Positions 1 through 64,000 of a stretch of DNA of 64,000 nucleotides are shown here, one piece after another. The notes under the pieces are model-generated. The model was not told the DNA's origin. It searched no databases and worked only from the letters and a program-made list of their open reading frames with translations. Source of the DNA: Oxynema aestuarii AP17 (lineage in GTDB: Bacteria > Cyanobacteriota > Cyanobacteriia > Cyanobacteriales > Laspinemataceae); NCBI RefSeq assembly GCF_012295525.1, contig NZ_CP051167.1, positions 4,881,501 through 4,945,500 of the forward strand, in the 5' to 3' direction. The stretch's first letter is position 1. Each line of letters begins with the position of its first letter. The translations under genes were made by a program, and so were the position numbers.

Positions 1-316
1 AATGACTTTGGAGGATTTGAATTTCCGTAGAGCGATCTTTGCGCGTGGCGATCTCCGGCGCTCCGGGAACCAGAGGCGTCGAAGCTTCGTTATCGAGTAA
101 AATTAGAGTTTCTGACTGATATTCGGGGGTTTTAGTCGCCGTTGACAGTCCGACCCCCGCAAATACCGCAGTCGCAATCGCGGCGGCAGATCCGGCGCGT
201 TTGCGCAGGATTCTTAAAACTTCTGAAAGATCGTTGTTATCGTCCGGTAAGGTCATCCGGTCGAGTCCGGCAAAACGATCTGGCATCCCTGCATTGGGTA
301 CGATTGAACTGTCCAC
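1..316 (-). CDS. Wzz/BY-kinase exopolysaccharide protein, 5' end only
   Basis: Reading the minus strand from a GTG at 316 gives an open frame of 105 codons that leaves the window at base 1. A purine-rich GGAAGG lies about eight bases upstream of the GTG. The product has a short polar N-terminus, a basic stretch (LRKRAGSAA), one hydrophobic segment (about residues 46-60), then YQSETLILLDNEA and a TEIQIL element. That order is typical of the Wzz chain-length-determinant domain of bacterial tyrosine autokinases (GumC/Wzc type), which control exopolysaccharide polymerisation and export at the inner membrane. The kinase part, if there is one, would lie outside the window, so a Wzz-only protein is equally possible. 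An in-frame ATG at 286 is an alternative start. Confidence 0.68.
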   Translation of the reverse strand, partial: MDSSIVPNAGMPDRFAGLDRMTLPDDNNDLSEVLRILRKRAGSAAAIATAVFAGVGLSTATKTPEYQSETLILLDNEASTPLVPGAPEIATRKDRSTEIQILQSH

Positions 317-941
317 GGTAAGAACCTTCCCTTTACCCGAAATTTTCGCGATCGCCCCCCTTGTTTTTATGCGTGACAAGCTGACGAACCTTTCTCTAAA
401 AGTCCGTTGAATCGAGGATTATTTCAAAAGAGGGCAAGATCTGCTAAGTTTTTCTTAAAACCTTTTCGATGTCCGGAAAACTAGGACGAACGATCGCGCG
501 AAAGTGAATCCATAGGGCGCGGATCGCGAGCTTTTCTTAGCCAGTAAAAAGACATCGTTAATCTTGACACGATCCCGAAGGCGATCGTCGTTCCATTTTA
601 TTCGCAAAAGCCGATCGCCTTTCCGGAATTTCGGGGGCAAAACAGGGGTGTAAACCGGAAAACATTCCCTCGATTCTCCCCGGAGATTGTGGTTGGCGAT
701 CGCCGCTATTTTTGACGTACTAAATTGCTTCTCCTTCTTTCTGCTTGCAAAAATAACCCGTAAATTTTTCCTTGAAAATGTAATCGATCGCCCGAGGCGT
801 TAACGCCCTCTTCAAACATTTTCCAGAAGGTTAGAGTTTAAAAAATTACAACCAGATAATTTTCAATCTCAAAATTAAAAGCGCAAAGAGTATAATTCAT
901 ACAGCCAAAATCAATTTTGAATCAAAATTAGGACAGGTATT
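317..941. other. 625-bp spacer between divergent genes
   Basis: No convincing gene. A 61-codon open frame on the minus strand (455-640) has no ribosome site and no recognisable composition. The spacer separates the leftward Wzz gene from the rightward ABC ATPase and must hold both promoters. Its right half is AT-rich, with a TATAAT 46 bases ahead of the ATPase start. Confidence 0.6.
891..896 (+). promoter_or_regulatory. Candidate -10 box of the ABC ATPase gene
   Basis: A perfect TATAAT lies 45 bases before the GTG start at 942 in an AT-rich tract. No good -35 hexamer is seen at the usual spacing, so this is only a candidate for a sigma-70-type promoter. Confidence 0.4.
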
Positions 942-2207
942 GTGGCACGGGTTGTTTTAGAAAACGTTTACAAAAGCTTCGGCACGCCTCACGGCGATCG
1001 CGACGACGCGGCCAACCCTCGCGGCGATCGCGCGGTGTTGCGCCGGATCGACTTCGCCGTTGAGGATGGTGAATTTATGGTTTTGGTCGGTCCGTCCGGA
1101 TGCGGCAAAAGTACCTTATTGCGCTCGATCGCCGGATTGGAAGAACTCAGTGCGGGCAATATCTGGGTCGGCGATCGTCGCGTCAACGACTTGCCCCCCA
1201 AAGCGCGCGATATTGCCATGGTTTTCCAAAATTACGCCCTTTACCCCCACCTCAACGTCTACAACAACCTCGCTTTCGGTTTGCGACGCAATCCCCGTCT
1301 CGCCGAAAATCACTCCTCCCAGGAACATCGCACCGTTCCCCCTTGGTTGGAAGAAGCTTTGGTCAGTGTAACGCGATCGCTGCCCAAAGGCTTGCGCTAT
1401 CTCAGCGAACGCGAACGGGAAGTAGACCGCCGAGTCCGCGCGATCGCCGCCTTACTCCAAATCGAATCCCTCCTGCACCGTCTCCCCAAACAACTCTCCG
1501 GCGGTCAAAAGCAGCGCGTCGCCCTCGGACGGGCAATGGCCCGCGACCCCCAAGTTTTCTTGATGGACGAACCGCTTTCTAATTTAGACGCCAAACTGCG
1601 AGCGCAAACCCGCAGCCAAATCGTCCAACTTCAGCGCCAGGTCGGCATTACCACCATCTACGTCACCCACGATCAAACTGAAGCCATGACCATGGGCGAT
1701 CGCATTGCCGTCATGAATCACGGACAAATTCAACAAATTGCCCGACCCCTAGAACTGTATCACCGTCCCGCCAATCTCTTCGTCGCCGAATTCATCGGTT
1801 CCCCCCCGATGAACTTTATCCCGGTTCAGTTCAAAGCTCCCTTACTCGTCGTTCACAACGCCTTCCGCTTCACCCTTCCCGAATATTGGGCCGATGTGTT
1901 ACAAAAACTCGACGGTCAAACCTTAATGTTAGGCATTCGTCCGGAACATCTCACCATCAGTCCGGCGGCTACCAAAAATCTTCAAGTTACCGTCGATCTC
2001 GTCGAAGCCCTCGGACACGAAACCTACCTCACGGTCCATCTCGCGGGTGAAGACCCCCCCTTAACCCTTCAAGCTCGCGTCGAACCGGATTGGCTGGTCA
2101 CTCCCGGCGAGTCGATCTGGTTGGCGATCGCCCCCGAAAAAATTCACCTGTTCGATTCTCGTACCGGAACCGCTATCTATCCCAGGAAAATCTCGGAACC
2201 GTTGTAG
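942..2207 (+). CDS. ugpC: Sugar-type ABC transporter ATPase (UgpC/MalK family)
   Basis: The ATP-hydrolysing subunit of a CUT1 carbohydrate or glycerol-phosphate importer, 421 residues. Walker A GPSGCGKS is at 50-57, the Q-loop Gln at 96, the LSGGQ signature near 185, Walker B LMDEPLSNLDA near 207 and the H-loop VTHDQ near 241. A TOBE-type C-terminal domain follows. The start is GTG with an AGGA upstream. The helical subdomain between Q-loop and signature is about 25 residues longer than in E. coli MalK, and the N-terminus has a GDR-rich insert that partly comes from GGCGATCGC-like DNA. No permease or binding protein is adjacent, so it probably serves permeases encoded elsewhere. In cyanobacteria such orphan ATPases can energise compatible-solute uptake such as glucosylglycerol. 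The substrate cannot be read from this sequence. Confidence 0.88.
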   Translation: MARVVLENVYKSFGTPHGDRDDAANPRGDRAVLRRIDFAVEDGEFMVLVGPSGCGKSTLLRSIAGLEELSAGNIWVGDRRVNDLPPKARDIAMVFQNYALYPHLNVYNNLAFGLRRNPRLAENHSSQEHRTVPPWLEEALVSVTRSLPKGLRYLSEREREVDRRVRAIAALLQIESLLHRLPKQLSGGQKQRVALGRAMARDPQVFLMDEPLSNLDAKLRAQTRSQIVQLQRQVGITTIYVTHDQTEAMTMGDRIAVMNHGQIQQIARPLELYHRPANLFVAEFIGSPPMNFIPVQFKAPLLVVHNAFRFTLPEYWADVLQKLDGQTLMLGIRPEHLTISPAATKNLQVTVDLVEALGHETYLTVHLAGEDPPLTLQARVEPDWLVTPGESIWLAIAPEKIHLFDSRTGTAIYPRKISEPL

Positions 2208-2353
2208 ATTTTAGATTGTTAGATTTTAGATTGAGGGAGTGGGCGATCTCGAATCCGTCGGCATCAGAATCCCCCTGTACTCCCCAGTTTTGCCTTTTGC
2301 CTCTTGCCTCCTCCCTTCTCTCATGCAGAACCTTGCCATTTTCGCAAATACTT

Positions 2354-2371
2354 GTTACATTAATTTACAAA
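2354..2371 (+). promoter_or_regulatory. HLR1 motif upstream of the HLIP gene
   Basis: GTTACATT-AA-TTTACAAA matches every fixed position of the HLR1 consensus, two (G/T)TTACA(A/T)(A/T) half-sites separated by two bases. HLR1 is the binding site of the response regulator RpaB in high-light-responsive cyanobacterial promoters. It lies 36 bases before the HLIP start codon. Binding and the sign of regulation are inferred. Confidence 0.75.
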
Positions 2372-2407
2372 TAACAAAATTCGAGTCAAAAAAGGAGTAA
2401 AGCGATC

Positions 2408-2560
2408 GTGGACAACGACAACCGTAATGCTTGGAAGTGGGGCTTTTCTGCCGGAGCTGAGAACTGGAACGGACGTTTGGCCATGCTCGGTTTCGTAGCT
2501 GCTTTAATTGTCGAGTTCGTGTCCGGTCAAGGGATCTTGCACTTTCTCGGTTTAACATAG
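2408..2560 (+). CDS. hliA: High-light-inducible protein (HLIP/SCP), 50 aa
   Basis: A 50-residue single-helix chlorophyll-binding protein. It carries the signature [13 protein letters not shown] at residues 18-30, which continues into a hydrophobic helix ending near residue 48. The Glu, Asn and Arg of this motif ligate chlorophyll in the LHC superfamily. HLIPs sit in the thylakoid membrane with photosystem II assembly intermediates or chlorophyll synthase and dissipate excess excitation. The start is GTG, ten bases after a GGAG. An HLR1 motif lies upstream and a strong terminator downstream, so it forms a single-gene unit. Which hli paralogue it is cannot be told; the symbol is generic. Confidence 0.92.
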
Positions 2561-2607
2561 CTTTAAATTTTCCATCCCAACCTCTGTCAATCTCTGAATA
2601 AAAATAG

Positions 2608-2642
2608 CTGGGAGTTCCCGATTGGAATTCCCAGCCTTTTTC
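2608..2642 (+). terminator. Rho-independent terminator of the HLIP gene
   Basis: An 11-bp stem, CTGGGAGTTCC with GGAATTCCCAG (one G-T pair), a four-base loop, then CCTTTTTC. It begins 48 bases after the HLIP stop codon. Confidence 0.85.
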
Positions 2643-2716
2643 TATATCAAAATCTTCAGTCTGAATGCACGATCGCCCCGATTGTCTAAATCACGGGAAA
2701 TGTCCCGGCAAATGCG

Positions 2717-2765
2717 GCGATCGAGCCTAGTGGTGTCGTCGGAGCCGAGCGGAAGGCTCGATCGC
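2717..2765. repeat. 12-bp inverted repeat downstream of sigA
   Basis: GCGATCGAGCCT (2717-2728) and its exact complement AGGCTCGATCGC (2754-2765) flank a 25-base GC-rich loop. It lies just after the sigA stop codon. There is no T run on either side, so it is not a standard terminator, though it could protect or end the sigA transcript. Confidence 0.6.
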
Positions 2766-2771
2766 GGAGGG

Positions 2772-3944
2772 TTAGCGAATATATTCTTTGAGAATACTAT
2801 TGCGATTGGGATGGCGTAACTTACGCAATGCTTTCGCCTCGATTTGGCGAATGCGCTCGCGGGTCACGTTGAAGATTTGGCCGATTTCTTCGAGAGTTTT
2901 CATGCGCCCGTCATCCAAACCGTAACGCAGTCGCAGGACATCCCGTTCCCGGGGGCTGAGGGTATCGAGGACACTTTCGAGATCTTCGCGCAGCAGGTTT
3001 TTAGAAACCTGATCCTCGGGAGTTTCGCCATCGGACTCGATGAAATCGCCCAAACGAGAATCTTCTTCTTTCCCGATCGGAGTTTCCAGAGAAATTGGCA
3101 GTTGGGCCGACTTGGCAATAAAGCGCAACTTTTCGATGGTCATTTCCATGCGAGTTGCGATTTCCTCTTCGGTCGGCTTGCGACCCATTTCTTGGGATAA
3201 AAGCTTGGTGGTTTTTTTGATCCGGGAGATCGTTTCGTAAAGGTGAACGGGTAAGCGAATCGTGCGAGATTGATCGGCGATCGCCCGGGTAATCGCCTGA
3301 CGAATCCACCAAGTCGCATAGGTAGAAAACTTATAACCTTTTTCGTGGTCGAACTTTTCGGCAGCACGAATCAAACCGAGACTACCTTCTTGAATCAAAT
3401 CTTGGAAAGACAAGCCGCGATTCATGTATTTTTTGGCGATCGAAACCACCAGACGCAAATTGGACTGAACCATCTTGTCCTTGGCCCGTCGTCCCAAATG
3501 CAGTCGACTGCGAAAAGCGGGTAAAGGCATATCGACCGCCTCGGCCCATTCTTTATCGTTCGGTTCGCGATCGAGGTCGTCGTAGAGTTTCTCGCGAATG
3601 CGCTCTAATTCGAGTAAATCGGCGATTTTGCGAGCCAGCTCGATTTCTTCATCCGCGCGCAGCAGACGAATCCGACCGATTTCTTGTAAGTAGAGGCGAA
3701 TAGAGTCTTCGGTATAGTGCTTTTTCTTGGCTTGATTGCGCCGACGAGCTGCTCGAAGCTTGTCCGCTTTCTCCGCAGCTTGGTTGTCCAAATCCTCGAT
3801 CGAGCCTTCCACTTCTTCGGCGCGGTCGTCCGCCAAATCTTCTTCCGATTGATCGATGAGCAAGTCTACCTCATTTTGAGATTGACTAATTTGTCCGATT
3901 TTGGACTTTTCAATGGGTGCTAGTACGTTATTTGCCTGGGTCAT
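2772..3944 (-). CDS. sigA: Principal RNA polymerase sigma factor (group 1)
   Basis: The housekeeping sigma-70 factor, 390 residues, the usual length for cyanobacterial SigA (RpoD1). The N-terminal ~70 residues are acidic and low-complexity. Region 1.2 ([16 protein letters not shown]) is near 80, region 2 has the [21 protein letters not shown] block (split here only by name, around residues 185-205), and region 4 ends with the helix-turn-helix [20 protein letters not shown]. The C-terminus [13 protein letters not shown] is typical of cyanobacterial SigA. It directs core RNA polymerase to -35/-10 promoters. The gene stands alone with about 1.2 kb of non-coding DNA upstream. Group 2 sigma factors are the main alternative, but the acidic N-terminus and length favour group 1. 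Confidence 0.95.
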
Positions 3945-5192
3945 GCCGCGTTCCTCGTGCTCCTTTATGAAACAATCAACTAACTGGATAAATTTAGTTG
4001 GGCAATGGGTTTAAAACTTTAGCCGATCGCGCCTCCTTTTCAGTCCCTTAAAAAAGGGTTAGCTTTGAGAGCTTTGACAACTGACAGGCAAGGCGATCGA
4101 CCCGGCGCGGCGGTTCCGGAGCGTTCCGGAGTAGCGCGTCCGACGCGAATCGTCTCGGTTACACCCACTTGAGAACTTGTCTGGAAGCGGGGAGCAACAG
4201 ATGGGACGACTCAATTCGATCCATTAATTCCCAACAAAAGAACGGGTTAAGAGAAGGGCGTTCTCGGTATCTGCTTAGTGCGATCGCGCAAAGACTTTTC
4301 CGATTGTAGCCTTTTTCACAAATATTGCACGTTCGTTTCCCCTGTTAACCCCTACCCTCGGGATTGGACGCAAGGCAGAGATTTCCAAATTTTCTACATT
4401 GAAATCATCTGAGCGCTTCACCCATCCACCACAATGCTTGAATTTACCGCTCGGCATAATCACTCAATTACCATCTTAGCGAAGCCATCGAATCGAGTTA
4501 TGCGCGGATAACTCGAACCGCTTTCGGTCAATTTAGTCAGTGGACTGCCTCTCGAAAATCGTATTTGTGTTAATGCACCCATTGTGATTCGATGTTCCTC
4601 GATAAGTTAACTGTCACGCCAGAGGCCATCACCTTGTCCAGTGTGGCCTTTAACCTGGAGGAATGAAGATAGAGATTCGATTCAGATTCCGATCCTGTCG
4701 ATTTACTCCAATTTAGTTTGAGATTTTAGCAAACTCATATTGCCTGCAAGAACGATCGCCGCATCAGTGGAGATCGATTGACTGTTGACGGTCATATTTC
4801 AGTGGTTCTTGTACTCATGCGATCGGCGACCTGTCCACAATCCCCGTTGTGGACCGGGCTGGGGTCCGATGTGAAAATAGATCGGGCTGGCTCATCTTCA
4901 GTCAACTTACGTTCTCGGCGGAACGCAATCGGAGTTATTGAAGTTTTAAAGACAATTGGCTTGCACGAACATGAGTGTACACTCCGCTATTCTAGTCAAT
5001 CTACTCTAGAGATGACAGGGGGATGATTTCATAACTTAACATTCCCCAACCTCGAACCAGATTAACAATCCGATTAGTACACTAGACACACAGGTTAGCG
5101 GATCTAATGGGCCGTAAAATCGCATGGGAGGGGAAAATGACGCGATCTTCCCACAGCGATCGCCTCTTTCCCGGTCGAGAGCGCTCTAAACT
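3945..5192. other. 1.25-kb spacer upstream of sigA, no gene seen
   Basis: Both strands lack a convincing coding region. The longest frames (4275-4463 minus, 4778-5026 plus) have no ribosome site or protein-like composition. The spacer includes an 8-bp hairpin GTCCACAA/TTGTGGAC with a six-base loop at 4833-4854. I looked for RNase P RNA, tmRNA and SRP RNA signatures and saw none. Multiple sigA promoters or an unrecognised small RNA are possible. Confidence 0.5.
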
Positions 5193-5915
5193 CTAACTCC
5201 GGCGATCGCGGGCAGTTTCCCAGCGCGACCAAAACTCATCTATTAGGCAAAATTGGTAACCGCGATCGCGCAATTGGGGAACCAATGCGGCGACCGTCGC
5301 CACCACGTCGCGACCGCCATAATAGCCGTCGTGCAGCACGATTACCGATCCGTCCGTCACCTGAGCTAAAACCCGCTCGACCACCACACTCACCCCCGGT
5401 TCGCACCAATCTTCGGGAACCACACTCCACATCACCGGACGATAATTCCACTCGCGCAGCCAACGCAAGACCTGCGGCGTAAACACCCCGTTGGGGGGGC
5501 GCACGTCGCGCACTCGCCGTGCGACCTGCTCTAGATCCCATCCGCAAGCGCGGGCGATCGCCGAGCGAGTGCGAGCCAAACTCTCCTGGAGGCGATCGCG
5601 ACCCAAGCTCGGGAACGAGCGGTGTTCGTAGCCGTGCAAGCCCAAACCGTGACCGCCTCTGTCAATGGCCCGCACCCATTGGGGATGACGGCTGACCGAT
5701 CGCCCCAGACAGAAAAAAGTGGCCGGAACCGCTAGGGAGTCGAGCTCTTCGAGCAACGCCGGAGTGTATTCGGGATGGGGACCGTCGTCAAACGTCAGCG
5801 CCACACTCGAAGAGCGATCTGTAGCGGTTCTCTCCGTCGGCGCCGACCACAAACACCCGGGGAAACAGGGTTTGAGGACGCGGTATAAAATAGGGTACAG
5901 GGGCGCGAATTGCAT
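5193..5915 (-). CDS. Polysaccharide deacetylase (NodB family, CE4)
   Basis: A 240-residue carbohydrate esterase 4 domain protein that removes N- or O-acetyl groups from peptidoglycan, chitin-like or exopolysaccharide chains. Visible motifs are VALTFDDGPHPEY (motif 1, catalytic base and metal Asp), LGLHGYEH (motif 2, His metal ligands, with Gly-Tyr in place of Ser/Thr-x-x), RPPNG (motif 3) and VIVLHDG (motif 5, catalytic His). No signal peptide is evident; the N-terminus MQFAPLYPILYRVLKP is only weakly hydrophobic. It is transcribed away from the lipoprotein gene at 5950, and the two 5' ends lie 34 bases apart. Cell-wall or envelope polysaccharide modification is the likely role. Confidence 0.87.
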   Translation of the reverse strand: MQFAPLYPILYRVLKPCFPGCLWSAPTERTATDRSSSVALTFDDGPHPEYTPALLEELDSLAVPATFFCLGRSVSRHPQWVRAIDRGGHGLGLHGYEHRSFPSLGRDRLQESLARTRSAIARACGWDLEQVARRVRDVRPPNGVFTPQVLRWLREWNYRPVMWSVVPEDWCEPGVSVVVERVLAQVTDGSVIVLHDGYYGGRDVVATVAALVPQLRDRGYQFCLIDEFWSRWETARDRRS

Positions 5916-5949
5916 CGAAGGATTTTTAAGATTGATTCAAGAGTTCTGT

Positions 5950-6564
5950 ATGATAACCCGAGCGACCAACAGCCAACAGTCGAACCGTTCGCAAAGCGTC
6001 TTTGAAAGAGCATCTCGAACGAGAGCGGGCGGCGACAGGCTAAGCCAAAGCCGACCTCAAGCCTTCAAACGCTTCACCCAACTGCTCGGCGCGGCGATCG
6101 CCACCACCCTCGTCGGCTGTAACAGTATTATCACCGAACGCTACGACGCCACCGCCACCGTCACCTACACCTGGAAAGTCGAATACACCACCACCCCAGT
6201 CGCCAGTAAAGACCGCCGCATCGAAACCTTTGCCTCCAACACCTTAGTCAATCACAACGGCGAGAAACCTCCCGGCGCCGTCACCGGACCCGACGATCGC
6301 GGCTTGTGGTGGCCCGCCCTCCCGCCGCGACCGACCGTTGACCAAATCGAAGCCGCCGCCGAAGTCAACGAAAAACCGGGAACCCCAGAATTATTAAAAG
6401 ATGTCGAATACCAACTGACCTACCAAATCGGCAACCGTCAAGTCACCAAACCCACAAATTATCAAGTTTATCGGGAAGTCGCGAAAGCCTATCCCGAGGG
6501 TTTACCCGTTAAATTCACCTTGGGGGCCGGAGATCTGAGCGTCGATCGCGCCGAAGCGCAATAA
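5950..6564 (+). CDS. Conserved cyanobacterial lipoprotein, function unknown
   Basis: A 204-residue protein with a basic, Ser/Arg-rich N-terminus, then a hydrophobic stretch (residues ~46-58) ending in TTLVGC, a good lipobox. The mature part would start at the Cys and be membrane-anchored. The rest is Thr- and Tyr-rich (TYTWKVEYTTTPV), with no enzyme motif I recognise. I chose the ATG at 5950. The same frame runs upstream to 5719 but overlaps the deacetylase gene on the other strand. The region before the hydrophobic stretch is long for a lipoprotein signal, so a start closer to the lipobox, such as a non-ATG codon, is possible. Confidence 0.6.
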   Translation: MITRATNSQQSNRSQSVFERASRTRAGGDRLSQSRPQAFKRFTQLLGAAIATTLVGCNSIITERYDATATVTYTWKVEYTTTPVASKDRRIETFASNTLVNHNGEKPPGAVTGPDDRGLWWPALPPRPTVDQIEAAAEVNEKPGTPELLKDVEYQLTYQIGNRQVTKPTNYQVYREVAKAYPEGLPVKFTLGAGDLSVDRAEAQ

Positions 6565-6627
6565 ATCAGTTTCGATGTCAACAGAGATCGTTCTGCTGCC
6601 TTATTTTTAGACATTTTTGAGACATTT

Positions 6628-8679
6628 TTAGGCGATCGGCGTCGATAAGTCGATTTCTTGTAACTGCTCTCCAGGATTGAATGCCACAGAGGGACGCGAC
6701 TCTCTGAAAGAAGGATCTAAAATCGCCGTCGAAGTCCGCTTGCGTTTTTGTCGTCGCAAGCGCGTGTACTCCACCCGTTTGACCCGGGCGGTGTCGTAAG
6801 CGGCAGTATGTTCGGGAATTTTCTTTAAATATTGCAACGCCCCGGCATAATCTTTCACCTTGGCGCGATTGTAAGCACTTTGAAGCAGTCGATTGCCCTT
6901 AATTTGCTGCTTTTCGCGGTACTCCGCAATTTTTTGACGCACCAGGGCATAAGTGGGAGCCGCTTCCGGAATTTGTTCGAGTAACTGGATCGCCCCTTCA
7001 AAGTCTCTAACTTGAGCGCGTTGGTAAGCTTTTTGAATCAGTTGATGGGCTTCGGCTTTCAGTTTGATGCGTTCTTTCTCGCCATACTCGGCAATTTTAG
7101 CCTGAGCCGTATCGTAAACGGGGGTTCCCGGTGGGATTTGTTGGAGTAGCTTCAAAGCAGCCGCAAAATCCCGTTCGCTGGCGCGATCGTAAGCCTCTTG
7201 CAACCATTGGGGAGTTTGCCCAGCCACGGCGGCGGTCGCCTGGGTGACGAGGGGGGCGCTTTTCTCCTGCCAGAAGATAATTTCGGGAATGGTTTGCGCG
7301 GCGCGGATCGTATCGAGCCATCGTTGTTCTTGAAAGGCTTTTTCGGCGATCGCGTACTGACGAGCCGCATTTTGCCAATCGACTTGCCACTGTTCGAGTT
7401 CGCTTTGGGCGTTGTAGTAAGCGGAACTAAACGTCGGAATCGATTCCGCCAGGGCGATCGCGTCTTCAAAGTCTCCGGCATGGTATTCTTGACGGGCGCG
7501 GGCGAGAACCTCGTTCCCGTCATCGGTGGCGGACAAATGCAGTAAAGCCGTCAAGCCCCCCGTAATCACCAAAGCGTTGAGGGCGATCGCCGCCCAAATA
7601 CTGACGACGAACAACGATGGCATCGGACGATTGCTTTTGAACCCGGAAAAAGCGGGCTTTGGCGTCGAATTCTCCCTTGAGGGTCGCGCCGCATCCTCGC
7701 TAGCGGCTTGTGGGGTCACTTCCGTAGATTCTTCACTGTTACGGTTTAATGGTCTCGACCGTTCGCTCTCGTCACTCTCTTCGATCGCCGTCCCGACCAC
7801 GCTGAGGGTAGGGTTCGCAACTGCATGGGGGAGTTGCAGCGCTTTCAACACTTCCGATGCGGATTGATAGCGCTGTTTGGCGTGATTGCTCACCATTTTG
7901 GCGAGAACCGCGATCGCCTTGGGTTCGATATCCCCACGGACGGCGTGCTGCCACCGCAACTCCCCCCGCGTCGGCTCGATCTCGATTTGACTCGGATGCA
8001 ACCCCGTCAGCGCTTGAATGGCAATCAAACCGAGGGCATAAATATCGCTGTTGGGTTGGGGATGACCCGTGAGTTGTTCCGGCGGTAAATAGCCGAACGT
8101 CCCGAGGGGAACGGTAATCACAAATTGTCCCGGTTTGGTCACCGGGGCGTTTTGAATCCCTCGAATGGCACCGAAATTGAGTAACATCCATTTGCCATCG
8201 GATTGCCGTCGGATCAGGTTTTCCGGGGCGATCGCGCAATGAATCAGACCGCGATCGTGAATGAAATCTAAAACCCCCAAGACATCTTGCAGCATCGTGA
8301 GGCATTCCTCGGGCGCCCAGGTGCCATGTTTTCCCGTGGGTAATTGATTGCTGAGGGTTTCTCCTTCGATATACTCTTGAACTAGAAACAGTTCTTGTTC
8401 GTACTCGAAACAATCGATCAGTTGGGGGATTTGTTCGTGGTGACCGAGTTGTTCTAAGGTTTGGGCTTCGATCGTCAGTAAATGCCGGGTAAAATTCGGG
8501 CAATTGGCGCGTTCGAGCGCTAACGAGAGTTGTTTGACAAAGCACTTGTGCTGACCCAAACTGTGCGTATCTTCGGCGATGTAAGTTTTGCCGAAAGCAT
8601 CCGCGTCGAGCACTTCGATGACTTGATAGCGGTCGGCTAACAAGTTCCCGACGACGGGAATCGACACAAATCTCTGCAT
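6628..8679 (-). CDS. Degenerate Ser/Thr kinase domain protein with TPR-like repeats
   Basis: 683 residues. Residues ~10-270 have a Hanks-type kinase fold with the ATP-site Lys (K49, CFVKQL), the alphaC Glu (E71), GTFGYLPPEQ and SDIYALG. The catalytic loop reads IHCAIAPEN (147-154), so the catalytic Asp of HRD is Ala149. The DFG metal-binding Asp is Asn168 (LLNFG). The glycine loop is also poor (LDADAFGKTY). It is therefore predicted to be a pseudokinase. A Ser/Pro-rich linker, one membrane helix (about 355-380) and three or four repeats of about 60 residues of the form AYxRAxxxDFxGALxLLxQIP follow, probably periplasmic. An ATG with GGAG nine bases upstream sets the start; a GTG five codons earlier overlaps that site. 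Peptide scaffold or sensor roles are inference. Confidence 0.85.
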   Translation of the reverse strand: MQRFVSIPVVGNLLADRYQVIEVLDADAFGKTYIAEDTHSLGQHKCFVKQLSLALERANCPNFTRHLLTIEAQTLEQLGHHEQIPQLIDCFEYEQELFLVQEYIEGETLSNQLPTGKHGTWAPEECLTMLQDVLGVLDFIHDRGLIHCAIAPENLIRRQSDGKWMLLNFGAIRGIQNAPVTKPGQFVITVPLGTFGYLPPEQLTGHPQPNSDIYALGLIAIQALTGLHPSQIEIEPTRGELRWQHAVRGDIEPKAIAVLAKMVSNHAKQRYQSASEVLKALQLPHAVANPTLSVVGTAIEESDESERSRPLNRNSEESTEVTPQAASEDAARPSRENSTPKPAFSGFKSNRPMPSLFVVSIWAAIALNALVITGGLTALLHLSATDDGNEVLARARQEYHAGDFEDAIALAESIPTFSSAYYNAQSELEQWQVDWQNAARQYAIAEKAFQEQRWLDTIRAAQTIPEIIFWQEKSAPLVTQATAAVAGQTPQWLQEAYDRASERDFAAALKLLQQIPPGTPVYDTAQAKIAEYGEKERIKLKAEAHQLIQKAYQRAQVRDFEGAIQLLEQIPEAAPTYALVRQKIAEYREKQQIKGNRLLQSAYNRAKVKDYAGALQYLKKIPEHTAAYDTARVKRVEYTRLRRQKRKRTSTAILDPSFRESRPSVAFNPGEQLQEIDLSTPIA

Positions 8680-9290
8680 AGAATCACTCTCCACCTTGAC
8701 CTCGGCTAGAAATGGCTTGGGCGATCCATTCGGCCCGTCGAAGGCGTCGCTGAGGCTGCAGTCACCTCCGGCGGCGAATGGCGCGAACGAGACCCGAATT
8801 GACCCTAAGATTTGGGCTGCATTGTGGGAGCGATCGCCCGAATGACGCGATCGCCGATGCTTCGTACCACTTCCAGCCCGTCATCGCACTTGTCTGCTGT
8901 TGTCCGATCGGTGACAAAAATTGCCATTATGTCGATCGGTTGACCCCAGCAGCACAAGTCCGAACTACCAACGCAAAGCAACCCAAGGGCTAGGAATCTG
9001 GCCGCTATTAGGAGCAGACTCAGGTCTTCCCTATGAGTTTTCAGCAACCGGATGGGAAGTTCAGGAATAAATGAGGTCCCCGGGTTCGCCCTTACGAGAC
9101 GTGCGGCGCTATTTTGTATCGATGTTTACACTTTTGCGGACATGGCGATGCTCCTGGGGAGATCCTTTCGCGTTCGCCGTCCGGGGGAATCTTTTGAGGG
9201 GTTGTTGCGTTCCCGCTTCGATCTGTCCCGAACGCCACAAATTTTTGTTGAAAAGAGATAAATATTGTTGCGATTTTTGAGGGGAAGCTA
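8680..9290. other. 610-bp spacer, no secure gene
   Basis: It lies between the leftward pseudokinase and a small rightward gene. An 80-codon minus-strand frame (8805-9047, TTG start) encodes a C-terminal stretch that looks protein-like (IFVTDRTTADKCDDGLEV), but it has no ribosome site and unconvincing codon use in its first half, so I do not call it. No RNA gene is recognised. Confidence 0.45.
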
Positions 9291-9512
9291 GTGAATTCGA
9301 TCTCCTATCACGATTTATTTGCCGCCCTCGTTTTTCTAGTTCTTTCGGGGTTGTTTACCTTAGAAGTTTTTGTCGGTTCTGTAGATCGCCGCCGCGTTCG
9401 CCGCCAACATAAACGGAATGGGTCTTATCTCAGTCGAGATCGCCTTGACGATGTCCCGGGCAAGGGTCACGAGGCGATCGAATTAAATATCGATCGCCAC
9501 TCGAACCGCTAA
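9291..9512 (+). CDS. Small single-pass membrane protein, unknown
   Basis: 73 residues with one strong hydrophobic segment (residues ~8-29, LFAALVFLVLSGLFTLEVFV), then a short basic, Arg-rich tail (RRRVRRQHKRNG). Positive charges after the helix suggest the N-terminus is outside. The start is GTG with GAGGGG six bases upstream, which is the main support that it is real. No family is recognised. It lies between two leftward genes and is transcribed against both. Confidence 0.5.
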   Translation: MNSISYHDLFAALVFLVLSGLFTLEVFVGSVDRRRVRRQHKRNGSYLSRDRLDDVPGKGHEAIELNIDRHSNR

Positions 9513-9762
9513 TGTTTTCATATCGGCGATCGTCTACCCTCGAAAGCTTATTTCGTATTTTTCAATTGCTCTAATGAATTAACTTGCAATTCCTTTAAAT
9601 CAATAAGCTGTCAGACATTTAAATCGGATCGGTAAAATGAGTAATTTTGCTGTAATTTCTATCGATTTTTCGATTTTTGCGGTAGGCATTCGGAATGCTT
9701 GCCTCTTGATATATATACATTACAAATAGAAACAATTTAGCCAGATCTAAACGCAGAAAAAG

Positions 9763-11553
9763 CTAAATTTTACTATTCTGTATAGAATAAATCTCCGTTA
9801 TTTCTTGTCTTCCTCTCAATTGCAACTCGCCTACTTTCCGACCGGGATAGCGATCGCGGACGTAAGCAAAAGTCTCGCGAGTAATTAGCAAACTATAAGG
9901 ATTATTGTCAAGAATTTCTTTATTCATCGGTTCCAAGCGAGCGGCAATATTAACCGTATCGCCCAAAACGGAATAATTCGATCGCCGAGAACCGCCCACA
10001 CTGCCAGCGATGACCGGGCCGGTATGGATGCCGATCCCAAACCGAATCGGCGGCTTTCCCGTGGCTTTAAAATGGCGGTTGAGAACTTGTAATTGTTCGT
10101 GCATTTTAAAACAAGCGGCGATCGCATTCAACGCATCCTGTTGAATTTCCGCTTCCGTCGTGCGGACGAACGGAACGCCAAAACAGGCCATAATCGCATC
10201 GCCAATATATTTATCGATCGCCCCCCCACAATTCATAATACAATTCGACATCACGTCGAGATATTCGTTGAGCCACGGTAACAATTCCCTCGGCGGCATC
10301 TGCTCGGAAATCGTCGTAAATCCGCGAATATCCATAAACAAAATCGTGGCGATCGCTTCTTGAGGGGGAACCGCTCCGTGTTGGAAAATTTCATGGCGCT
10401 GCTGCCAGATCGTGCGGGCCGTTTCCGGGGCAACTTGCGTCTCAAACAAGCGCATCAGTTGCTGTTTTTGGTACTGTTCGCGGACCTGAACGGCGATCGC
10501 GCTCAAGGCGATCGTACCGATGGGAGTCGCCGTGGGTAACCACCAATTCACCCAAGTGAAGGCACCCAAGGCAATTCCCACCCACACCGACGGCAAAAGC
10601 AACAGCAGCCCCACCCGATGTTTCCAATCCAAACCGGACAACAGCCACCCAGTCCCCAGAGCGAACGCGATCGCCGCCCAAGGAGACACCCACGCGGGCC
10701 AACGACGTAAAAACCGATCTTCGAGCCAATTGTCCGCAACGGCGGCATGGATGTAAACCCCCGCGATCGCTTGGAATGGCGAAATTTTGCGGTCTAACCC
10801 CGTCGCCACCGCGCCGACAAATACGAATTTATTGGCAAACGCACTCATCGGGACGCGACCTTCGACCACATCGACAAACGAATAGGTGGGAACCGCTTGC
10901 ATTTTCCCGGGCCAATTAACCCAGAAGTTATACCAAACTCCGGATTGGTAACGGGCGATCGCCCTTTGAGGCAGTTCGGCTAACAGGTCGGACGAGGGCA
11001 AGTCCCCGGACACTTGTAACATTGCCAAACTCAAATTGGGAATCCCTTCAATCCACAGGGTCGCCTGACGGCTGATCCCGTCGCGGTCGGCTTCGTGGAG
11101 AATTTGACCCACGGCGGCGGCAGCGTCTTGCAAGATCGGCAAAGGTTCCTCCCCCCAGGCGCCCCGGGCGAGGACGACGCGACCGTTACGGGCGATCGCC
11201 TCCGCTAAGCGGGCATCTTGAGGACTCGGATCGAGAAAGAGAACATCGAACCCGATCGCCGCCGGATCGGCATCGTTCAACACGTCGAGCAGTTGGACGT
11301 AGCGATCGCGCGACCAGGGAAATTGACCGTAAACCTGCAAACTGGTCTCGTCAATTGCCACGGTCACGATCCGCTCGTTCCAACTGAGCGAACCGCGCAG
11401 TTTAAATAACTGGTTGTAACCAAATCGTTCTAAAGGCTCCCACAGTCCCAACAGGGCAATGGCAGCCGAAACCGCCCCCGCAATGGCACCGGGCCACCAG
11501 GGATAATCCCGTATTAACGTGCGGCGAAGCCAGCCTCGAACTCCCAAAATCAT
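9763..11553 (-). CDS. CHASE2-domain class III adenylate cyclase
   Basis: 596 residues that make cAMP (or less likely cGMP) from the NTP. An N-terminal membrane helix (~21-38) is followed by a periplasmic CHASE2 sensor (~45-285, with AAIGFDVLF and KFVFVGAVATGL), three membrane helices (~290-357) and a cyclase domain. Metal Asps are D408 (LFMDIRGF) and D452 (YIGDAIM). K448 and the Asp of LGDTVN fit adenine specificity, and Asn and Arg of TVNIAARLE are the transition-state residues. All catalytic positions are intact. The FecR-domain gene lies 160-220 bases upstream on the same strand, so the two may form a unit that senses the envelope and signals by cAMP. The ligand of CHASE2 is unknown. Confidence 0.92.
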   Translation of the reverse strand: MILGVRGWLRRTLIRDYPWWPGAIAGAVSAAIALLGLWEPLERFGYNQLFKLRGSLSWNERIVTVAIDETSLQVYGQFPWSRDRYVQLLDVLNDADPAAIGFDVLFLDPSPQDARLAEAIARNGRVVLARGAWGEEPLPILQDAAAAVGQILHEADRDGISRQATLWIEGIPNLSLAMLQVSGDLPSSDLLAELPQRAIARYQSGVWYNFWVNWPGKMQAVPTYSFVDVVEGRVPMSAFANKFVFVGAVATGLDRKISPFQAIAGVYIHAAVADNWLEDRFLRRWPAWVSPWAAIAFALGTGWLLSGLDWKHRVGLLLLLPSVWVGIALGAFTWVNWWLPTATPIGTIALSAIAVQVREQYQKQQLMRLFETQVAPETARTIWQQRHEIFQHGAVPPQEAIATILFMDIRGFTTISEQMPPRELLPWLNEYLDVMSNCIMNCGGAIDKYIGDAIMACFGVPFVRTTEAEIQQDALNAIAACFKMHEQLQVLNRHFKATGKPPIRFGIGIHTGPVIAGSVGGSRRSNYSVLGDTVNIAARLEPMNKEILDNNPYSLLITRETFAYVRDRYPGRKVGELQLRGRQEITEIYSIQNSKI

Positions 11554-11669
11554 TCCTCACTCGTTCGATAGGGGTCGAACTGCACCCGACTCGAAGCCGG
11601 AAGTCTGCTCGCGAAACTCTCTCGTTCTCGGTAGTGGTTTCTCGAAGACTTCCGGCGCGTTCCCCTCGT

Positions 11670-11708
11670 CGTTAGCGAAGCGACGCCGGAGGCGTTTCGC
11701 GTATCGCC
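11670..11708. repeat. Palindromic repeat, intergenic copy
   Basis: A 39-base GC-rich palindrome that begins CGTTAGCGAAGCGACGCC and ends GGCGTTTCGCGTATCGCC, just after the FecR stop codon's flank. It shares its outer parts with the coding copies at 12568-12600 and 15420-15452. It can fold into a long stem and may attenuate or process the FecR-cyclase transcript. Confidence 0.65.
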
Positions 11709-11713
11709 GACAA

Positions 11714-12775
11714 TTAGGGCAATGGCACGATATAAACGCGCTCGCGGACTGCCGGACCGCGCACCACAAACTTGAGGTTGCGCGACGCCGGACGCGGTAC
11801 CATCAGGGAAAAATTGCCGTCGGGATCGGTTTCGACCAGTTCGTTATCGAGCAAGAGAATATCGGGGCGATCGATTTTTCCTTCGATGCGAACGGTTCGC
11901 GAACCGCTTTGTTGAGTGACTAAGACCCGGAATTTAGACTCGGCGGGAAGATCTTCCGGTACACTCGGCGCCATTCCCGGGGCGATCGAGGTATATTGAC
12001 CCGGCCCGACGGTCACTTCTTGATTTTGGGCGATCGCAAAGACGCTGCCATCGAGAGAGGTAATCCCAGTTTGTCCGTTCGGACCGACATCGATCCCGAA
12101 CGAGGTTCCGCGTACCCCCGCGACTCCCGTGGGGGTGCGAACTCTAAAGGGAGACTCTTCGCCCCCTTCTTGGGCGAGTCCCCCTTCGCCATCGTCAAAA
12201 AAGGCAAGGGTTTTCAAGCCGACGGGATTGCTCGGTGGCAAGGTCGCCCGTCCCCCGGTCAGTCGTCCTAATGAAAATCTCACTTGTCCGTATTCGACAA
12301 ATAAATCGATTTGGTCGTCTCCGAGGGTCGCGACCTCGAATTGACTGACATCGGAAACTTCCAAACTGCCGCGATAGTTATCGAGGCGCAAGCGCAATCG
12401 CACGCCGGGTTCGGTGACGATCGTGCCGATCGCGGGGCTGAGACAGTCTCCTTGGGCGATCGCCCGTCCCTCAAATGTCGCGGATCCCTCCCCTCGCACG
12501 GTTTCGACTTTCAACCCTCCCGGACAATCGGACTGCTGCGCCAACAACCGTTGGGACGGGTCATTGGCGTTAGCTTCCCGACCCCGAAGGCGTATCGCCG
12601 GAACGGATCCGGTGTCTTCGGATCCTCCACTCGATAACGCAGTTTGGCGGTTTTCCTCTACAGACGCCGCGATCGCGCTCGAAGCGATCGCGGTTATCGC
12701 CGCCAGGGATAAGCTCGTCACTGTCAACGACAACCATCCGATCCGGCGCGTGAAATCATTTACCACTATCATCAT
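11714..12775 (-). CDS. FecR-domain secreted protein
   Basis: About 353 residues. The ATG at 12775 puts a signal peptide at the start (WLSLTVTSLSLAAITAIASSAIAAS, cut here into VTSLSLAAITAIA and neighbours), so I prefer it to the longer frame from 12910, whose extra residues look untranslated. The central part has the FecR core: an antibody-like repeat region (VEYGQVRFSLG) followed by RTPTGVAGVRGTSFGIDV, the hallmark of the FecR domain. The C-terminal ~70 residues (IEGKIDRPDILL onward) are beta-rich, possibly a carbohydrate- or peptide-binding module. No anti-sigma cytoplasmic part is present. It precedes the CHASE2 cyclase on the same strand. A palindromic repeat has been read into the protein near residues 59-69 (AIRLRGREANA). 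Confidence 0.82.
   Translation of the reverse strand: MMIVVNDFTRRIGWLSLTVTSLSLAAITAIASSAIAASVEENRQTALSSGGSEDTGSVPAIRLRGREANANDPSQRLLAQQSDCPGGLKVETVRGEGSATFEGRAIAQGDCLSPAIGTIVTEPGVRLRLRLDNYRGSLEVSDVSQFEVATLGDDQIDLFVEYGQVRFSLGRLTGGRATLPPSNPVGLKTLAFFDDGEGGLAQEGGEESPFRVRTPTGVAGVRGTSFGIDVGPNGQTGITSLDGSVFAIAQNQEVTVGPGQYTSIAPGMAPSVPEDLPAESKFRVLVTQQSGSRTVRIEGKIDRPDILLLDNELVETDPDGNFSLMVPRPASRNLKFVVRGPAVRERVYIVPLP
12568..12600. repeat. Palindromic repeat inside the FecR gene
   Basis: A 33-base unit identical at 28 of 33 positions to 15420-15452. On the minus strand it is read as AIRLRGREANA. It interrupts the low-complexity region between signal peptide and FecR domain, where an insert would be tolerated. 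Confidence 0.7.
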
Positions 12776-13417
12776 CAATAAGTTATCCAAATCGTTGAGC
12801 GAAAATCGGCCTGAGAACCGATCGGTCAATGGGAATTTTAAAGCCTGAGATAAGCCCGACACTGGCGGTTTTTGCTTTGACAAGGAGTACGGAGCCTCAA
12901 ATCCCCCCAAAATGAGGCGAACGGTCGAAATTGCTCGGATAGCGATCGTGCACCCGATCGCGGCAATTGACCTAACCCGGCATTGCTCACCTCAGTGACA
13001 ACTGCTTTCAATGAAATTCAGTTTTAGCTTTCCCATTTTTTCCCCTTACATCCGGATGGGTGAAAAGGATTTTAGCGTTTAGATTTTAGCGTTTAGAGGG
13101 CTAATAAAGAAGTAAAACTTGAGAAGTGTTTTCAACGGTTTGGAGTCAAAATAGAGACAAGAACCGATCGCCCGTAGCTCCTTAATTTCTGGGTTTGGCC
13201 GTTTTGATTTCGCGACAGATTGGCGAGCGATCGCTTTGGGGTCGAAGTCCGATCCCCATTTAATTTAAGGACAAAAATAAGCGACTTTTTAGCTGAGACG
13301 ATGGGGATAAACGGCCCCGGTTGACACCTCCTCGATCGCGGATCTCGAACTGCTGGGGGGCGATAAGGTGCAAGAGCGATCGCGGGACGGCTTTGTTCCC
13401 CCTTCGCCACGGCGCAC
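12776..13417. other. 640-bp spacer between FecR and RodZ-like genes
   Basis: No gene is seen. It contains two copies of the heptamer-type ATTTTAGCGTTTAG around 13070-13097 and must hold the FecR promoter. A 92-codon minus-strand frame at 13132-13410 has no ribosome site and looks non-coding. Confidence 0.5.
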
Positions 13418-14020
13418 TCACTCCTGCCGCTCGATCGTCTCTCCCGAGTTAAAATCGGAAAGCCATCGGATCGAAACCCACGTCAGTCCCACGGCAATCA
13501 GTCCCAAAACGATCGCATATCCTAAATACAGTTGAACGCGGGTGAGGGCGAACGGTAATCGATTTTGGGGTTTTTCCCAAACCCGAAGGGCTGTTTTGAC
13601 CGGATCGCTTTGCGGTAACGACTCCGCCATTGCATCCCCGTCCAAACCCAACGCATCCGCCATGCGACGAATAAAGCCGCAGACGTAAATTTTCGGGGGG
13701 AGGCGATCGCCTAAACCCCGTTCGATCGCGTCGATATGATGCAGGGGAATCCGCGTCCAACTGTGCAGTTGATAAGCTGAAATTCCTTGTCTTTCCCGGG
13801 TCTGTTGCAGTTGTTCGCCAATTTCAGCCAGCCGATCGCCCCAAGCACTTTCCTCTAGCGTCTCCACAGAAGAATCGTTACTTTTTTGAAGATCTTTGCC
13901 TTCCCTATCCCCCTCCCCTTCTGTAGGGGTCGCTGCTTCCTCGAAGGTGGTTTCTCGGTCTTCCGGGTTGTCTTTAGGCCGATTTTTATCAACCCTAAAG
14001 CCTGGGTTGGTGCCTGTCAT
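13418..14020 (-). CDS. RodZ-like helix-turn-helix membrane protein
   Basis: 200 residues: an acidic low-complexity N-terminus, a cytoplasmic HTH_25-type domain (about 65-140, LAEIGEQLQQTRERQGIS and IPLHHIDAIERG with GFIRRMADALGLD) and one C-terminal membrane helix (about 168-190) with a short outside tail. This is the layout of cyanobacterial RodZ-type proteins, which in other bacteria link MreB to cell-wall synthesis. It lacks the long periplasmic beta domain of E. coli RodZ. It could instead be a membrane-bound regulator. It is a single gene, with spacers of more than 140 bp on both sides. Confidence 0.75.
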   Translation of the reverse strand: MTGTNPGFRVDKNRPKDNPEDRETTFEEAATPTEGEGDREGKDLQKSNDSSVETLEESAWGDRLAEIGEQLQQTRERQGISAYQLHSWTRIPLHHIDAIERGLGDRLPPKIYVCGFIRRMADALGLDGDAMAESLPQSDPVKTALRVWEKPQNRLPFALTRVQLYLGYAIVLGLIAVGLTWVSIRWLSDFNSGETIERQE

Positions 14021-14166
14021 TGTGGCGGTCTCCGTGCTTGAGTAGAACAGATCGCGATCGCGGGTCAGTCAAACGAACAAGAGCGATCGCGCATAGTGGG
14101 TCACACCCCTCACCCCAGAAATTTCCCCATACATAGCAAGCCAACGGTCAACCTGTCCAGGCTTAT

Positions 14167-15030
14167 TTAGGCGATCGCCGGACTCGCTTCGGAGAAGTTC
14201 TTTAAAAAATCGGCGATCGTCTGGTTAAAAACGTCGCTTTCCACCAAAAAAGGCCAGTGATTGCCCGGTACGCGAACAATTTGCAAATTTTGCAAATATT
14301 TTCGGTAAGGTTTCATCTGCCATTCACTGCGATTCACCCCAGCTTGCGGTTGGACGAACAAGGTCGGGACGGCGATCGTCTCGGTCAATCCAGAGGTTCG
14401 CATCACGTCGTCAAAAATACCATCGCGCGCGGCGATCGCAAACTTACTCCCCCAGCGTCCGTCCGCTTTTTCCTCAATTTCCGCCTCAAACACCCGTTCT
14501 TGTAACGGACTCCACGCCGCAAATTGCGGTAACTGACGTGCTTGTTGGCGCGCTTGTTCGTAAGTTGCAAACGGTCCGCCCAATTTCAAACACGCTAAAG
14601 TCCGATAGAGAATGGGAAAACTCAATTTGAGAAACCCGGGTAATTTCGTGATAAAAATCGGATCGACCAGCATCGCAGTTTTAAAGCGATGGGGAGCTTG
14701 TCGCGCCCAAATGGCGGCTAACTTACCACTCCAGGAATGACCGAGAATATGCGCCGACTCCCACCCGAGGCGATCGAGCAATCCCTCTAAATCGGCGATC
14801 GTTTCCGCCGCCGTGTAACCGCGATCGGGTTTGGAACTTTCCCCGTGACCGCGCAAATCCGGCGCCACCACGTGATACGAACTCCCCAGAGTTTCCGCCA
14901 ACTGCGACCAAACGACGGCGCAATCTCCCAACCCATGTAACAGTAAAATCGGTTCGCCGCCAGGATTCCACTCTAAATAAGACAGCTCGATTTCGGCTAA
15001 TTTTAAACAGTGACGTTGACGGGTCATCAT
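14167..15030 (-). CDS. Alpha/beta hydrolase
   Basis: 287 residues of an alpha/beta-hydrolase fold. LLLHGLGD holds the oxyanion His-Gly, LGHSWSG the nucleophile Ser, and VPGNHWPF the catalytic His near the C-terminus; the acid is probably in VPTLFVQPQAGV or nearby. DLRGHGESSKPD is also typical. No signal peptide is present, so it should act in the cytosol on an ester, lactone or C-C bond of unknown kind. I used the ATG at 15030 (MMTRQRH). The frame is open to a TTG at 15099, whose extra 23 residues look unlike this family. Confidence 0.83.
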   Translation of the reverse strand: MMTRQRHCLKLAEIELSYLEWNPGGEPILLLHGLGDCAVVWSQLAETLGSSYHVVAPDLRGHGESSKPDRGYTAAETIADLEGLLDRLGWESAHILGHSWSGKLAAIWARQAPHRFKTAMLVDPIFITKLPGFLKLSFPILYRTLACLKLGGPFATYEQARQQARQLPQFAAWSPLQERVFEAEIEEKADGRWGSKFAIAARDGIFDDVMRTSGLTETIAVPTLFVQPQAGVNRSEWQMKPYRKYLQNLQIVRVPGNHWPFLVESDVFNQTIADFLKNFSEASPAIA

Positions 15031-15175
15031 AGCTAAAGTCTCGGGGGGAATCGGGAGTTCGGAAGGAGAAGGATACAGGAGGACGATCGCCTCGGACAAA
15101 CTTGAAGGCGATCGCAGTTAGGACGTATGCAGATCGTATGAATATTTTGAAATAAAAATTGAGAGGAAGTCAAAT

Positions 15176-15373
15176 ATGAGTAAATTGACAAAATCGAAAG
15201 CCACTCTTTTTTCTTATGTTTTCTGGGCGTTTCTGATTTTTACGTTAGTGATTTGGATCTTAAGAGGGTTGAGAATTTTAACCGGAATTCACGGTTGGAT
15301 TTTCTGGGTTTCGATCTTCGCTACGATCGCGACGGCGGCGATCTCCCGGGCGCAAAGACCCCGACGCTACTAA
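15176..15373 (+). CDS. Small two-helix membrane protein, unknown
   Basis: 65 residues with two hydrophobic helices (about 11-31 and 39-56) separated by a short loop (RGLRILTGIHG) and a basic C-terminus. An AGGAAG lies eight bases before the ATG, so translation is likely. It is more AT-rich than its neighbours. No family is recognised. It is divergent from the hydrolase and convergent with the YihY gene. Confidence 0.6.
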   Translation: MSKLTKSKATLFSYVFWAFLIFTLVIWILRGLRILTGIHGWIFWVSIFATIATAAISRAQRPRRY

Positions 15374-15400
15374 CTGTCACTGAAGATCGAATGACGATGG

Positions 15401-16579
15401 TCAATCTTGGCGCGACGCCGCGTTAGCTTCGCGACGCCTCCGGCGTATCGCCTCGGATTTGGCTTTGGCCCGTCGCATCGCCGCACCGACCGTAACATTC
15501 AGTTGGGCGCCGAATAAAGTGACCAGGGACGATAAGTACAACCACAACAGTAAAATCACGATCGTTCCGACTGCGCCGTAAGTCCGGTTGTAGTTGCCAA
15601 AATGGGACACGTAAAGCCGAAATAGATTAGAAATCACCGCCCACAAGACCGCCGCGATCGCCGCCCCGGGTAAAATAGGTGTTTCGGGATGGCGCTGGCT
15701 CGGTCCGAAGCGATAAATAAACGCAAAAGCCGCAGAAACCACCACCAACGTCATCGAACGACTCCAAACCTGCCACCCATCGAGCAGTTGGGATTCGAGA
15801 GGACAACTTTCAATCGGTTCGAGCAAACACAGCAAACCGGATTCCATCAAACATTCTTGACCGGATTCGATCAAACAACTGCGCCGTGCGAGCAAACGGA
15901 CGATCGCATCGCTGATAAAGGTTAAGAAAGAAGCGACAATTAATAGGATAATCGTACCGACGGACAAGACGATCGCGATCGGTTTTGCTTTCCAAAAGGG
16001 TCGCGTTTGTTCGTGGGGGATTTCGTGAATGCGATCGAGGGCTGCCATCGCCGCCCCCATGACCCCGGAAAAGGCCCATAACGCTCCAGCAAAGCCAATT
16101 GAAAAGATTTCTTGGTTCCGACTTTCAAGCACTTCTTGAATCAGGGAACGGATGGTGCTGCGAACCTCGTCGGGAACCACCGTGGCAATTTGGCGGGCAA
16201 GATCGAACAAGGTGGATTGTAAGGATTCAAACAGGCCGATCGCCGCGATCGAGGCTAAAATTGCCGGAAATAAGGCCAACATGGCGTGATAGGCCATTTC
16301 GGCAGATAAACCTGTCAATCGCTGTTTGTTAGCGCGATCGACGGCTTCGCGCAAGGTCGAAAAATTGAGATAAAGGAAAAACTGAAAAAAGTTAACCACC
16401 CGCTTCCCTACGCTGGTAAAGATCTTGCGAAGTAAGCGCCACAAAAACCCCAAAAGTTTTTGAGCGAGGCGCGCAAGCGGTTTCCACCAACGCTGTTGTC
16501 GGACTTTAGCGTCGAAGAATTCGGTTATTTTGATTAACCGTAAATGTTGTAATGCACGAAACCAATCGGCTAATCGCAT
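15401..16579 (-). CDS. YihY/BrkB family membrane protein
   Basis: 392 residues. The family signature runs from LTGLSAEMAYHAMLALFPAI through WAFSGVMGAAMAALDRIHEI to YGAVGTIVILLLWLYLSSLV. Six membrane helices are expected. The family was once called ribonuclease BN, which was wrong; its function is still unclear. Two oddities: an extra segment between helices (about residues 228-262) with five Cys in near-repeats CLIES, CLMES, CLLEP, CPLES; and a C-terminus (AIRRRRREANA) derived from the palindromic DNA repeat at 15420-15452. A basic N-terminal tail of about 75 residues precedes the domain. Confidence 0.88.
   Translation of the reverse strand: MRLADWFRALQHLRLIKITEFFDAKVRQQRWWKPLARLAQKLLGFLWRLLRKIFTSVGKRVVNFFQFFLYLNFSTLREAVDRANKQRLTGLSAEMAYHAMLALFPAILASIAAIGLFESLQSTLFDLARQIATVVPDEVRSTIRSLIQEVLESRNQEIFSIGFAGALWAFSGVMGAAMAALDRIHEIPHEQTRPFWKAKPIAIVLSVGTIILLIVASFLTFISDAIVRLLARRSCLIESGQECLMESGLLCLLEPIESCPLESQLLDGWQVWSRSMTLVVVSAAFAFIYRFGPSQRHPETPILPGAAIAAVLWAVISNLFRLYVSHFGNYNRTYGAVGTIVILLLWLYLSSLVTLFGAQLNVTVGAAMRRAKAKSEAIRRRRREANAASRQD
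15420..15452. repeat. Palindromic repeat inside the YihY gene
   Basis: A 33-base unit with 28 of 33 bases shared with 12568-12600. It encodes AIRRRRREANA in the C-terminal tail, in the same reading phase as the FecR copy. Confidence 0.72.
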
Positions 16580-16587
16580 AGAGAAAT

Positions 16588-16845
16588 CTATTGTTATATT
16601 TTAGATTTTAGAAGGGGGCGGAGGGAGTCGGGAGTCCGGAGACAAAAGGTTTGAGGATGAGCATTGAGGACGCTTCCCAATTCCGATAGCATTGATGATA
16701 AATATCTTCTCAGGTGGGCAAGATGCCCATCTTGTTTAAGCGGGTCAGATCCCCGCATTATCGAGTTTCTACCTTCCGAGCTGTACTTGTTCCCGATTCC
16801 CCATTCCCCATTCTCTAATTCCTTTTTACCCTCCATCTATTCCCC
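16588..16845. repeat. Spacer with heptamer and hairpin repeats
   Basis: Tandem ATTTTAG-type heptamers (16590-16606) and a hairpin GTGGGCA-AGA-TGCCCAT at 16714-16730, a member of a dispersed family (see findings). The right end holds repeated CCCCATT. The coiled-coil gene begins at 16846. Confidence 0.5.
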
Positions 16846-17388
16846 ATGAGCCAAGATGTATCCCAGTGGTTGAGTGAAATCAACGCCTTAAAACAAGAAG
16901 TTGCGCGCTTGCAAAGCGAACTCGACGCGGCCCATGCGAGTAGCGATCGCTGGCGGCAACTGTACAATACGGAAGCGCAACAACGCCGCACGGAAACGAA
17001 GCTCAACCGAGAGACGATTGAGGCGCAGCGTTTGCAAATCGAACAGGTGGAGCAAGGGAAAGCACGGCGCCACGACGATCCCAATGCGTTATCGAGTTGG
17101 GAATCTGAGTTGGCGGGGTTGTCGCGGGAGGAATTAACGGAAAAATTGGTGGAGCTGTGGGGTGCAAGGGAAGGAGACCGTCGGGAACTCGAAGCACTTC
17201 GCGAAGCGTTGGAAGCGGAAAAGATGGCTCACGAAAAGACCCGAGAGACGTTAACTTGCGCTCTCGGGGATACGGTGGAATTGTTGAAAAAAACGGGTTC
17301 GGTCGATCGCGCGAAGGCGCAAACGTTGCAATTGGCGAATTTTAACAGTCCGGCGGCTTCTCAGACGGGGACGCCCGAGACGGATTAG
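16846..17388 (+). CDS. Coiled-coil protein, conserved in cyanobacteria
   Basis: 180 residues, mostly alpha-helical. Heptad patterns run at about 5-70 (INALKQEVARLQSELD) and 95-150 (LSREELTEKLVELWGAREGD). The tail is Ser/Thr/Pro-rich. No membrane segment, no catalytic motif. I believe related proteins occur across cyanobacteria, but no function is known to me. It converges with threonine synthase. Confidence 0.65.
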   Translation: MSQDVSQWLSEINALKQEVARLQSELDAAHASSDRWRQLYNTEAQQRRTETKLNRETIEAQRLQIEQVEQGKARRHDDPNALSSWESELAGLSREELTEKLVELWGAREGDRRELEALREALEAEKMAHEKTRETLTCALGDTVELLKKTGSVDRAKAQTLQLANFNSPAASQTGTPETD

Positions 17389-17446
17389 GGGGAGGCGATC
17401 GCCTCGGTTTACTTGCAAGTTTTCACAAAAACTAGGGGGTTTCGTA

Positions 17447-17476
17447 AAAAATAGGCGGCCAACATGACCGCCCTAC
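17447..17476 (-). terminator. Terminator of threonine synthase
   Basis: On the minus strand a stem AGGGCGG / CCGCCT (one bulged G) is followed by ATTTTTTAC, 25 bases after the thrC stop codon. Confidence 0.65.
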
Positions 17477-17501
17477 AGGAATTGTGAGATTTGCAATTCA
17501 T

Positions 17502-18632
17502 CTAAAATCCGATGATTTTGGCGATCTCCGCCGGATCGGGTTCGATGCCTTGGGTAAACTGGCTGTCGCTATGTTTGATGGCGGTATCGGGATCTTTCAA
17601 CCCGTTTCCGGTCAAGACGCAGACGACCGTCGCCCCGGCGGGGACTTGGTCTTTCACTTGCAGTAATCCCGCGACGGAGGCGGCGGAGGCGGGTTCGCAA
17701 AAAATGCCTTCTCTGGAGGCGAGCAGACGGTAGGCGTCGAGGATTTCGTCGTCGGTGACGGCTTTAAACCCGCCCTGGCTGGCTTGTGCGGCAGCCGTGG
17801 CTTTATCCCAACTGGCGGGATTGCCAATGCGGATGGCGGTGGCGATCGTTTCTGGGTGAGTCACCGGGGCGCCGTTGACTAAGGGCGCAGCTCCGGCGGC
17901 TTGGAAGCCCATCATCCGGGGGAGGCGATCGCATTTCCCGGCTTGGTGGTACTGGCAAAAGCCCATCCAGTAGGCGCTAATATTGCCTGCATTGCCCACG
18001 GGAATGCAGAGCCAATCGGGGGCATTCCCGAGAACGTCTACCACTTCAAACGCTCCGGTTTTTTGGCCTTCGAGGCGGTAAGGGTTGACGGAATTGACCA
18101 AGGTTACGGGATAGCTTTCGGCCATTTCCCGAACGATTTCGAGGGCGCGATCGAAATTGCCTTTAATCGCCAATACTTCGGCGCCGTAGAGTAAGGCTTG
18201 AGCCAGTTTCCCCAAGGCGACGTAGCCGTCGGGAATCAGCACGAAGGCTCGCATTCCTCCCCGGCGGGCGTAGGCGGCGGCGGAGGCGGAAGTGTTGCCC
18301 GTACTGGCGCAAATCACGGCGCGGGCGCCTTCTTCTTTGGCTTTGGAAATTGCCATGGTCATGCCCCGGTCTTTGAAACTACCTGTGGGGTTGAGACCGT
18401 CGTATTTAACGAAAACGCGCACGCCTTTACCGACGATCTCGGCAATGGACGGGACGGGAATGAGAGGGGTATTTCCTTCTTGGAGTGTGACGACCGGGGT
18501 GCTTTCGCTAACGGGGAGATAGGAGCGATAGGTTTCGATCAGACCGGGCCAGCCTGCGGCAACGTTGGAGTTGGCCTGAGTGCGGACGGTACCGGGAGAG
18601 TCGGAGTCGGCGGGAGAAAAACTAAGGGTCAC
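17502..18632 (-). CDS. thrC: Threonine synthase
   Basis: 376 residues. The PLP-dependent enzyme turns O-phosphohomoserine into threonine, the last step of the pathway. GSFKDRGM holds the Schiff-base Lys (K87), [14 protein letters not shown] is the phosphate/Asn loop, [12 protein letters not shown] and VLTGNGLKD are further cofactor-binding elements. The size and motifs fit the fold-type II, short bacterial/archaeal-like form. It is a single gene with its own terminator. Confidence 0.94.
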
Positions 18633-18859
18633 CTTGGTTAAATCGTTTGAATTTGAACGGACATTTAGTCTATTTTTCAGTTTACCTTTTTCTCGACGGT
18701 CGGGATCGATCGCCCCAGGACGCCGAAATACGCTAGTTTGGAAGCCAATCGCGATCGCCCGACGGGAAAAATTTGCTACATTCGCTGCTTTTTTTGTCGC
18801 CAGACATAATAGAATAGCGATTGGCCCTGAATTAAGTAAAAATAACTAGCTAAGGACGA

Positions 18860-19051
18860 ATGCCCACTGTTGCACCGACCCGACCCAACACTCACCCCGG
18901 ACTGAGTGAAAGCGATCGCCTGCTCGAACGGCTCAAGTCCCAATATGCGGCAGCCCAACAAGTCAAATTCCTTCACTTGCAAGCGGAAGCGGAAACCTTG
19001 TTTCAGCAATTGCAGACGCTTCGGCAACAGGATCGCTCCCAGTGCGATTAG
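18860..19051 (+). CDS. Small helical protein, conserved hypothetical
   Basis: 63 residues with a polar N-terminus and a long amphipathic helix (LLERLKSQYAAAQQVKFL to LQTLRQQ). I recognise the pattern from other cyanobacteria as a small protein of unknown function. No clear ribosome site (TAAGGA is 8 bases upstream, weak). It lies between thrC (divergent) and a zinc-ribbon gene (convergent). Confidence 0.55.
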   Translation: MPTVAPTRPNTHPGLSESDRLLERLKSQYAAAQQVKFLHLQAEAETLFQQLQTLRQQDRSQCD

Positions 19052-19106
19052 GACGGATCGAGTTGAGCAACGGGACAACAAAACCGCGATCGAATCGCGA
19101 TCGCCC

Positions 19107-19562
19107 CTACTTGCGCGATCGCGATTTCAATGGGACTCCATCCTCTAGAGCCTTGACGCGCAACCCTTCCCAACCGCATTCTCGGTTACAACAGCGATAG
19201 CGGTAAACCGGTAAAAAACGATCGACGAGGAAATCCCGGGACGTGCGATGTTTCCGGCGTAATTTGCTGCCGCAACGGGGACAGTGGACGCCGACATAAC
19301 GGGGCGTCGTTCGTAGTCGGTAGTAGAAGCGAATCGCTCCCAAAGTAGCAGCGCCAACGACGAGTAGAAATCCGACCATTTCCATAACGGTAATTTCTCG
19401 GAAACGCTGGGCGAGGAAAACCCCCGCCGCGATTATAAAAACTTTTAAAAACTCTAAAACGCTCGCGAGCGTCACTGGCGCAAGCCAGAGTAATAAACCT
19501 AAAGTTCCTAAAAAAAAGGCCAGGAATTCTATCCAGGATTTTTGCTGGATAAACTTCAACAT
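19107..19562 (-). CDS. Membrane protein with C-terminal zinc ribbon
   Basis: 151 residues. Two hydrophobic segments (about 10-45 and 58-78) are followed by a cytoplasmic zinc-ribbon-like part with CPRCGSKLRRKH and CCNRECGW, i.e. two Cys pairs. No family name is known to me. The N-terminus has no signal cleavage site, so it is probably an integral membrane protein. The gene is alone. Confidence 0.65.
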   Translation of the reverse strand: MLKFIQQKSWIEFLAFFLGTLGLLLWLAPVTLASVLEFLKVFIIAAGVFLAQRFREITVMEMVGFLLVVGAATLGAIRFYYRLRTTPRYVGVHCPRCGSKLRRKHRTSRDFLVDRFLPVYRYRCCNRECGWEGLRVKALEDGVPLKSRSRK

Positions 19563-20385
19563 TAATCAAACTCCTGTTCGATCTAAAATTAGGAATGACA
19601 AGGGATCGAGTCCCCTTTTGGTAACAGAAATTAGGGAAGACACGACGATCGCCGACGAGACGCGATCGCCTTACAGTCCCAACGAGCAAAAGTCGGGAAA
19701 AAATAACCCTAACGCATCAAAATCAAAACCGTTTCAAGCGCGATCGTCCCCAGGATGGGCGGCGCTAAATTTGTCAGTCCCAGAGAATCAAATCCAATTT
19801 AATCGTCACGCCGCAACTGTCGTGAGGCTCTTTTTTAAGGACGGTTTCTCGGTCAAAATTGTTCTTCGTTCCGTTCCCTTTCTGTCCGGGACGGAATGAG
19901 GGGATCGTCTCTTATGCAGATGCACCTCGCGACTCGCGATCGCCTTCCCAGGCGATCGCCCCCGACCGGAGCTTATCGTTAGTCTTTTTTAGAGTTATGG
20001 ACAGATGTAGCTTTTAACGGCACAATAAACATCAATGTTGATTCGCCCCGAGTTCGACGATCGCCCGACGCGGATGGGATTTTCTCAAAAATTCGTGAAT
20101 CTGCGATGGTTCGTTAGAGAAATTAGGGGTTAGGATAAACGGAGCCGAGTAAAATACTCGAAGCCAAGACGATCGCCGCAATTCCAGTACGAACGCGATC
20201 GTGCGATTCGGCTGACTCCTTTGGAGTCGCTTTGCGAACGCAGACGCCGTGCGATCGCGTACTGGGAACGACGGCAGCGTCCGAACGAGATCGAAAGCCT
20301 GCGATTAGCCCGTAATTGGCGGGCTTTTAATGTGCCGCGATCGCGGTACGGAAACGAGTGTGAACTGGAGAAAATTGATTTATTC
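19563..20385. other. 820-bp spacer upstream of desA
   Basis: No gene is supported. The desA frame is open to 20221, but this extra part has Arg-rich content and several HIP1-type octamers and does not match the desaturase family, so it is taken as leader. The desA promoter must lie here. Confidence 0.5.
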
Positions 20386-21435
20386 ATGACAGCATCGACA
20401 TTACAGAAGTCTCAGGATTTGACATCAACATCGCTCAAAGAAGACTTACGCCTGAGAGATATTTTGCAAACCCTGCCAAAAGAGATTTTTATTAAAAATC
20501 GGCGTAAAGCGTGGACGAAAGTTTTTGTTAGTGTCTTGATGGTTGGCTTGGGTTACTGGGGATTGGCGATTGCTCCCTGGTACTTATTACCTCTAATGTG
20601 GATTTTTACCGGGACGGCGTTGACCGGTTTTTTTGTGATCGGCCACGATTGCGGTCATCGTTCCTTTGCGAACCGGAAATGGGTAAACGATTTAGTCGGG
20701 CACGTCATGATGCTGCCCTTAATTTTTCCCTTTCACGGCTGGCGCATCGGTCACAACCATCACCACAAGCACACCAATAAAATTGGCGAGGATAACGCTT
20801 GGGAACCGTGGGAACAAGAAGGCTACGACAACCGTAGCGCCGGAATCCGCTTCTTCTACCGACGGTTACGCGGTCGCTTTTGGTGGATTGGTTCGGTGAC
20901 GCACTGGGCCTTTCTGCACTTTGACTGGTGGCGTTTTGAAGGCAAACAACGGGAACAGGTGCGCTTTTCCGCCTTACTGGTCATCGTTTCGGCGGCGATC
21001 GCCTTCCCGGTGATGTTCGCGACTCTCGGCGTCTGGGGATTCGTCAAGTTCTGGTTGCTGCCTTGGTTGGTGTACCACTTCTGGATGAGTACCTTTACGA
21101 TCGTCCACCACACCACCCCGGATATTGCGTTTGCGACTCCGGATCGTTGGAATGAAGCGAAAGCTCAACTCTGCGGAACCGTTCACTGCGATTATCCTCG
21201 TTGGGTGGAATTTCTCTGCCACGATATCAACGTCCACGTTCCCCATCACTTGTCTACGGCGATTCCGTCGTATAACTTGCGAAAAGCTCATCAAGTTTTG
21301 CGAGAAAAGTGGGGAGACTCTCTCAAAGAAAGTCGCTTTTCGTGGAAGTTGATGAAAGAAATTACCGATGTCTGTCACTTGTACGATCCGGAACGCGGCT
21401 ATATCTCGTTTAAGGAATATCACGCCCGTCAGTAA
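20386..21435 (+). CDS. desA: Delta-12 acyl-lipid desaturase
   Basis: 349 residues, the family's usual length. The three His boxes of membrane di-iron desaturases are HDCGH (87-91), HNHHH (123-127) and HVPHH (284-288). It introduces the Delta-12 double bond into oleoyl groups of membrane lipids, using ferredoxin, and is a main factor in cold acclimation. DesB (omega-3) is the closest alternative; sequence features such as [10 protein letters not shown] and the KNRRKAW start region favour DesA, though I could not align them. A perfect 15-bp inverted repeat after the gene ends its transcript. Confidence 0.85.
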
Positions 21436-21461
21436 TCCGACGGCAAGGGTTTAAGCCCTGA

Positions 21462-21510
21462 AAACCGGGCGATCGCGCATTTCTCAGAAGGCGATCGCCC
21501 GGTTTCTTGG
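21462..21510 (+). terminator. Terminator of desA
   Basis: AAACCGGGCGATCGC (21462-21476) and its exact complement GCGATCGCCCGGTTT (21491-21505) form a 15-bp stem with a 14-base loop, ending in TTTCTTGG. The stem contains a HIP1 octamer on each arm. Confidence 0.75.
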
Positions 21511-21584
21511 TTTAGGGGCAAAAAATTGTGCGTCCTCAGAAATCTTACGCCCTCAGAGATCTATTGAGAACCAGAAAAGCTATA

Positions 21585-21640
21585 AAATCCAAAATCTAAA
21601 ATCATCTAAAATATAAAATCTAAAATATCAAATCTCAAAT
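21585..21640. repeat. Tandem heptamer repeat (TAAAATC type)
   Basis: Repeated AAAATC(T/C) units, the complement of the ATTTTAG heptamers seen elsewhere. They fill most of the space before the next gene. Confidence 0.7.
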
Positions 21641-21645
21641 TCCCC

Positions 21646-22134
21646 ATGTCTCATCCGTCTCCCGGTCCGATTCCCTTCAGTTCTCAAGGTGTTTACCGTT
21701 GTCCGGTGTGTCGTTACGGGGAACTGTCGCAAATGGTGATGATGGAAGCATTCTCGTGTAATTTCTGCGATCGCATTTTTACGGCGAACTTCGATCGCCA
21801 TCAATTGCAATTAGCGGATAACGCCCAACCTCGGAGTTGGTATTGGAACGGTCGCGGATGGCAGGGAGTACAACAGCAAGGGAGCGAATTTGGATGGGGC
21901 TTAATCCTGCTGGCGATCGCCTTTTGCCTGCTTCCACCGACAATCGTGTGGCTGGGGGCGCACTTATTCCCGCCGCTTCCCGGGAGTCGTCTCGCTTGGT
22001 TGCCCGATGTTTGGGTCGGACTGACCTTAGCCGTTCACGGGGCGATCGTGGCCGGATTTGCGATCGAATACTACCAATTTCCAGTCTGGCTATTCCTGCG
22101 TGCCTGGTGGCGGTCCGTGTTGCCGCCGCGTTAG
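21646..22134 (+). CDS. Zinc-finger membrane protein, conserved cyanobacterial
   Basis: 162 residues. An N-terminal zinc finger has YRCPVCRYGEL and FSCNFCDRIF, two CxxC pairs. RSWYWNGRGWQG follows, then two membrane helices (about 85-107 and 121-145). No function known. It is tail-to-tail with the 818-residue gene: their stop codons overlap in TTAG (22131-22134). Confidence 0.65.
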   Translation: MSHPSPGPIPFSSQGVYRCPVCRYGELSQMVMMEAFSCNFCDRIFTANFDRHQLQLADNAQPRSWYWNGRGWQGVQQQGSEFGWGLILLAIAFCLLPPTIVWLGAHLFPPLPGSRLAWLPDVWVGLTLAVHGAIVAGFAIEYYQFPVWLFLRAWWRSVLPPR

Positions 22135-24587
22135 AACTCGAAGCGTTCCCGGCTGGACGACCAACGCTGTAACGTGTAGCCGTCGGGACTTTCGACCACT
22201 AAAGCCAATCCGCCTCGGGCGACCTCGGCAATCCCGGTGACCGCTTGTTGGGCGGCGGTAGTCAGTTCGCTGTAAATCAACGTGCCTTTATCGTCGAAAA
22301 CGATCGTGCGGGTGCGGTAAGGGGTCGTCCCGGTTCCGGAGACCGTTGATGAGGGCAGCAACGCATCCGATCGCAGGGTAAATACGGCCTCGGGCCAGCC
22401 GTTGGCGGTCAAGTCGATCGACTGAACTAACCAGCCGCCGAGTTGTTTGAGCATTTGTTCGAGACTGGGAACCGCTTGTGGGGGCAACTGTCCGGCGGAT
22501 TGCAACTCGACCCATAAGGTGGGCAATAAAGTTCGCACCCATTCCGGATCGCTTTGGTAAAGTTGGGCGAGGGTTTGGGTTTCGGGCGATCGCCATTCGA
22601 TGACCGAACTGCTAAACGCCAGAGCATTTGAGCCACTTCCTCGTCCCGTCCCCATACCGGAGAGGGGCGAACCTGCGGCTAACAGCGTCAATTCCCCATC
22701 GTTGGCTCGTACCGCTTTCACCGTGGCGATCGTGCTTTGCTGTTCGCCGTTGCTTCCCCAGAGAGCCACCACCAGATCCGGATCCGTATGCAAGCCCAAT
22801 TCTTGCCAGAGGGTTTCCAAGGTACCGGGATTGATGCGGTCGAGATCGGTAAAGGGGGCCTGACGCCAGCCGAGGGAATCGTGAAAGCCCCTCAAGCGAA
22901 TTCGATACCAGATTTCGCCGGGAAGGAGTTCCAAACTGGCGGTATTGGCGGGCTTGAGCCATTCGCCGGGTTGGGTTGCAGTGAGAACCGTGGCGCTGCC
23001 GAACAGTTGACTGCGGTGATAGCGCAGATTTTCGGCATAGGCGGCGGCTTTGCCGTATAACTCCAACACCTGCAAGGCACGATCGCGGGATTCTGGCGTA
23101 GCTTGAGGTTGGGCGTCAAACCAGGAGATCCCGGCAGCTTCTCCTTCGCGGGCGGCGACTAACAGGGTTCCCCAAATTTTGGCTTCGGTTTGGGCGGGGT
23201 TGACCCGGACGGCGGTTTCGACGCGCTGCCAGAGACGCTGCCGTGGGTCTTCGAGCAAGGAGGAGAGGCGATCGCCCTGCTTGAATTGGCTTTCTGAGAG
23301 GTCTAACGCCTGTTTCCAGGCGCCATCGAGCAAGGCGATGCGAATTTTGTCCGTCGGGTTCGGCCAGTCCGCACGGGCTTGTTTTTGGGCGATCGTAGCG
23401 TGGTAGCGAATCAAGTCGAGTTGGGCTTGGGCGGTAGCGGGCCAATCTTCCGGGGTGAGGCGATCGCGCTTGATGGCTTCCATTAACTGCCCGGCGGGGG
23501 TCCACAGGCCATTGTTCGCCAGTAAGAGGGCGTCTTTATACCCTTGGGCGGATAAAGCGGGTTCGCGCAAGGAGATTTCGTCGAGTTGAATGGGATTGAG
23601 GAAGAACTCGACCGGGGTGAGTTGGTAAATGCTCACTTGCGGTTCCATTCCGACGCCGCGATCGAGCATTAACTCTGCTTGGGTGTCCCCGGTGACGTTT
23701 TCCCAAACCGGGAAATGACCGCCGGGACTGTTCCACTGCAGCATCATGCTGAAATGGGCTGAAATCGGGTTGTAGTGGACGATTTGCCCGTAAGTGACGC
23801 TGCGATCGCCTATCTGGCGTTCTCCGACTAAATTAAACCAAAGGCCGTTATTGGGAACCGGACCGTCAAAGGATTTGAGCTCGGTGAGGGCTAAAACCTC
23901 GTTAGCGCCTTCGTCCGGGGTGTCGTTTTCGTCGAGAGAGGCGAGCAAAAATGATTTTTCCGGTCCGGTGACGGTCAGTTCCGCCATCAGTTGATAGGAA
24001 ATTTGTTGGCTATGGGGTTCGCTGCTGTTGAAAACAGGCTGATACATGCGAAGGGCGACAAATTTCTGACAGTCGGACTTGGCGCCGTTCTCCGGACAGG
24101 AAAAAGTTTCGAGGACGGGGAGTAAGATCCCGTTGCGGACCGGGGCGCGCGATCGCCCCAGAAAGCCGCGATCCTCGGTGTCTGGGTTCGTGCGTGCGGG
24201 TCGATCCAATGGGATAATTTCCCCGGGAATCAAGCCTGCTTCGGCGATCGCCGCTTCGATTTGACTGAGGGTTTGCGGCGGTTCTTTGGTAGCGATCGGA
24301 ACTTGACTCCACGCCGGAAGGAACGGTTGCAACCACGCCACCGATTGCGGGTCTACAATCAAGCGCACGCTAATCGACAAACCGATAACGAGAACGGCGG
24401 TTCCGCCACAAAAGGCGGCGATCGCTCCCACAAAGGGCTGCCAGGGTTGCCGGGGTTCTGGGGGACGGCGGCGCTTCGGTTGGGGCGTTCTCGCGCGGCG
24501 ATCGGGACTTACAGGCGGTCTAGACCGACGCGGTAGGGGTCGGGAAGCTTGAGACGGTCTGGATCGATGGCGAAGGTTGTGATTCAT
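22131..24587 (-). CDS. Large single-pass membrane protein, unknown
   Basis: 818 residues. The cytoplasmic N-terminus (about 1-50) is very basic and Pro/Arg-rich (RRSRPPVSPDRRARTPQPKR). One membrane helix (about 52-77) follows. The remaining ~740 residues would be outside the membrane, with no known enzyme motif; there is a Gly/Ser-rich linker (GMGTGRGSGSNAL) near 650 and a C-terminal beta-rich block (FDDKGTLIYSELTTAAQQ). I believe this type is conserved in filamentous cyanobacteria, but I know no function. The start MNHNLRHRSR is the first codon of the frame. Confidence 0.7.
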   Translation of the reverse strand: MNHNLRHRSRPSQASRPLPRRSRPPVSPDRRARTPQPKRRRPPEPRQPWQPFVGAIAAFCGGTAVLVIGLSISVRLIVDPQSVAWLQPFLPAWSQVPIATKEPPQTLSQIEAAIAEAGLIPGEIIPLDRPARTNPDTEDRGFLGRSRAPVRNGILLPVLETFSCPENGAKSDCQKFVALRMYQPVFNSSEPHSQQISYQLMAELTVTGPEKSFLLASLDENDTPDEGANEVLALTELKSFDGPVPNNGLWFNLVGERQIGDRSVTYGQIVHYNPISAHFSMMLQWNSPGGHFPVWENVTGDTQAELMLDRGVGMEPQVSIYQLTPVEFFLNPIQLDEISLREPALSAQGYKDALLLANNGLWTPAGQLMEAIKRDRLTPEDWPATAQAQLDLIRYHATIAQKQARADWPNPTDKIRIALLDGAWKQALDLSESQFKQGDRLSSLLEDPRQRLWQRVETAVRVNPAQTEAKIWGTLLVAAREGEAAGISWFDAQPQATPESRDRALQVLELYGKAAAYAENLRYHRSQLFGSATVLTATQPGEWLKPANTASLELLPGEIWYRIRLRGFHDSLGWRQAPFTDLDRINPGTLETLWQELGLHTDPDLVVALWGSNGEQQSTIATVKAVRANDGELTLLAAGSPLSGMGTGRGSGSNALAFSSSVIEWRSPETQTLAQLYQSDPEWVRTLLPTLWVELQSAGQLPPQAVPSLEQMLKQLGGWLVQSIDLTANGWPEAVFTLRSDALLPSSTVSGTGTTPYRTRTIVFDDKGTLIYSELTTAAQQAVTGIAEVARGGLALVVESPDGYTLQRWSSSRERFEF

Positions 24588-24760
24588 TCGAGACTCAATC
24601 GGCGCGCAAAAACGGCTGGAAGATTTTAGCGTTTAGAGTTTTAAGAGGTTTGGCATTTTGGGGGCGATCGCGGGCAACTCCGGGGAATCTGGGGGGAGTT
24701 GCGGGTTAGATTCTCCGGGTTGTCGTCATTGTAGGGGAAAAATTACGATTCGCGCGGTTT

Positions 24761-25996
24761 TTAGGGGCGAGACTCCACTAACTCTAGCAGGAGTTGCTCG
24801 TAACGTCTGCCTAAAATTTCCCAGTTATACTCTCGTTCCACCATTTTGCGCCCCTGACGCGAAAGTTGCTCTCGCAAACGGCGATCCTCGAACAGGCGAC
24901 CGACGGCGTAGACATATTCGTTAACCTGATTGGCGCGCAACGCACGCAAGGGAACCTCGGAACCATCGACTTTCAAGCCTTCCAAACCGCGATCGCTCGC
25001 CACCACCGGAGTTCCCGCCGCCATCGCCTGCAAGGTCTTATTTTTAATTCCGTATCCCGTCCGCATGGGTACCACGCACACTGTGGCTTGATGGAGGTAA
25101 TCGGCGATCGCCGGAACGGTCCCCGTCACCGTGACCCCGCGCAGGTTTTGCAATTCCAACACCGACGGAACCGGACGGGCTCCGGCAATCTCGAAAGTGG
25201 TCTCGGGATAGCGGATTTGGACTAACGGGAGGACTTCTAAGGCGAAGAAGCGCGCGGCGTCGATATTCGGTAAGTTATCCATCGCGCCGATAAAGACAAT
25301 CCGATAGCCCCCGGGATCCCGTTCTCGCGGGGTGAATTCGTCAAAATCGACCCCATTAGCAATGATTTCGAGGCGCGCCTCGGTGCCGAATTCCCGAAAT
25401 TGGCGGGCGTCGTCCTCGGTGGTGACGACCAAGGCGGAAAATTTGCGACAGTACCCTCGTTCGTAGCGACGGATGAGGGGGAGTTGGACGCGATCGCGCA
25501 ATGGCTTTTCCGAGGTGGAGGTTTCGACTTGCTGGCGGTAGGTTCCGTAAATCGAACTGTGGATGTTGGCGACTGTCGGCAGGCGATCGCACCATTCCGG
25601 TCGCACGTAAATTTCGTTGACGCTATGCTCGCAGGTTACCACGTCATGGGCGCGATCGCTGGCGTAAGCGTCGATCGCCTCTTGCATTTCGATCGAATAA
25701 GAGGATAAAACACTCGGCGGAATTCCAGTTTGAATAAAACGTCCAAAACGTTGCAGTTTCTTAAAGAGTTTGAGCCGATTTTCCGGGGAGTTTTTCGGAC
25801 GCCGGAACACCCGCAATTCAGACACACAACCGCGTAACTGCTCGATCTCGCGATCGCCGACCTCTTCGCCGCTTTGTGTGACCAGAGTCACTGCATGTTT
25901 TTGACTTAAATATTTCATGAAATTAAATGTTCTGACCTGAGTTCCTCCCCGCGACGGTGGATAGGGAAAGGTCGTAGAAATCATTAAAATTTTCAT
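24761..25996 (-). CDS. Glycosyltransferase, family 4
   Basis: 411 residues, GT-B fold. The N-terminal Rossmann domain starts MKILMISTTFPYPPSRGGTQ and the C-terminal one has VFIGAMDNLPNIDAARFF and GYGIKNKTLQAMAAGTPVVAS with the E-x7-E-like donor site partly replaced (NKTLQAM). It transfers a sugar from a nucleotide donor, probably for exopolysaccharide or lipopolysaccharide. Two more glycosyltransferases lie within 4 kb (26208 and 27736), which suggests a surface-glycan region. Confidence 0.87.
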   Translation of the reverse strand: MKILMISTTFPYPPSRGGTQVRTFNFMKYLSQKHAVTLVTQSGEEVGDREIEQLRGCVSELRVFRRPKNSPENRLKLFKKLQRFGRFIQTGIPPSVLSSYSIEMQEAIDAYASDRAHDVVTCEHSVNEIYVRPEWCDRLPTVANIHSSIYGTYRQQVETSTSEKPLRDRVQLPLIRRYERGYCRKFSALVVTTEDDARQFREFGTEARLEIIANGVDFDEFTPRERDPGGYRIVFIGAMDNLPNIDAARFFALEVLPLVQIRYPETTFEIAGARPVPSVLELQNLRGVTVTGTVPAIADYLHQATVCVVPMRTGYGIKNKTLQAMAAGTPVVASDRGLEGLKVDGSEVPLRALRANQVNEYVYAVGRLFEDRRLREQLSRQGRKMVEREYNWEILGRRYEQLLLELVESRP

Positions 25997-26207
25997 TCAG
26001 GGTTCACCCCCCAACTAACGGACAGGCGATCGCGAGCGATTCTTTCTCCCACTGATACCATTTTTTTAACGACAAGAGCGACAATAGAATAAAGGGTCGG
26101 TACGGCGATCGTCCAACCCTTCCCCTTTTCCTCCCCGAATTGCGCCGTATCGTCCGCCGTCAACCCTTTTGCGATCGCCGGAGTTTATCCCCTACAGGAG
26201 TCATTCT

Positions 26208-27263
26208 ATGCCATCATACGGTATCTACATCTTGGCCAATGATGTCGTTTACGATCAATTCGTGGCCTTGGTTAATAGTATTGAAGCCAATGTCTCTCCC
26301 GATCTTCCCATTTGCGTTATTCCCTATAACGACCGACTCGAACTGATTCAAAAAGAAATTCAATTTCGTCCCCAGCTTAGTTTATTCGAGAATTGGGAAG
26401 CGATGCGACGTTGGGATGAATTTGCACGGGATATTTGGGCGGCCCATTCTGTCGCTCAACAACATCAGTCTCATTCGGACTGGTATGGTGGAAATCTACA
26501 ACGAAGATTGGCCGCTTTTGAGGGCGATTTCGATCGCTTCGTCTATTACGATTGCGACAGTCTGGCGATGAAACCTTTAGATCGGGTTTTTGAAAGGTTG
26601 GATCGCTGGGATTTTGTCTTTGACGATTGGGAACATCAAAAACCCACTCCAGTCGCCGCTTTAAATATTCCCCTCATCGAAAAAACTGGGCGCTATACGG
26701 AAGCAGAAATTCGTCCTAAACTTCACTGCGGTAGTTTTTTTGCCTCGAAACGCGGTTTATTTGATGCGGCGGCGATCGCACAATTAAAAACACGCTTGAT
26801 TGATGGCGGAGAAATTGAGTGGATTAACGGACGTGGATGGTGGGACGATGCGTTTTTATTTTGCTATCTGACTTTACCGCGCGATCGCTCCGTGTTTAAC
26901 TTTACGTTAAGTGATACCCCTTACGAACGCACGGGAAACTGTGCGGATTCCGATCCGTTTGTCAATATCGACAATATCCTTTACAACGAACAAGGATTAA
27001 AGCCTATTCACCGCATCCATTACATGAATTATCCCTCGATCTATTTCAATCGTTTGAGTCAAGGGGAAAATCTAAATATTCCCCATCAAGATGTTTTCCT
27101 ACACTATCGGTTTCTCAAACATCCGGAGGCTAAACCTAAAGAACTTAAAACGCCGTCCCCCGCGATCGAACTGGCTTATCAAATTAGCAAAAAACTCCAG
27201 AAAATCCGCAAAAAGTTATTGCAAAGTAACCCGATGAAGGAAAAGTCTGCAATCGGAGTTTAA
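26208..27263 (+). CDS. Npun_R2821/Npun_R2822 family protein (GT8-like)
   Basis: 351 residues. The start MPSYGIYILANDVVYDQF followed by CVIPYNDRLELI, and YYDCDSLAMKPLDRVFE with the DxD metal site (here DCDS), are the features of a cyanobacterial family related to glycosyltransferase 8. FFASKRGLF and GWWDDAFLF are further conserved parts. Start ATG at 26208 has CAGGAG 7 bases upstream; the frame extends upstream but without sense. No enzyme has been defined to my knowledge. It lies next to two other glycosyltransferases. Confidence 0.8.
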   Translation: MPSYGIYILANDVVYDQFVALVNSIEANVSPDLPICVIPYNDRLELIQKEIQFRPQLSLFENWEAMRRWDEFARDIWAAHSVAQQHQSHSDWYGGNLQRRLAAFEGDFDRFVYYDCDSLAMKPLDRVFERLDRWDFVFDDWEHQKPTPVAALNIPLIEKTGRYTEAEIRPKLHCGSFFASKRGLFDAAAIAQLKTRLIDGGEIEWINGRGWWDDAFLFCYLTLPRDRSVFNFTLSDTPYERTGNCADSDPFVNIDNILYNEQGLKPIHRIHYMNYPSIYFNRLSQGENLNIPHQDVFLHYRFLKHPEAKPKELKTPSPAIELAYQISKKLQKIRKKLLQSNPMKEKSAIGV

Positions 27264-27735
27264 TCTAATCTTCACCTAACATTCAGCCTGTTTTTTGCTG
27301 GATCTGCTAAAAATGTACGGATTCAATTTTAGTGAATCGAGCGGTCGAATATAGCATTACTAAATTCATTGAGTCAGGGAGGCAATCGGCTATTTTTTTG
27401 TTTTGTACGGCAGCAACAAGACGGGCAGTAGGACTGTAGCACTGAAAACCTATAGCATTCCTAAATCAGTCGAGTCAGGGCGATCCACCTGAAACCCCTG
27501 GGAGTGGGAGCATCTTGCTCCCTACATAGGTTACAAATCATTTAGGATTGCTATATTTTGAGAAAACCTATTTTGAATCATGTGTTTAGGAAAATCACTG
27601 GCTTGAGTCATGCAGCTTAAATGTTTGACTATTTAACAATTCAACAAAAGCTAACCCGATCGCCTCCAACAATTCTTGACTATTTTTATTGATTTTTGTC
27701 ATGCTAAAAGTTATCTAATTTTTTTCTAGTCTTCA
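27264..27735. other. 470-bp spacer with MITE-like repeats
   Basis: AT-rich, no gene. Between 27350 and 27555 it holds two direct copies of TATAGCATT(A/C)CTAAAT and one inverted copy (see next entry). The promoter of the family 2 glycosyltransferase must lie close to 27700. Confidence 0.55.
27451..27555. mobile_element. 105-bp MITE-like element with inverted ends
   Basis: Left end TATAGCATTCCTAAATCA (27451-27468) and right end TCATTTAGGATTGCTATA (27538-27555) are inverted copies with 16 of 18 matches. A 7-bp hairpin GGGAGCA-TCT-TGCTCCC (27506-27522) sits inside. A separate solo left end is at 27350-27367. Such TATAGCAATCCTAAAT ends are a recurrent cyanobacterial repeat. There is no clear target-site duplication, and no transposase is in the window. 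Confidence 0.55.
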
Positions 27736-28683
27736 ATGCCAAAAGTTAGTGTTTGTATTCCTACTTACAATCGAGTCGAACTGCTTCCTCAAGCGATCGA
27801 AAGTGTTCTGCGGCAAACTTATGGCGATTTTGAGCTATTGGTTTGCGATGATGGTTCTACGGACGACACGCCAGAATTGATGGCGAAACTGAGCGATCCG
27901 AGAGTGCGTTATATTCGGCACGATCGCAATATCGGTAAAAGTAATAATATGCGATCGGGTTTTGAAGCGGCAACCGGAGATTATTTTATCAAATTTGACG
28001 ACGACGATCGCCTGACTTCGGACTTTCTCAAACGAACAGTGGCCATTTTAGATAAAAATCTCGCCGTAGATTTTGTAGGAACGGATCATTGGATTATCGA
28101 CATTCACAACCGACGCGATCGCGATCGCACCCAACGCAATTCTCGACAGTGGGGACGCAGCGAATTAGGGGCGGGAATTGTCGATGATTTATTAGAAGTC
28201 GTGTTTGTCAAGCAAAGTTTTCAAATCGGCGCCACCCTATTTCGGCGATCGGCGTTAGAAGCGGTCGGGTTTATGTTACCGGGATTGCAAAATTGCGAAG
28301 ATAACGATTTATTTGTCCGATTGGCGCTGGCGGGCAAACAAGGGTATTATTTACCGGAATTGTTAATGGAATATCGCGTCCACGCAGAACAGGAAGGATT
28401 GAATCGGGCTCTGCCGTATTTACGAGATAAATTAAGGTATTTAGAACGGTATCATTTCGAGGCGCCGCCTTTAGAAGCCGTTCGCAAAGCCCGGGCGATC
28501 GAAACGCAGTTACTGTTAGGATTGCGAGAAATTGAAGCGGGAAAAACTAGAGAAGGACGCCAGCACGTTTGGCAAGCAAAAGCACATTCACCCGCGAAAG
28601 CATGGCTGGGGTTGGGCTTATCTTTTTTGCCGTTCAACTGGCGTCAGATGGCGTTCGATCGCCTGCGGAAATGGCGAAATTAG
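27736..28683 (+). CDS. Glycosyltransferase, family 2
   Basis: 315 residues. SVCIPTYNRVELLPQAIESV, VCDDGSTDDTPELMAKL and FIKFDDDDRLT contain the Asp residues for nucleotide and metal binding; QNCEDNDLFVRLALAG holds the later acidic motif. The last ~60 residues form basic helices. Inverting transfer of a sugar to a lipid- or glycan-linked acceptor at the inner membrane face is likely; the sugar is unknown. The start is ATG at 27736; no ribosome site is obvious. It ends in a TTAG that also holds the stop codon of the histidine kinase on the other strand. Confidence 0.88.
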   Translation: MPKVSVCIPTYNRVELLPQAIESVLRQTYGDFELLVCDDGSTDDTPELMAKLSDPRVRYIRHDRNIGKSNNMRSGFEAATGDYFIKFDDDDRLTSDFLKRTVAILDKNLAVDFVGTDHWIIDIHNRRDRDRTQRNSRQWGRSELGAGIVDDLLEVVFVKQSFQIGATLFRRSALEAVGFMLPGLQNCEDNDLFVRLALAGKQGYYLPELLMEYRVHAEQEGLNRALPYLRDKLRYLERYHFEAPPLEAVRKARAIETQLLLGLREIEAGKTREGRQHVWQAKAHSPAKAWLGLGLSFLPFNWRQMAFDRLRKWRN

Positions 28684-31600
28684 GGCGAGGACGGGCGATC
28701 GAGGGGTAAGGTAAACCAGAAGGTCGCGCCGTCTCCGGGACGGGAAATCGCGCCGATTTGACCGCCGTGGGCGTTAATAATTTGGCGGCACAAATACAAC
28801 CCCAAACCGATTCCGGTAGACTGGCGGGCGCGATCGCCTCGGGCGTACAATTCAAATAAGTTTTCGCATTGTTCCGGCTGCATTCCCACCCCATTATCGG
28901 CGATCGTGCAACGAATCTCGGATCGGTTGCCGTTGACCCGATCGAAACTGGCGTTTAAGGTTAACTGAATCCCGGGAGGATTGTGGTTTAACGCATTGAC
29001 GATCAAATTTTCCCAGACTCGCCACAGTTGGGACGGGTCGCCTTCGATCTCGGGTAAATCTTCGGGGATCGTGTTGGTGAGGGTTGCTTGATTTTTATCG
29101 AGTAAGGGTTGTAATTCGACGACGAGCGATCGTACCAAGGGGGCAATCCGCAGCCGTTCGCAATGTAAGATCGTGCCGCGTACTTCACTCGAATGCACTT
29201 CTAAGAGAGAATCGATTAAGTTTAACTGGCGATCGCACCCTTGGATCGTGCGTTCGAGCACCGATCGCCCCACGGAAATCGTATGGCCCTCGCTTTGACT
29301 TTGCAATAAGTTCTTGACCAACAACAACGTCCCCATGACCGGGGTGCGCAAATCGTGGGTGACGGCGTGCAGAAATAAATCTTTGAGTTTGTGCAGTTCT
29401 TGCAGTTCGGTGACCGCTTGTTGCAATTCGCAGGTGCGTTCCTCGACTTGTCGTTCCAAATTGGCATTGAGGGCGGCCAATTGTTGGTAGAGTTGAGCTT
29501 GTTGCATGGCGATCGCCAACTGAGTCGCGAGGCGTTCGAGAAATTCCTTTTCCGAAGACTCCCAATGGCGGGTGCGATCGCATTGATTGACCACCAACAA
29601 ACCGAACAGGCGATCGTCTACTAAAATTCTAACCGCCAAACTCGCTTTAATCTCGAACTCTTGGAAATAGCGATCCATCGACGGCGACACCGAGATCTGG
29701 GTCGTATCGTCGATCGCGCGGACGGCGCGGCGGTCGAAAAAGGAGACGATTTCGCGATCGTACAGTTCCCGTTCGACCGTATAGCCGAGTACCGATTGGC
29801 GTTCGTCGGCGACGGATTCCGCCACGACCGTACCGTCGGATTTGCCGTCTAAATGGGTGATAAATACTCGGTCCGCTTGTAGAAAATGGCGCACTTCATC
29901 GACCGCCGTTTTGAGGATTTTACTCAGATCGAGCGATCGTCGGATGCGGATGGCAATTTCTCCGAGCAAGTGTTCCCGTTCCGCCGCCGCCCGTAGTTTT
30001 TGTTCGTAAAGCACCTGAGAGGTCACGTCTCTACCCACTCCCAACAAGTGCGGTTTGCCGCGATAGGTAAAACTGGTCCCGAGGACATCGACGTAAAACG
30101 TGCTGCCGTCTTTGCGTTGGGCTTTGGCCCGTTGGAAGAACTGACTGCCTCCCGCCTGTACGGTTTCGCGAAATTCCTCAAATAAATGATAGTTCTCGGG
30201 ATAGACGTAATCTTTCGGGTGCATCCCGATGAATTCTTCGTAAGTATAGCCGTGCATTTGACAGCAGGCGGGATTGACTTCGACGACCTTTCCGGTTTCC
30301 GGGTCGTTAATCATCAAGGCATCGCTGGTTGCCTCGAAGATTTGCCGATATTGCTCTTCTTTCTCCCGTAATTGCGCTTCGGCGCGCTTGCGTTCGGTGA
30401 TGTCGTTGGTGACGGTCAACACGCAAGCTTCGTTTCCGAGTTGGATCGGTTCGGCGGAGAGCAAACCGATGCGGATGTCTCCCGATTTGCTGCGCAGTTC
30501 GACTTCTTCGTTATAAATGCCGCCTTCGCGTTGCACTCGTTCGAGTAGGCGCGATCGCGCGTCGGGATCCACCCAGATGTTGAGTTCGCAAGGACAGCGA
30601 CCGATGAGTTCTTCGCGTTCGTAGCCGAAGATCCGCAGACAACTGTCGTTGACTTCGAGATAGCGTCCGTCGGCGAGAGAGGCGATCGCGATCGAGTCGG
30701 GAGAGGAACGAAAGGCTTTGGAAAATTTATCTTCGGAGACGCGCAAGGCTTCTTCCATGCGCTGGCGTTCGGTAATGTCGATCCCGACAAAGATCGCCGC
30801 TTGTCCCCGTTGGTATTTCTGGGCGACGATCAGATAATGTTTGGGGCCGTTCGACCCGTGAGGGCTGGTAATTTCCCGGGAGGCTTGCTGGACGTCGCTG
30901 GTAAAAAATTCGCGCACGAATTCGGGAAATTCACCGTTGGGATCGATACAACCGTTGATAAATCCGACTTTTTGGCCGACGAATTCTTCCGGGGAGAGGC
31001 CAAAACTGCTGGCGAGGGATTCGTTAACGCCGAGATAGGTGTAGTCGGAGGCAATCCAGGAGACGGATCCGGGGACGGCGTCGATCGCGGCTTTGAGGCG
31101 ATCGCGCGCTTGTTGCAGGGAGGCGATGAGCTGGTTGCGGACTTGTTCGGACGATTTGCGATCGCTGATGTCGCGCACGATCGCCATGACTTCGCGATCG
31201 CCGCACAGGGCCAGGCGCGCTTCCCAATCCCGTCGCTGTTGGCTCCCGTCGGGGTTGCGATGCCATAAATAATATTCAAAACTTTGGGTTTCCCCGGTTT
31301 CGATGGCTATTTTAACGTGTTTGATGAATAAGTCGGCGACCCATTTCGGGATTAAGTCGTAAACACTTCTGCCGATAATTTGATTGGGAGGGGCGGCGAG
31401 ATCGCTATCTTTTTCGGCTTTAAAGTCGAGATAAACCCCATCGATGCTAAAGCGAAACATTAAATCGGGAATGGCGTTGAGTAAGGCTCGATTTTTGGCT
31501 TCGCTGGCTTTGACGGCGGCGAGCGATCGCTTCAACTCCGCCAAGTCGCGCAAGCTGACTACCCGGGCGGGTTGTCCCCGGTAGGTGATGTCTTTGGCGC

Positions 31601-32873
31601 GCACTTCGCAGGGAAAAACGGTGCCGTCTTTTTTTAAGCCGATCGCCTCGAAGGGTTCGTCGGAGGGCGATCGCAGTCGTTCGCGGATGAGTGCTTGCCC
31701 TTCGGGAGTGGTCAGTTGCAAGACCGATCGCCCGATCAGTTCGCGCGCCGAATACCCGAATAAGGCTTCGGCGGCGGGATTGAGATCGACGAGGATCCCG
31801 TTTTGATGGAAGAAGACTGCTTCAAAGGTGGCATTGAAAAAGCTTTGCAAGCGTTCTTCACTGGCGCGTAGCTGCTCTTGCGCGAAGGCGCGATCGCTGA
31901 TATCCATCACCAAGCCATCCCAAATAATGTTATCGCCCTCTTTTCGGGCTCGGGCGATTCCTTTGACCCATTTCAGGATACCCTTTGGGGTGAGTAAGCG
32001 CCCTTCCCAGTGCCAGGGTTCTAAGGTTTCGGCGGATCGAGCGACGGATTCGAGGTAACTGGCACGATCGTCGGGATGGATGGCGTCGGTGAGGACGTGA
32101 AAATCGGCTTGGATCTGTTCCGGTTCTAACTCGAACAGTTCCCGCGACCCGTCACTGGCGTAAATGACGGCTTGGGACCCGTCGGCGTGTTGGATAAATT
32201 GATAGATGAAACCGGGAACGTTGGCGGCAATTTGTTGCAAGCAGCGATCGTAATGGTTTTGAAGGGTCGAGATTTGTTGACGCGCTCGTTCTCGTTCTAA
32301 CAAACTGCCGATACTGGCAGCCATCGTAATTAATACGGCTATTTCTTCGTCGGTCCACTGGCGACAGTGGTGACAGTCGTCAAAGCCGATCGCCCCCCAG
32401 AAGTCGCCGCGAATGCGAATCGGGACTAACAGCATCGATTGGGTGCGATCGCGCTCGAACAGCTCTCGGGTACTGGCGCTGAGGTTTTCGAGGGTGGCGG
32501 CGATCGGCTGACCGCAGCTTAGGCGATCGTACCAGTCTCGCAACTGCTCGGTTTCCACGGCCAGGTTTTCGACGAGACAGGCGCTCAGTTCGGACTGCAG
32601 ACAAGGACGCACCCAGCCGAAACGTTGGGTCATGCAGCTTTGTTCGGTTTCCGGGTGGGGATGCGCTTCTAACAAGTAGACGCGATCGACTTGGGTCGCG
32701 GTGCCTAAAATTTGTAAGGCACTATCGATCGCCCGCTCGCGATCGTCGATGCTGAGCAGTTGATAATTGGCTTGGGCAATCCCTTGCAAGAGTTTGGCAT
32801 GAGATAAAGTTTGTTGGCTTTGGCGTTTGTGGGGTTTGCCTCGAAATCCTTTTGGATGGGAACTCAGTTGCAT
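28680..32873 (-). CDS. Multi-PAS/GAF sensor histidine kinase
   Basis: About 1397 residues, with no membrane helix, so cytosolic. Approximate order: GAF (25-190), six PAS domains (215-960, each ending in a PAC-type element such as VMDISDR, VRDISDRK, GIDITERQR, NDITERKRAEAQL), a second GAF (970-1125), the dimerisation helix with the phospho-acceptor His (LHAVTHDLRTPVMG, about 1175), and the ATP-binding domain with N-box NLIVNALNH, G1 IADNGVGM and G2 TGIGLGLYL. The second GAF has no Cys-His chromophore site, so it is not a cyanobacteriochrome. No response regulator lies nearby. The start is the ATG at 32873; the frame extends to 33092 but that part has no coding character. Confidence 0.9.
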   Translation of the reverse strand: MQLSSHPKGFRGKPHKRQSQQTLSHAKLLQGIAQANYQLLSIDDRERAIDSALQILGTATQVDRVYLLEAHPHPETEQSCMTQRFGWVRPCLQSELSACLVENLAVETEQLRDWYDRLSCGQPIAATLENLSASTRELFERDRTQSMLLVPIRIRGDFWGAIGFDDCHHCRQWTDEEIAVLITMAASIGSLLERERARQQISTLQNHYDRCLQQIAANVPGFIYQFIQHADGSQAVIYASDGSRELFELEPEQIQADFHVLTDAIHPDDRASYLESVARSAETLEPWHWEGRLLTPKGILKWVKGIARARKEGDNIIWDGLVMDISDRAFAQEQLRASEERLQSFFNATFEAVFFHQNGILVDLNPAAEALFGYSARELIGRSVLQLTTPEGQALIRERLRSPSDEPFEAIGLKKDGTVFPCEVRAKDITYRGQPARVVSLRDLAELKRSLAAVKASEAKNRALLNAIPDLMFRFSIDGVYLDFKAEKDSDLAAPPNQIIGRSVYDLIPKWVADLFIKHVKIAIETGETQSFEYYLWHRNPDGSQQRRDWEARLALCGDREVMAIVRDISDRKSSEQVRNQLIASLQQARDRLKAAIDAVPGSVSWIASDYTYLGVNESLASSFGLSPEEFVGQKVGFINGCIDPNGEFPEFVREFFTSDVQQASREITSPHGSNGPKHYLIVAQKYQRGQAAIFVGIDITERQRMEEALRVSEDKFSKAFRSSPDSIAIASLADGRYLEVNDSCLRIFGYEREELIGRCPCELNIWVDPDARSRLLERVQREGGIYNEEVELRSKSGDIRIGLLSAEPIQLGNEACVLTVTNDITERKRAEAQLREKEEQYRQIFEATSDALMINDPETGKVVEVNPACCQMHGYTYEEFIGMHPKDYVYPENYHLFEEFRETVQAGGSQFFQRAKAQRKDGSTFYVDVLGTSFTYRGKPHLLGVGRDVTSQVLYEQKLRAAAEREHLLGEIAIRIRRSLDLSKILKTAVDEVRHFLQADRVFITHLDGKSDGTVVAESVADERQSVLGYTVERELYDREIVSFFDRRAVRAIDDTTQISVSPSMDRYFQEFEIKASLAVRILVDDRLFGLLVVNQCDRTRHWESSEKEFLERLATQLAIAMQQAQLYQQLAALNANLERQVEERTCELQQAVTELQELHKLKDLFLHAVTHDLRTPVMGTLLLVKNLLQSQSEGHTISVGRSVLERTIQGCDRQLNLIDSLLEVHSSEVRGTILHCERLRIAPLVRSLVVELQPLLDKNQATLTNTIPEDLPEIEGDPSQLWRVWENLIVNALNHNPPGIQLTLNASFDRVNGNRSEIRCTIADNGVGMQPEQCENLFELYARGDRARQSTGIGLGLYLCRQIINAHGGQIGAISRPGDGATFWFTLPLDRPSSP

Positions 32874-33152
32874 CTTCACGGTTCTGTCCTCGTCAGGCTG
32901 CGGTCTCTCGCTCGTTCGACACGATCTAACTGTCTGGAGCGACCCCCCTAGCTCGCCATGATGGCCGCGTTCCGTGCTCCGGTTTGTGCGATCGCGATTG
33001 GGTGTCTCAGTGCAAGATTTTAAGCGCAATTTTGCTCGCGCGCGGTCTTCCCCTACATTGTCAGCTTTCTCATCGGCTTTGTTTTCACCCAATTGGGTGA
33101 ACTGAACGCATGAGGTGATGCAGATTTCGGGACGAACGAAACCTATATATAC

Positions 33153-33752
33153 TTAACTATGAATGCGCGGCTCGGGATGTAGGGTGGAAAGCAACTCACT
33201 TTCGACGGCGGCCAGTTCGTTCAAACGGGCGCTGACGCGATCGCGATCGAAGTAAGTCGTCGCCAGAATCCAATAGGTGCCGTAATGGCGCGCTTCCGAC
33301 GCCATCAAACTTCGATAGAATTTCGCCAGTTCCGGATCGGGACAGTGGCTGGCGAGTAAGCCCAAACGCTCGTGACTGCGCGCTTCGATCGCCCCGGCGA
33401 CCAGGAGGGAGTCTAAGAGGCGATCGGGTTCTTGCGGGCGAATTTGGGCTTTGAGTCCGGCGGCGTAAGGGGGTGACGAAAGGGGCCCGAGGGCGATTCC
33501 CCGACGTTCGAGGTGCTGGTTGACGAGTTCAAAATGTTCTAATTCTTCGCGGGCTATGCTCGTGAGGGCGCGCACTAACTCGCTATTGGACGGATAGCGA
33601 AACATCAAATTTAACGCCACTCCGGCGGCTTTACGTTCGCAGTGGGAATGATCGAGCAAGATCGTGTCGAGATGGGCGATCGCTTGCTCGATCCAAGCGG
33701 GAGAGGTGGGGGTTCGCAGAAATTCGATCGTCGGTAGGGGGGGACGGTTCAT
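33153..33752 (-). CDS. miaE: tRNA 2-methylthio-N6-isopentenyladenosine hydroxylase
   Basis: 199 residues. The family is a non-heme di-iron enzyme that hydroxylates the isopentenyl group of ms2i6A37 in tRNA. The di-iron ligands are visible in the two repeats: LLDHSHCERKAAGVAL, AREELEHFELV, GAIEARSHERLGLL and SEARHYGTYW. The N-terminus FLRTPTSPAWIEQAIAHL is typical too. It is a single gene; miaA and miaB are not in the window. Confidence 0.92.
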   Translation of the reverse strand: MNRPPLPTIEFLRTPTSPAWIEQAIAHLDTILLDHSHCERKAAGVALNLMFRYPSNSELVRALTSIAREELEHFELVNQHLERRGIALGPLSSPPYAAGLKAQIRPQEPDRLLDSLLVAGAIEARSHERLGLLASHCPDPELAKFYRSLMASEARHYGTYWILATTYFDRDRVSARLNELAAVESELLSTLHPEPRIHS

Positions 33753-33932
33753 CGGTGAGCAGTTGGTTTCAGGAATAGCGATCGCTGTTTGATTTTACGC
33801 GAAAGTGACGGGCGATCGCTCCCTACTCTTCTCCCCCTAGTCAGGATCGTGCCGTTCAAGTCACACTAGAGACACCCGGTTAATGGGGTCGGGGTGCGTC
33901 AAGCTTGTTGTTTCTGTTGAGTTGACGGATTT

Positions 33933-34550
33933 ATGTTTCTCGACCGTTCTGTGAAACGCTCCCGACTGTCTTTTCGGCGCGATCGCACCCGTTCCTCGTG
34001 GGGATTGGCCCTCTTGCTCGCCGCAAGCACTACGGCGTTGGCGATCGACATGTTACGGGATTGGCCCGTGGGAGAATTGGCGACGATCCCCTCGCCGTCC
34101 ATCTCCTCAGAAGACCCCTCGTTGGCGGCGGACGGCGATCGCCCCTCCGTAGAATCGACCCCGGACTCTTCCGGTCAACCGCCCGCGCCTCAAGCGTCTC
34201 CCCTCCCTCGAAATGGGGCGATCGCCACCCTCGTCAATGCCAAAATTGCCAACTACGGGCGCGACGTTCCCGACCTCCCCGCCACCGTGTCGGCGCAACA
34301 AATCGAATTTCCCGACCTCGCCTATCCGCGATCGCAACAGCGTCAGGACGAACAATTACTGATTTTAAGCGTTCTCGTCACTGCCAACGGCAATCCCCAG
34401 CTCATTGCCCTTTACCCGGAGTACCTCAGCCCGTCCTACGACGACCTCGCCCACCAAGTTTTGGAAACTTGGGAGTTTCAGCCCGCCGAGATGGGCGATC
34501 GACCCGTGGCGAGCTTGCTCGATCTCTATCTCAAACTCGATCCACTTTGA
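33933..34550 (+). CDS. TonB C-terminal-like membrane protein
   Basis: 205 residues. Basic N-terminus, one membrane helix (about 30-46), a Ser/Pro-rich linker (about 55-105), then a compact C-terminal part: LILSVLVTANGNPQLIALY, PSYDDLAHQVLETWEFQPA and LLDLYLKLDPL. This resembles the TonB C-terminal fold (a repeated glycine turn, helix, then WxFxPA). In other bacteria such proteins pass energy to outer-membrane transporters. ExbB and ExbD are not in the window, and the motif is only partly convincing. The ATG at 33933 has no clear ribosome site; start may be slightly different. Confidence 0.5.
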   Translation: MFLDRSVKRSRLSFRRDRTRSSWGLALLLAASTTALAIDMLRDWPVGELATIPSPSISSEDPSLAADGDRPSVESTPDSSGQPPAPQASPLPRNGAIATLVNAKIANYGRDVPDLPATVSAQQIEFPDLAYPRSQQRQDEQLLILSVLVTANGNPQLIALYPEYLSPSYDDLAHQVLETWEFQPAEMGDRPVASLLDLYLKLDPL

Positions 34551-34605
34551 GCTGGGGTATTGCGCCCTGCACAACTTATGTTAATATGAGTTTCACGTGA
34601 CTGGC

Positions 34606-34676
34606 GCGGGCATAGTTTAGTGGTAAAACCATAGCCTTCCAAGCTATTGATGCGGGTTCGATTCCCGCTGCCCGCT
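34606..34676 (+). tRNA. trnG: tRNA-Gly (UCC)
   Basis: 71 bases. The 7-bp acceptor stem GCGGGCA/TGCCCGC, the anticodon stem ATAGC/GCTAT with loop CTTCCAA (anticodon UCC) and the T arm GCGGGTTCGATTCCCGC are complete. The discriminator base is T, and the CCA is not encoded. It reads GGA, and by wobble probably GGG. It lies 55 bases after the TonB-like gene. Confidence 0.95.
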
Positions 34677-34683
34677 TTTGAGA

Positions 34684-35160
34684 TTAACTGGCTTCCCTAT
34701 TTTCCGATCGCGCCGCGATCGCCAGTACCAAGCATAACGCCGAAATCGCCTTTTGCCATTCTTGACGGACGCGATCTTCTTCTACAGCGTCAAAGGTTCC
34801 CACCAAGCGAGGAATCGACGCTTCTAACGCCGGAAGGGGAACCGGACGGTGTAACTCGACCAAACGCTGCAAACTTTCTTGGTTATTGAGAAATCCGATC
34901 GTCCATTTAATCGTATGATCCGGACTGTCGGGCACTCGTTTGAGTTTTAACTCGTTCTTCAACCACGCATAAAACGGCGGCAATTGTTTCGCTAACGTCT
35001 GTCCGGCAGTCGGTAGGGTTTCTTTGAGTAATTCTACATCTAAACTGCTCAATAAAGTTTGCGATTCCGGTAAGGCTAAAAACTCGTCGAGGGAAAGGGT
35101 CAGCCAATGCTCTAATTGAGTTTCGGAAACATCGAGGCGATCGTGGAAAGTTTGTAACAT
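34684..35160 (-). CDS. Conserved cyanobacterial hypothetical protein
   Basis: 158 residues, helix-rich, acidic, no membrane segment. Distinct parts are LDVSETQLEHWLTLSLDEF, FYAWLKNELKLKRVPDSPDH and SALCLVLAIAARSENREAS. No known motif. It ends seven bases after the tRNA, tail-to-tail. I believe it recurs in cyanobacteria but cannot name a function. Confidence 0.6.
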   Translation of the reverse strand: MLQTFHDRLDVSETQLEHWLTLSLDEFLALPESQTLLSSLDVELLKETLPTAGQTLAKQLPPFYAWLKNELKLKRVPDSPDHTIKWTIGFLNNQESLQRLVELHRPVPLPALEASIPRLVGTFDAVEEDRVRQEWQKAISALCLVLAIAARSENREAS

Positions 35161-35359
35161 TTTGTTGCCTGAGTGTTGGTAGATATTGCGATTATCCGCG
35201 AAAACGATCGCCCTGACTATGAGCTAGCTCAGCTTTTCATAAAATTAGCGAAAAAATTGGCACGTTTCCCAATCGGTTTTGCTCTTCTCTTCACTGAGTA
35301 GGCGCGAAAAATAGGCGCGCCCCTACTTCCCTCAGATTGCCATTATTTCCAGGCGAAGT

Positions 35360-37162
35360 TTAGGGTTGCGGATGACGAATATACACCCAGGTTCCCCCTT
35401 CAGGAACCGTCCTGTAATCTTCAAAAACCATCACTTGAGGCACAAAATTTCCCCCTTCTAAAGCCCAAGTTCCGCCCAGTTTAACCCGCGCCAATCCGTC
35501 GGAAAATGATTCTACCTCCGTGAAAAGGGGAGGAATCACAAAATTACCTTCGCGATCGATGAAACCTGCTTTTTGTCCGACTTGAACGGCTGCCAATCCT
35601 TCTGAAAAGGGGCGGGCAACAGTAATATTAGCCGGAAAAATTCTAACATCAGGATTGTTCTCGGGAGGAGCGCCGACAGGGGCATAAAATTGAGGAGAAA
35701 TCACCATTTCACCTCGATTGTTAATAAATCCCCATTTTTCATCAATTTTAACGGGGGCTAATCCTTCAGAAAAACTCCCTGCCATTTGATAGTTTGGGGC
35801 GATCGCCACTTCACCTTGACGATCGATAAACCCCCAAGCATTCTCTAAAAAAACGGGGAGTAACCCTTCCGAAAAAGAGCCAGTCGTCCAGCGCGAAAAT
35901 TGCGGCTCGATAACCACTTCACCCTCGCGATTAATATAGCCCACCTGATTTCCTGTTTCAATCTTTGCCATCCCATCGACCAACGGATAAATCGTCCCTG
36001 AAAAATCAATTGTAGTCACGATCGTCCCCTTGGGATCGATGAACTGCCAACCCGTTTCTGTTAACACAGGTGCCAACCCTTCTGAAAAGGATTGTGCCAT
36101 TTGATATTGAGGTTCGATCGCCATTTCTCCGTTAGGATTAATGTAGCCATAGCGTCCATCGATCTTGACGACAGCCAAGCCCTCTGAAAACCGTCGAGCT
36201 TCATGTAATTGAGGTTGAATCACCCAATTTCCTTCACGATCGATATAACCCCAAAGTTCCTCATTTTCGGCAGGAATAGCATTGCCCTCGAAGTCGGTTT
36301 CGCGCGATCGCAACACTTCTTCGTTCGGAATAGATACCGCAGCTAACCCTTCATCAAATAAGTCGGCGCTGACAAATTGATGGGGAATAACGCGATCGCC
36401 ATTGCGATTCAGATAACCGTATTTTCCTTCCCAATAGTAAGGACTCAATCCTTCCCTAAACTCTCGAAAACCACCGCGACTAGGAGGAAAAGCTAATCGC
36501 CATTGACCGCGAACAACATAACGATCTTCAAGGGTTTCGTCATATCCTAAAACTCGGCATAATAAAGCAGCAATTTCCCCCCGGGTTGCATTGTCATTCG
36601 GTCGCAATTGTTTGACGTTAGGATAGTTCACCACTAATCCACCTAAAGTGGCTGCTGCAACTCCAATTTTTCCATAGTCTGGAATGCGATCGCTATCTTC
36701 AAAAGACTGTTGTAAAAATTCATTCGGATTGTCAGGAGAAATTAAACTCAGAGCATTCGCAACAACGAGGGTTGCTTGAACCCGAGGAATAGGCTGCTGC
36801 GGTCGAAATGTTCCATCAGGATATCCTGTAAAAAATTGACGGGCGCTTGCTCCTTGAATTGCTGAATATCCCCAGTAATTACGATCGACATCGGTAAATG
36901 TTGCGGGGACACGCTTGCGACTAAAATAAGGAAATATGTTCAGCATTAAAACCGCAAATTCAGTGCGAGTCACTGTATTATTGGGTCGAAAAGTGCCATC
37001 GGGATAACCACTGACGAACCCCCCTTCAGACAGGCGCGAAATACATTGGCTATTCCAGCGATCGCCCGTATCGGAAAAACTCCACGCGCTTTGAGTGGAA
37101 CCGACCCATACTAACAGTCCCACTAAGGTTAAATGGACATATCTAGACCATTCTTTTCCCAT
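35360..37162 (-). CDS. SLH-domain protein with WG repeats
   Basis: About 600 residues. A signal peptide (LTLVGLLVWVGSTQSAW) is followed by three S-layer-homology modules (about 30-205: WNSQCISRLSEGGFVSGYPD, FTDVDRNYWGYSAIQGA, VANALSLI). Eight WG (KWG) repeats make up the remainder, of the form WGYIDREGNWVIQPQL, spaced by EARxFSEGLAxV. SLH modules bind cell-wall polymers in the periplasm; WG repeats form a beta structure of unknown partner. I chose the ATG at 37162 because it has AGGTG seven bases upstream; a GTG nine bases earlier is also open. Unlike the SLH porins (OprB type), no porin barrel is present. Confidence 0.87.
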   Translation of the reverse strand: MGKEWSRYVHLTLVGLLVWVGSTQSAWSFSDTGDRWNSQCISRLSEGGFVSGYPDGTFRPNNTVTRTEFAVLMLNIFPYFSRKRVPATFTDVDRNYWGYSAIQGASARQFFTGYPDGTFRPQQPIPRVQATLVVANALSLISPDNPNEFLQQSFEDSDRIPDYGKIGVAAATLGGLVVNYPNVKQLRPNDNATRGEIAALLCRVLGYDETLEDRYVVRGQWRLAFPPSRGGFREFREGLSPYYWEGKYGYLNRNGDRVIPHQFVSADLFDEGLAAVSIPNEEVLRSRETDFEGNAIPAENEELWGYIDREGNWVIQPQLHEARRFSEGLAVVKIDGRYGYINPNGEMAIEPQYQMAQSFSEGLAPVLTETGWQFIDPKGTIVTTIDFSGTIYPLVDGMAKIETGNQVGYINREGEVVIEPQFSRWTTGSFSEGLLPVFLENAWGFIDRQGEVAIAPNYQMAGSFSEGLAPVKIDEKWGFINNRGEMVISPQFYAPVGAPPENNPDVRIFPANITVARPFSEGLAAVQVGQKAGFIDREGNFVIPPLFTEVESFSDGLARVKLGGTWALEGGNFVPQVMVFEDYRTVPEGGTWVYIRHPQP

Positions 37163-37284
37163 GTATTGCACCTAAATCGCACCCTCGAATTTGTTCGCTA
37201 AGATTTATAATGTAGCTGAATAATCGTTAAATCCGTTTGGGCGATCGGTATATTTTAAGATTCGACGTCTTGCATGATTCGGGG

Positions 37285-37322
37285 GATCTCCCCCCAACCC
37301 CCCTTAAAAAAAGGGGGGGCTT
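37285..37322. repeat. C/G-rich inverted repeat
   Basis: CCCCCCTTAAAAAAAGGGGGG-type inverted repeat (38 bases, cut here to its core). Related copies are at 42279-42307 and 43943-44090. Confidence 0.65.
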
Positions 37323-37385
37323 TTGGGATGTTTGCAAAAGTTGATTCTAAGACGAGCAATATTACTCAATCTCTGTTTTGCAGGG

Positions 37386-37721
37386 TTATTTTGTTTCCGA
37401 AAGAGTCAGTAGAAAAGCTAAATTGTCTTGCGCTTTTAGTGCATGAGGAGCGTGAGCAGTCATAAAGACAAATACCCCCGGTTCGAGTTGAATATCTTCG
37501 CCTTCCAAGGTTAAAATTCCGCGACCTTCGAGGACGACAATCGACGCATTACGGCTGGAGGTATGTTCGGAAATATCCGTTTCCGCAGCCAGACAAAATA
37601 AAGTGTACTGACAGTTGTCATCTTTGAGTAACACTTTACTGAGTACGCCATCTTGTGGATATTCGATTAACTCAGTAAATTTACTGTTAAAACAACGGTT
37701 TGATGGGGCGATCGCATTCAT
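37386..37721 (-). CDS. Cupin-domain protein
   Basis: 111 residues, a small single-domain cupin. The fold pattern is seen in FCLAAETDISEHTSS, VVLEGRGILTLEGEDIQLEPG and MTAHAPHALKA. Of the usual metal ligands, His (SEH), Glu (LEG) and His (APHAL) are present, so it may bind a metal. AGAGG lies six bases before the ATG. It lies 56 bases after the methyltransferase, on the same strand. The ligand is unknown. Confidence 0.8.
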   Translation of the reverse strand: MNAIAPSNRCFNSKFTELIEYPQDGVLSKVLLKDDNCQYTLFCLAAETDISEHTSSRNASIVVLEGRGILTLEGEDIQLEPGVFVFMTAHAPHALKAQDNLAFLLTLSETK

Positions 37722-37777
37722 AATAGAACCTCTATGTTTGATGATTTCACAACTCTCAAAATCAAAAGCAACAAAGC

Positions 37778-38557
37778 TTATTCAGATCGTATCACTTGCA
37801 AAACAATATAACCTAAGTCATCGTGGTGTTCCAGAAAAGTTCTCCGCATCTGAAATACTCTGTTTCGTAATTGTGAATTGGCTAAAATATTACGAGCGAT
37901 GCGAATAGTCCGCCCCAATCCTTCATCGCGGATGAGTTGTGGCAAAGTCAGCATTTCTAACGCCCCAGTATCAAGATTTTTGATTTGCAATCCTACGGTT
38001 TCCCATAGACTCCGCCAACGTTTTTGAGAAAGGGGTTGGGAACTGACGCGAATCACTTGAGCGAGGGTTTTATGTAGCTGTTTTTCATCCCCGCGAGCGA
38101 GCATTTCGTGGGAAAGGAGTTGACCGCCGGGTTTGAGTTTCGCTTGTAATAAGCGTGCCATTTTCTCTTTTCCCGGTTGCGACTGCATGGTTAAAATCGC
38201 TTCGGCAAAAATGCAGTCAAACTGACGATCGATCGCGTCGAGTTTAAAAATATCGCCCTCGACGATCTCAATGCGATCGCTCAATCCCGCCGCTTCGATA
38301 TTGGCGCGCGCTTTGGCGACACTATCGGGATTTTTTTCAATTCCAACGACCCGAACTCCAAACTGACGGGCGATCGCGATCGCACTTTCGCCAAAGCTGG
38401 CGGCTAACTCTAAAACCGTCTGTTCCGGCTGCAAATTTGCCCAATTCAATAACTGTTCGGTAGCGCTTCGTCCTCCCGGTCGTAATGTGGTTTTGCCCGC
38501 CGCCGCTAATACTTGGTGACCGGGTGCGGTTTGATAATTTAATGTTGTCGTACTCAT
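37778..38557 (-). CDS. Class I SAM-dependent methyltransferase
   Basis: 259 residues. The glycine-rich motif I is VLELAASFGESAIAIARQFG (the usual GxGxG is replaced by AxSFGE), with GIEKNPDSVAKAR as the Asp/Glu motif II and IVEGDIFKLD as motif III. The N-terminus YQTAPGHQVLAAAGKTTLRPGG is typical of small-molecule methyltransferases. The substrate is unknown. A cupin gene follows on the same strand. Confidence 0.85.
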   Translation of the reverse strand: MSTTTLNYQTAPGHQVLAAAGKTTLRPGGRSATEQLLNWANLQPEQTVLELAASFGESAIAIARQFGVRVVGIEKNPDSVAKARANIEAAGLSDRIEIVEGDIFKLDAIDRQFDCIFAEAILTMQSQPGKEKMARLLQAKLKPGGQLLSHEMLARGDEKQLHKTLAQVIRVSSQPLSQKRWRSLWETVGLQIKNLDTGALEMLTLPQLIRDEGLGRTIRIARNILANSQLRNRVFQMRRTFLEHHDDLGYIVLQVIRSE

Positions 38558-38649
38558 CTGATTGGTCGCCTTTCCTACACCTGCGATCGTGACAAATTTT
38601 TTAAAAACTGTCTGTGAGGTAGCTCAAGGTTGGGGGAAAAGGGAGCATA

Positions 38650-38672
38650 AAAATAACCCGCCTCGGCGGGTT
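38650..38672 (-). terminator. Terminator of the PEP-CTERM gene
   Basis: On the minus strand AACCCGCC-GA-GGCGGGTT forms an 8-bp stem with a two-base loop, followed by ATTTTTATG. It lies 110 bases after the stop codon of the gene ending at 38783. Confidence 0.65.
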
Positions 38673-38724
38673 GAGAAGCAAGATCTAGCCATGCTCAATC
38701 TTGTTATAAAATTCAGGGGTTGTA

Positions 38725-38747
38725 GGGACAAGGCAATGCGGTGTCCC
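38725..38747. repeat. Hairpin repeat GGGACA/TGTCCC
   Basis: GGGACAAGGCA-ATG-CGGTGTCCC, an imperfect hairpin related to those at 41770-41788 and 47164-47184. Confidence 0.55.
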
Positions 38748-38782
38748 TAAAGGGATTTAGCGAGTTTACAAGGTCGTCGAAA

Positions 38783-41554
38783 TTAGGACGATTTAGGGTA
38801 CTGACGCTTGAAAAAGATTAACAAGCCGATCGCCGCGATCGCCCCTAAATATTGATGGGGTTCGGGAACCGGAGACGCCATCAAATCCGGCGGTTTCGAT
38901 AAAGTTTCCTGTCCGTCTTCCACCTCGCGATCGAAGCGATCGTCTTTCGCTTCGGCGCGTTTGAGGGCGTCCCGTTGGGCGTCGTTGACCAGGACGATCG
39001 CCGACGAGTACGGCGAGACAATTTCGTACTGTTTGGCGATCGCGTGGACCGCATCGAGATTGGTCAAATCCTTCGGATCGAGATTCTCCGTCATCGCCAG
39101 AATCACTTGACGGGCGGCGATCGCCTCAAATCCGTCATTTTTTGGCGAATTGGCAGGATTGGCGGCATTTTCGAGGGGGCTAACCCGCCAAATATACCCG
39201 TCAAAGGCCCCGATCGCGTCGTCCCCGAGTTGCGCTTGAGTGCCCAGACGCCGCAACACCGATTCGACATCTGTCGCCACCCCACCGCGACTTTGTTGCA
39301 AACTCTGCACCGTCCCATCGTCGTAAGCACGGGGGAGACCGCCTAAGTGAACCATCCACAACGGCGCCGACAATTTCGGCAGCTCTTTGGTCTCTTCTGC
39401 TAACTCGTAACTCCCCTCGTCGGTGACCAGCAAGATCCCGTCATAGGGGGTATCGGCGCGCAGTTGGGCAAATTGCTGCAACATTTGCTGGAACGAAATC
39501 GATCCGTAGAATTGGATCCCGTCGAGATCGAAGCGACTCAGATCGTCGAGACGCTGGGGTTGCACTCCGGGGGCCCCAGTCAGATATAAGTCGGCGTCGT
39601 TATTGGCAAATTGGTTATCGGCGAATCCATTTTGTTTTAACCAGGCGAAGGTTTCCGCGATCGCCTCGGCGCGATCGCCCATACTGTAGGAGCGATCGAG
39701 AATCACGGCAAAACGCCGATTTTGCGGCAATTGCTCGTCTTTATCGCTCAACGGTTGCGCCGTCACGCGATATCCGGCGATCGCCGAACCTTGATGGGTC
39801 GTCGCTGGTGCGGAATTCCTGGCTGCGACAAAAGCAGGGAACCAATCTTCGACGGAGGCTTTGACGGTTTCGCCGTTGTAAACCCGTTGCGTCTTGTCAG
39901 TCCAGAAAATATTACGTTTCTCGCCGAGATCGGGCATGGGCCAGCCGCGATCGTCGTGCATCACCTTATACGTCAACCATAAGTGCAGTTGCGGCTGTTC
40001 TTTTCCCTGGCGCTTTTCTTCAGAACTGAGCTTTCTAGGGATCGGATAGGCGCGTAAACGATAGTGGCGCGGTCCGACTTGTTCGAGTAACGCCGGATCG
40101 ACCTGTCGCTGCACTTGCTCGTTATACACTTGCTGCGCGGCCCCTCGCGGGGAAATTTGGAAGCGGAAGCGATCGCCGAGATCGTCCGTATTTCCCAGCC
40201 ACAAGCCCGTAATTACGGCACTTTCCGGCAAGGAGAAGGAATAAAAAACTTCCTCATCCAAGTTCGTTTGATTCGCATAGACTTCGTGCACTTCGACCTC
40301 GGCCCAGTCCCCGCGTTCGGTCACGTTAACGTCTTGTTGCGCCAGCCAAACTCGTTCCTCATTGACGTTGAGAACTCCCGCTTTGGCTTGGTCTTGGCTG
40401 TAGGTCGATCTCACCGCATCGAGGATCGGCGATCGTTCTCCTTGTTGGATCGAGGTATCGAAAAACTCGGCATACCATTGCGCCGCTTTCTCGTCGTCCG
40501 ATCGCGATCCGCGATACAAAAACGGTGCCATCACTTGATTGTAAGCCTGTTGTACCCACCCGGAGGCCGCGTCGTTCCAGCCCAACAAATGGTGGTACAT
40601 CAGCGCGATGTGGTTGTTTTCCTCGGTGGTACTTAAATAGCGGTAAGAGGCGAGGTAGGCGTTGGTCAGTCCGGCGCGCAGTTGGTCCCGGTTGTCGAGG
40701 AGTTCTTGGCGATCGCGATCGCTGGTTGGCGGCGTCTTCAACTGCTCGAATGCCTGAATTTGCGGCTGTTGTTGCGCGGCGAAAAAGATTAATAATCCCG
40801 CCGTCACGACGGCGCCAGCGCCGACCGATGCCCAGTTGCGCCCGTATTGCGCCCCAAATTGGCGCCAGACGCGATAACTGGAATAGATGTAAAAACTGGC
40901 AAATGCTGACGGCATCGCAATAAACAAGGTACAGCTAAAGCCGAACAGCAGAAACATCAACGGCAACCACCAGAAAACATCGGCGGAGGCGTAGCGTAAC
41001 ATGTCGCCGAGAATCCGCAGCCATTCCAAGCTGACCAAGCCTTTGACAAACCAAAGGGTGAGGGGAACGGCGTAAAAGAGTAAGAGGATTCCGACATAAG
41101 TGCCGACCATTCCGGCGATCGTGTGAAAGCCGAGATGCAGCCCGTTGAGACGGCGATCGCCTTCGGTATAACGCCACTTTAATTCTGCCGCAAAGGTGGC
41201 GATCGCCACGGCAATCGTGGCGAGGACTAAACTACTTGCCGGGGTCAGTTGTCGGATTAAAAATAAACGCGTGAATCCCAGCAGCAATAACGGCGCTTCT
41301 ACTCCATAAAAGAAGCGCATTAACTGGAGGGGTTGTTTTCGTAAATATTTGAATCCAATAACGCAAGAAATCGGCACAATGGCGATAATTCCCAATAAAG
41401 TGAGAGAAAAACCGAGGGGAATCCACCCGTCAACTGTCGCTTCGATTAAGGGAATGCCAATCGGCGGCAAAATCCCCAAGTAGACGACGGCGAGAAACGT
41501 TAGGTTCCACGCCCAAAAGGTAAAGTGAAAGAATCTATTGAGCCAATTTTTCAT
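38783..41554 (-). CDS. PEP-CTERM integral membrane protein (TIGR02921 type)
   Basis: 923 residues. The N-terminal third has about seven membrane helices (from FWAWNLTFLAVVYLGILPPI to VVTAGLLIFFAAQ). Residues ~400-560 form a VIT domain (VNVTERGDWAEVEVHEVYAN, EEVFYSFSLPESAVITGLWL) and ~600-760 a von Willebrand-A-like domain with a metal-site DRSYSM. It ends with SPVPEPHQYLGAIAAIGLLIFF and a basic tail, a PEP-CTERM sorting signal. The combination matches the TIGR02921 family, found in cyanobacteria. PEP-CTERM proteins are processed by an exosortase; none is in the window. The function is unknown; adhesion or surface complex formation is inference. Confidence 0.85.
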   Translation of the reverse strand: MKNWLNRFFHFTFWAWNLTFLAVVYLGILPPIGIPLIEATVDGWIPLGFSLTLLGIIAIVPISCVIGFKYLRKQPLQLMRFFYGVEAPLLLLGFTRLFLIRQLTPASSLVLATIAVAIATFAAELKWRYTEGDRRLNGLHLGFHTIAGMVGTYVGILLLFYAVPLTLWFVKGLVSLEWLRILGDMLRYASADVFWWLPLMFLLFGFSCTLFIAMPSAFASFYIYSSYRVWRQFGAQYGRNWASVGAGAVVTAGLLIFFAAQQQPQIQAFEQLKTPPTSDRDRQELLDNRDQLRAGLTNAYLASYRYLSTTEENNHIALMYHHLLGWNDAASGWVQQAYNQVMAPFLYRGSRSDDEKAAQWYAEFFDTSIQQGERSPILDAVRSTYSQDQAKAGVLNVNEERVWLAQQDVNVTERGDWAEVEVHEVYANQTNLDEEVFYSFSLPESAVITGLWLGNTDDLGDRFRFQISPRGAAQQVYNEQVQRQVDPALLEQVGPRHYRLRAYPIPRKLSSEEKRQGKEQPQLHLWLTYKVMHDDRGWPMPDLGEKRNIFWTDKTQRVYNGETVKASVEDWFPAFVAARNSAPATTHQGSAIAGYRVTAQPLSDKDEQLPQNRRFAVILDRSYSMGDRAEAIAETFAWLKQNGFADNQFANNDADLYLTGAPGVQPQRLDDLSRFDLDGIQFYGSISFQQMLQQFAQLRADTPYDGILLVTDEGSYELAEETKELPKLSAPLWMVHLGGLPRAYDDGTVQSLQQSRGGVATDVESVLRRLGTQAQLGDDAIGAFDGYIWRVSPLENAANPANSPKNDGFEAIAARQVILAMTENLDPKDLTNLDAVHAIAKQYEIVSPYSSAIVLVNDAQRDALKRAEAKDDRFDREVEDGQETLSKPPDLMASPVPEPHQYLGAIAAIGLLIFFKRQYPKSS

Positions 41555-41769
41555 CGCTGCAATTCCTACTCGAACGGTTGGCGCGATCGCAAAGCTGAGG
41601 AATAATGCGGGTTCTTTTCTATTGAAGCCTCGCAGCGCAAAACGTCAAGGGTTACCTACAGGGCTTTATCGTTTTTTTACGCGAATCTCTCCAATTCTTT
41701 AAGGGGCGATCGCGTTTCCCTTCCCTCGGTCTACGTCTTTTTACCTATTCGATCTTCCTTGTAAGGATA

Positions 41770-41788
41770 GATACGCCATTGCCGTATC
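41770..41788. repeat. Hairpin repeat GATACG/CGTATC
   Basis: GATACG-CCATTGC-CGTATC, related to the hairpins at 38725 and 47164. Confidence 0.5.
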
Positions 41789-41800
41789 GTTCCTAGGAAA

Positions 41801-42226
41801 CTAGAGATCGAATTTATAATAAATATCCCCTTCTGGGGTGACTTCAAAATTGGCGTTAAATTCTTTTGCCCGTTCGTCTAAAAAAGCTTTCGCTTCTCGT
41901 CCGGGAAGTTTCGCCGCCATTGCCAATTGCATGATGCTAATTCTGCCCTGGTTGGCTTGCAAAACTTGATAAAACTGTTCCTGAATTTGTCGGCGATCGC
42001 CCTCTATTTGCTTGAATTGATTTTGTTTCCCTTCCCGATAAAGGCTGACACCTAAAATACTGCCTAAAACTGTCATCGGTAAGCCAAAAATCACGATCGT
42101 GGCTTTCAGTTCTTCGCGATCGCCCGGTGGGGTATGTTCGTTATCTAATTTGCGATCGGCAATGACGAGAATGGACAAACCGAAGGTTAGCAGTAAGGCG
42201 GCGGCAGATGTTTTAAAAAGTTTCAC
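41801..42226 (-). CDS. Two-helix membrane protein, paralogue A
   Basis: 141 residues: a possible signal/anchor (KLFKTSAAALLLTFGLSILV), a second helix (about 42-62, TIVIFGLPMTVLGSILGVSL), then a cytosolic domain (QEQFYQVLQANQGRISIMQL, LDERAKEFNANFEV). The last ~60 residues match those of the next gene in order (YxxxxxxxGRIxxxxxAMxA, FEVxxxGxIYYxFxL). The domain resembles a winged-helix-like fold, but this is inference. It and the neighbour arose by tandem duplication. Confidence 0.62.
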   Translation of the reverse strand: MKLFKTSAAALLLTFGLSILVIADRKLDNEHTPPGDREELKATIVIFGLPMTVLGSILGVSLYREGKQNQFKQIEGDRRQIQEQFYQVLQANQGRISIMQLAMAAKLPGREAKAFLDERAKEFNANFEVTPEGDIYYKFDL

Positions 42227-42278
42227 GATTGGAACATAAATTGTTTTTACATTTTCGCTGTTTTAGGGTACATTTCGA

Positions 42279-42307
42279 TCCCCCTAAATCCCCCTTAAAA
42301 AGGGGGA
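42279..42307. repeat. C/G-rich inverted repeat
   Basis: CCCCCTAAATCCCCCTTAAA followed by AAGGGGG, a copy of the C/G-rich family, between the two paralogues. Confidence 0.65.
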
Positions 42308-42335
42308 CTTTCACTGCCCTCTATCTAAAATTCCT

Positions 42336-42761
42336 TTATAACGGAAAACGATAATAAATCGAACCGTCTTCCCTAACTTCAAAACTGGCATCAAATTCTC
42401 GGGCTTTTTCATCTAAGAATAACTTGGCTTCTTCCCCGGTAATTTCAGCTTCCATTGCAAAACCTAAAACACCGATGCGACCGTCATATTCTCTGACGAT
42501 CCGATAAAATAAATGTTGTAGCCGATCGCGCTCTTGTTGTGCGGCGATGCGATCGTGTTTGCGTCCGTCGCGATACAATCCCCACAGCATGGACGTTCCG
42601 GCGATCGTGGCGGGTAAGGTAAAGATGGCTAAGGCGGCGATCGCCCCTTCTTTATCTTCGTGGGTCGCGTCTTGGCTGACAATATCGGCGATCGCCAAGG
42701 CGGACAAGGGAACCCCCAACGCTAATAAAAACCCAGCGACAACTTTTTTAATGGCTTTCAT
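42336..42761 (-). CDS. Two-helix membrane protein, paralogue B
   Basis: 141 residues from the ATG at 42761 (GAGAGG eight bases upstream); a longer frame to 42815 lacks support. Layout as in paralogue A: first helix (VVAGFLLALGVPLSALAIA), second helix (about 42-62), then a C-terminal domain with GRIGVLGFAMEAEITGEEAK and FEVREDGSIYYRFPL. The two proteins have identical length. Function unknown. Confidence 0.62.
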   Translation of the reverse strand: MKAIKKVVAGFLLALGVPLSALAIADIVSQDATHEDKEGAIAALAIFTLPATIAGTSMLWGLYRDGRKHDRIAAQQERDRLQHLFYRIVREYDGRIGVLGFAMEAEITGEEAKLFLDEKAREFDASFEVREDGSIYYRFPL

Positions 42762-43077
42762 CGTTGCAAACCTCTCAGATGCGATTGAGAAGGCTAGAAT
42801 TGCCGGATCTCCCATCCGAACGAAGGGTGCACCGATCTCTCGGGGGCGATCGCCAAGCTTGCCGAAATTCTATCCTATTTTGGGTTGGGGTGACAGCGAT
42901 CGCGGGAGTGGCGATCGCGCGGATTAAAAAATTTTCCGCAAAATTTCCCTTAAAAAAACACGATCGCCCGTTTCCAGGCGATCGCGATCGGGATCCTTTT
43001 TTGGGGTTAGATGAGACCGGACAAAACCGTTAAAAAATTCACTGGTCAATCTTTGTAACTGCCTAATGGCAAGGGTT

Positions 43078-43209
43078 CTAATCTTCGTGATCGTCAAAGG
43101 GATCGTCGAGGGCTTTGGCGGGAGGACCGAAGGAGGTATAAATCGCGATGCCCGTGATCGCGAGCAAAATCGCGACAATTGAAATGCTAAGAACTGTTGC
43201 GGGTTCCAT
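43078..43209 (-). CDS. psbN: Photosystem II protein PsbN
   Basis: 43 residues: MEPATVLSISIVAILL starts one membrane helix (about 5-25), then YTSFGPPAKALDDPFDDHED, the conserved PsbN tail. PsbN is needed for photosystem II assembly and is not a subunit of the mature complex. It is encoded opposite psbH, whose start is 84 bases away, the usual divergent layout in cyanobacteria. Confidence 0.95.
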   Translation of the reverse strand: MEPATVLSISIVAILLAITGIAIYTSFGPPAKALDDPFDDHED

Positions 43210-43293
43210 ATTCTCTTAAACGAATGGCGCTTATCCTTATAGAATATTACAAAACATTAAATTTTGCCGTCTGCATTCACATAGAGGTAAAGA

Positions 43294-43497
43294 ATGGCAC
43301 AACAGACTAAGTTAGGAAACCTGCTGCGTCCTTTAAACGCGGAATATGGTAAAGTTGCCCCCGGTTGGGGGACGACTCCCGTGATGGGCCTGTTCATGGC
43401 CTTATTTGCCCTGTTCTTGATCATCATTCTCGATATTTACAACTCTTCACTGCTGCTCAATGGCGTGAATGTGGATTGGACAACCCTCGGTCGTTAG
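43294..43497 (+). CDS. psbH: Photosystem II protein PsbH
   Basis: 67 residues. [20 protein letters not shown] precedes a membrane helix (about 28-48), then [19 protein letters not shown]. PsbH stabilises QB-site function and CP47 binding. GAGGT lies seven bases before the ATG, and TAGAAT at 43240-43245 is a possible -10. A palindrome and a terminator follow the gene. Confidence 0.96.
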
Positions 43498-43525
43498 TCC
43501 GATTGGCGATCGCGATCGCTAAACT

Positions 43526-43561
43526 CAGGTGGAGTGGCGATCGCGATCGCCACTCCACCTG
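43526..43561. repeat. Perfect 36-bp palindrome
   Basis: Two exactly complementary 18-base arms, CAGGTGGAGTGGCGATCG and CGATCGCCACTCCACCTG, with no loop. The centre is a double HIP1-type core. It lies 29 bases after psbH and just before the psbH terminator. Confidence 0.9.
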
Positions 43562-43569
43562 ATTCAAAT

Positions 43570-43594
43570 TCCCGGCTCGACCGGGATTTTTTTA
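43570..43594 (+). terminator. Terminator of psbH
   Basis: CCCGG-CTCGA-CCGGG then ATTTTTTTAT. Small but standard stem with a T run. Confidence 0.75.
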
Positions 43595-43636
43595 TACTGG
43601 TCTTGAGCGAGCAATATTACACTTGAGGGAAAATCC

Positions 43637-43900
43637 GTGAATATCTTTGGATTGGGATTACCGGAAATCGTCGTTATTTTAGTGGTTGCCTTACTAATTT
43701 TCGGGCCGAAAAAACTGCCAGAAATCGGACGCAGCATGGGAAAGGCGCTGCGAGGATTCCAAGAAGCCTCCAAAGAATTTGAAAATGAATTAAAGCAAGA
43801 AGTCCAACAACTCGACGCCTCAAAATCTCCCAAAGTTGCGGACGCGGAAGCAACGCAGAAGGTCGAAAAAGCCGAGGAGAAACAAGCCGAAGTCTCCTAA
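43637..43900 (+). CDS. tatA: Twin-arginine translocase subunit TatA/E
   Basis: 87 residues. A short outside N-terminus, a membrane helix (about 5-20: GLPEIVVILVVALLIF), the FGPKKLPEIGRSMGKALRGF hinge and amphipathic helix, and an acidic Lys/Glu-rich tail are the TatA/B/E pattern. The Phe-Gly-Pro hinge and length favour TatA/E; it forms the pore of the Tat export system for folded proteins with TatC. Start GTG with GAGGG ten bases upstream. No tatC here. Confidence 0.9.
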   Translation: MNIFGLGLPEIVVILVVALLIFGPKKLPEIGRSMGKALRGFQEASKEFENELKQEVQQLDASKSPKVADAEATQKVEKAEEKQAEVS

Positions 43901-44229
43901 GCAGTCTCTTACAGCATTTTCCTCTGCCATGCAAGACACTTAGATCCCCCTAAATCCCCCTCGCCAGGTAGGGGTTGGGTTACCAAACCCCTACTTTCCT
44001 CGTTGCCCCCGAAATCCCCCCAACCATCCCCCCAACCCCCCTTTGAAAGGGGGGCGAAGGGGGGATAGGGGGCGAAGGGGGGATAGACCGATCGGCGCTG
44101 TACCCGATCGGATCGCCCGAGTGCTGTAAGCAAACCCTGTGGGGCGGGCATCTTGTCCGCCTCTTGCCCGCCTCTAGAAACCCCCGAGTACGGGCATTTT
44201 CTCTCCGATCTCTTATCTGGTCCCTTTCC
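43901..44229. repeat. 329-bp spacer of C/G-rich and hairpin repeats
   Basis: No gene. It holds C/G-rich blocks (43943-43960, 44010-44090, with repeats of GGGGGCGAAG), a hairpin GTAGGGGTTGGG with ACCAAACCCCTAC at 43968-43994, and GCGGGCA-TCT-TGTCCGC at 44144-44160. These are three separate repeat families in one spacer. Confidence 0.65.
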
Positions 44230-45000
44230 CTAAACCAAATCCAAAGACATCAACTCTTCGGCCATCTCGAAATTCGCCGTCACACTCTGGACGTCGTCCA
44301 AATCTTCCAAGGCATCCATCAACTTCAACAGCGATCGCGCCTGGTCCGGATCGGTCACTTCGACCTGATTGTTGGGAATCCAGCGTAACTGGGCTTCGAC
44401 GATCGCGTAACCTTTCTCTTTCAAGGTTCGGTTGAGAGTTTCGAGGTTCGTCACCTCCGTCAAGACCTCGGCCCCGGGTCGATCTTCGTCAATTTCGAGT
44501 AACTCGTAAGTTTCGGCGCCCCCTTCGACCGAGGCTTCTAATAATTCATCTTCGTCGAGTTCCCCTTCGAGAGTGACCACGCCTTTTTGTTCGAACATCC
44601 AACTGACGCAACCCGTCTCGCCGAGGTTGCCGCCATTTTTACTAAAAGCGGCCCGTAAATCCGCAGCCGTTCGGTTGCGGTTGTCCGTGAGGGCTTCGAC
44701 TAAGACCGCCACGCCACCGGGGCCGTAGCCTTCGTAGCGGATCGCTTCGTAAGCGTCGCTACCGGAATCCCAAGTCCCGGCGCCTTTGGCGATCGCCCGT
44801 TCGATATTGTCGTTGGGAATTCCTGCAGCTTTGGCTTTGTCTACTGCCGTCCGCAACTGAAAATTCGCTTCCGGGTCTGGAAGACCGCTACGGGCTGCGA
44901 CGATGATCTCTCTGGAGATTTTCGTAAAAATTTTGCCTTTGACCGCATCAACTCTGGCTTTTTGGCGTTTGATGTTTGCCCACTTACTATGTCCGGCCAT
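44230..45000 (-). CDS. YebC/PmpR family protein
   Basis: 256 residues. [19 protein letters not shown] starts the family signature; [34 protein letters not shown] and [12 protein letters not shown] are the other conserved parts. The family was described as transcriptional regulators; more recent work links it to translation of polyproline stretches in some bacteria. Its role here is unknown. It is a single gene with a 116-bp spacer to glucokinase. Confidence 0.93.
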
Positions 45001-45116
45001 AACGTTTTTTGGGAAATGTTTTAACGATACGATTTGTCAAGATCGGGATAAACTGCGCGCCGTGTCAGGCGATCGCCGGTCCGCTTCTCGCGATCGCCGT
45101 GCAACTGCGATCGGAT

Positions 45117-46136
45117 CTAATCGAGTTGGGCCGCGCAAATCGCCGCCCCGATCAAACCGACTTGCGGGTTGAGGACGACATGAATCGGAACTTTTTGCAA
45201 CAGGGGACTCATCCGTCCTTTGTCGTGAAAGGCATTGAGAAAGCGATCGTCTTTTTCGATTAAGGGCAGGATTTTAGCGGCGATCCCTCCGGCGAGGTAC
45301 AACCCGCCATAAGGGAGGAGTTTGAGGGCGAGGTTACCTGCTTCGGCGCCGTAGGCATCGACGAAGATTTGTAGGCTTTGCTGACACAGGGGATGACTTC
45401 CGTCTAGGGCTGCTTTGGAGATTTCTGCCGCCGGGAGGTCGCGATCGCCGATCGCCGTTCCGGTCGCACTGGCGGCGCGATCGCACAGGAACTGATAAAT
45501 CGAGACGATCCCCTGACCGGAGACGACTCGTTCCACGGACACCCGAGGGAGGTGGTGGCGATCGCGCAAATATTGCTGTAACTCGAATTCTACGGGCGAT
45601 CGCGGCGAAAAATCGGCGTGACCCCCTTCGGAGGCGTAAACGCGATCGCCCTCGTGATGGCGGATGAGAAAACCTTCCCCGAGTCCGGTTCCGGCGCCGA
45701 TGGTGGCGATCGGGGCGTCTTCTAACGCTTCCCCAGCTTGCAAGGTGTGCAGGTCGTCCTCACTCAAGCCCAAAATCCCGTAACCGACGGCGGCGAAATC
45801 GTTAATCAGGGTAATCGAGGGGATCCCTAAATCCGCTTCCAAGCGTTCGACGCTTAAGGTCCATCCCAAATTGGTCAGTTTCGATTCGGTTCCGATTACG
45901 GGTCCGGCGATCGCGAAACAAGCTTTTGTCGGTTCGAGTTCGCGTCCTAATTCAGTTCGCGCCCCATCGAGAAATTGGCGCACCATCGGCACTAAATCGG
46001 GAAAATCGGCACTGGAATAGAGCGCTTCGTAAAGCTTGTCCGGTTTCCAGGTCTTGGGCGGGCGATCGGCAGTCGTTTCTACCAGCCGCAACAAGGTTTT
46101 CGTTCCGCCAATATCTCCAACTAATAGTAAGGTCAT
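45117..46136 (-). CDS. glk: Glucokinase
   Basis: 339 residues. It phosphorylates glucose with ATP. LLVGDIGGTKTLLRLVE is the phosphate-1 motif, LINDFAAVGYGI holds the catalytic Asp, and IGAGTGLGEGFL and SEGGHADFSPRS bind ATP and glucose. It belongs to the Glk (PF02685-type) family, not to the ROK kinases. Typical for cyanobacteria that use internal glycogen. Single gene. Confidence 0.93.
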   Translation of the reverse strand: MTLLLVGDIGGTKTLLRLVETTADRPPKTWKPDKLYEALYSSADFPDLVPMVRQFLDGARTELGRELEPTKACFAIAGPVIGTESKLTNLGWTLSVERLEADLGIPSITLINDFAAVGYGILGLSEDDLHTLQAGEALEDAPIATIGAGTGLGEGFLIRHHEGDRVYASEGGHADFSPRSPVEFELQQYLRDRHHLPRVSVERVVSGQGIVSIYQFLCDRAASATGTAIGDRDLPAAEISKAALDGSHPLCQQSLQIFVDAYGAEAGNLALKLLPYGGLYLAGGIAAKILPLIEKDDRFLNAFHDKGRMSPLLQKVPIHVVLNPQVGLIGAAICAAQLD

Positions 46137-46199
46137 CTCTGCTCGTAAATTTTATCTTGGGCGATCGCCTGACGTGCTAGTTTTCCACCGCGATCGATC

Positions 46200-46844
46200 T
46201 TAGTTATAGCGGATGACGGTTTCCCGTTCGCTTAAATGGGAGCGATCGCCCCATAATTCTACTTCCCAAGTGCGTTCCCGCTTAACCAGTTTGTACAAAC
46301 AGCATAAAGCCGCTTCTAACTCTTTTTCTGCCGCCTTCGGCTGCAATCCCACGACGCTACCGATCGCCGACGCCCCATGACCGACTAACAAAATATCTTC
46401 CCCGAATTCTGCCGCCAGTTGTTTCGCCGTTTTCCCACTGCGATCGATACAAGCATCGTCTACCTCGGGATAACTCGGCACCACTCGCGAGGTGTAGTCT
46501 CGATTAATTCGTGGGTATTTTTCTGCCAACGTTTCTAACGGTAACGTTTCCGGCATTGAGGGCATCCATTCGGGATTGAGCCACTCGCACAAGCCCCATT
46601 CTAAATGAATCGATAAATCCAACGATTCCGCCACCGCGTTCGCCGTTTGCACCGTTCGCAAAAATGGCGAAGCAAATATTTTTTTAATCCCTTCATTTTG
46701 CAAGCGCAACCCGAGTTCTCGGGCTTGCATCAAGCCATCGTCGGACAAGGGCGGATCGTAGGGGCGATCGGCTGTATTGAACCATTCCGGATTAACAAAA
46801 TCGAGACGGTTCGCGTGTCTGGCAATCCAAACCGTTTGAGACAT
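46200..46844 (-). CDS. Histidine phosphatase family protein
   Basis: 214 residues from the ATG at 46844 (GGAG six bases upstream). WIARHANR holds the catalytic RH (usually RHG; here RHAN), LRTVQTANAVAESL the second Arg, LEWGLCEWLNPEWMP the acid and LLVGHGASAIGSV the second His. It is a phosphoglycerate-mutase-like branch 1 fold, more like the UBASH3/ECM14-type phosphatases by its EW motif; the substrate is unknown. Confidence 0.85.
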   Translation of the reverse strand: MSQTVWIARHANRLDFVNPEWFNTADRPYDPPLSDDGLMQARELGLRLQNEGIKKIFASPFLRTVQTANAVAESLDLSIHLEWGLCEWLNPEWMPSMPETLPLETLAEKYPRINRDYTSRVVPSYPEVDDACIDRSGKTAKQLAAEFGEDILLVGHGASAIGSVVGLQPKAAEKELEAALCCLYKLVKRERTWEVELWGDRSHLSERETVIRYN

Positions 46845-47253
46845 GAATAACTCCTTACATACAACGGCGATCGTGCTAGATTGACGAGTTTTTTTGGGGA
46901 TATTTTTCAACTCTTGCCGTTCCTTAGCACAGGTTCAAACTTTACTATAAAGTGTTTTTCTCCCTCTCCGTTCAATGAATGTATTCTGGGTTACATAAAA
47001 AATTTAAATTTCAGATTATGTCATTTTATCCGATACATCATCATTCGATGAAATTTTTTGATTGAGATTTTTTGATTGAAATCTTTAATGAAAGATACCC
47101 GGTTATCCTTCATCAAATATCCCCTAAATATTTACCCCATCAAAACATCTAAAACCTCCGTAGGGATACGGCATTGCCGTATCCTCTATATTCCTATATT
47201 GCTTTTGTCAATGGCCGATCTTCATCTTATTTCAAAGATAGGCAAACCATTGA
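46845..47253. other. 410-bp spacer, AT-rich
   Basis: No gene. It holds the promoter of the phosphatase and a perfect hairpin GGATACGGCA-T-TGCCGTATCC at 47164-47184 near the end of larE. Confidence 0.5.
47164..47184. repeat. Perfect 10-bp hairpin GGATACGGCA
   Basis: GGATACGGCA (47164-47173), one base loop, TGCCGTATCC. It is 70 bases after the larE stop codon. Imperfect relatives are at 38725 and 41770. Confidence 0.75.
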
Positions 47254-48084
47254 CTAAGTTCGAGCCTCAAGCAATTCTGGGGCTAAAACTTGATTGAGTT
47301 TGCCACTGCGATATCCTTCCAAATCCAAAGTGACATAAACAAAGCCAAATTCTTGAAACGCCGAGACTAAATCGGGTAACTCCGTGGCTAATACGAATTC
47401 CTTAATTTGTTCCGGCAATAATTCAATTTTGGCGGTGTCTCCTTCCGATCGCACCCGCAAATTTTTCCACCCCAACTCGCGCAAATACCGTTCGGCGCGT
47501 CCGACACGCTGCAACTTCGCAACGGTAATTTCTTCGCCGTAGGGGAAGCGCGAACTCAAACAGGGTTGGGCGGGTTTGTCCCACCAGGGTAAAGCGAGGT
47601 GGCGGGCGATTTGGCGGACTTCCGCCTTGCTAATTCCCACTTCCGCCAAAGGCGATCGCGCCCCGCGTTCTTTCGCCGCCTGGATTCCGGGACGGTAATC
47701 GTGCAAGTCATCCGCATTTACCCCATCGACTACATAGGGATAACCTCTAGAAAGGGCAAGGGGTTTGAGGGTGTCGTGAAGTTCGCTTTTGCAGAAATAA
47801 CACCGATTGACCGGATTGGAGGTGTAGTTGGGATTCGCCATTTCGTGGGTCTGGACCTCTTCATGAGGGATCCCGATCGCCGCCGCTTGAACCCGCGCAT
47901 CTTCGAGGTCTTCCGGAAGTAGGGACGGAGACACCGCCGTCACCGCCAAAGCGCGATCGCCGAGGACATCCCACGCGACTTTCGCGACTAAAGTGCTGTC
48001 AATCCCTCCAGAATAGGCAATTAAGGCGCGATCCATTTCGGAAAACAAGGCTTGCAGTCGTTCGAGTTTGGCGTCAATTGTCAT
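47254..48084 (-). CDS. larE: ATP-dependent sacrificial sulfur transferase LarE
   Basis: 276 residues. LIAYSGGIDSTLVAKVAWDV is the PP-loop, NPVNRCYFCKSELHDTL is the element with the Cys that may supply sulfur, and PCLSSRFPYGEEIT is the third part. In Lactobacillus LarE inserts sulfur into the nickel-pincer cofactor of lactate racemase, with LarB and LarC. Those are not in the window, so the partner is unknown. I chose the ATG at 48084; the frame extends to a TTG at 48183 overlapping the fraE stop codon, but the extra 33 residues are not family-like. A link to fraCDE is only positional. Confidence 0.86.
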   Translation of the reverse strand: MTIDAKLERLQALFSEMDRALIAYSGGIDSTLVAKVAWDVLGDRALAVTAVSPSLLPEDLEDARVQAAAIGIPHEEVQTHEMANPNYTSNPVNRCYFCKSELHDTLKPLALSRGYPYVVDGVNADDLHDYRPGIQAAKERGARSPLAEVGISKAEVRQIARHLALPWWDKPAQPCLSSRFPYGEEITVAKLQRVGRAERYLRELGWKNLRVRSEGDTAKIELLPEQIKEFVLATELPDLVSAFQEFGFVYVTLDLEGYRSGKLNQVLAPELLEART

Positions 48085-48179
48085 GGTTGAATCAGTTAGA
48101 AAATGAGATAATCTTTCCAAGAATTGCCAATTTTTCGATCGGCTATTGAATATTGTAACGATTTTGCAAAGGCGATCGC

Positions 48180-48953
48180 TCAAAACTCGCGGCGGGCAAA
48201 AATTAAGTTGGCGATCGCCAAAAGCAAAACAATGTAAATCAAGGCATATCCCGCATTGAGCAGTAACGTCATCAGATCCGGCAAAACGCCGTACACTGCA
48301 TCATTTTTTAAATCCAATCGGGATAAATTGGGGATAATGAAATAAATTCCTTTCGTAATCGCTTCTAGGGACGGACTTTGACTCAATTCTCCGGCTTTGA
48401 GAATATCCGCACTCAAATGTCCGATGACATAAATCCCAAAAGTTAGTAAAGTTGCCAGTAACGAACTGGTCAATACCCCAAAAAGGATCGCCACTGCGGT
48501 TAGCAAAGACAATTCTAGAAAAAGATAAAGCATCGCCACTAACAAACTCCCGAAGGGGAAGCGAATATCGTTGATAGCTAACAGGATGAAATAAAATAGG
48601 GTAGTCGAACTAATTAAGACCGCCAAAACCCCAGAAAGCCCCAAATGCTTGCCGACAATTAATTCGGCGCGACCGATCGGTTTTGACAGCAAAACCAAAA
48701 CTGTTCGCCGTTCGATCTCTTTATTAATTAATCCCGTTCCTACAAAAGCAGTGACGATCAGTCCGAGAATGCCGATCGCCGCAATCCCGATATCGACGAT
48801 CATTTTATTATGGGTTTGGGCTGCTAATTCTGGCAACAGGCGAATTATCCCGGCGAGAAATAAAACAAATAAGCCAATTAAGTACAAAACGCGGTCGCGA
48901 ATAACCTCAGAAAATACATTGTTGGCGATCGCAAAAATTCTTGCAAAATTCAC
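48180..48953 (-). CDS. fraE: ABC-2 permease FraE, septal protein
   Basis: 257 residues. Six membrane helices are expected (YLIGLFVLFLAGIIRLLPEL, IGIAAIGILGLIVTAFVGTG, LAVLISSTTLFYFILLAI, LLVAMLYLFLELSLLTA, LLATLLTFGIYVIGHLS, YALIYIVLLLAIANLIF), with the INKEIERRTVLVLLSKPIGR loop of ABC-2 type permeases. In Anabaena FraE is encoded directly after FraC and FraD and is needed for filament integrity. The order here is the same. Start GTG at 48953 has AGGAGGAGGA four bases upstream. No ATPase gene is next to it. Confidence 0.82.
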   Translation of the reverse strand: MNFARIFAIANNVFSEVIRDRVLYLIGLFVLFLAGIIRLLPELAAQTHNKMIVDIGIAAIGILGLIVTAFVGTGLINKEIERRTVLVLLSKPIGRAELIVGKHLGLSGVLAVLISSTTLFYFILLAINDIRFPFGSLLVAMLYLFLELSLLTAVAILFGVLTSSLLATLLTFGIYVIGHLSADILKAGELSQSPSLEAITKGIYFIIPNLSRLDLKNDAVYGVLPDLMTLLLNAGYALIYIVLLLAIANLIFARREF

Positions 48954-49031
48954 AAGATCCTCCTCCTCATGATCTGACAATATGATGACTTGTTTTCGAT
49001 GCGGATCTCGACTAAATTTTGACCCCAGTGA

Positions 49032-50126
49032 TTAGGTATCGATCGGTTCGGAGGTCGATCGCGGTGGCGGCGAATCTTCCGTTTCTGGGGTCGGTGGATT
49101 CTCCATGGGCGCGCGATCGCCTTCCATATTTAACCGCGAGGGAGGCGATTCGTAAAATAAATCGATTGTCGGTTCGCATTCGATATTACCGCGCGATCGC
49201 CCTAAATCGGGTAACGGACTGTCTGGCGATCGGGGTTGCACGAAATTTTGAGAAATTTCGCACAACTTCTCAAAATAAAATTGTTCTTTTTCCATCCTCG
49301 GTCCTTCCCAAATGGCTAGCAATTGCAATCGATAACCCGCATTGGTTTGAACGCTATTTGCTTTAAAAGACCATAAAGAATTTTCCGGGAGTTGAACCAT
49401 TCTCCCTTTAACGGGTTCGTCGAGATCTAGTCTACCCGGACGGATTTCTAAATTTTGCATGAATTGGGGTACATTTTCCCAGGGTTTCCCTTGAATATTA
49501 CTTTTTAAAAACCCTTCCATTGTCTCGATCGCGTATTCCCCCCGGTCTCGTCGGCGATCGACCCATCGAAAATCAAAAACAAAGGAACTGCGATCGAGAT
49601 TTTCACTACTTAAAGTCGGATAATCGGAAGACCAATCACTTAAAACAAAATAAAATTGAATCCAGCAACTTATCAAGACGTGAACCAAAAAAATAATCGT
49701 TGCGGACAGGCGCAGTTCCGGCGGCGGAAAGGTAGGATAAAAAGTTCGTCTAAAAAAAATGCGAATCAGACTCAAAAATCCGGCTAAAATCGGCAAACTA
49801 ATAAAAGGTAGGGATTTAAAAGAATAATTAATATGGGTGAAAATCAAAACATCAATGGGAATAGCGATCGCCCACCAACCGATTTTTAAACCAAATAATT
49901 TTAAAGGTTTTTCCAGTTGCCACCAGATCGCCCCTAAAATCAGAAAAAACCAACCGCAAAATTTAATAAAATTATGAACGAATGAGGTCGGAGAAGGAAC
50001 GAGGGTAGCGACATATGCCATTGCGGCTGAAAATAAACTTAAAAGAATCAAGGTCTGCCAAGAAAAAGGTTGTGGGGGTTTTAATTCCTTGGCTAAATAG
50101 TCGATCACTGTACCCAGGAAATTCAC
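49032..50126 (-). CDS. fraD: Septal junction protein FraD (DUF5357 type)
   Basis: 364 residues. Five membrane helices (about 22-41, 47-68, 76-96, 103-119, 137-158) followed by a ~200-residue periplasmic part with SDYPTLSSENLDRSSFVFDF and FSFKANSVQTNAGYRLQLL-type sequence (second part begins SLWSFKANSV). It matches the FraD layout: five helices and a periplasmic C-terminal domain. FraD is a component of septal junctions between cells in Anabaena. Its start GTG is one base after the fraC stop codon. The final 70 residues (PRSPDSPLPDLGRSRGN onward) are low-complexity, Pro-rich. Confidence 0.82.
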   Translation of the reverse strand: MNFLGTVIDYLAKELKPPQPFSWQTLILLSLFSAAMAYVATLVPSPTSFVHNFIKFCGWFFLILGAIWWQLEKPLKLFGLKIGWWAIAIPIDVLIFTHINYSFKSLPFISLPILAGFLSLIRIFFRRTFYPTFPPPELRLSATIIFLVHVLISCWIQFYFVLSDWSSDYPTLSSENLDRSSFVFDFRWVDRRRDRGEYAIETMEGFLKSNIQGKPWENVPQFMQNLEIRPGRLDLDEPVKGRMVQLPENSLWSFKANSVQTNAGYRLQLLAIWEGPRMEKEQFYFEKLCEISQNFVQPRSPDSPLPDLGRSRGNIECEPTIDLFYESPPSRLNMEGDRAPMENPPTPETEDSPPPRSTSEPIDT

Positions 50127-50127
50127 G

Positions 50128-50661
50128 TTATCTTCCCAACGGGGTTAAGTCTTTGAGTAATAAAATGAGTAAGATCGAAGTATGACTGTAGGAATGACCT
50201 CTTAAAATAGCGAGGGCTTGACGGCGTTCGGTAATATAACTTTCGGTTTTACGTTTGTGAAATTTTTCTTCTGTTTCTCGTTGTTCGTCTACGGTCAGTG
50301 CTTCATTAATATGGCGCATTCGATTGATGAGTTTTGCGCCTAAAACTTTAACAAAAAAGGTCGAAAAGAAGGCGAAAAAAACAATTGCCAAGATCGGGGT
50401 TAAGTCTTCGACAAAATAACGATTGAAGAACACGAACTCGATCAATCTCAATCGGAGGTTTTCTGGTAAAAGCGCTTCGGTATAAAAAAACATCAACCAT
50501 CCAAAAATAGTAGCAAACAAGTTAATGCAGCCTGCATATTCTATGCTGTCTTTTCGACTTAAATTTAAGCGATAGTGAAATACGGAAGATTCGATGGCGA
50601 TCGCCAGCATAACAAAGAAGCTTTGAAATAAAATCGTAGGAAACGGAAGGGTATCGGTCAC
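50128..50661 (-). CDS. fraC: Filament integrity protein FraC
   Basis: 177 residues, near the 179 of Anabaena FraC. Three membrane helices (about 8-26, 42-62, 88-108), FYTEALLPENLRLRLIEFVF between them, then a charged cytoplasmic tail (NRMRHINEALTVDEQRETEE). FraC works with FraD in cell-cell septal structures of filaments. It begins at a GTG with GAGGAG upstream and is the first gene of fraCDE. The non-heterocystous setting would mean a role in filament structure or exchange rather than nitrogen fixation. Confidence 0.82.
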   Translation of the reverse strand: MTDTLPFPTILFQSFFVMLAIAIESSVFHYRLNLSRKDSIEYAGCINLFATIFGWLMFFYTEALLPENLRLRLIEFVFFNRYFVEDLTPILAIVFFAFFSTFFVKVLGAKLINRMRHINEALTVDEQRETEEKFHKRKTESYITERRQALAILRGHSYSHTSILLILLLKDLTPLGR

Positions 50662-50887
50662 GATCGCGATGTTCTCCTCGTTTAGCTGAGTTTTTGCCGA
50701 GCTTACCTTTTGAGTCTACTTTAGTTTTATAATGGATTTCAAGCGAATCAAAATTGAATCGACTGTCCGCTTGTAAGGACAGTAAAAATGTTCGCAGATT
50801 GTGCTACGATTCGTAAGTTTGCTAGGAAAGGTTAACTCGGCTCAACCTTCTCCAAGATTGGATTCGACGAGAAATGACGGGGAGTTT

Positions 50888-52021
50888 ATGACAAGGACTG
50901 GGATCGGGATTCGCACGGCAGCAGCCCGCAGCGAGCGCATTATCGGTCAAATACACGTTTATGACGGTGCGGGGAAAGGTAAGTCTCAAGCTGCCCTCGG
51001 GGTCGTCTTGCGCTCGATCGGATTGGGGATCAATACCCCCCAGCAAAGCCGGGTGCTGCTGTTGCGCTTTCTCAAAGGCCCCGAACGCGACTATGAGGAA
51101 GATGCGGCGATCGAAGCCCTACAACGAGGGTTTCCCCACCTGATCGACCAGGTTCGCACGGGTCGGGCGGAGTTTTTCAGTGCGGAGGAAATTACTCGCT
51201 TCGATCGCCTCGAAGCCCAGCGCGGTTGGGATGTGGCGAAAGGGGCGATCGCCTCGGGTTTATATTCCGTGGTCGTTTTGGACGAACTCAATCCGGTGTT
51301 GGATCTCGGCTTGTTGGCGGTGGACGACGTGGTTAAAACGTTGCTCAACAAGCCCGAACACCTCGAAATTATTGCGACCGGGCGATCGGCGCCGCCCCAA
51401 TTGCTCGAAATTGCCGACTTGCACTCGGAAATGAAGGCCCACTTACATGCGATGGCGTCGGAACGGGGGATTACTGGAATCGAGATCTATACCGGATCGG
51501 GAAAAGGTAAGTCCACTAGCGCCCTGGGAAAAGCGCTACAGGCGATCGGAAAAGGGATCGGTCAAGATCGATCGCACCGGGTCTTGATCGTGCAGTGGCT
51601 TAAAGGCGGTAGCGGTTATACGGAAGATGCTGCGATCTCTGCGTTGCAGCAAAGTTATCCGAATTTGGTGGATCACCAGCGCTGCGGCGCCGATGCGATC
51701 GTCTGGCGCAACCAGCAAAAGGAAATCGATTACGTCGAAGCGGAACGGGGTTGGGAAATTGCCCGGGCGGCGATCGCCTCGGGACTGTACAAAACGATTA
51801 TTCTCGACGAACTCAATCCCACGGTGGATTTGGAATTGCTTCCCGTCGAACCGATTGTCGAAGCGTTGCTACGCAAGCCCAAAGATACGGAAGTGATTAT
51901 TACCGGGCGCTGTCAAAATATTCCGCCTTACTTCGACCTCGCCTCGGTCCATTCGGAAGTGTACTGCCACAAGCATTACGCCAATCAAGGGGTGGAACTC
52001 AAGCGCGGCGTGGATTTTTAA
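50888..52021 (+). CDS. Double-domain CobA/BtuR-like P-loop protein
   Basis: 377 residues, two tandem copies of a cob(I)yrinic acid a,c-diamide adenosyltransferase-like domain. Copy 1 (about 20-190) has GAGKGKSQAALG (27 onward), LLLRFLKGP and VVLDELNPVLDLGLL. Copy 2 (about 195-375) has GSGKGKSTSALG (203 onward), VLIVQWLKGG and IILDELNPTVDLELL. CobA-type enzymes adenosylate corrinoids, normally as dimers of one domain; fusion could give an internal dimer. Both P-loops look intact. The start ATG at 50888 follows GGGGAG at a short three-base spacing; the frame is open further upstream to 50801. Confidence 0.85.
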   Translation: MTRTGIGIRTAAARSERIIGQIHVYDGAGKGKSQAALGVVLRSIGLGINTPQQSRVLLLRFLKGPERDYEEDAAIEALQRGFPHLIDQVRTGRAEFFSAEEITRFDRLEAQRGWDVAKGAIASGLYSVVVLDELNPVLDLGLLAVDDVVKTLLNKPEHLEIIATGRSAPPQLLEIADLHSEMKAHLHAMASERGITGIEIYTGSGKGKSTSALGKALQAIGKGIGQDRSHRVLIVQWLKGGSGYTEDAAISALQQSYPNLVDHQRCGADAIVWRNQQKEIDYVEAERGWEIARAAIASGLYKTIILDELNPTVDLELLPVEPIVEALLRKPKDTEVIITGRCQNIPPYFDLASVHSEVYCHKHYANQGVELKRGVDF

Positions 52022-52057
52022 ACCCTAAAACTGGACGGTCAAGGGGTCAACGCAAGG

Positions 52058-52080
52058 GAGGGCGATCGCCCTCTCTTTTT
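52058..52080 (+). terminator. Terminator of the CobA-like gene
   Basis: GAGGGCGATCGCCCTC palindrome followed by TCTTTTTG; it begins 36 bases after the stop codon. Confidence 0.7.
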
Positions 52081-52277
52081 GTGGGTTTTCTGTTGCCCGA
52101 CTTGCCTATTTCCTCCCTCGATTTCCCTCCGGATCGGCGATCGCCCCGGCTGTAGAGATCTCCTCGGTGCGCTTCGACGGGCGATCGCTCAATCCATAAA
52201 CTGACGCATTTGTCAAGCGTATTTGTCACAAAAAACCGACCTCATTCTCACCCTCATTCTTTTATTGGTGCTCCATC

Positions 52278-52520
52278 GTGGAAAGTGTCGCTCCGAGTTC
52301 AATTAAGGTCATGACAGACAATCGATATTCGGCTTCCCGTTGTCGCTACTGTCAACATTACCAAATCGAAGGACGGCGTGGGGGGTCTTGTCATAAACTG
52401 GGCGTCCCCGTTCGTGGCGATTGGAAAACCTGTTCCTTAGCGCTGCCAATTTTCGGTACCCACTGGCGAACCGTTGAAGAATTGGAAAAACTTTGGTTAA
52501 AAGAACCCGTTCAATTGTAA
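52278..52520 (+). CDS. Small Cys-rich conserved cyanobacterial protein
   Basis: 80 residues from GTG at 52278, or 69 from the ATG at 52311, which has AAGG three bases upstream. CRYCQHYQIEGRRGGSCHKL contains CxxC and a later Cys, plus CSLALP near the end, so four Cys in all; a metal-binding fold is possible. I recognise the pattern CRYCxxYxxEGRRGG as conserved in cyanobacteria, without known function. Confidence 0.65.
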   Translation: MESVAPSSIKVMTDNRYSASRCRYCQHYQIEGRRGGSCHKLGVPVRGDWKTCSLALPIFGTHWRTVEELEKLWLKEPVQL

Positions 52521-52555
52521 GAGACTGTTTATAAAGAAAATAAGAAAAAAAATCT

Positions 52556-52582
52556 AGTAGGGGTTTGGTCAGCCAACCCCTA
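52556..52582. repeat. Hairpin repeat GTAGGGGTTTGG
   Basis: GTAGGGGTTTGG-TCA-GCCAACCCCTAC, the same unit as 43968-43994. It lies 35 bases after the Cys-rich gene and could act as its terminator, though there is no T run. Confidence 0.65.
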
Positions 52583-52667
52583 CCCTACTGTTCTAGAGGG
52601 TTTTACAACCCAATTCCTACTGGGTTCTCCGGTATTTAAACATCCGTTTAAAGACGATTTGAATTGA

Positions 52668-52713
52668 ACAAAAGGCGATCGCCTCCCGTTTATTTAACCC
52701 CGGGCGATCGCCT
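52668..52713 (-). terminator. Candidate terminator of the GT4 gene
   Basis: On the minus strand two GGCGATCGCC units pair across an AT-rich loop and are followed by TTTTG. Each half is itself palindromic, so other folds are possible. Confidence 0.45.
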
Positions 52714-52725
52714 GTGTATTTTATT

Positions 52726-53844
52726 TTATAACCTTTCCTTAACTAAACTTTCCAACCTTTGCGCCGCCGCCGACCAAGAAAACTGTAACGCCCGATTGCG
52801 TGCCTTTTGCGCCCGTTCAAATCGTTGGGAATCTTCGACGATCGCCCGTAATTGTTGCCGTAAAGAACTTATTTTAGATTCGGCCCAGTGGGGGGCATTT
52901 CTTAACGCCAAATTTTGGGTATCCAAACAATGACCCACCGGAACCAAATCGTATTCAATCGGATAGCAATTGTTGCGATCTGCATATTCCGTGGGACCGC
53001 CATAAAGTGGTAAAGCGACGGGCAATCCAGCCGCAAACGCATCTAAAATTTTAATAGCGAATCCTTCGCCCCGAAAAGGAGCAACAAATCCATCGACGGA
53101 GTAATAGAGTTGAGCGAGTTCGGCTTTATTTAGAAATCGTTTAATATAGCGAATTCGAGGCATTCCCGTTCCGAAGCGATCGCGCGCCATCTGAATGTAG
53201 CGATCGAGCAAACAATGTTGAGATTGACCTTCTTTAAGCACTAGCTCGATCTGAGTGTCGCCGTAAAACTCCTCGCAATAAGCGGTTAACAGTAAGTCCG
53301 TTCCGAACCGATATAAATCGGCGGAGGAGGTGCAATGCAAAATTCGTTTAACCCCGCTATTCTCCGACGGTTTGGCGACGAAAGGAAGTTCGGAAAGGAG
53401 GGGATTAAAGGCTAAAGGTAAAACAAAGATTCGCTCGGGATTGCATCCGGCTTGAATGAGAACGTCACGACAAAATTGACTGATGGCGAGTTTGTTATAG
53501 GGATTACCGATAGATTCTTGCAGCCAGAGATCGAACGGTTCGCGATCGCGGGTGAAGTGATAGTTAATGGCAAATAGTTCAAAATTGAGTTCGCCGTCGA
53601 GCTGTAAGGCGGCAGTGGCGGGCCAATAATGAGACCATTTAATTTGACAGCGCCGATAGGGTTCGGGTTTCATTAATTGGGCGATCGTGGCATAATTCGA
53701 TTCATCTTCTGCCACAAACGCCGCGCTAATTTCCGATCTTTGTAAAGATACGGGGATGCCCAGACCTGTTAAATGTTTGGCCAGGGATAAAGTAATATCG
53801 GAGAAGGAGTTAAAGGCGGTAAAATCAGCTTTAAAATGAAACAT
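52726..53844 (-). CDS. Glycosyltransferase, family 4-like
   Basis: 372 residues, GT-B fold. The N-terminal part has DITLSLAKHLTGLGIPVSL; ILHCTSSADLYRFGTDLLL, FLNKAELAQLYYSVDGFVAP, GEGFAIKILDAFAAGLPVAL are the C-terminal donor-site elements (GEGFxIKILDAFA matches the E-x7-E region). It transfers an unknown sugar. I chose the ATG at 53844 rather than a TTG three codons earlier. It stands alone, next to the ClC gene. Confidence 0.83.
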   Translation of the reverse strand: MFHFKADFTAFNSFSDITLSLAKHLTGLGIPVSLQRSEISAAFVAEDESNYATIAQLMKPEPYRRCQIKWSHYWPATAALQLDGELNFELFAINYHFTRDREPFDLWLQESIGNPYNKLAISQFCRDVLIQAGCNPERIFVLPLAFNPLLSELPFVAKPSENSGVKRILHCTSSADLYRFGTDLLLTAYCEEFYGDTQIELVLKEGQSQHCLLDRYIQMARDRFGTGMPRIRYIKRFLNKAELAQLYYSVDGFVAPFRGEGFAIKILDAFAAGLPVALPLYGGPTEYADRNNCYPIEYDLVPVGHCLDTQNLALRNAPHWAESKISSLRQQLRAIVEDSQRFERAQKARNRALQFSWSAAAQRLESLVKERL

Positions 53845-53946
53845 AACAATCAAAGATCGAAGGCTTAGATCGAGAGAGTTTATCTTAATTTTTAATGAGT
53901 TTAGAAACTAGACTCTCGTCAACTCCCGATTTTCCATTCCCGCTCT

Positions 53947-56643
53947 CTATCTTCCCTCGATCGCCCGAAATTGTGAATTGGCGATCGCGCTACGCACCAA
54001 AAACACCGTGGATTTGCTCTGACGGGCGATCGCCTCGGGAATATTGCCTTCAAGGGCTTGTTTTAACAACCCTTCGCGACTGGCGCCGACGACGATCGCA
54101 TCGCACTGTTTCTGCTGGGCTAAGTCGATAGTGACCTCGGGAACCGAATTACCGCGTCGGTGGGCGGAAAACACCGGATAATTGACTTTTTTTGCCAGAA
54201 TACCCCGGGCTCGACTCAAGATTTTGCGATCGAGCGATCGCAGATCGGGAGACAAGATCTGACATAAATACACTTCGGGGCGATCGGCGATCGCCACCAA
54301 CGACGGTAACAAGTGAATCGTCGCGATCGCGCTTTCGCTGCCACGAATCGGCACCAACCAGCGATTTAAGCGCAAATTAAACCGGGTAGTCACCTCTAGC
54401 GGTTCCGCTTGGCGATATTCGAGCTCTTTTTTCAGTTCTACCCCCCATTTAACCATCACCACATCACAAGGCGCCTGACGGATCGCCGTATCGACAATAT
54501 CGCCAAAAATGCGCGCCGGGGAAGAGGTGCGCCCTTTCCACCCCATCAACAATAAATCGATGTGGCGCTCTTCAATCGTTTCGAGAATCGCATCAGACAC
54601 GTCGTGAGTGACCCGGATTTGGGTATGAATCGGGATGTCCCAGCGCCGTGCCAACCGTTGGGCGTGTTGCAGCAGGCGACGACTGGCGGTAACTTCGACC
54701 CGGCTTTCGTGGGGGGCGCAATGTCGGGAAACGGGGATGGCGCGTAAACATTCAATTTCGTAGTTGAGATCGCGGGCGATCGCCGCCGCCAATTGTAGCA
54801 ACGCCGGAGCGGTCGCCGGATTCCCCAACGGTACTAACAACCGTCCGGCCCCCGTCGCCGGGCCGCGCGTCTGATAGACCACGTAAGACGGATCCGGATG
54901 GCGGGTTTCGACGTGTTTGCCCGTCAAATGGGCGCTTTCCGCGCGAATGATGTCGCTGCGGGTAATAATCCCGACCAATTTACCCCGTTCGATCACCGGG
55001 AGGCGACTGAGTTGGTAGCGATCGAGTTCGTAGAGAACCTCGCTCAAGGATTCTTCTGTCGAAACCGTCACCGGGGTCACAGTCATGATGTCGCGCAGGG
55101 GAGTCGTCGGGTCGGGATCCCTTTTTCGGATCTCCACCAAATCCCTTTGGGTAATAATGCCGACGAGTTTTTTACCTTCCACCACCGGGAACCCGCGATG
55201 ATGCGATCGCGCGAACGCCTGCATCGTCTCTTCTAAAGACATGTCGCTGCTGAGGGTTTCGACGCGATGCTGCATCACCTGGCCCGCCGTCAAGCCGCCG
55301 AGGGGACTGTCTCCCGGTTTGTCTTTTTTCAGTTCCACCCCTTTGAGTTTCAACAACCAATCGTAAAGGGATCCTTTCGCCAGGGTTTCGGAGACCGAGT
55401 AAGCGACCACGGAGCCGACCATCAACGGCAGCACGAGATTAAAATCCATCGTAATCTCGAAAATCATCACCACCGCCGTAATCGGCGCTTTACACACGGC
55501 ACAGAAAAACGCCCCCATTCCGGTGAGGGCGTAGGTGGTCGGCAACCCTACCCCTAATAAACTCGCCTGCCACAAGCCGACTAGGTAACCCAATGCCGAA
55601 CCGAGGACCAGACAGGGGGCAAATAAGCCCCCGGGTGCCCCCGATCCGGCGGCGATTAAGGTGAGCAAGAAGTGTGCGACAAAGGCGATCGCCGTCACCG
55701 AGGCATCCGCTTGTCCGGCGAGCAGAAATTCCCGCAACCCCGTATTGCTGCGGAATAGGGGGGGCAAATGGGCGACGACGGTGGAGCAGATCGCTCCGGC
55801 GAGAGCCACTCGCCACGGTAAGGGAAGGCTCAGAAAGCGGCGATTGAATTTGACCGCTTCGACAATACCGCGACTGAACAGGGTGCCGAAGGCTCCGGCG
55901 AGAATGCCGAGGAAGAGATAAAAGGGGATTTCTTGGGCGGAGAAGCTCGTTTGGGACGCACTCAGGGGCAAGCCGAGGTCTAAACCGCGACCGCCGAGAA
56001 TTCGCGAGACTGCGGCGCCGATGAAGGAGGCAATGAGAGCCGGACCGAGGCTGAAGCCGGAAATGTCTTGTAGGAGTTCTTCGACGGCGAACAGCACTCC
56101 GGCGATCGGGGTGTTAAATCCGGCAGCCAATCCGGCGGCGGCGCCTGCCGCGATCAGTTGTTTGCGGTAGTCTGGGGAAGTGGGAAGCCAGCGACTGAGT
56201 TGAGCGGCGAGGGCGGCGCCGATTTGAACCGTAGGCCCTTGGCGACCGAGGGTGAGTCCGGAACCGACGGTGAGGATCGTGCCGAATAATTTGACGATCG
56301 CCACCCGCCAATCCAGGGGAAAGTTGAGTCCGGCAAATGCGGCTTTCACCTGGGGAATGCCACTTCCCGTGGTTTCCGGCGCCCACCGTTCCACCAGCCA
56401 CCCGGCGAGAAACCCGCCGACTATTCCGAGAATCGGTAAGTAGATCGAGATCGCAAAGGTCCGCGACAAACCGACCCGCCAGGTGCCGAGGGAGCCGACC
56501 CCTTGCATGAGCAATACTGCCGCAATTCCAGAGATCAACCCGATCGCGCAAGCTTCGAGAATCGCTAGGCGTTTGGGTTTGAGAATCGAGGCGATCGCCC
56601 GATTCCAGTCTTTTACGAGAGAATAATACCCCCAACGCCACAT
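53947..56643 (-). CDS. ClC chloride channel with CBS and USP domains
   Basis: 898 residues. The membrane ClC core (about 30-440) has the anion-binding GSGIP (93-97), the second filter motif GGLFAP near 343 and the FAVEELLQ region with the internal Glu pair. The second motif reads GRQGP (133-137) in place of GREGP, so Gln135 replaces the gating Glu. Two CBS domains (about 460-580, LVGIITQRDLVEI, LVGIITRSDIIRA) follow, then two universal-stress domains (about 605-735 and 765-890, LLMGWKGRTSS, AIVVGASREGLLKQA). CBS domains may bind adenine nucleotides, and USP domains ATP. The transport mode (channel or exchanger) is not certain given Gln135. Confidence 0.9.
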   Translation of the reverse strand: MWRWGYYSLVKDWNRAIASILKPKRLAILEACAIGLISGIAAVLLMQGVGSLGTWRVGLSRTFAISIYLPILGIVGGFLAGWLVERWAPETTGSGIPQVKAAFAGLNFPLDWRVAIVKLFGTILTVGSGLTLGRQGPTVQIGAALAAQLSRWLPTSPDYRKQLIAAGAAAGLAAGFNTPIAGVLFAVEELLQDISGFSLGPALIASFIGAAVSRILGGRGLDLGLPLSASQTSFSAQEIPFYLFLGILAGAFGTLFSRGIVEAVKFNRRFLSLPLPWRVALAGAICSTVVAHLPPLFRSNTGLREFLLAGQADASVTAIAFVAHFLLTLIAAGSGAPGGLFAPCLVLGSALGYLVGLWQASLLGVGLPTTYALTGMGAFFCAVCKAPITAVVMIFEITMDFNLVLPLMVGSVVAYSVSETLAKGSLYDWLLKLKGVELKKDKPGDSPLGGLTAGQVMQHRVETLSSDMSLEETMQAFARSHHRGFPVVEGKKLVGIITQRDLVEIRKRDPDPTTPLRDIMTVTPVTVSTEESLSEVLYELDRYQLSRLPVIERGKLVGIITRSDIIRAESAHLTGKHVETRHPDPSYVVYQTRGPATGAGRLLVPLGNPATAPALLQLAAAIARDLNYEIECLRAIPVSRHCAPHESRVEVTASRRLLQHAQRLARRWDIPIHTQIRVTHDVSDAILETIEERHIDLLLMGWKGRTSSPARIFGDIVDTAIRQAPCDVVMVKWGVELKKELEYRQAEPLEVTTRFNLRLNRWLVPIRGSESAIATIHLLPSLVAIADRPEVYLCQILSPDLRSLDRKILSRARGILAKKVNYPVFSAHRRGNSVPEVTIDLAQQKQCDAIVVGASREGLLKQALEGNIPEAIARQSKSTVFLVRSAIANSQFRAIEGR

Positions 56644-56646
56644 ATT

Positions 56647-56672
56647 GATTTTGGATTTTAGATTTTAGATTT
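56647..56672. repeat. Tandem heptamer repeat ATTTTAG
   Basis: Four units of GATTTTA / ATTTTAG just upstream of the ClC start. Part of the dispersed heptamer family. Confidence 0.75.
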
Positions 56673-56795
56673 TAGACTAAGGGATTTTGGCCGCGTGACA
56701 GAATTCTCTCTTTCAATATTTATTGCTTGTGCGCTCTTTGGTTTAGATCGAACTTCTGCGCTCGTCTTTAGCTGCTTCTCTCACTTTTGGGTACC

Positions 56796-58109
56796 TCACC
56801 CCTGCTTCCCGGTCACCGATAAGCCCTCCACGATTAACGACGGCGTATAACAAGAACCATTCCACTCCGCATCGGAACAGATCGTCACCAGTTGCTTGAG
56901 GGCGGCGTATACATTGCCCGCCACCATCGTATCTTTAATGCGACCGACGACTTGACCGTTCTCGACCCGATAGCCAAGATCGACATTAATGGAGAAATCT
57001 CCGGAAATTCCGGCGCCCGAACCTAGAATTTGATCGACGATCGCCCCTCGGGAGATACTGGCGATCGACTCCTCGAACGAAGTCCGACCGGGTTGGATGA
57101 GGAAATTAAACAATCCCGGCGTCGGATAACTCCCCAAACTGGGGCGAAACCCGTTCCCCGTGGTTCCCGTTCCCAAGCGATTTCCGGTGACGCGATCGCT
57201 GTAGAAATTCTGTAAAATTCCCTCTCGAACAAACGTAATCGGTCGGGTCGGCGTCCCTTCATCGTCGAACGGACAGCTAAACGGTCCCGCCGTCGGATCT
57301 TGACAAATCGTCAGGGAGGGAGAGGTCACCACCTGTCCGAGGCGATCGCTCCACGGCGAAGCCCGTTCTAAAACCCGTTTGCCATTGAGCGCCGCCTGTA
57401 ACGCCCCCCACAGCATGTCCGCCGCCTTCGCCGTAAACAAAATCGGTACTCGTCCGATCGGCGGCGCCACGTTGTCCCGACTCCATTCCAACCGTTGCAA
57501 AATTTGGTTGACCACCGAAACCGGATCCAATTTTCCCCGTTGGGTTTGTCCGTCGGAGACGCTGAGAAAATCGTCACCGCGTACCCATTCCGCCGACAGA
57601 TAACAGCTTAACGTCGTATCCGTATAGGCGCATTCCAAACCGTTGGAATTCATCAAGCGGGTGGTTTCCACCTCGCAATCCCATTCCGCCGTACAGAGAA
57701 TTTCCGGATACGCCTCGCGAATCAAGGCGATCGCCATCCGGCCCCATTCCACCAACTGTTCCACGGCAACCGCTTCGCCGATATCCGGATAGAGACAGGC
57801 TTGAGGATGAGCTAACTCGATCGTTTCCGGTTCGTTCAACTCCCCCAACGCCAAGGCTTTATCGACCAAACTTTGCGGGTCTACTGGGCCGTAAGCCACC
57901 GCCAATCCCGGTCTGCCATTTCTCCATACTCGCAGGGCCGTCCCTTCCGATTGGGTACTTTCGAGTTGTTTGAGTCGATTCGCTTCAAAAAAGACGGGTC
58001 GAGAATGCGATCGCGACTGGAGGACTTCGGCAGCTTCGGCACCGGATCGACGAGCCAAATCCAATAACTGTTGTGCCAGTTGTTCGAGTTGTAAATTTTC
58101 AGATCCCAT
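56796..58109 (-). CDS. TldD/PmbA family protein (TldE type)
   Basis: 437 residues. The N-terminal domain (AEVLQSRSHSRPVFFEANRL, LESTQSEGTALRVWRNGRPG) and the C-terminal one (RGAIVDQILGSGAGISGDFS, GNVYAALKQLVTICSDAEW, SLIVEGLSVTGK) match PmbA/TldE. The HExxxH zinc motif of TldD is absent, as expected for TldE, which pairs with TldD in a protease complex that processes peptides such as microcin precursors and CcdA. A tldD gene is not in the window. Confidence 0.88.
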   Translation of the reverse strand: MGSENLQLEQLAQQLLDLARRSGAEAAEVLQSRSHSRPVFFEANRLKQLESTQSEGTALRVWRNGRPGLAVAYGPVDPQSLVDKALALGELNEPETIELAHPQACLYPDIGEAVAVEQLVEWGRMAIALIREAYPEILCTAEWDCEVETTRLMNSNGLECAYTDTTLSCYLSAEWVRGDDFLSVSDGQTQRGKLDPVSVVNQILQRLEWSRDNVAPPIGRVPILFTAKAADMLWGALQAALNGKRVLERASPWSDRLGQVVTSPSLTICQDPTAGPFSCPFDDEGTPTRPITFVREGILQNFYSDRVTGNRLGTGTTGNGFRPSLGSYPTPGLFNFLIQPGRTSFEESIASISRGAIVDQILGSGAGISGDFSINVDLGYRVENGQVVGRIKDTMVAGNVYAALKQLVTICSDAEWNGSCYTPSLIVEGLSVTGKQG

Positions 58110-58229
58110 GATCTTGTTAGGTGTCCGTATTGCACGCAGAAGCCCTCAGCAGTCCGCTCGATCGCTGGCAACTTCGATGTCTTCTGTACGCCTGAGTTGA
58201 GAATATCCGTAGGGTATATATAAATTACT

Positions 58230-59114
58230 TTACGCTAATTCGACTTCGCGTAATAGCCAAAATCCCGCAAACGATTCCGAGTTCGGATCGGACTGAACGG
58301 CTAAAAAGTGAACCCCACTGGCTTTCGTTTTCGCCGCTTCAAACCCTTCCGCTTCCTTCTGGGTTTTGCGATCGTTAATATTGGCTAAAATCCAGCTTTC
58401 ATTCGGTCCGGTTTCCAAGATCAAACGCGGTTGTTCCTTCCCGTCAAAGCGCAGAAACGCCAACTCGATCCCGGAAATCCACGCCGCCATCGGTAGGGCT
58501 CGGGAAGAAAAGATAATTAAACCGGGAATTGAGCTGTTGGGGGAGAGATCCGGCACCAAACTTTTGTCCCCGAGGATCGGAAACGCTTCGCCAAAGCCGA
58601 TCTCCCACTCGTTAAAGTCGGCAAATGCCTCCGCTTCCAAGGAGACAAACGCCCATTTTTGACCGATGAGCGCGTCGGGAAGCCGTTGCGGCGGTAGGGA
58701 CTCCATTTTGACCGAGGTGCTTTTAGCCGCCGCTTCGTCGTAACCCGGTTCGTGGGGGTAGACCTGCTGCGATCGCTCCTCCAACCAAGACAGTAAGGTT
58801 AGAGTCCGGCGACTCGGTTTTGACGCCATGCCCAAATCCTTGCACGCTTTCGTAATCATGTTATTCATCTGTCGCCGGAAAAAGCGGATTTGGGTCGGCG
58901 GTTCTCCCGCTTCGGCGATCGCCTCCTCAATGGCTTGACCGAGGGCGATCGAATTGACTTCCGTACTCGGATAATATTTGCTGTAGCGAAATCCCGTCGT
59001 TTCAGGAGAGCAAGGCTGACACAGACTCTCGCAGATGAGCACTTCCCATAGTTTCTTTCCGTTTTCGTCAAGAATCGGTTTTGAATAAAAATCCAGTTCC
59101 CACGTTTTGCCCAT
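58230..59114 (-). CDS. Tab2/Atab2 family RNA-binding protein
   Basis: 294 residues. WELDFYSKPILDENGKKLWE, the RFFRRQMNNMITKAC element and KPSRRTLTLLSWLEER with VYPHEPGYD are conserved in the Tab2/Atab2 (DUF1092) family. In algae and plants Tab2/Atab2 binds the psaB and psbA-type mRNA leaders and promotes translation of photosystem reaction-centre proteins; the cyanobacterial role is less clear. Cytosolic, single gene. Confidence 0.9.
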   Translation of the reverse strand: MGKTWELDFYSKPILDENGKKLWEVLICESLCQPCSPETTGFRYSKYYPSTEVNSIALGQAIEEAIAEAGEPPTQIRFFRRQMNNMITKACKDLGMASKPSRRTLTLLSWLEERSQQVYPHEPGYDEAAAKSTSVKMESLPPQRLPDALIGQKWAFVSLEAEAFADFNEWEIGFGEAFPILGDKSLVPDLSPNSSIPGLIIFSSRALPMAAWISGIELAFLRFDGKEQPRLILETGPNESWILANINDRKTQKEAEGFEAAKTKASGVHFLAVQSDPNSESFAGFWLLREVELA

Positions 59115-59425
59115 CAGTTTTGCGTAATTGCCCCAGAATACCGTTTATCTGCCATCCTATCATCAATGGGAGCCTCTCCCGATCGCCCGCAATCAACAGA
59201 ATCGATCGCCGTACTCACCGTTGAGAAGGGAACGTCGAGACCCCCTTTTCACCCCACGCCGATCCGCCCGTGCAAATCGCTCCACTCCTGGTGTTTTTAC
59301 CCGAGTTCCCGCTTCCAACTGCGGCGCGATCGCACGACGGTTCCGCGATCGATCGCTCCTCCCTCGGGTTCGCAGGAAGGAGCGTTTTAACGCGATCGCG
59401 CCGAGCCATCTTTTCCGAGAACGGC
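59115..59425. other. 311-bp spacer between tab2 and hisB
   Basis: No gene; rightward frames (59128-59442, 59270-59569) overlap hisB's 3' end and have no ribosome site. It contains several HIP1-type octamers and presumably the tab2 promoter. Confidence 0.5.
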
Positions 59426-60082
59426 TTACAAAACGCCTTTAGAACTCGGAATTTCGCTCGCCCGTCGCGGGTCGATTTCTACCGCCATGCGGATCGCTTT
59501 CGCAAAGGCTTTAAAGGTCGCTTCGATGATGTGATGGGAGTTGATCCCGTCGAGTTGGCGCACGTGTAACGTCATTTGGGTGTGATTGACGATCGCCACG
59601 AAAAACTCGCGCACCAATTGGGTATCGTAAGTTCCGACGCGCTCCGTAGGAATCTCTAAACCGTAACTCAAATGAGGTCGCCCGGAAAAATCGAGGGAGA
59701 CTTGAATCAAGGCTTCGTCCAGGGGAGCGATAAAATGACCGAAGCGAACGATGCCCTTGCGATCGCCCAACGCCTTCGCCAGCGCCTGACCGAGGGTAAT
59801 TCCCACATCTTCATTAGTGTGGTGGTCGTCAATTTCCAAATCCCCAGTCGCCTTAACGTCGAGATCGATCAGACCGTGGGAGGAAATCTGGTGCAGCATG
59901 TGATCGAGAAACGGAATTCCCGTTTGAGCCGTACACCGACCGGACCCGTCGAGGTCTACACTCACCTCAACATCAGTCTCCCCCGTCGTTCGGCGCACGG
60001 AAGCCCGCCGCACTAAAGCTTGCTGCACCCCATTGACTACCGCGTTCTCGGTCGCACTGCGGCTACGATCGCTCGTTTGCAT
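59426..60082 (-). CDS. hisB: Imidazoleglycerol-phosphate dehydratase
   Basis: 218 residues. It dehydrates imidazoleglycerol phosphate in histidine biosynthesis. The metal-binding His motifs are [35 protein letters not shown] and [17 protein letters not shown]. It is the single-function enzyme, unlike the fused HisB of E. coli. The N-terminal ~25 residues before [14 protein letters not shown] may be partly untranslated. Single gene. Confidence 0.94.
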
Positions 60083-60306
60083 AGTCTCTAATTCTTAAGC
60101 TCGCTCAACACCCTTTATTATCGCCGTTTTTGACTCGGGGTTTGAGAGTTGAGAGTTGAGAGTTTAGAGTACCGCAGGTAGGGCATCGGAAATCAGTTCG
60201 GAGTCAAAACTTTCCCGACTCCCGACTCCCAACTCCCTCATTCTCCTCCCAGGCGGGCATTTTGCCCGCACTGTAGGCTTGTGACGTCTGACTTTTCGAT
60301 GCTTCC
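60083..60306. repeat. Spacer with hairpin and repeats
   Basis: Contains GAGAGTT-type tandem repeats (60147-60170), the complementary ACTCCC repeats (60219-60240) and GCGGGCA-TTT-TGCCCGC at 60253-60269, a perfect 7-bp hairpin of the dispersed family. Confidence 0.6.
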
Positions 60307-61083
60307 CTACATCCCCATAATGCAATAGCCCGAATCTACATACAGCACTTGTCCCGTAATCCCACTGGACAGGTCGCTACACAAGAAAGCCGCCGCACCC
60401 CCGACCTCTTCTTGAGTGACACTGCGTTTTAAAGGCGCCACCTCTTCGACGTGGTGGATCATGTCGCGAATTCCTCCCACGGCGGAAGAGGCTAAAGTGC
60501 GGATCGGTCCGGCAGAAATGGCGTTGACGCGGACATTTTGGGAACCGAGTTCGGCGGCGAGATAGCGCACGTTCATTTCTAAAGCCGCTTTGGCAATCCC
60601 CATGACGTTGTAGTTGGGAACGACGCGTACTCCGCCCAAGTAACTGAGGGTGACGATGCTGCCGCCTTCGGTCATTAAGGGTTTGGCAGCTTTGGACATG
60701 GCGACTAAAGAATAGGAACTGATATCTAAAGCCCGGGCGAAACCTTCCCGGGAGGTGTTGCTAAAATCCCCGGTCAGTTCGTCTTTTCCCGCAAAGGCGA
60801 GACAGTGGATGAGGATGTCGAGTTTGCCCCATTTTTCTTGAACAGTTGCAAAGGTCGATTCGATCTGGCTGTCGTCTTGGACGTTACAGGGGACGAACAA
60901 GCTGGGATTGAGGGGTTCGACGAGTTCGCCGACTTTACGCTCTATTTTGCCTTTGTCGTCGGGGAGATAGGTGACGCCGAGATTGGCTCCTGCTTCGTGT
61001 AGTTTTTGGGCAATGCCCCAAGCGATGGAGCGATTGTTGGCGATACCAGTGACGAGGGCATTTTTTCCGGTTAAATCAAGCAT
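60307..61083 (-). CDS. fabI: Enoyl-[acyl-carrier-protein] reductase (NADH)
   Basis: 258 residues from the ATG at 61083; a TTG at 61104 is open but unneeded. NALVTGIANNRSIAWGIA is the FabI NAD-binding motif, and the catalytic Tyr/Lys are in SYLGGVRVVPNYNVMGIAKAALE (Tyr-x6-Lys spacing). It reduces enoyl-ACP in each cycle of fatty-acid elongation. Single gene. Confidence 0.95.
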   Translation of the reverse strand: MLDLTGKNALVTGIANNRSIAWGIAQKLHEAGANLGVTYLPDDKGKIERKVGELVEPLNPSLFVPCNVQDDSQIESTFATVQEKWGKLDILIHCLAFAGKDELTGDFSNTSREGFARALDISSYSLVAMSKAAKPLMTEGGSIVTLSYLGGVRVVPNYNVMGIAKAALEMNVRYLAAELGSQNVRVNAISAGPIRTLASSAVGGIRDMIHHVEEVAPLKRSVTQEEVGGAAAFLCSDLSSGITGQVLYVDSGYCIMGM

Positions 61084-61645
61084 GGATGTTTCTTTTAGGA
61101 ACAATTACCGAGCAGCTCAATCTACAACCGAGAAGGACGATTGCACAAACCGAGGTCAACGGGTTGGGCAGATGCGATCCCCTGGGCCGAGTGAGAGTGA
61201 TGGTGGGGTGTCGGTCGCCGAGACGGACGAAAGACGCCAACGGCGATCGCCTCTGGAGTGTTGCAGGTCTTCCCCCATTTGATTGAATCACAGTGGGTGC
61301 GCTTCATTAAATTGGTCGGATCTGCCTCGCCCGCCGCCACGATCGCCCGTCACCCCTTTCCCTCGGAAATCAACGGCGATCTCGAAGGCTGCAAGCTTTA
61401 CCCGTAAAGCGATCGGATTGTAGTCCGGGGGGGATCCCATTTAGGCAAAAGTTCCATAGGCGATCGCTTCTGATGGGGTTATTGTGTATCCAGGAGTACA
61501 AAAATCCGATAGAACCTCAGTTTAAGTTTTTTAAAGTGTAAAAGTCACAAAATGCTGATAAGCAAATTCAAGAAATTCAAGTTTGATTAAACAGGTGCAT
61601 CGAAGCGCGATCGCCCGAAATTTTTTATAAAGACGAGATAGAGCA
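61084..61645. other. 560-bp spacer between fabI and ntcA
   Basis: The two genes are divergent. Apart from the NtcA site near 61490, no feature was recognised. Short frames at 60971-61286 have no ribosome site. Confidence 0.55.
61486..61528 (+). promoter_or_regulatory. NtcA-activated promoter of ntcA
   Basis: GTA-TCCAGGAG-TAC (61486-61499) is a full GTA-N8-TAC site. A -10-type TAAGTT (TAN3T) begins at 61523, 23 bases downstream. That spacing matches class-II NtcA-activated promoters in cyanobacteria. It lies 147 bases before the ntcA start codon, so the leader is about 110 bases. Positive autoregulation under nitrogen limitation is inferred from family knowledge. Confidence 0.82.
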
Positions 61646-62323
61646 ATGGATATGGTAATGACCCAGGACAAGCCTTTAGCTGCCGTCTTCCGACAAATGG
61701 GAACGGGGACCTTCCCGCCCATCGTCGAAACCTTCGAGCGCGGCAAGACGATCTTTTTCCCCGGGGATCCGGCGGAACGAGTTTACTTCTTACTCAAAGG
61801 TGCCGTCAAGCTCTCGCGGGTGTACGAAGCCGGAGAAGAAATCACCGTCGCCCTCTTGCGAGAAAACAGCGTCTTTGGCGTGCTGTCGTTAATCACGGGC
61901 CATCGTTCCGATCGCTTTTACCACGCCGTCGCCTTTACTCCGGTCGAACTGCTCTCGGTTCCCATCGAACAAGTCGAAAAAGCGCTCAAAGAAGACCCGG
62001 ACTTATCGATGGTGATGCTGCGCGGTCTGTCTTCACGGATTTTGCAAACGGAAATGATGATCGAAACCTTGGCTCACCGGGATATGGGATCTCGCCTGGT
62101 GAGTTTTTTATTAATCTTATGCCGGGATTTCGGCATTCCCAGCCCGGACGGGATCACCATCGATCTGAAATTGTCCCACCAGGCGATCGCCGAAGCCATC
62201 GGTTCGACCCGGGTCACCGTCACCCGCTTACTCGGCGATCTCAGACAGGAAAAAATGATTTCGATTCACAAGAAAAAAATTACCGTTCACAATCCCGTGG
62301 CCTTGAGCCAACAATTTACATAA
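61646..62323 (+). CDS. ntcA: Global nitrogen regulator NtcA
   Basis: 225 residues, CRP/FNR family. The cyclic-nucleotide-binding-like domain (2-oxoglutarate site) spans about 25-140 with [20 protein letters not shown], and the helix-turn-helix is [20 protein letters not shown] near 180-199. Most of the protein is the invariant NtcA sequence ([32 protein letters not shown]). It activates nitrogen-assimilation genes when 2-oxoglutarate is high, with PipX. The start ATG at 61646 is followed by ATG at 61658, an alternative. A terminator follows. Confidence 0.97.
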
Positions 62324-62329
62324 GTCTGC

Positions 62330-62354
62330 GGCGATCGCGATCGCCTCTTTTTTT
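62330..62354 (+). terminator. Terminator of ntcA
   Basis: GGCGATCGCGATCGCC palindrome followed by TCTTTTTTTG, seven bases after the stop codon. Confidence 0.75.
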
Positions 62355-62607
62355 GCAGATAACGGGTAGACTGTTAATCGGTCGTCATTGAGGGCGACCG
62401 ATTTCACGATCTTGATGTCTCGAAGCGCGATCGCCCGATTGAGTTTAGCCGATTTACCCGATGGGTGGCGGTGGCACCTGGTGTCACCGTCGGTTTTGGC
62501 GATCGCGTCGGTCGCCGCGATCCGGTTCGCCGATGTCAAGTGTGCCCTGGAACCCCCCGCCGTAACGCATTGAGATTAGGCGAGATCTCGACTGAGTGTA
62601 GCCAACG

Positions 62608-64000
62608 ATGACTAGCGCCTACGTCCTGATTCTGGCCGTTTTAGTTTTGGGGGGATTGCTTGCTACTTTGGGCGATCGCCTCGGAACCAAGGTCGGTAAA
62701 GCTAGACTGTCCCTGTTTAAACTGCGTCCCCGACAAACGGCGACGGTCGTGACGATCGTTACGGGTATTGTCATTGCCGCTTCTACCCTCGGGATTCTGT
62801 TTACGTTGAGCGAATCGTTGCGCGTCGGTGTCTTTCGCCTCGATGACAAACTCAAACAATTGCGCCAAGTCAGTAAAAGTTTGACCGACGTCACCAACGC
62901 CAAAGAGCGCGTCGAAGCCGAACTCGCCGAAGCCCGAGAAGAGCAAATCCAAGCCCAACAACAACTCGACGCCATCAATCAGTCTTTGCAAAGCGCGATC
63001 GAAAAACAAACCCAAACCCAAGCCCGACTGCAGCAAACCCAAACCGAACTGCAAACCACCCAAAGTCAACTTGCCGAAATCGAAACCGACTACCAACAGG
63101 CGAAAACTCAACTCAGCGCGATCGAATCCAAATTCGAGCGTACCCAAAATCAGTTACAAAAAGTTTCTCAAGAAGCTCAAATTCGCCGTCGCGAAGTTCA
63201 AAACCTCGAAAATGAACGATCGCAACTGACTCAAGAACTCGAACAAGTCCGCTTTCAAATCGAACAGCGCGATCGCGAACTTGCCCGCACTCAAGGACAA
63301 CTCGAACGTCAAAAACAACAGCTCGAAGTTCAAGAACTCGAACTCCTACGACAACAAATCGAAGTTCAACGTCAAGAACTCGCCATCACCCGTCAACAAC
63401 AAGAAATTCAGGCACAAACTCAACAAATCGACCGCCAAAAACAACAAATCAGCCAACAAACTCAAGAAATTCAACAACAAAAACAAGAAATTCAACAACA
63501 AGAAGCTAATATTGCCAGTCAAAAACAACTGCTCGGAGAACTCGCCCAACAACAAGCCGTACTTCAACGGGAAGTGCAAATCCTCGAACGGGATTTTCAA
63601 CTCCTGCGTGAAGGTACGGTCGCTTTACGCCGCAATCAGGTCTTAGCGTCTGGAGTGGTGCGCGTTTTGAAACCGGAAGGCGCCCGGGAAGCCGCCCGTC
63701 AGCTATTGGTAGAAGCCAATCGGGCGGCACTCGAAATGATTCAACCCGGAACTCCTTCCGAAAATGACTGGGCGATCGCCATTCCAGAAGCCGACCTCGA
63801 ACAACTGATTCAAAGTATTGATGACGGTAAGGATTATGTGGTTCGCATTCTTTCGGCGGCGAATTATCTTTTAGGAGAAAAGCAAGTTGACGTGTTTGCC
63901 GATGTGGTCGTCAATCAGGCGATCTTTCAAAAAGATGAAGTGGTCGCGAGCGCTTCTTTATCCGGAGAGCCGATTTCTGAAAAAGAGATTCAAGAACGGC
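62608..64000 (+). CDS. DUF3084 coiled-coil membrane protein, 3' end missing
   Basis: 464 residues are visible, then the frame leaves the window. Two N-terminal membrane helices (about 3-21 and 43-63) are linked by GDRLGTKVGKARLSLFKLRP, the DUF3084 start. A coiled coil of about 270 residues (90-340) is very Gln/Glu-rich, becoming repetitive QQQ-E-IQ-type near 240-310. The part after 340 (GTVALRRNQVLASGVVRVLK) is a folded domain. Cyanobacteria-specific, function unknown; a membrane-anchored scaffold is inference. It lies 284 bases after ntcA in the same direction with a terminator between, so it is not co-transcribed by default. The start is the ATG at 62608. Confidence 0.87.
   Translation, partial: MTSAYVLILAVLVLGGLLATLGDRLGTKVGKARLSLFKLRPRQTATVVTIVTGIVIAASTLGILFTLSESLRVGVFRLDDKLKQLRQVSKSLTDVTNAKERVEAELAEAREEQIQAQQQLDAINQSLQSAIEKQTQTQARLQQTQTELQTTQSQLAEIETDYQQAKTQLSAIESKFERTQNQLQKVSQEAQIRRREVQNLENERSQLTQELEQVRFQIEQRDRELARTQGQLERQKQQLEVQELELLRQQIEVQRQELAITRQQQEIQAQTQQIDRQKQQISQQTQEIQQQKQEIQQQEANIASQKQLLGELAQQQAVLQREVQILERDFQLLREGTVALRRNQVLASGVVRVLKPEGAREAARQLLVEANRAALEMIQPGTPSENDWAIAIPEADLEQLIQSIDDGKDYVVRILSAANYLLGEKQVDVFADVVVNQAIFQKDEVVASASLSGEPISEKEIQER

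Follow-up and report, generated by a model that had tools for sequence, protein, structure and literature searches.

A cyanobacterial membrane pseudokinase with TPR-like repeats, and a HIP1 octamer that probably reached its catalytic codon after the aspartate had gone

The stretch of the Oxynema aestuarii AP17 genome analysed here (64,000 nucleotides; hereafter the window) carries, on the reverse strand at positions 6628-8679, a gene whose product is best read, with a probability of roughly 0.6, as a vertically inherited membrane pseudokinase that transfers no phosphate, has its phosphate site held by an aspartate of its own (Asp27) and works by binding partners. The simplest history suggested by the alignment of its relatives is a single loss of the catalytic Asp in the ancestor of the clade, with a HIP1 octamer landing later on a codon that would no longer have encoded Asp.

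The gene encodes a membrane pseudokinase with TPR-like repeats of 683 amino acids, starting from an ATG at 8679 at a place shared with its orthologues (a Met is found at the equivalent place in the relatives of the same family, f1), and a GTG at 8694 is a possible alternative start. A kinase-like domain, a linker, a transmembrane (TM) helix and the repeats together fill the protein, and the positions given below for its parts are likewise on the reverse strand. The kinase-like domain (residues 13-285; 7825-8643) scores 86 bits against the Pfam profile Pkinase (PF00069; cut-off 31.7), and its predicted fold aligns to the closest solved fold, that of PknB (PDB 1o6y), over 244 residues with a Z of 25.5 and an rmsd of 2.5; by Pkinase profile and bilobal fold, it is a bacterial Hanks-type Ser/Thr kinase fold. 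The single TM helix lies at about residues 356-381 (7537-7614; hydropathy 2.17) and is a helix in the model at low pLDDT, and the TPR-like helical repeats, which are seen in the AlphaFold model and in structure matches, extend over about residues 388-654 (6718-7518). The full-length AlphaFold model has a mean pLDDT of 74.7 and a pTM of 0.43, with the linker and TM stretch (residues 284 to 385) under 50. The C-terminal part modelled alone reaches a mean of 84.3, and 250 of its 330 residues stand at 90 or more in a helical repeat array. The best PDB matches of the repeat region are TPR proteins, at a weak level (E 1.6e-3, TM-score 0.23), and Pfam gives a TPR-protein-21 ARM repeat match (38.9 bits); at E up to 0.001, Pfam assigns the whole protein to kinase families and one repeat domain only. 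Hydropathy, model and repeat array thus support the layout proposed in a sequence-only reading of this DNA, namely a kinase-like domain followed by a membrane helix and an array of TPR-like repeats.

Concerning topology, Lys and Arg are more numerous before the TM helix than after it in 29 of 45 sequences, equal in 9 and fewer in 7, a count in which the chosen TM segment is evidently wrong in some rows (e.g. G012). From this we infer a single-pass membrane protein with a cytosolic kinase-like domain, the repeats probably being on the periplasmic side, because the charge around the TM helix favours such a topology. The protein ends in a conserved tail, NPGEQLQE (6655-6678), of the form NPGxx[LF]QE in all 13 one-piece orthologues of family f1; this tail may serve in sorting or docking. 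A looser form of the tail is seen in 34 of 46 sequences, including homologues of the set f48.

Within the kinase-like domain, the catalytic loop (residues 147-154; 8218-8241) is encoded by CAT TGC GCG ATC GCC CCG GAA AAC and reads HCAIAPEN where the consensus is HRDxKPxN, so that Ala149 occupies the position of the catalytic Asp. The metal site reads LNFGAI, with NFG (residues 168-170; 8170-8178) for DFG, and the glycine-rich loop is also altered (DADAFG), with Asp27 (8599-8601) replacing the second Gly of GxGxxG. Retained are the beta3 lysine, Lys49 (8533-8535; kept in 14/14 family f1 orthologues), and the alphaC glutamate, Glu71 (8467-8469; 13/14), and both places are conserved in at least 90% of 20 aligned rows. 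When a pseudokinase is defined by motif as having lost at least one of the beta3 Lys, the HRD Asp and the DFG Asp, the protein is one, with both Asp residues absent and Lys49 present. The sequence-only reading had already described the two altered motifs, the remaining Lys and Glu and the resulting pseudokinase, and all of these hold in the ORF translation and the alignment. Its suggestion that Cys148 is ancestral is plausible as well, given HCD or YCD in 18 of the 20 intact relatives (HGD in the other two).

The protein is not an isolated case, since an orthologue exists in all 14 genomes of family f1, with one full-model match per genome among the matches listed; that of G000 consists of two joined pieces of one frame and that of G013 is split between two contigs, its C-terminal piece staying outside the tree and the tail count. 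The HRD Asp is absent from all 14 orthologues (Asn in 12, His in one, and Ala in the window protein only), the DFG Asp is kept in nine, and the metal-binding Asn in six, genus g4 having Lys in its place. In a tree from which the catalytic columns had been left out, the 14 family f1 proteins form one clade (support 100/98), in which the window protein is sister to g4 (97/89), and the nearest outside group is made up of the 20 intact sequences. On this tree the HRD state changes three times in all, never inside the family f1 clade. The window protein is only about 50% identical to its nearest orthologue. The tree and the counts leave out L057 (G044, with an in-frame stop in the match); the G058 match was also left out, and G053, in which the match runs across one in-frame TAG, is represented by its 656-aa open frame alone.

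The gene neighbourhood adds to this picture. The window and most g4 genomes have in common, as far as the stretches reach, the order ABC-transporter ATPase, sigma-70 factor, polysaccharide deacetylase (5193-5915, reverse strand), pseudokinase gene, CHASE2-adenylate/guanylate cyclase (9763-11553, reverse strand), FecR-domain protein and HTH_25 protein. The deacetylase is found near the pseudokinase gene in 11 of the 14 family f1 genomes and the cyclase in the window and eight g4 genomes (cut by the end of the stretch in G012), with a cyclase homologue also near the gene in G040. The shared order argues that the family f1 genes are orthologues, beyond mere kinase similarity; for G001, G002 and G008, orthology is deduced from full-length similarity, the tail and the tree. 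The extra kinase-like frame close to the gene in G008 encodes another protein (30% identity to the window protein, in the kinase part only, with HRDIKPSN).

Two further observations concern the surroundings of these genes. Two f11 genomes and G008 have a further kinase homologue no more than a few kb away from the family gene (L075, 3635-5785, reverse strand; L078, 2193-4379, reverse strand; L067, 1322-3328, forward strand), with the motif HRDINPRN in G023. In the window, a convergent ORF (5719-6564, forward strand) with the lipoprotein-like stretch LVGCNS ends 64 bases from the end of the pseudokinase gene, and Pfam matched no family to its part 5968-6561.

The HIP1 octamer GCGATCGC (8228-8235, given without strand) indeed covers codons 149 and 150 and two bases of codon 151, as the sequence-only reading had pointed out, and it occurs at this place in the window only (1 of 46 sequences). 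From its position exactly on the catalytic codons that reading had drawn the idea that HIP1 spread overwrote an intact catalytic loop in the window lineage, thereby creating the pseudokinase. This idea is barely credible in the light of the orthologues, since all 13 others of family f1 lack the Asp with no HIP1 at the site; together with the single clade, these Asp-less, HIP1-free orthologues rule out HIP1 as the cause of the Asp loss. Orthologues of this kind were what the sequence-only reading itself had said would refute its idea. Moreover, the Gly27-to-Asp change occurred in the same clade without any HIP1 there. Intact relatives such as G016 have CAC TGC GAT CTC AAG CCG at codons 147-152, where the sister genus g4 has mostly CAT GGC AAT ATC GCC CCG, codons 149-151 being AAT ATC GCC in six of its eight sequences and AAT ATT GC[TA] in the other two. 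Genus g5 has CA[CT] TGC AAT TTA AAT CC[GC] at the same six codons, G002 has CAT TGC AAT CTG AAG CCA and G001 has CAT ACT CAT TTG CAA CCG. The AAT ATC GCC of the sister genus, set against GCG ATC GCC in the window, indicates that the HRD Asp had gone before HIP1 arrived, and with it the Lys that comes after it in the motif. By parsimony, the HRD Asp was lost before the window lineage split off, residue 151 changed from Lys to Ala before the window protein and g4 parted, and at most HIP1 would have replaced a residue, probably Asn, that already was not Asp.

HIP1 is so strongly over-represented here (198 copies in the window versus 2.9 in shuffles) that a single copy over a given codon carries little weight as evidence. 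The gene itself holds five copies, at codons 149, 255, 364, 407 and 443, all read as Ala-Ile-Ala; when five are placed at random in the gene, codon 149 is covered in 2.4% of trials and the HxDxxPxN motif in 7.3%, while one or more of the listed catalytic motifs are touched in 20.6%. Two observations nevertheless speak for overwriting by HIP1: at codons 255 and 443 of the window gene, HIP1 stands where 13 compared relatives have other residues, and where genomes differ in a HIP1 site, an amino acid is changed more often than at other differing octamers. Specifically, in 13 orthologue pairs between the window and G005, the residues are unchanged under 2 of the 36 HIP1 octamers present in one genome only, versus 3472 of 11088 other differing octamers (Fisher p 4e-4, where overlapping octamers are not independent). 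In 28 groups from 4 genomes of g4, 11 of 18 HIP1 gains and losses change an amino acid, versus 2551 of 9462 other octamer changes (p 0.002) and, for single-base changes only, 6 of 12 versus 1836 of 8112 (p 0.03), both being comparisons of small numbers. As gains make up only 3 of the 18, the pattern is as compatible with selection at the DNA level for keeping HIP1 as with rewriting by spread. The eye-catching octamer on the catalytic codon appears to be a latecomer, and it warns that a change in a protein should not be blamed on HIP1 before relatives have been consulted.

The altered domain is kept in close relatives as strictly as intact kinases. In the Asp-less genus g4, dN/dS of the kinase domain is 0.114 (NG86, 21 pairs, range 0.054-0.161), as compared to 0.122, 0.065 and 0.116 in three groups of the intact f33 (6, 1 and 1 pairs), and that of the linker is 0.63 in g4 and 0.63-0.75 across the same groups; these values describe g4 and the f33 groups, as the distance between the window protein and its relatives precludes an estimate of its own. 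It could be argued from the several catalytic positions that differ among family f1 members that the gene is a functionless relic on its way out, which is very improbable for a gene carried without internal stop by 14/14 genomes, with a kinase-domain dN/dS of about 0.11 in g4, a conserved tail and a conserved gene order.

Across kinase-domain positions 13-285, only Asp149 and Gly27 are fixed in the 20 intact relatives (with a threshold of 19) and changed in all 14 family f1 proteins. The replacement at position 27 is Asp in 14/14 orthologues, where 20/20 intact relatives have Gly, and it is fixed in a loop whose positions 25, 26, 28, 29 and 30 vary in the family. In human VRK3, the G-loop residue D175 is described as occupying the position that a phosphate of ATP would take; the protein retains the K-E pair and does not bind ATP. 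The same source counts 41 of 49 human predicted pseudokinase domains in which the G-loop motif is broken, in many cases through an acidic residue (PMC2639636). By analogy with VRK3, Asp27 would point into the phosphate site and may pair with Lys49, which would keep the site self-occupied and free of nucleotide. In the mechanism proposed, the kinase-like domain would not transfer phosphate and, held in a fixed shape by Asp27, would play a docking or allosteric role in the cytosol. The periplasmic repeats would bind a ligand or a protein, the single TM helix would relay this to the cytosolic pseudokinase, and the locked pseudokinase would recruit or regulate a partner, perhaps one of the many motif-intact kinases of the genome. 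The sequence-only reading had offered an 'ATP-binding or scaffold module'; the scaffold role is likely, and ATP binding is made doubtful by the G-loop Asp in 14/14 orthologues. On the other hand, the DFG Asp is kept in 9/14, so that metal binding need not be lost throughout the family.

The self-occupied site has to be weighed against the possibility that the domain binds ATP without transferring phosphate and serves as an inactive switch that regulates an active kinase partner, in the manner of JAK JH2 or HER3. The Lys49-Glu71 pair is kept, and the Asn-substituted loops of the family resemble those of JAK JH2 and HER3, for which Asn for the catalytic Asp is described together with ATP binding and, in HER3 and JAK2 JH2, weak activity (PMC4718504). 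The window genome could also hold partners, as it contains 50 places that match the window protein, for the most part in the kinase region (the matches were read at 30 of the 50). With an Asp in the G-loop of all 14 proteins, NFG for DFG in the window protein and Lys for the metal-binding Asn in g4, such a nucleotide-binding switch is unlikely.

Still less probable is an unusual kinase that has remained active, in which Asn or another acid, perhaps Asp27, replaces the catalytic Asp and ATP is bound via Lys49. In WNK kinases a lysine has moved into the glycine-rich loop. The fixed Asp27 among varying neighbours and the retention of Lys49 and Glu71 would suit continued activity, as would the weak activity of HER3 and JAK2 JH2 (PMC4718504), and the reports on SpkE of Synechocystis conflict: it is one of five cyanobacterial Ser/Thr kinases (STKs) without the Asp in a 2007 survey (PMC2176072) and was first described as inactive, yet one laboratory later reported activity (PMC11863333). 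The latter report also weighs against the pseudokinase reading preferred here. Against an active kinase stands the catalytic set itself, as the HRD Asp is missing in every member; the DFG Asp is lost in 5/14 and the metal-binding Asn in 8/14, which leaves no catalytic set common to all 14. The reading preferred here remains that of a non-transferring membrane pseudokinase that would work by binding partners.

Several known systems resemble the window protein in part. PknB-type kinases, which carry PASTA domains as their outside part, offer the closest solved fold and the same succession of cytosolic kinase, TM helix and outside part; they differ in that the window protein has repeats in place of PASTA domains and lacks the catalytic Asp. 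EssB/YukC of type VIIb secretion is likewise described as a cytosolic pseudokinase with one TM helix and an all-helical outer domain (PMC9600267). It belongs to a different phylum, and the outer part of the window protein consists of TPR-like repeats; the likeness seen is one of plan. EssB/YukC is absent among the best 60 of 2070 PDB sequences and among the 50 fold matches listed, and no T7SSb or secretion gene is found among the seven neighbouring genes scanned. VRK3 shares the acidic G-loop residue, the K-E pair and the kinase fold, but has another architecture, and its D175 is described as not well conserved (PMC2639636), as opposed to Asp27, fixed in 14/14; by the numbering, the two may also sit at different G-loop positions. 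HER3 and JAK JH2 likewise have Asn for the catalytic Asp and keep the beta3 Lys, but they bind ATP, the first two glycines of the G-loop are retained in JAK JH2 (PMC4718504), and their architecture is unrelated.

Among bacteria, a 2025 review covers seven pseudokinase or pseudokinase-rich families, of which CP1 is the one of cyanobacteria and proteobacteria; its members are STK-like with mixed motif loss, but are described there as having no TM regions and as fused to COG3899 (PMC12599244). Membership of CP1 is ruled out for the window protein by its TM helix and by Pfam matches confined to kinase families and the repeat domain. Bacterial pseudokinases are a known kind, to which the window protein adds a variant, with TM helix and repeats, that is set apart from CP1. 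The five Asp-less STKs of the 2007 survey have lost the same residue, and the available part of that survey does not group them as a family (PMC2176072). Among the papers listed in searches of open-licence literature, none was on the pseudokinase clade of family f1.

Loss of catalytic residues is not limited to this clade. A search of the class at E 1e-20 gave matches in 71 of 291 genomes, and 30 matches were read (that of the window, G026, 14 of f33, 11 of f48 and L126-L128). The last three (in G049, G021 and G098) are frames of 329-335 aa that match the repeats, with no kinase domain detected, and were excluded from the motif counts. All three catalytic residues are present in 14/14 f33 sequences and in six of seven further ones (G053 has Arg at beta3). 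None of the 11 full-length f48 homologues has all three: the beta3 Lys is lost in every one (to Gln, His or Tyr), the HRD Asp in seven and the DFG Asp in seven. The tree requires one change at beta3, three at HRD and five at DFG. A shared origin of the HRD loss in family f1 and the seven HRD-less f48 sequences is rejected (AU p 1e-9), as is a single group of family f1 with all 11 f48 sequences (AU p 0.014), the groups having been named after the tree had been seen. Within one set of homologues, catalytic residues have been lost by different routes, as judged from the tree and alignment.

Other kinase-like genes of the window genome show further arrangements. L002/L005 (G000:C1:2261108-2262889) is a 1089-aa frame with two kinase-like domains (HRNIKPSN and HQDLKPSS), i.e. 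a tandem pseudokinase-kinase, and two-domain frames of 1047-1132 aa also exist in relatives from the family. L007 (G000:C1:5308719-5309609) is a kinase with HRDINPEN and with INFG for DFG.

Bacterial pseudokinases are described in the 2025 review as little studied by experiment (PMC12599244). In the present set, motif-intact, half-decayed and fully decayed members share one plan of kinase domain, TM helix and repeats, so that swaps between members could separate kinase chemistry from the roles of the fold; EssB/YukC indicates that a plan of pseudokinase, TM helix and helical outer domain exists elsewhere (PMC9600267). It may tentatively be proposed, although the odds are somewhat against it, that a cyanobacterial membrane receptor family became pseudokinases at least two times by different routes, and that its main job is non-catalytic even in the motif-intact members. 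If this is true, the family f1 clade would have lost the HRD Asp and fixed a G-loop Asp as a built-in phosphate mimic, and f48 would have lost the beta3 Lys; repeated loss under purifying selection would then mean that the main job of the family is non-catalytic binding and signalling.
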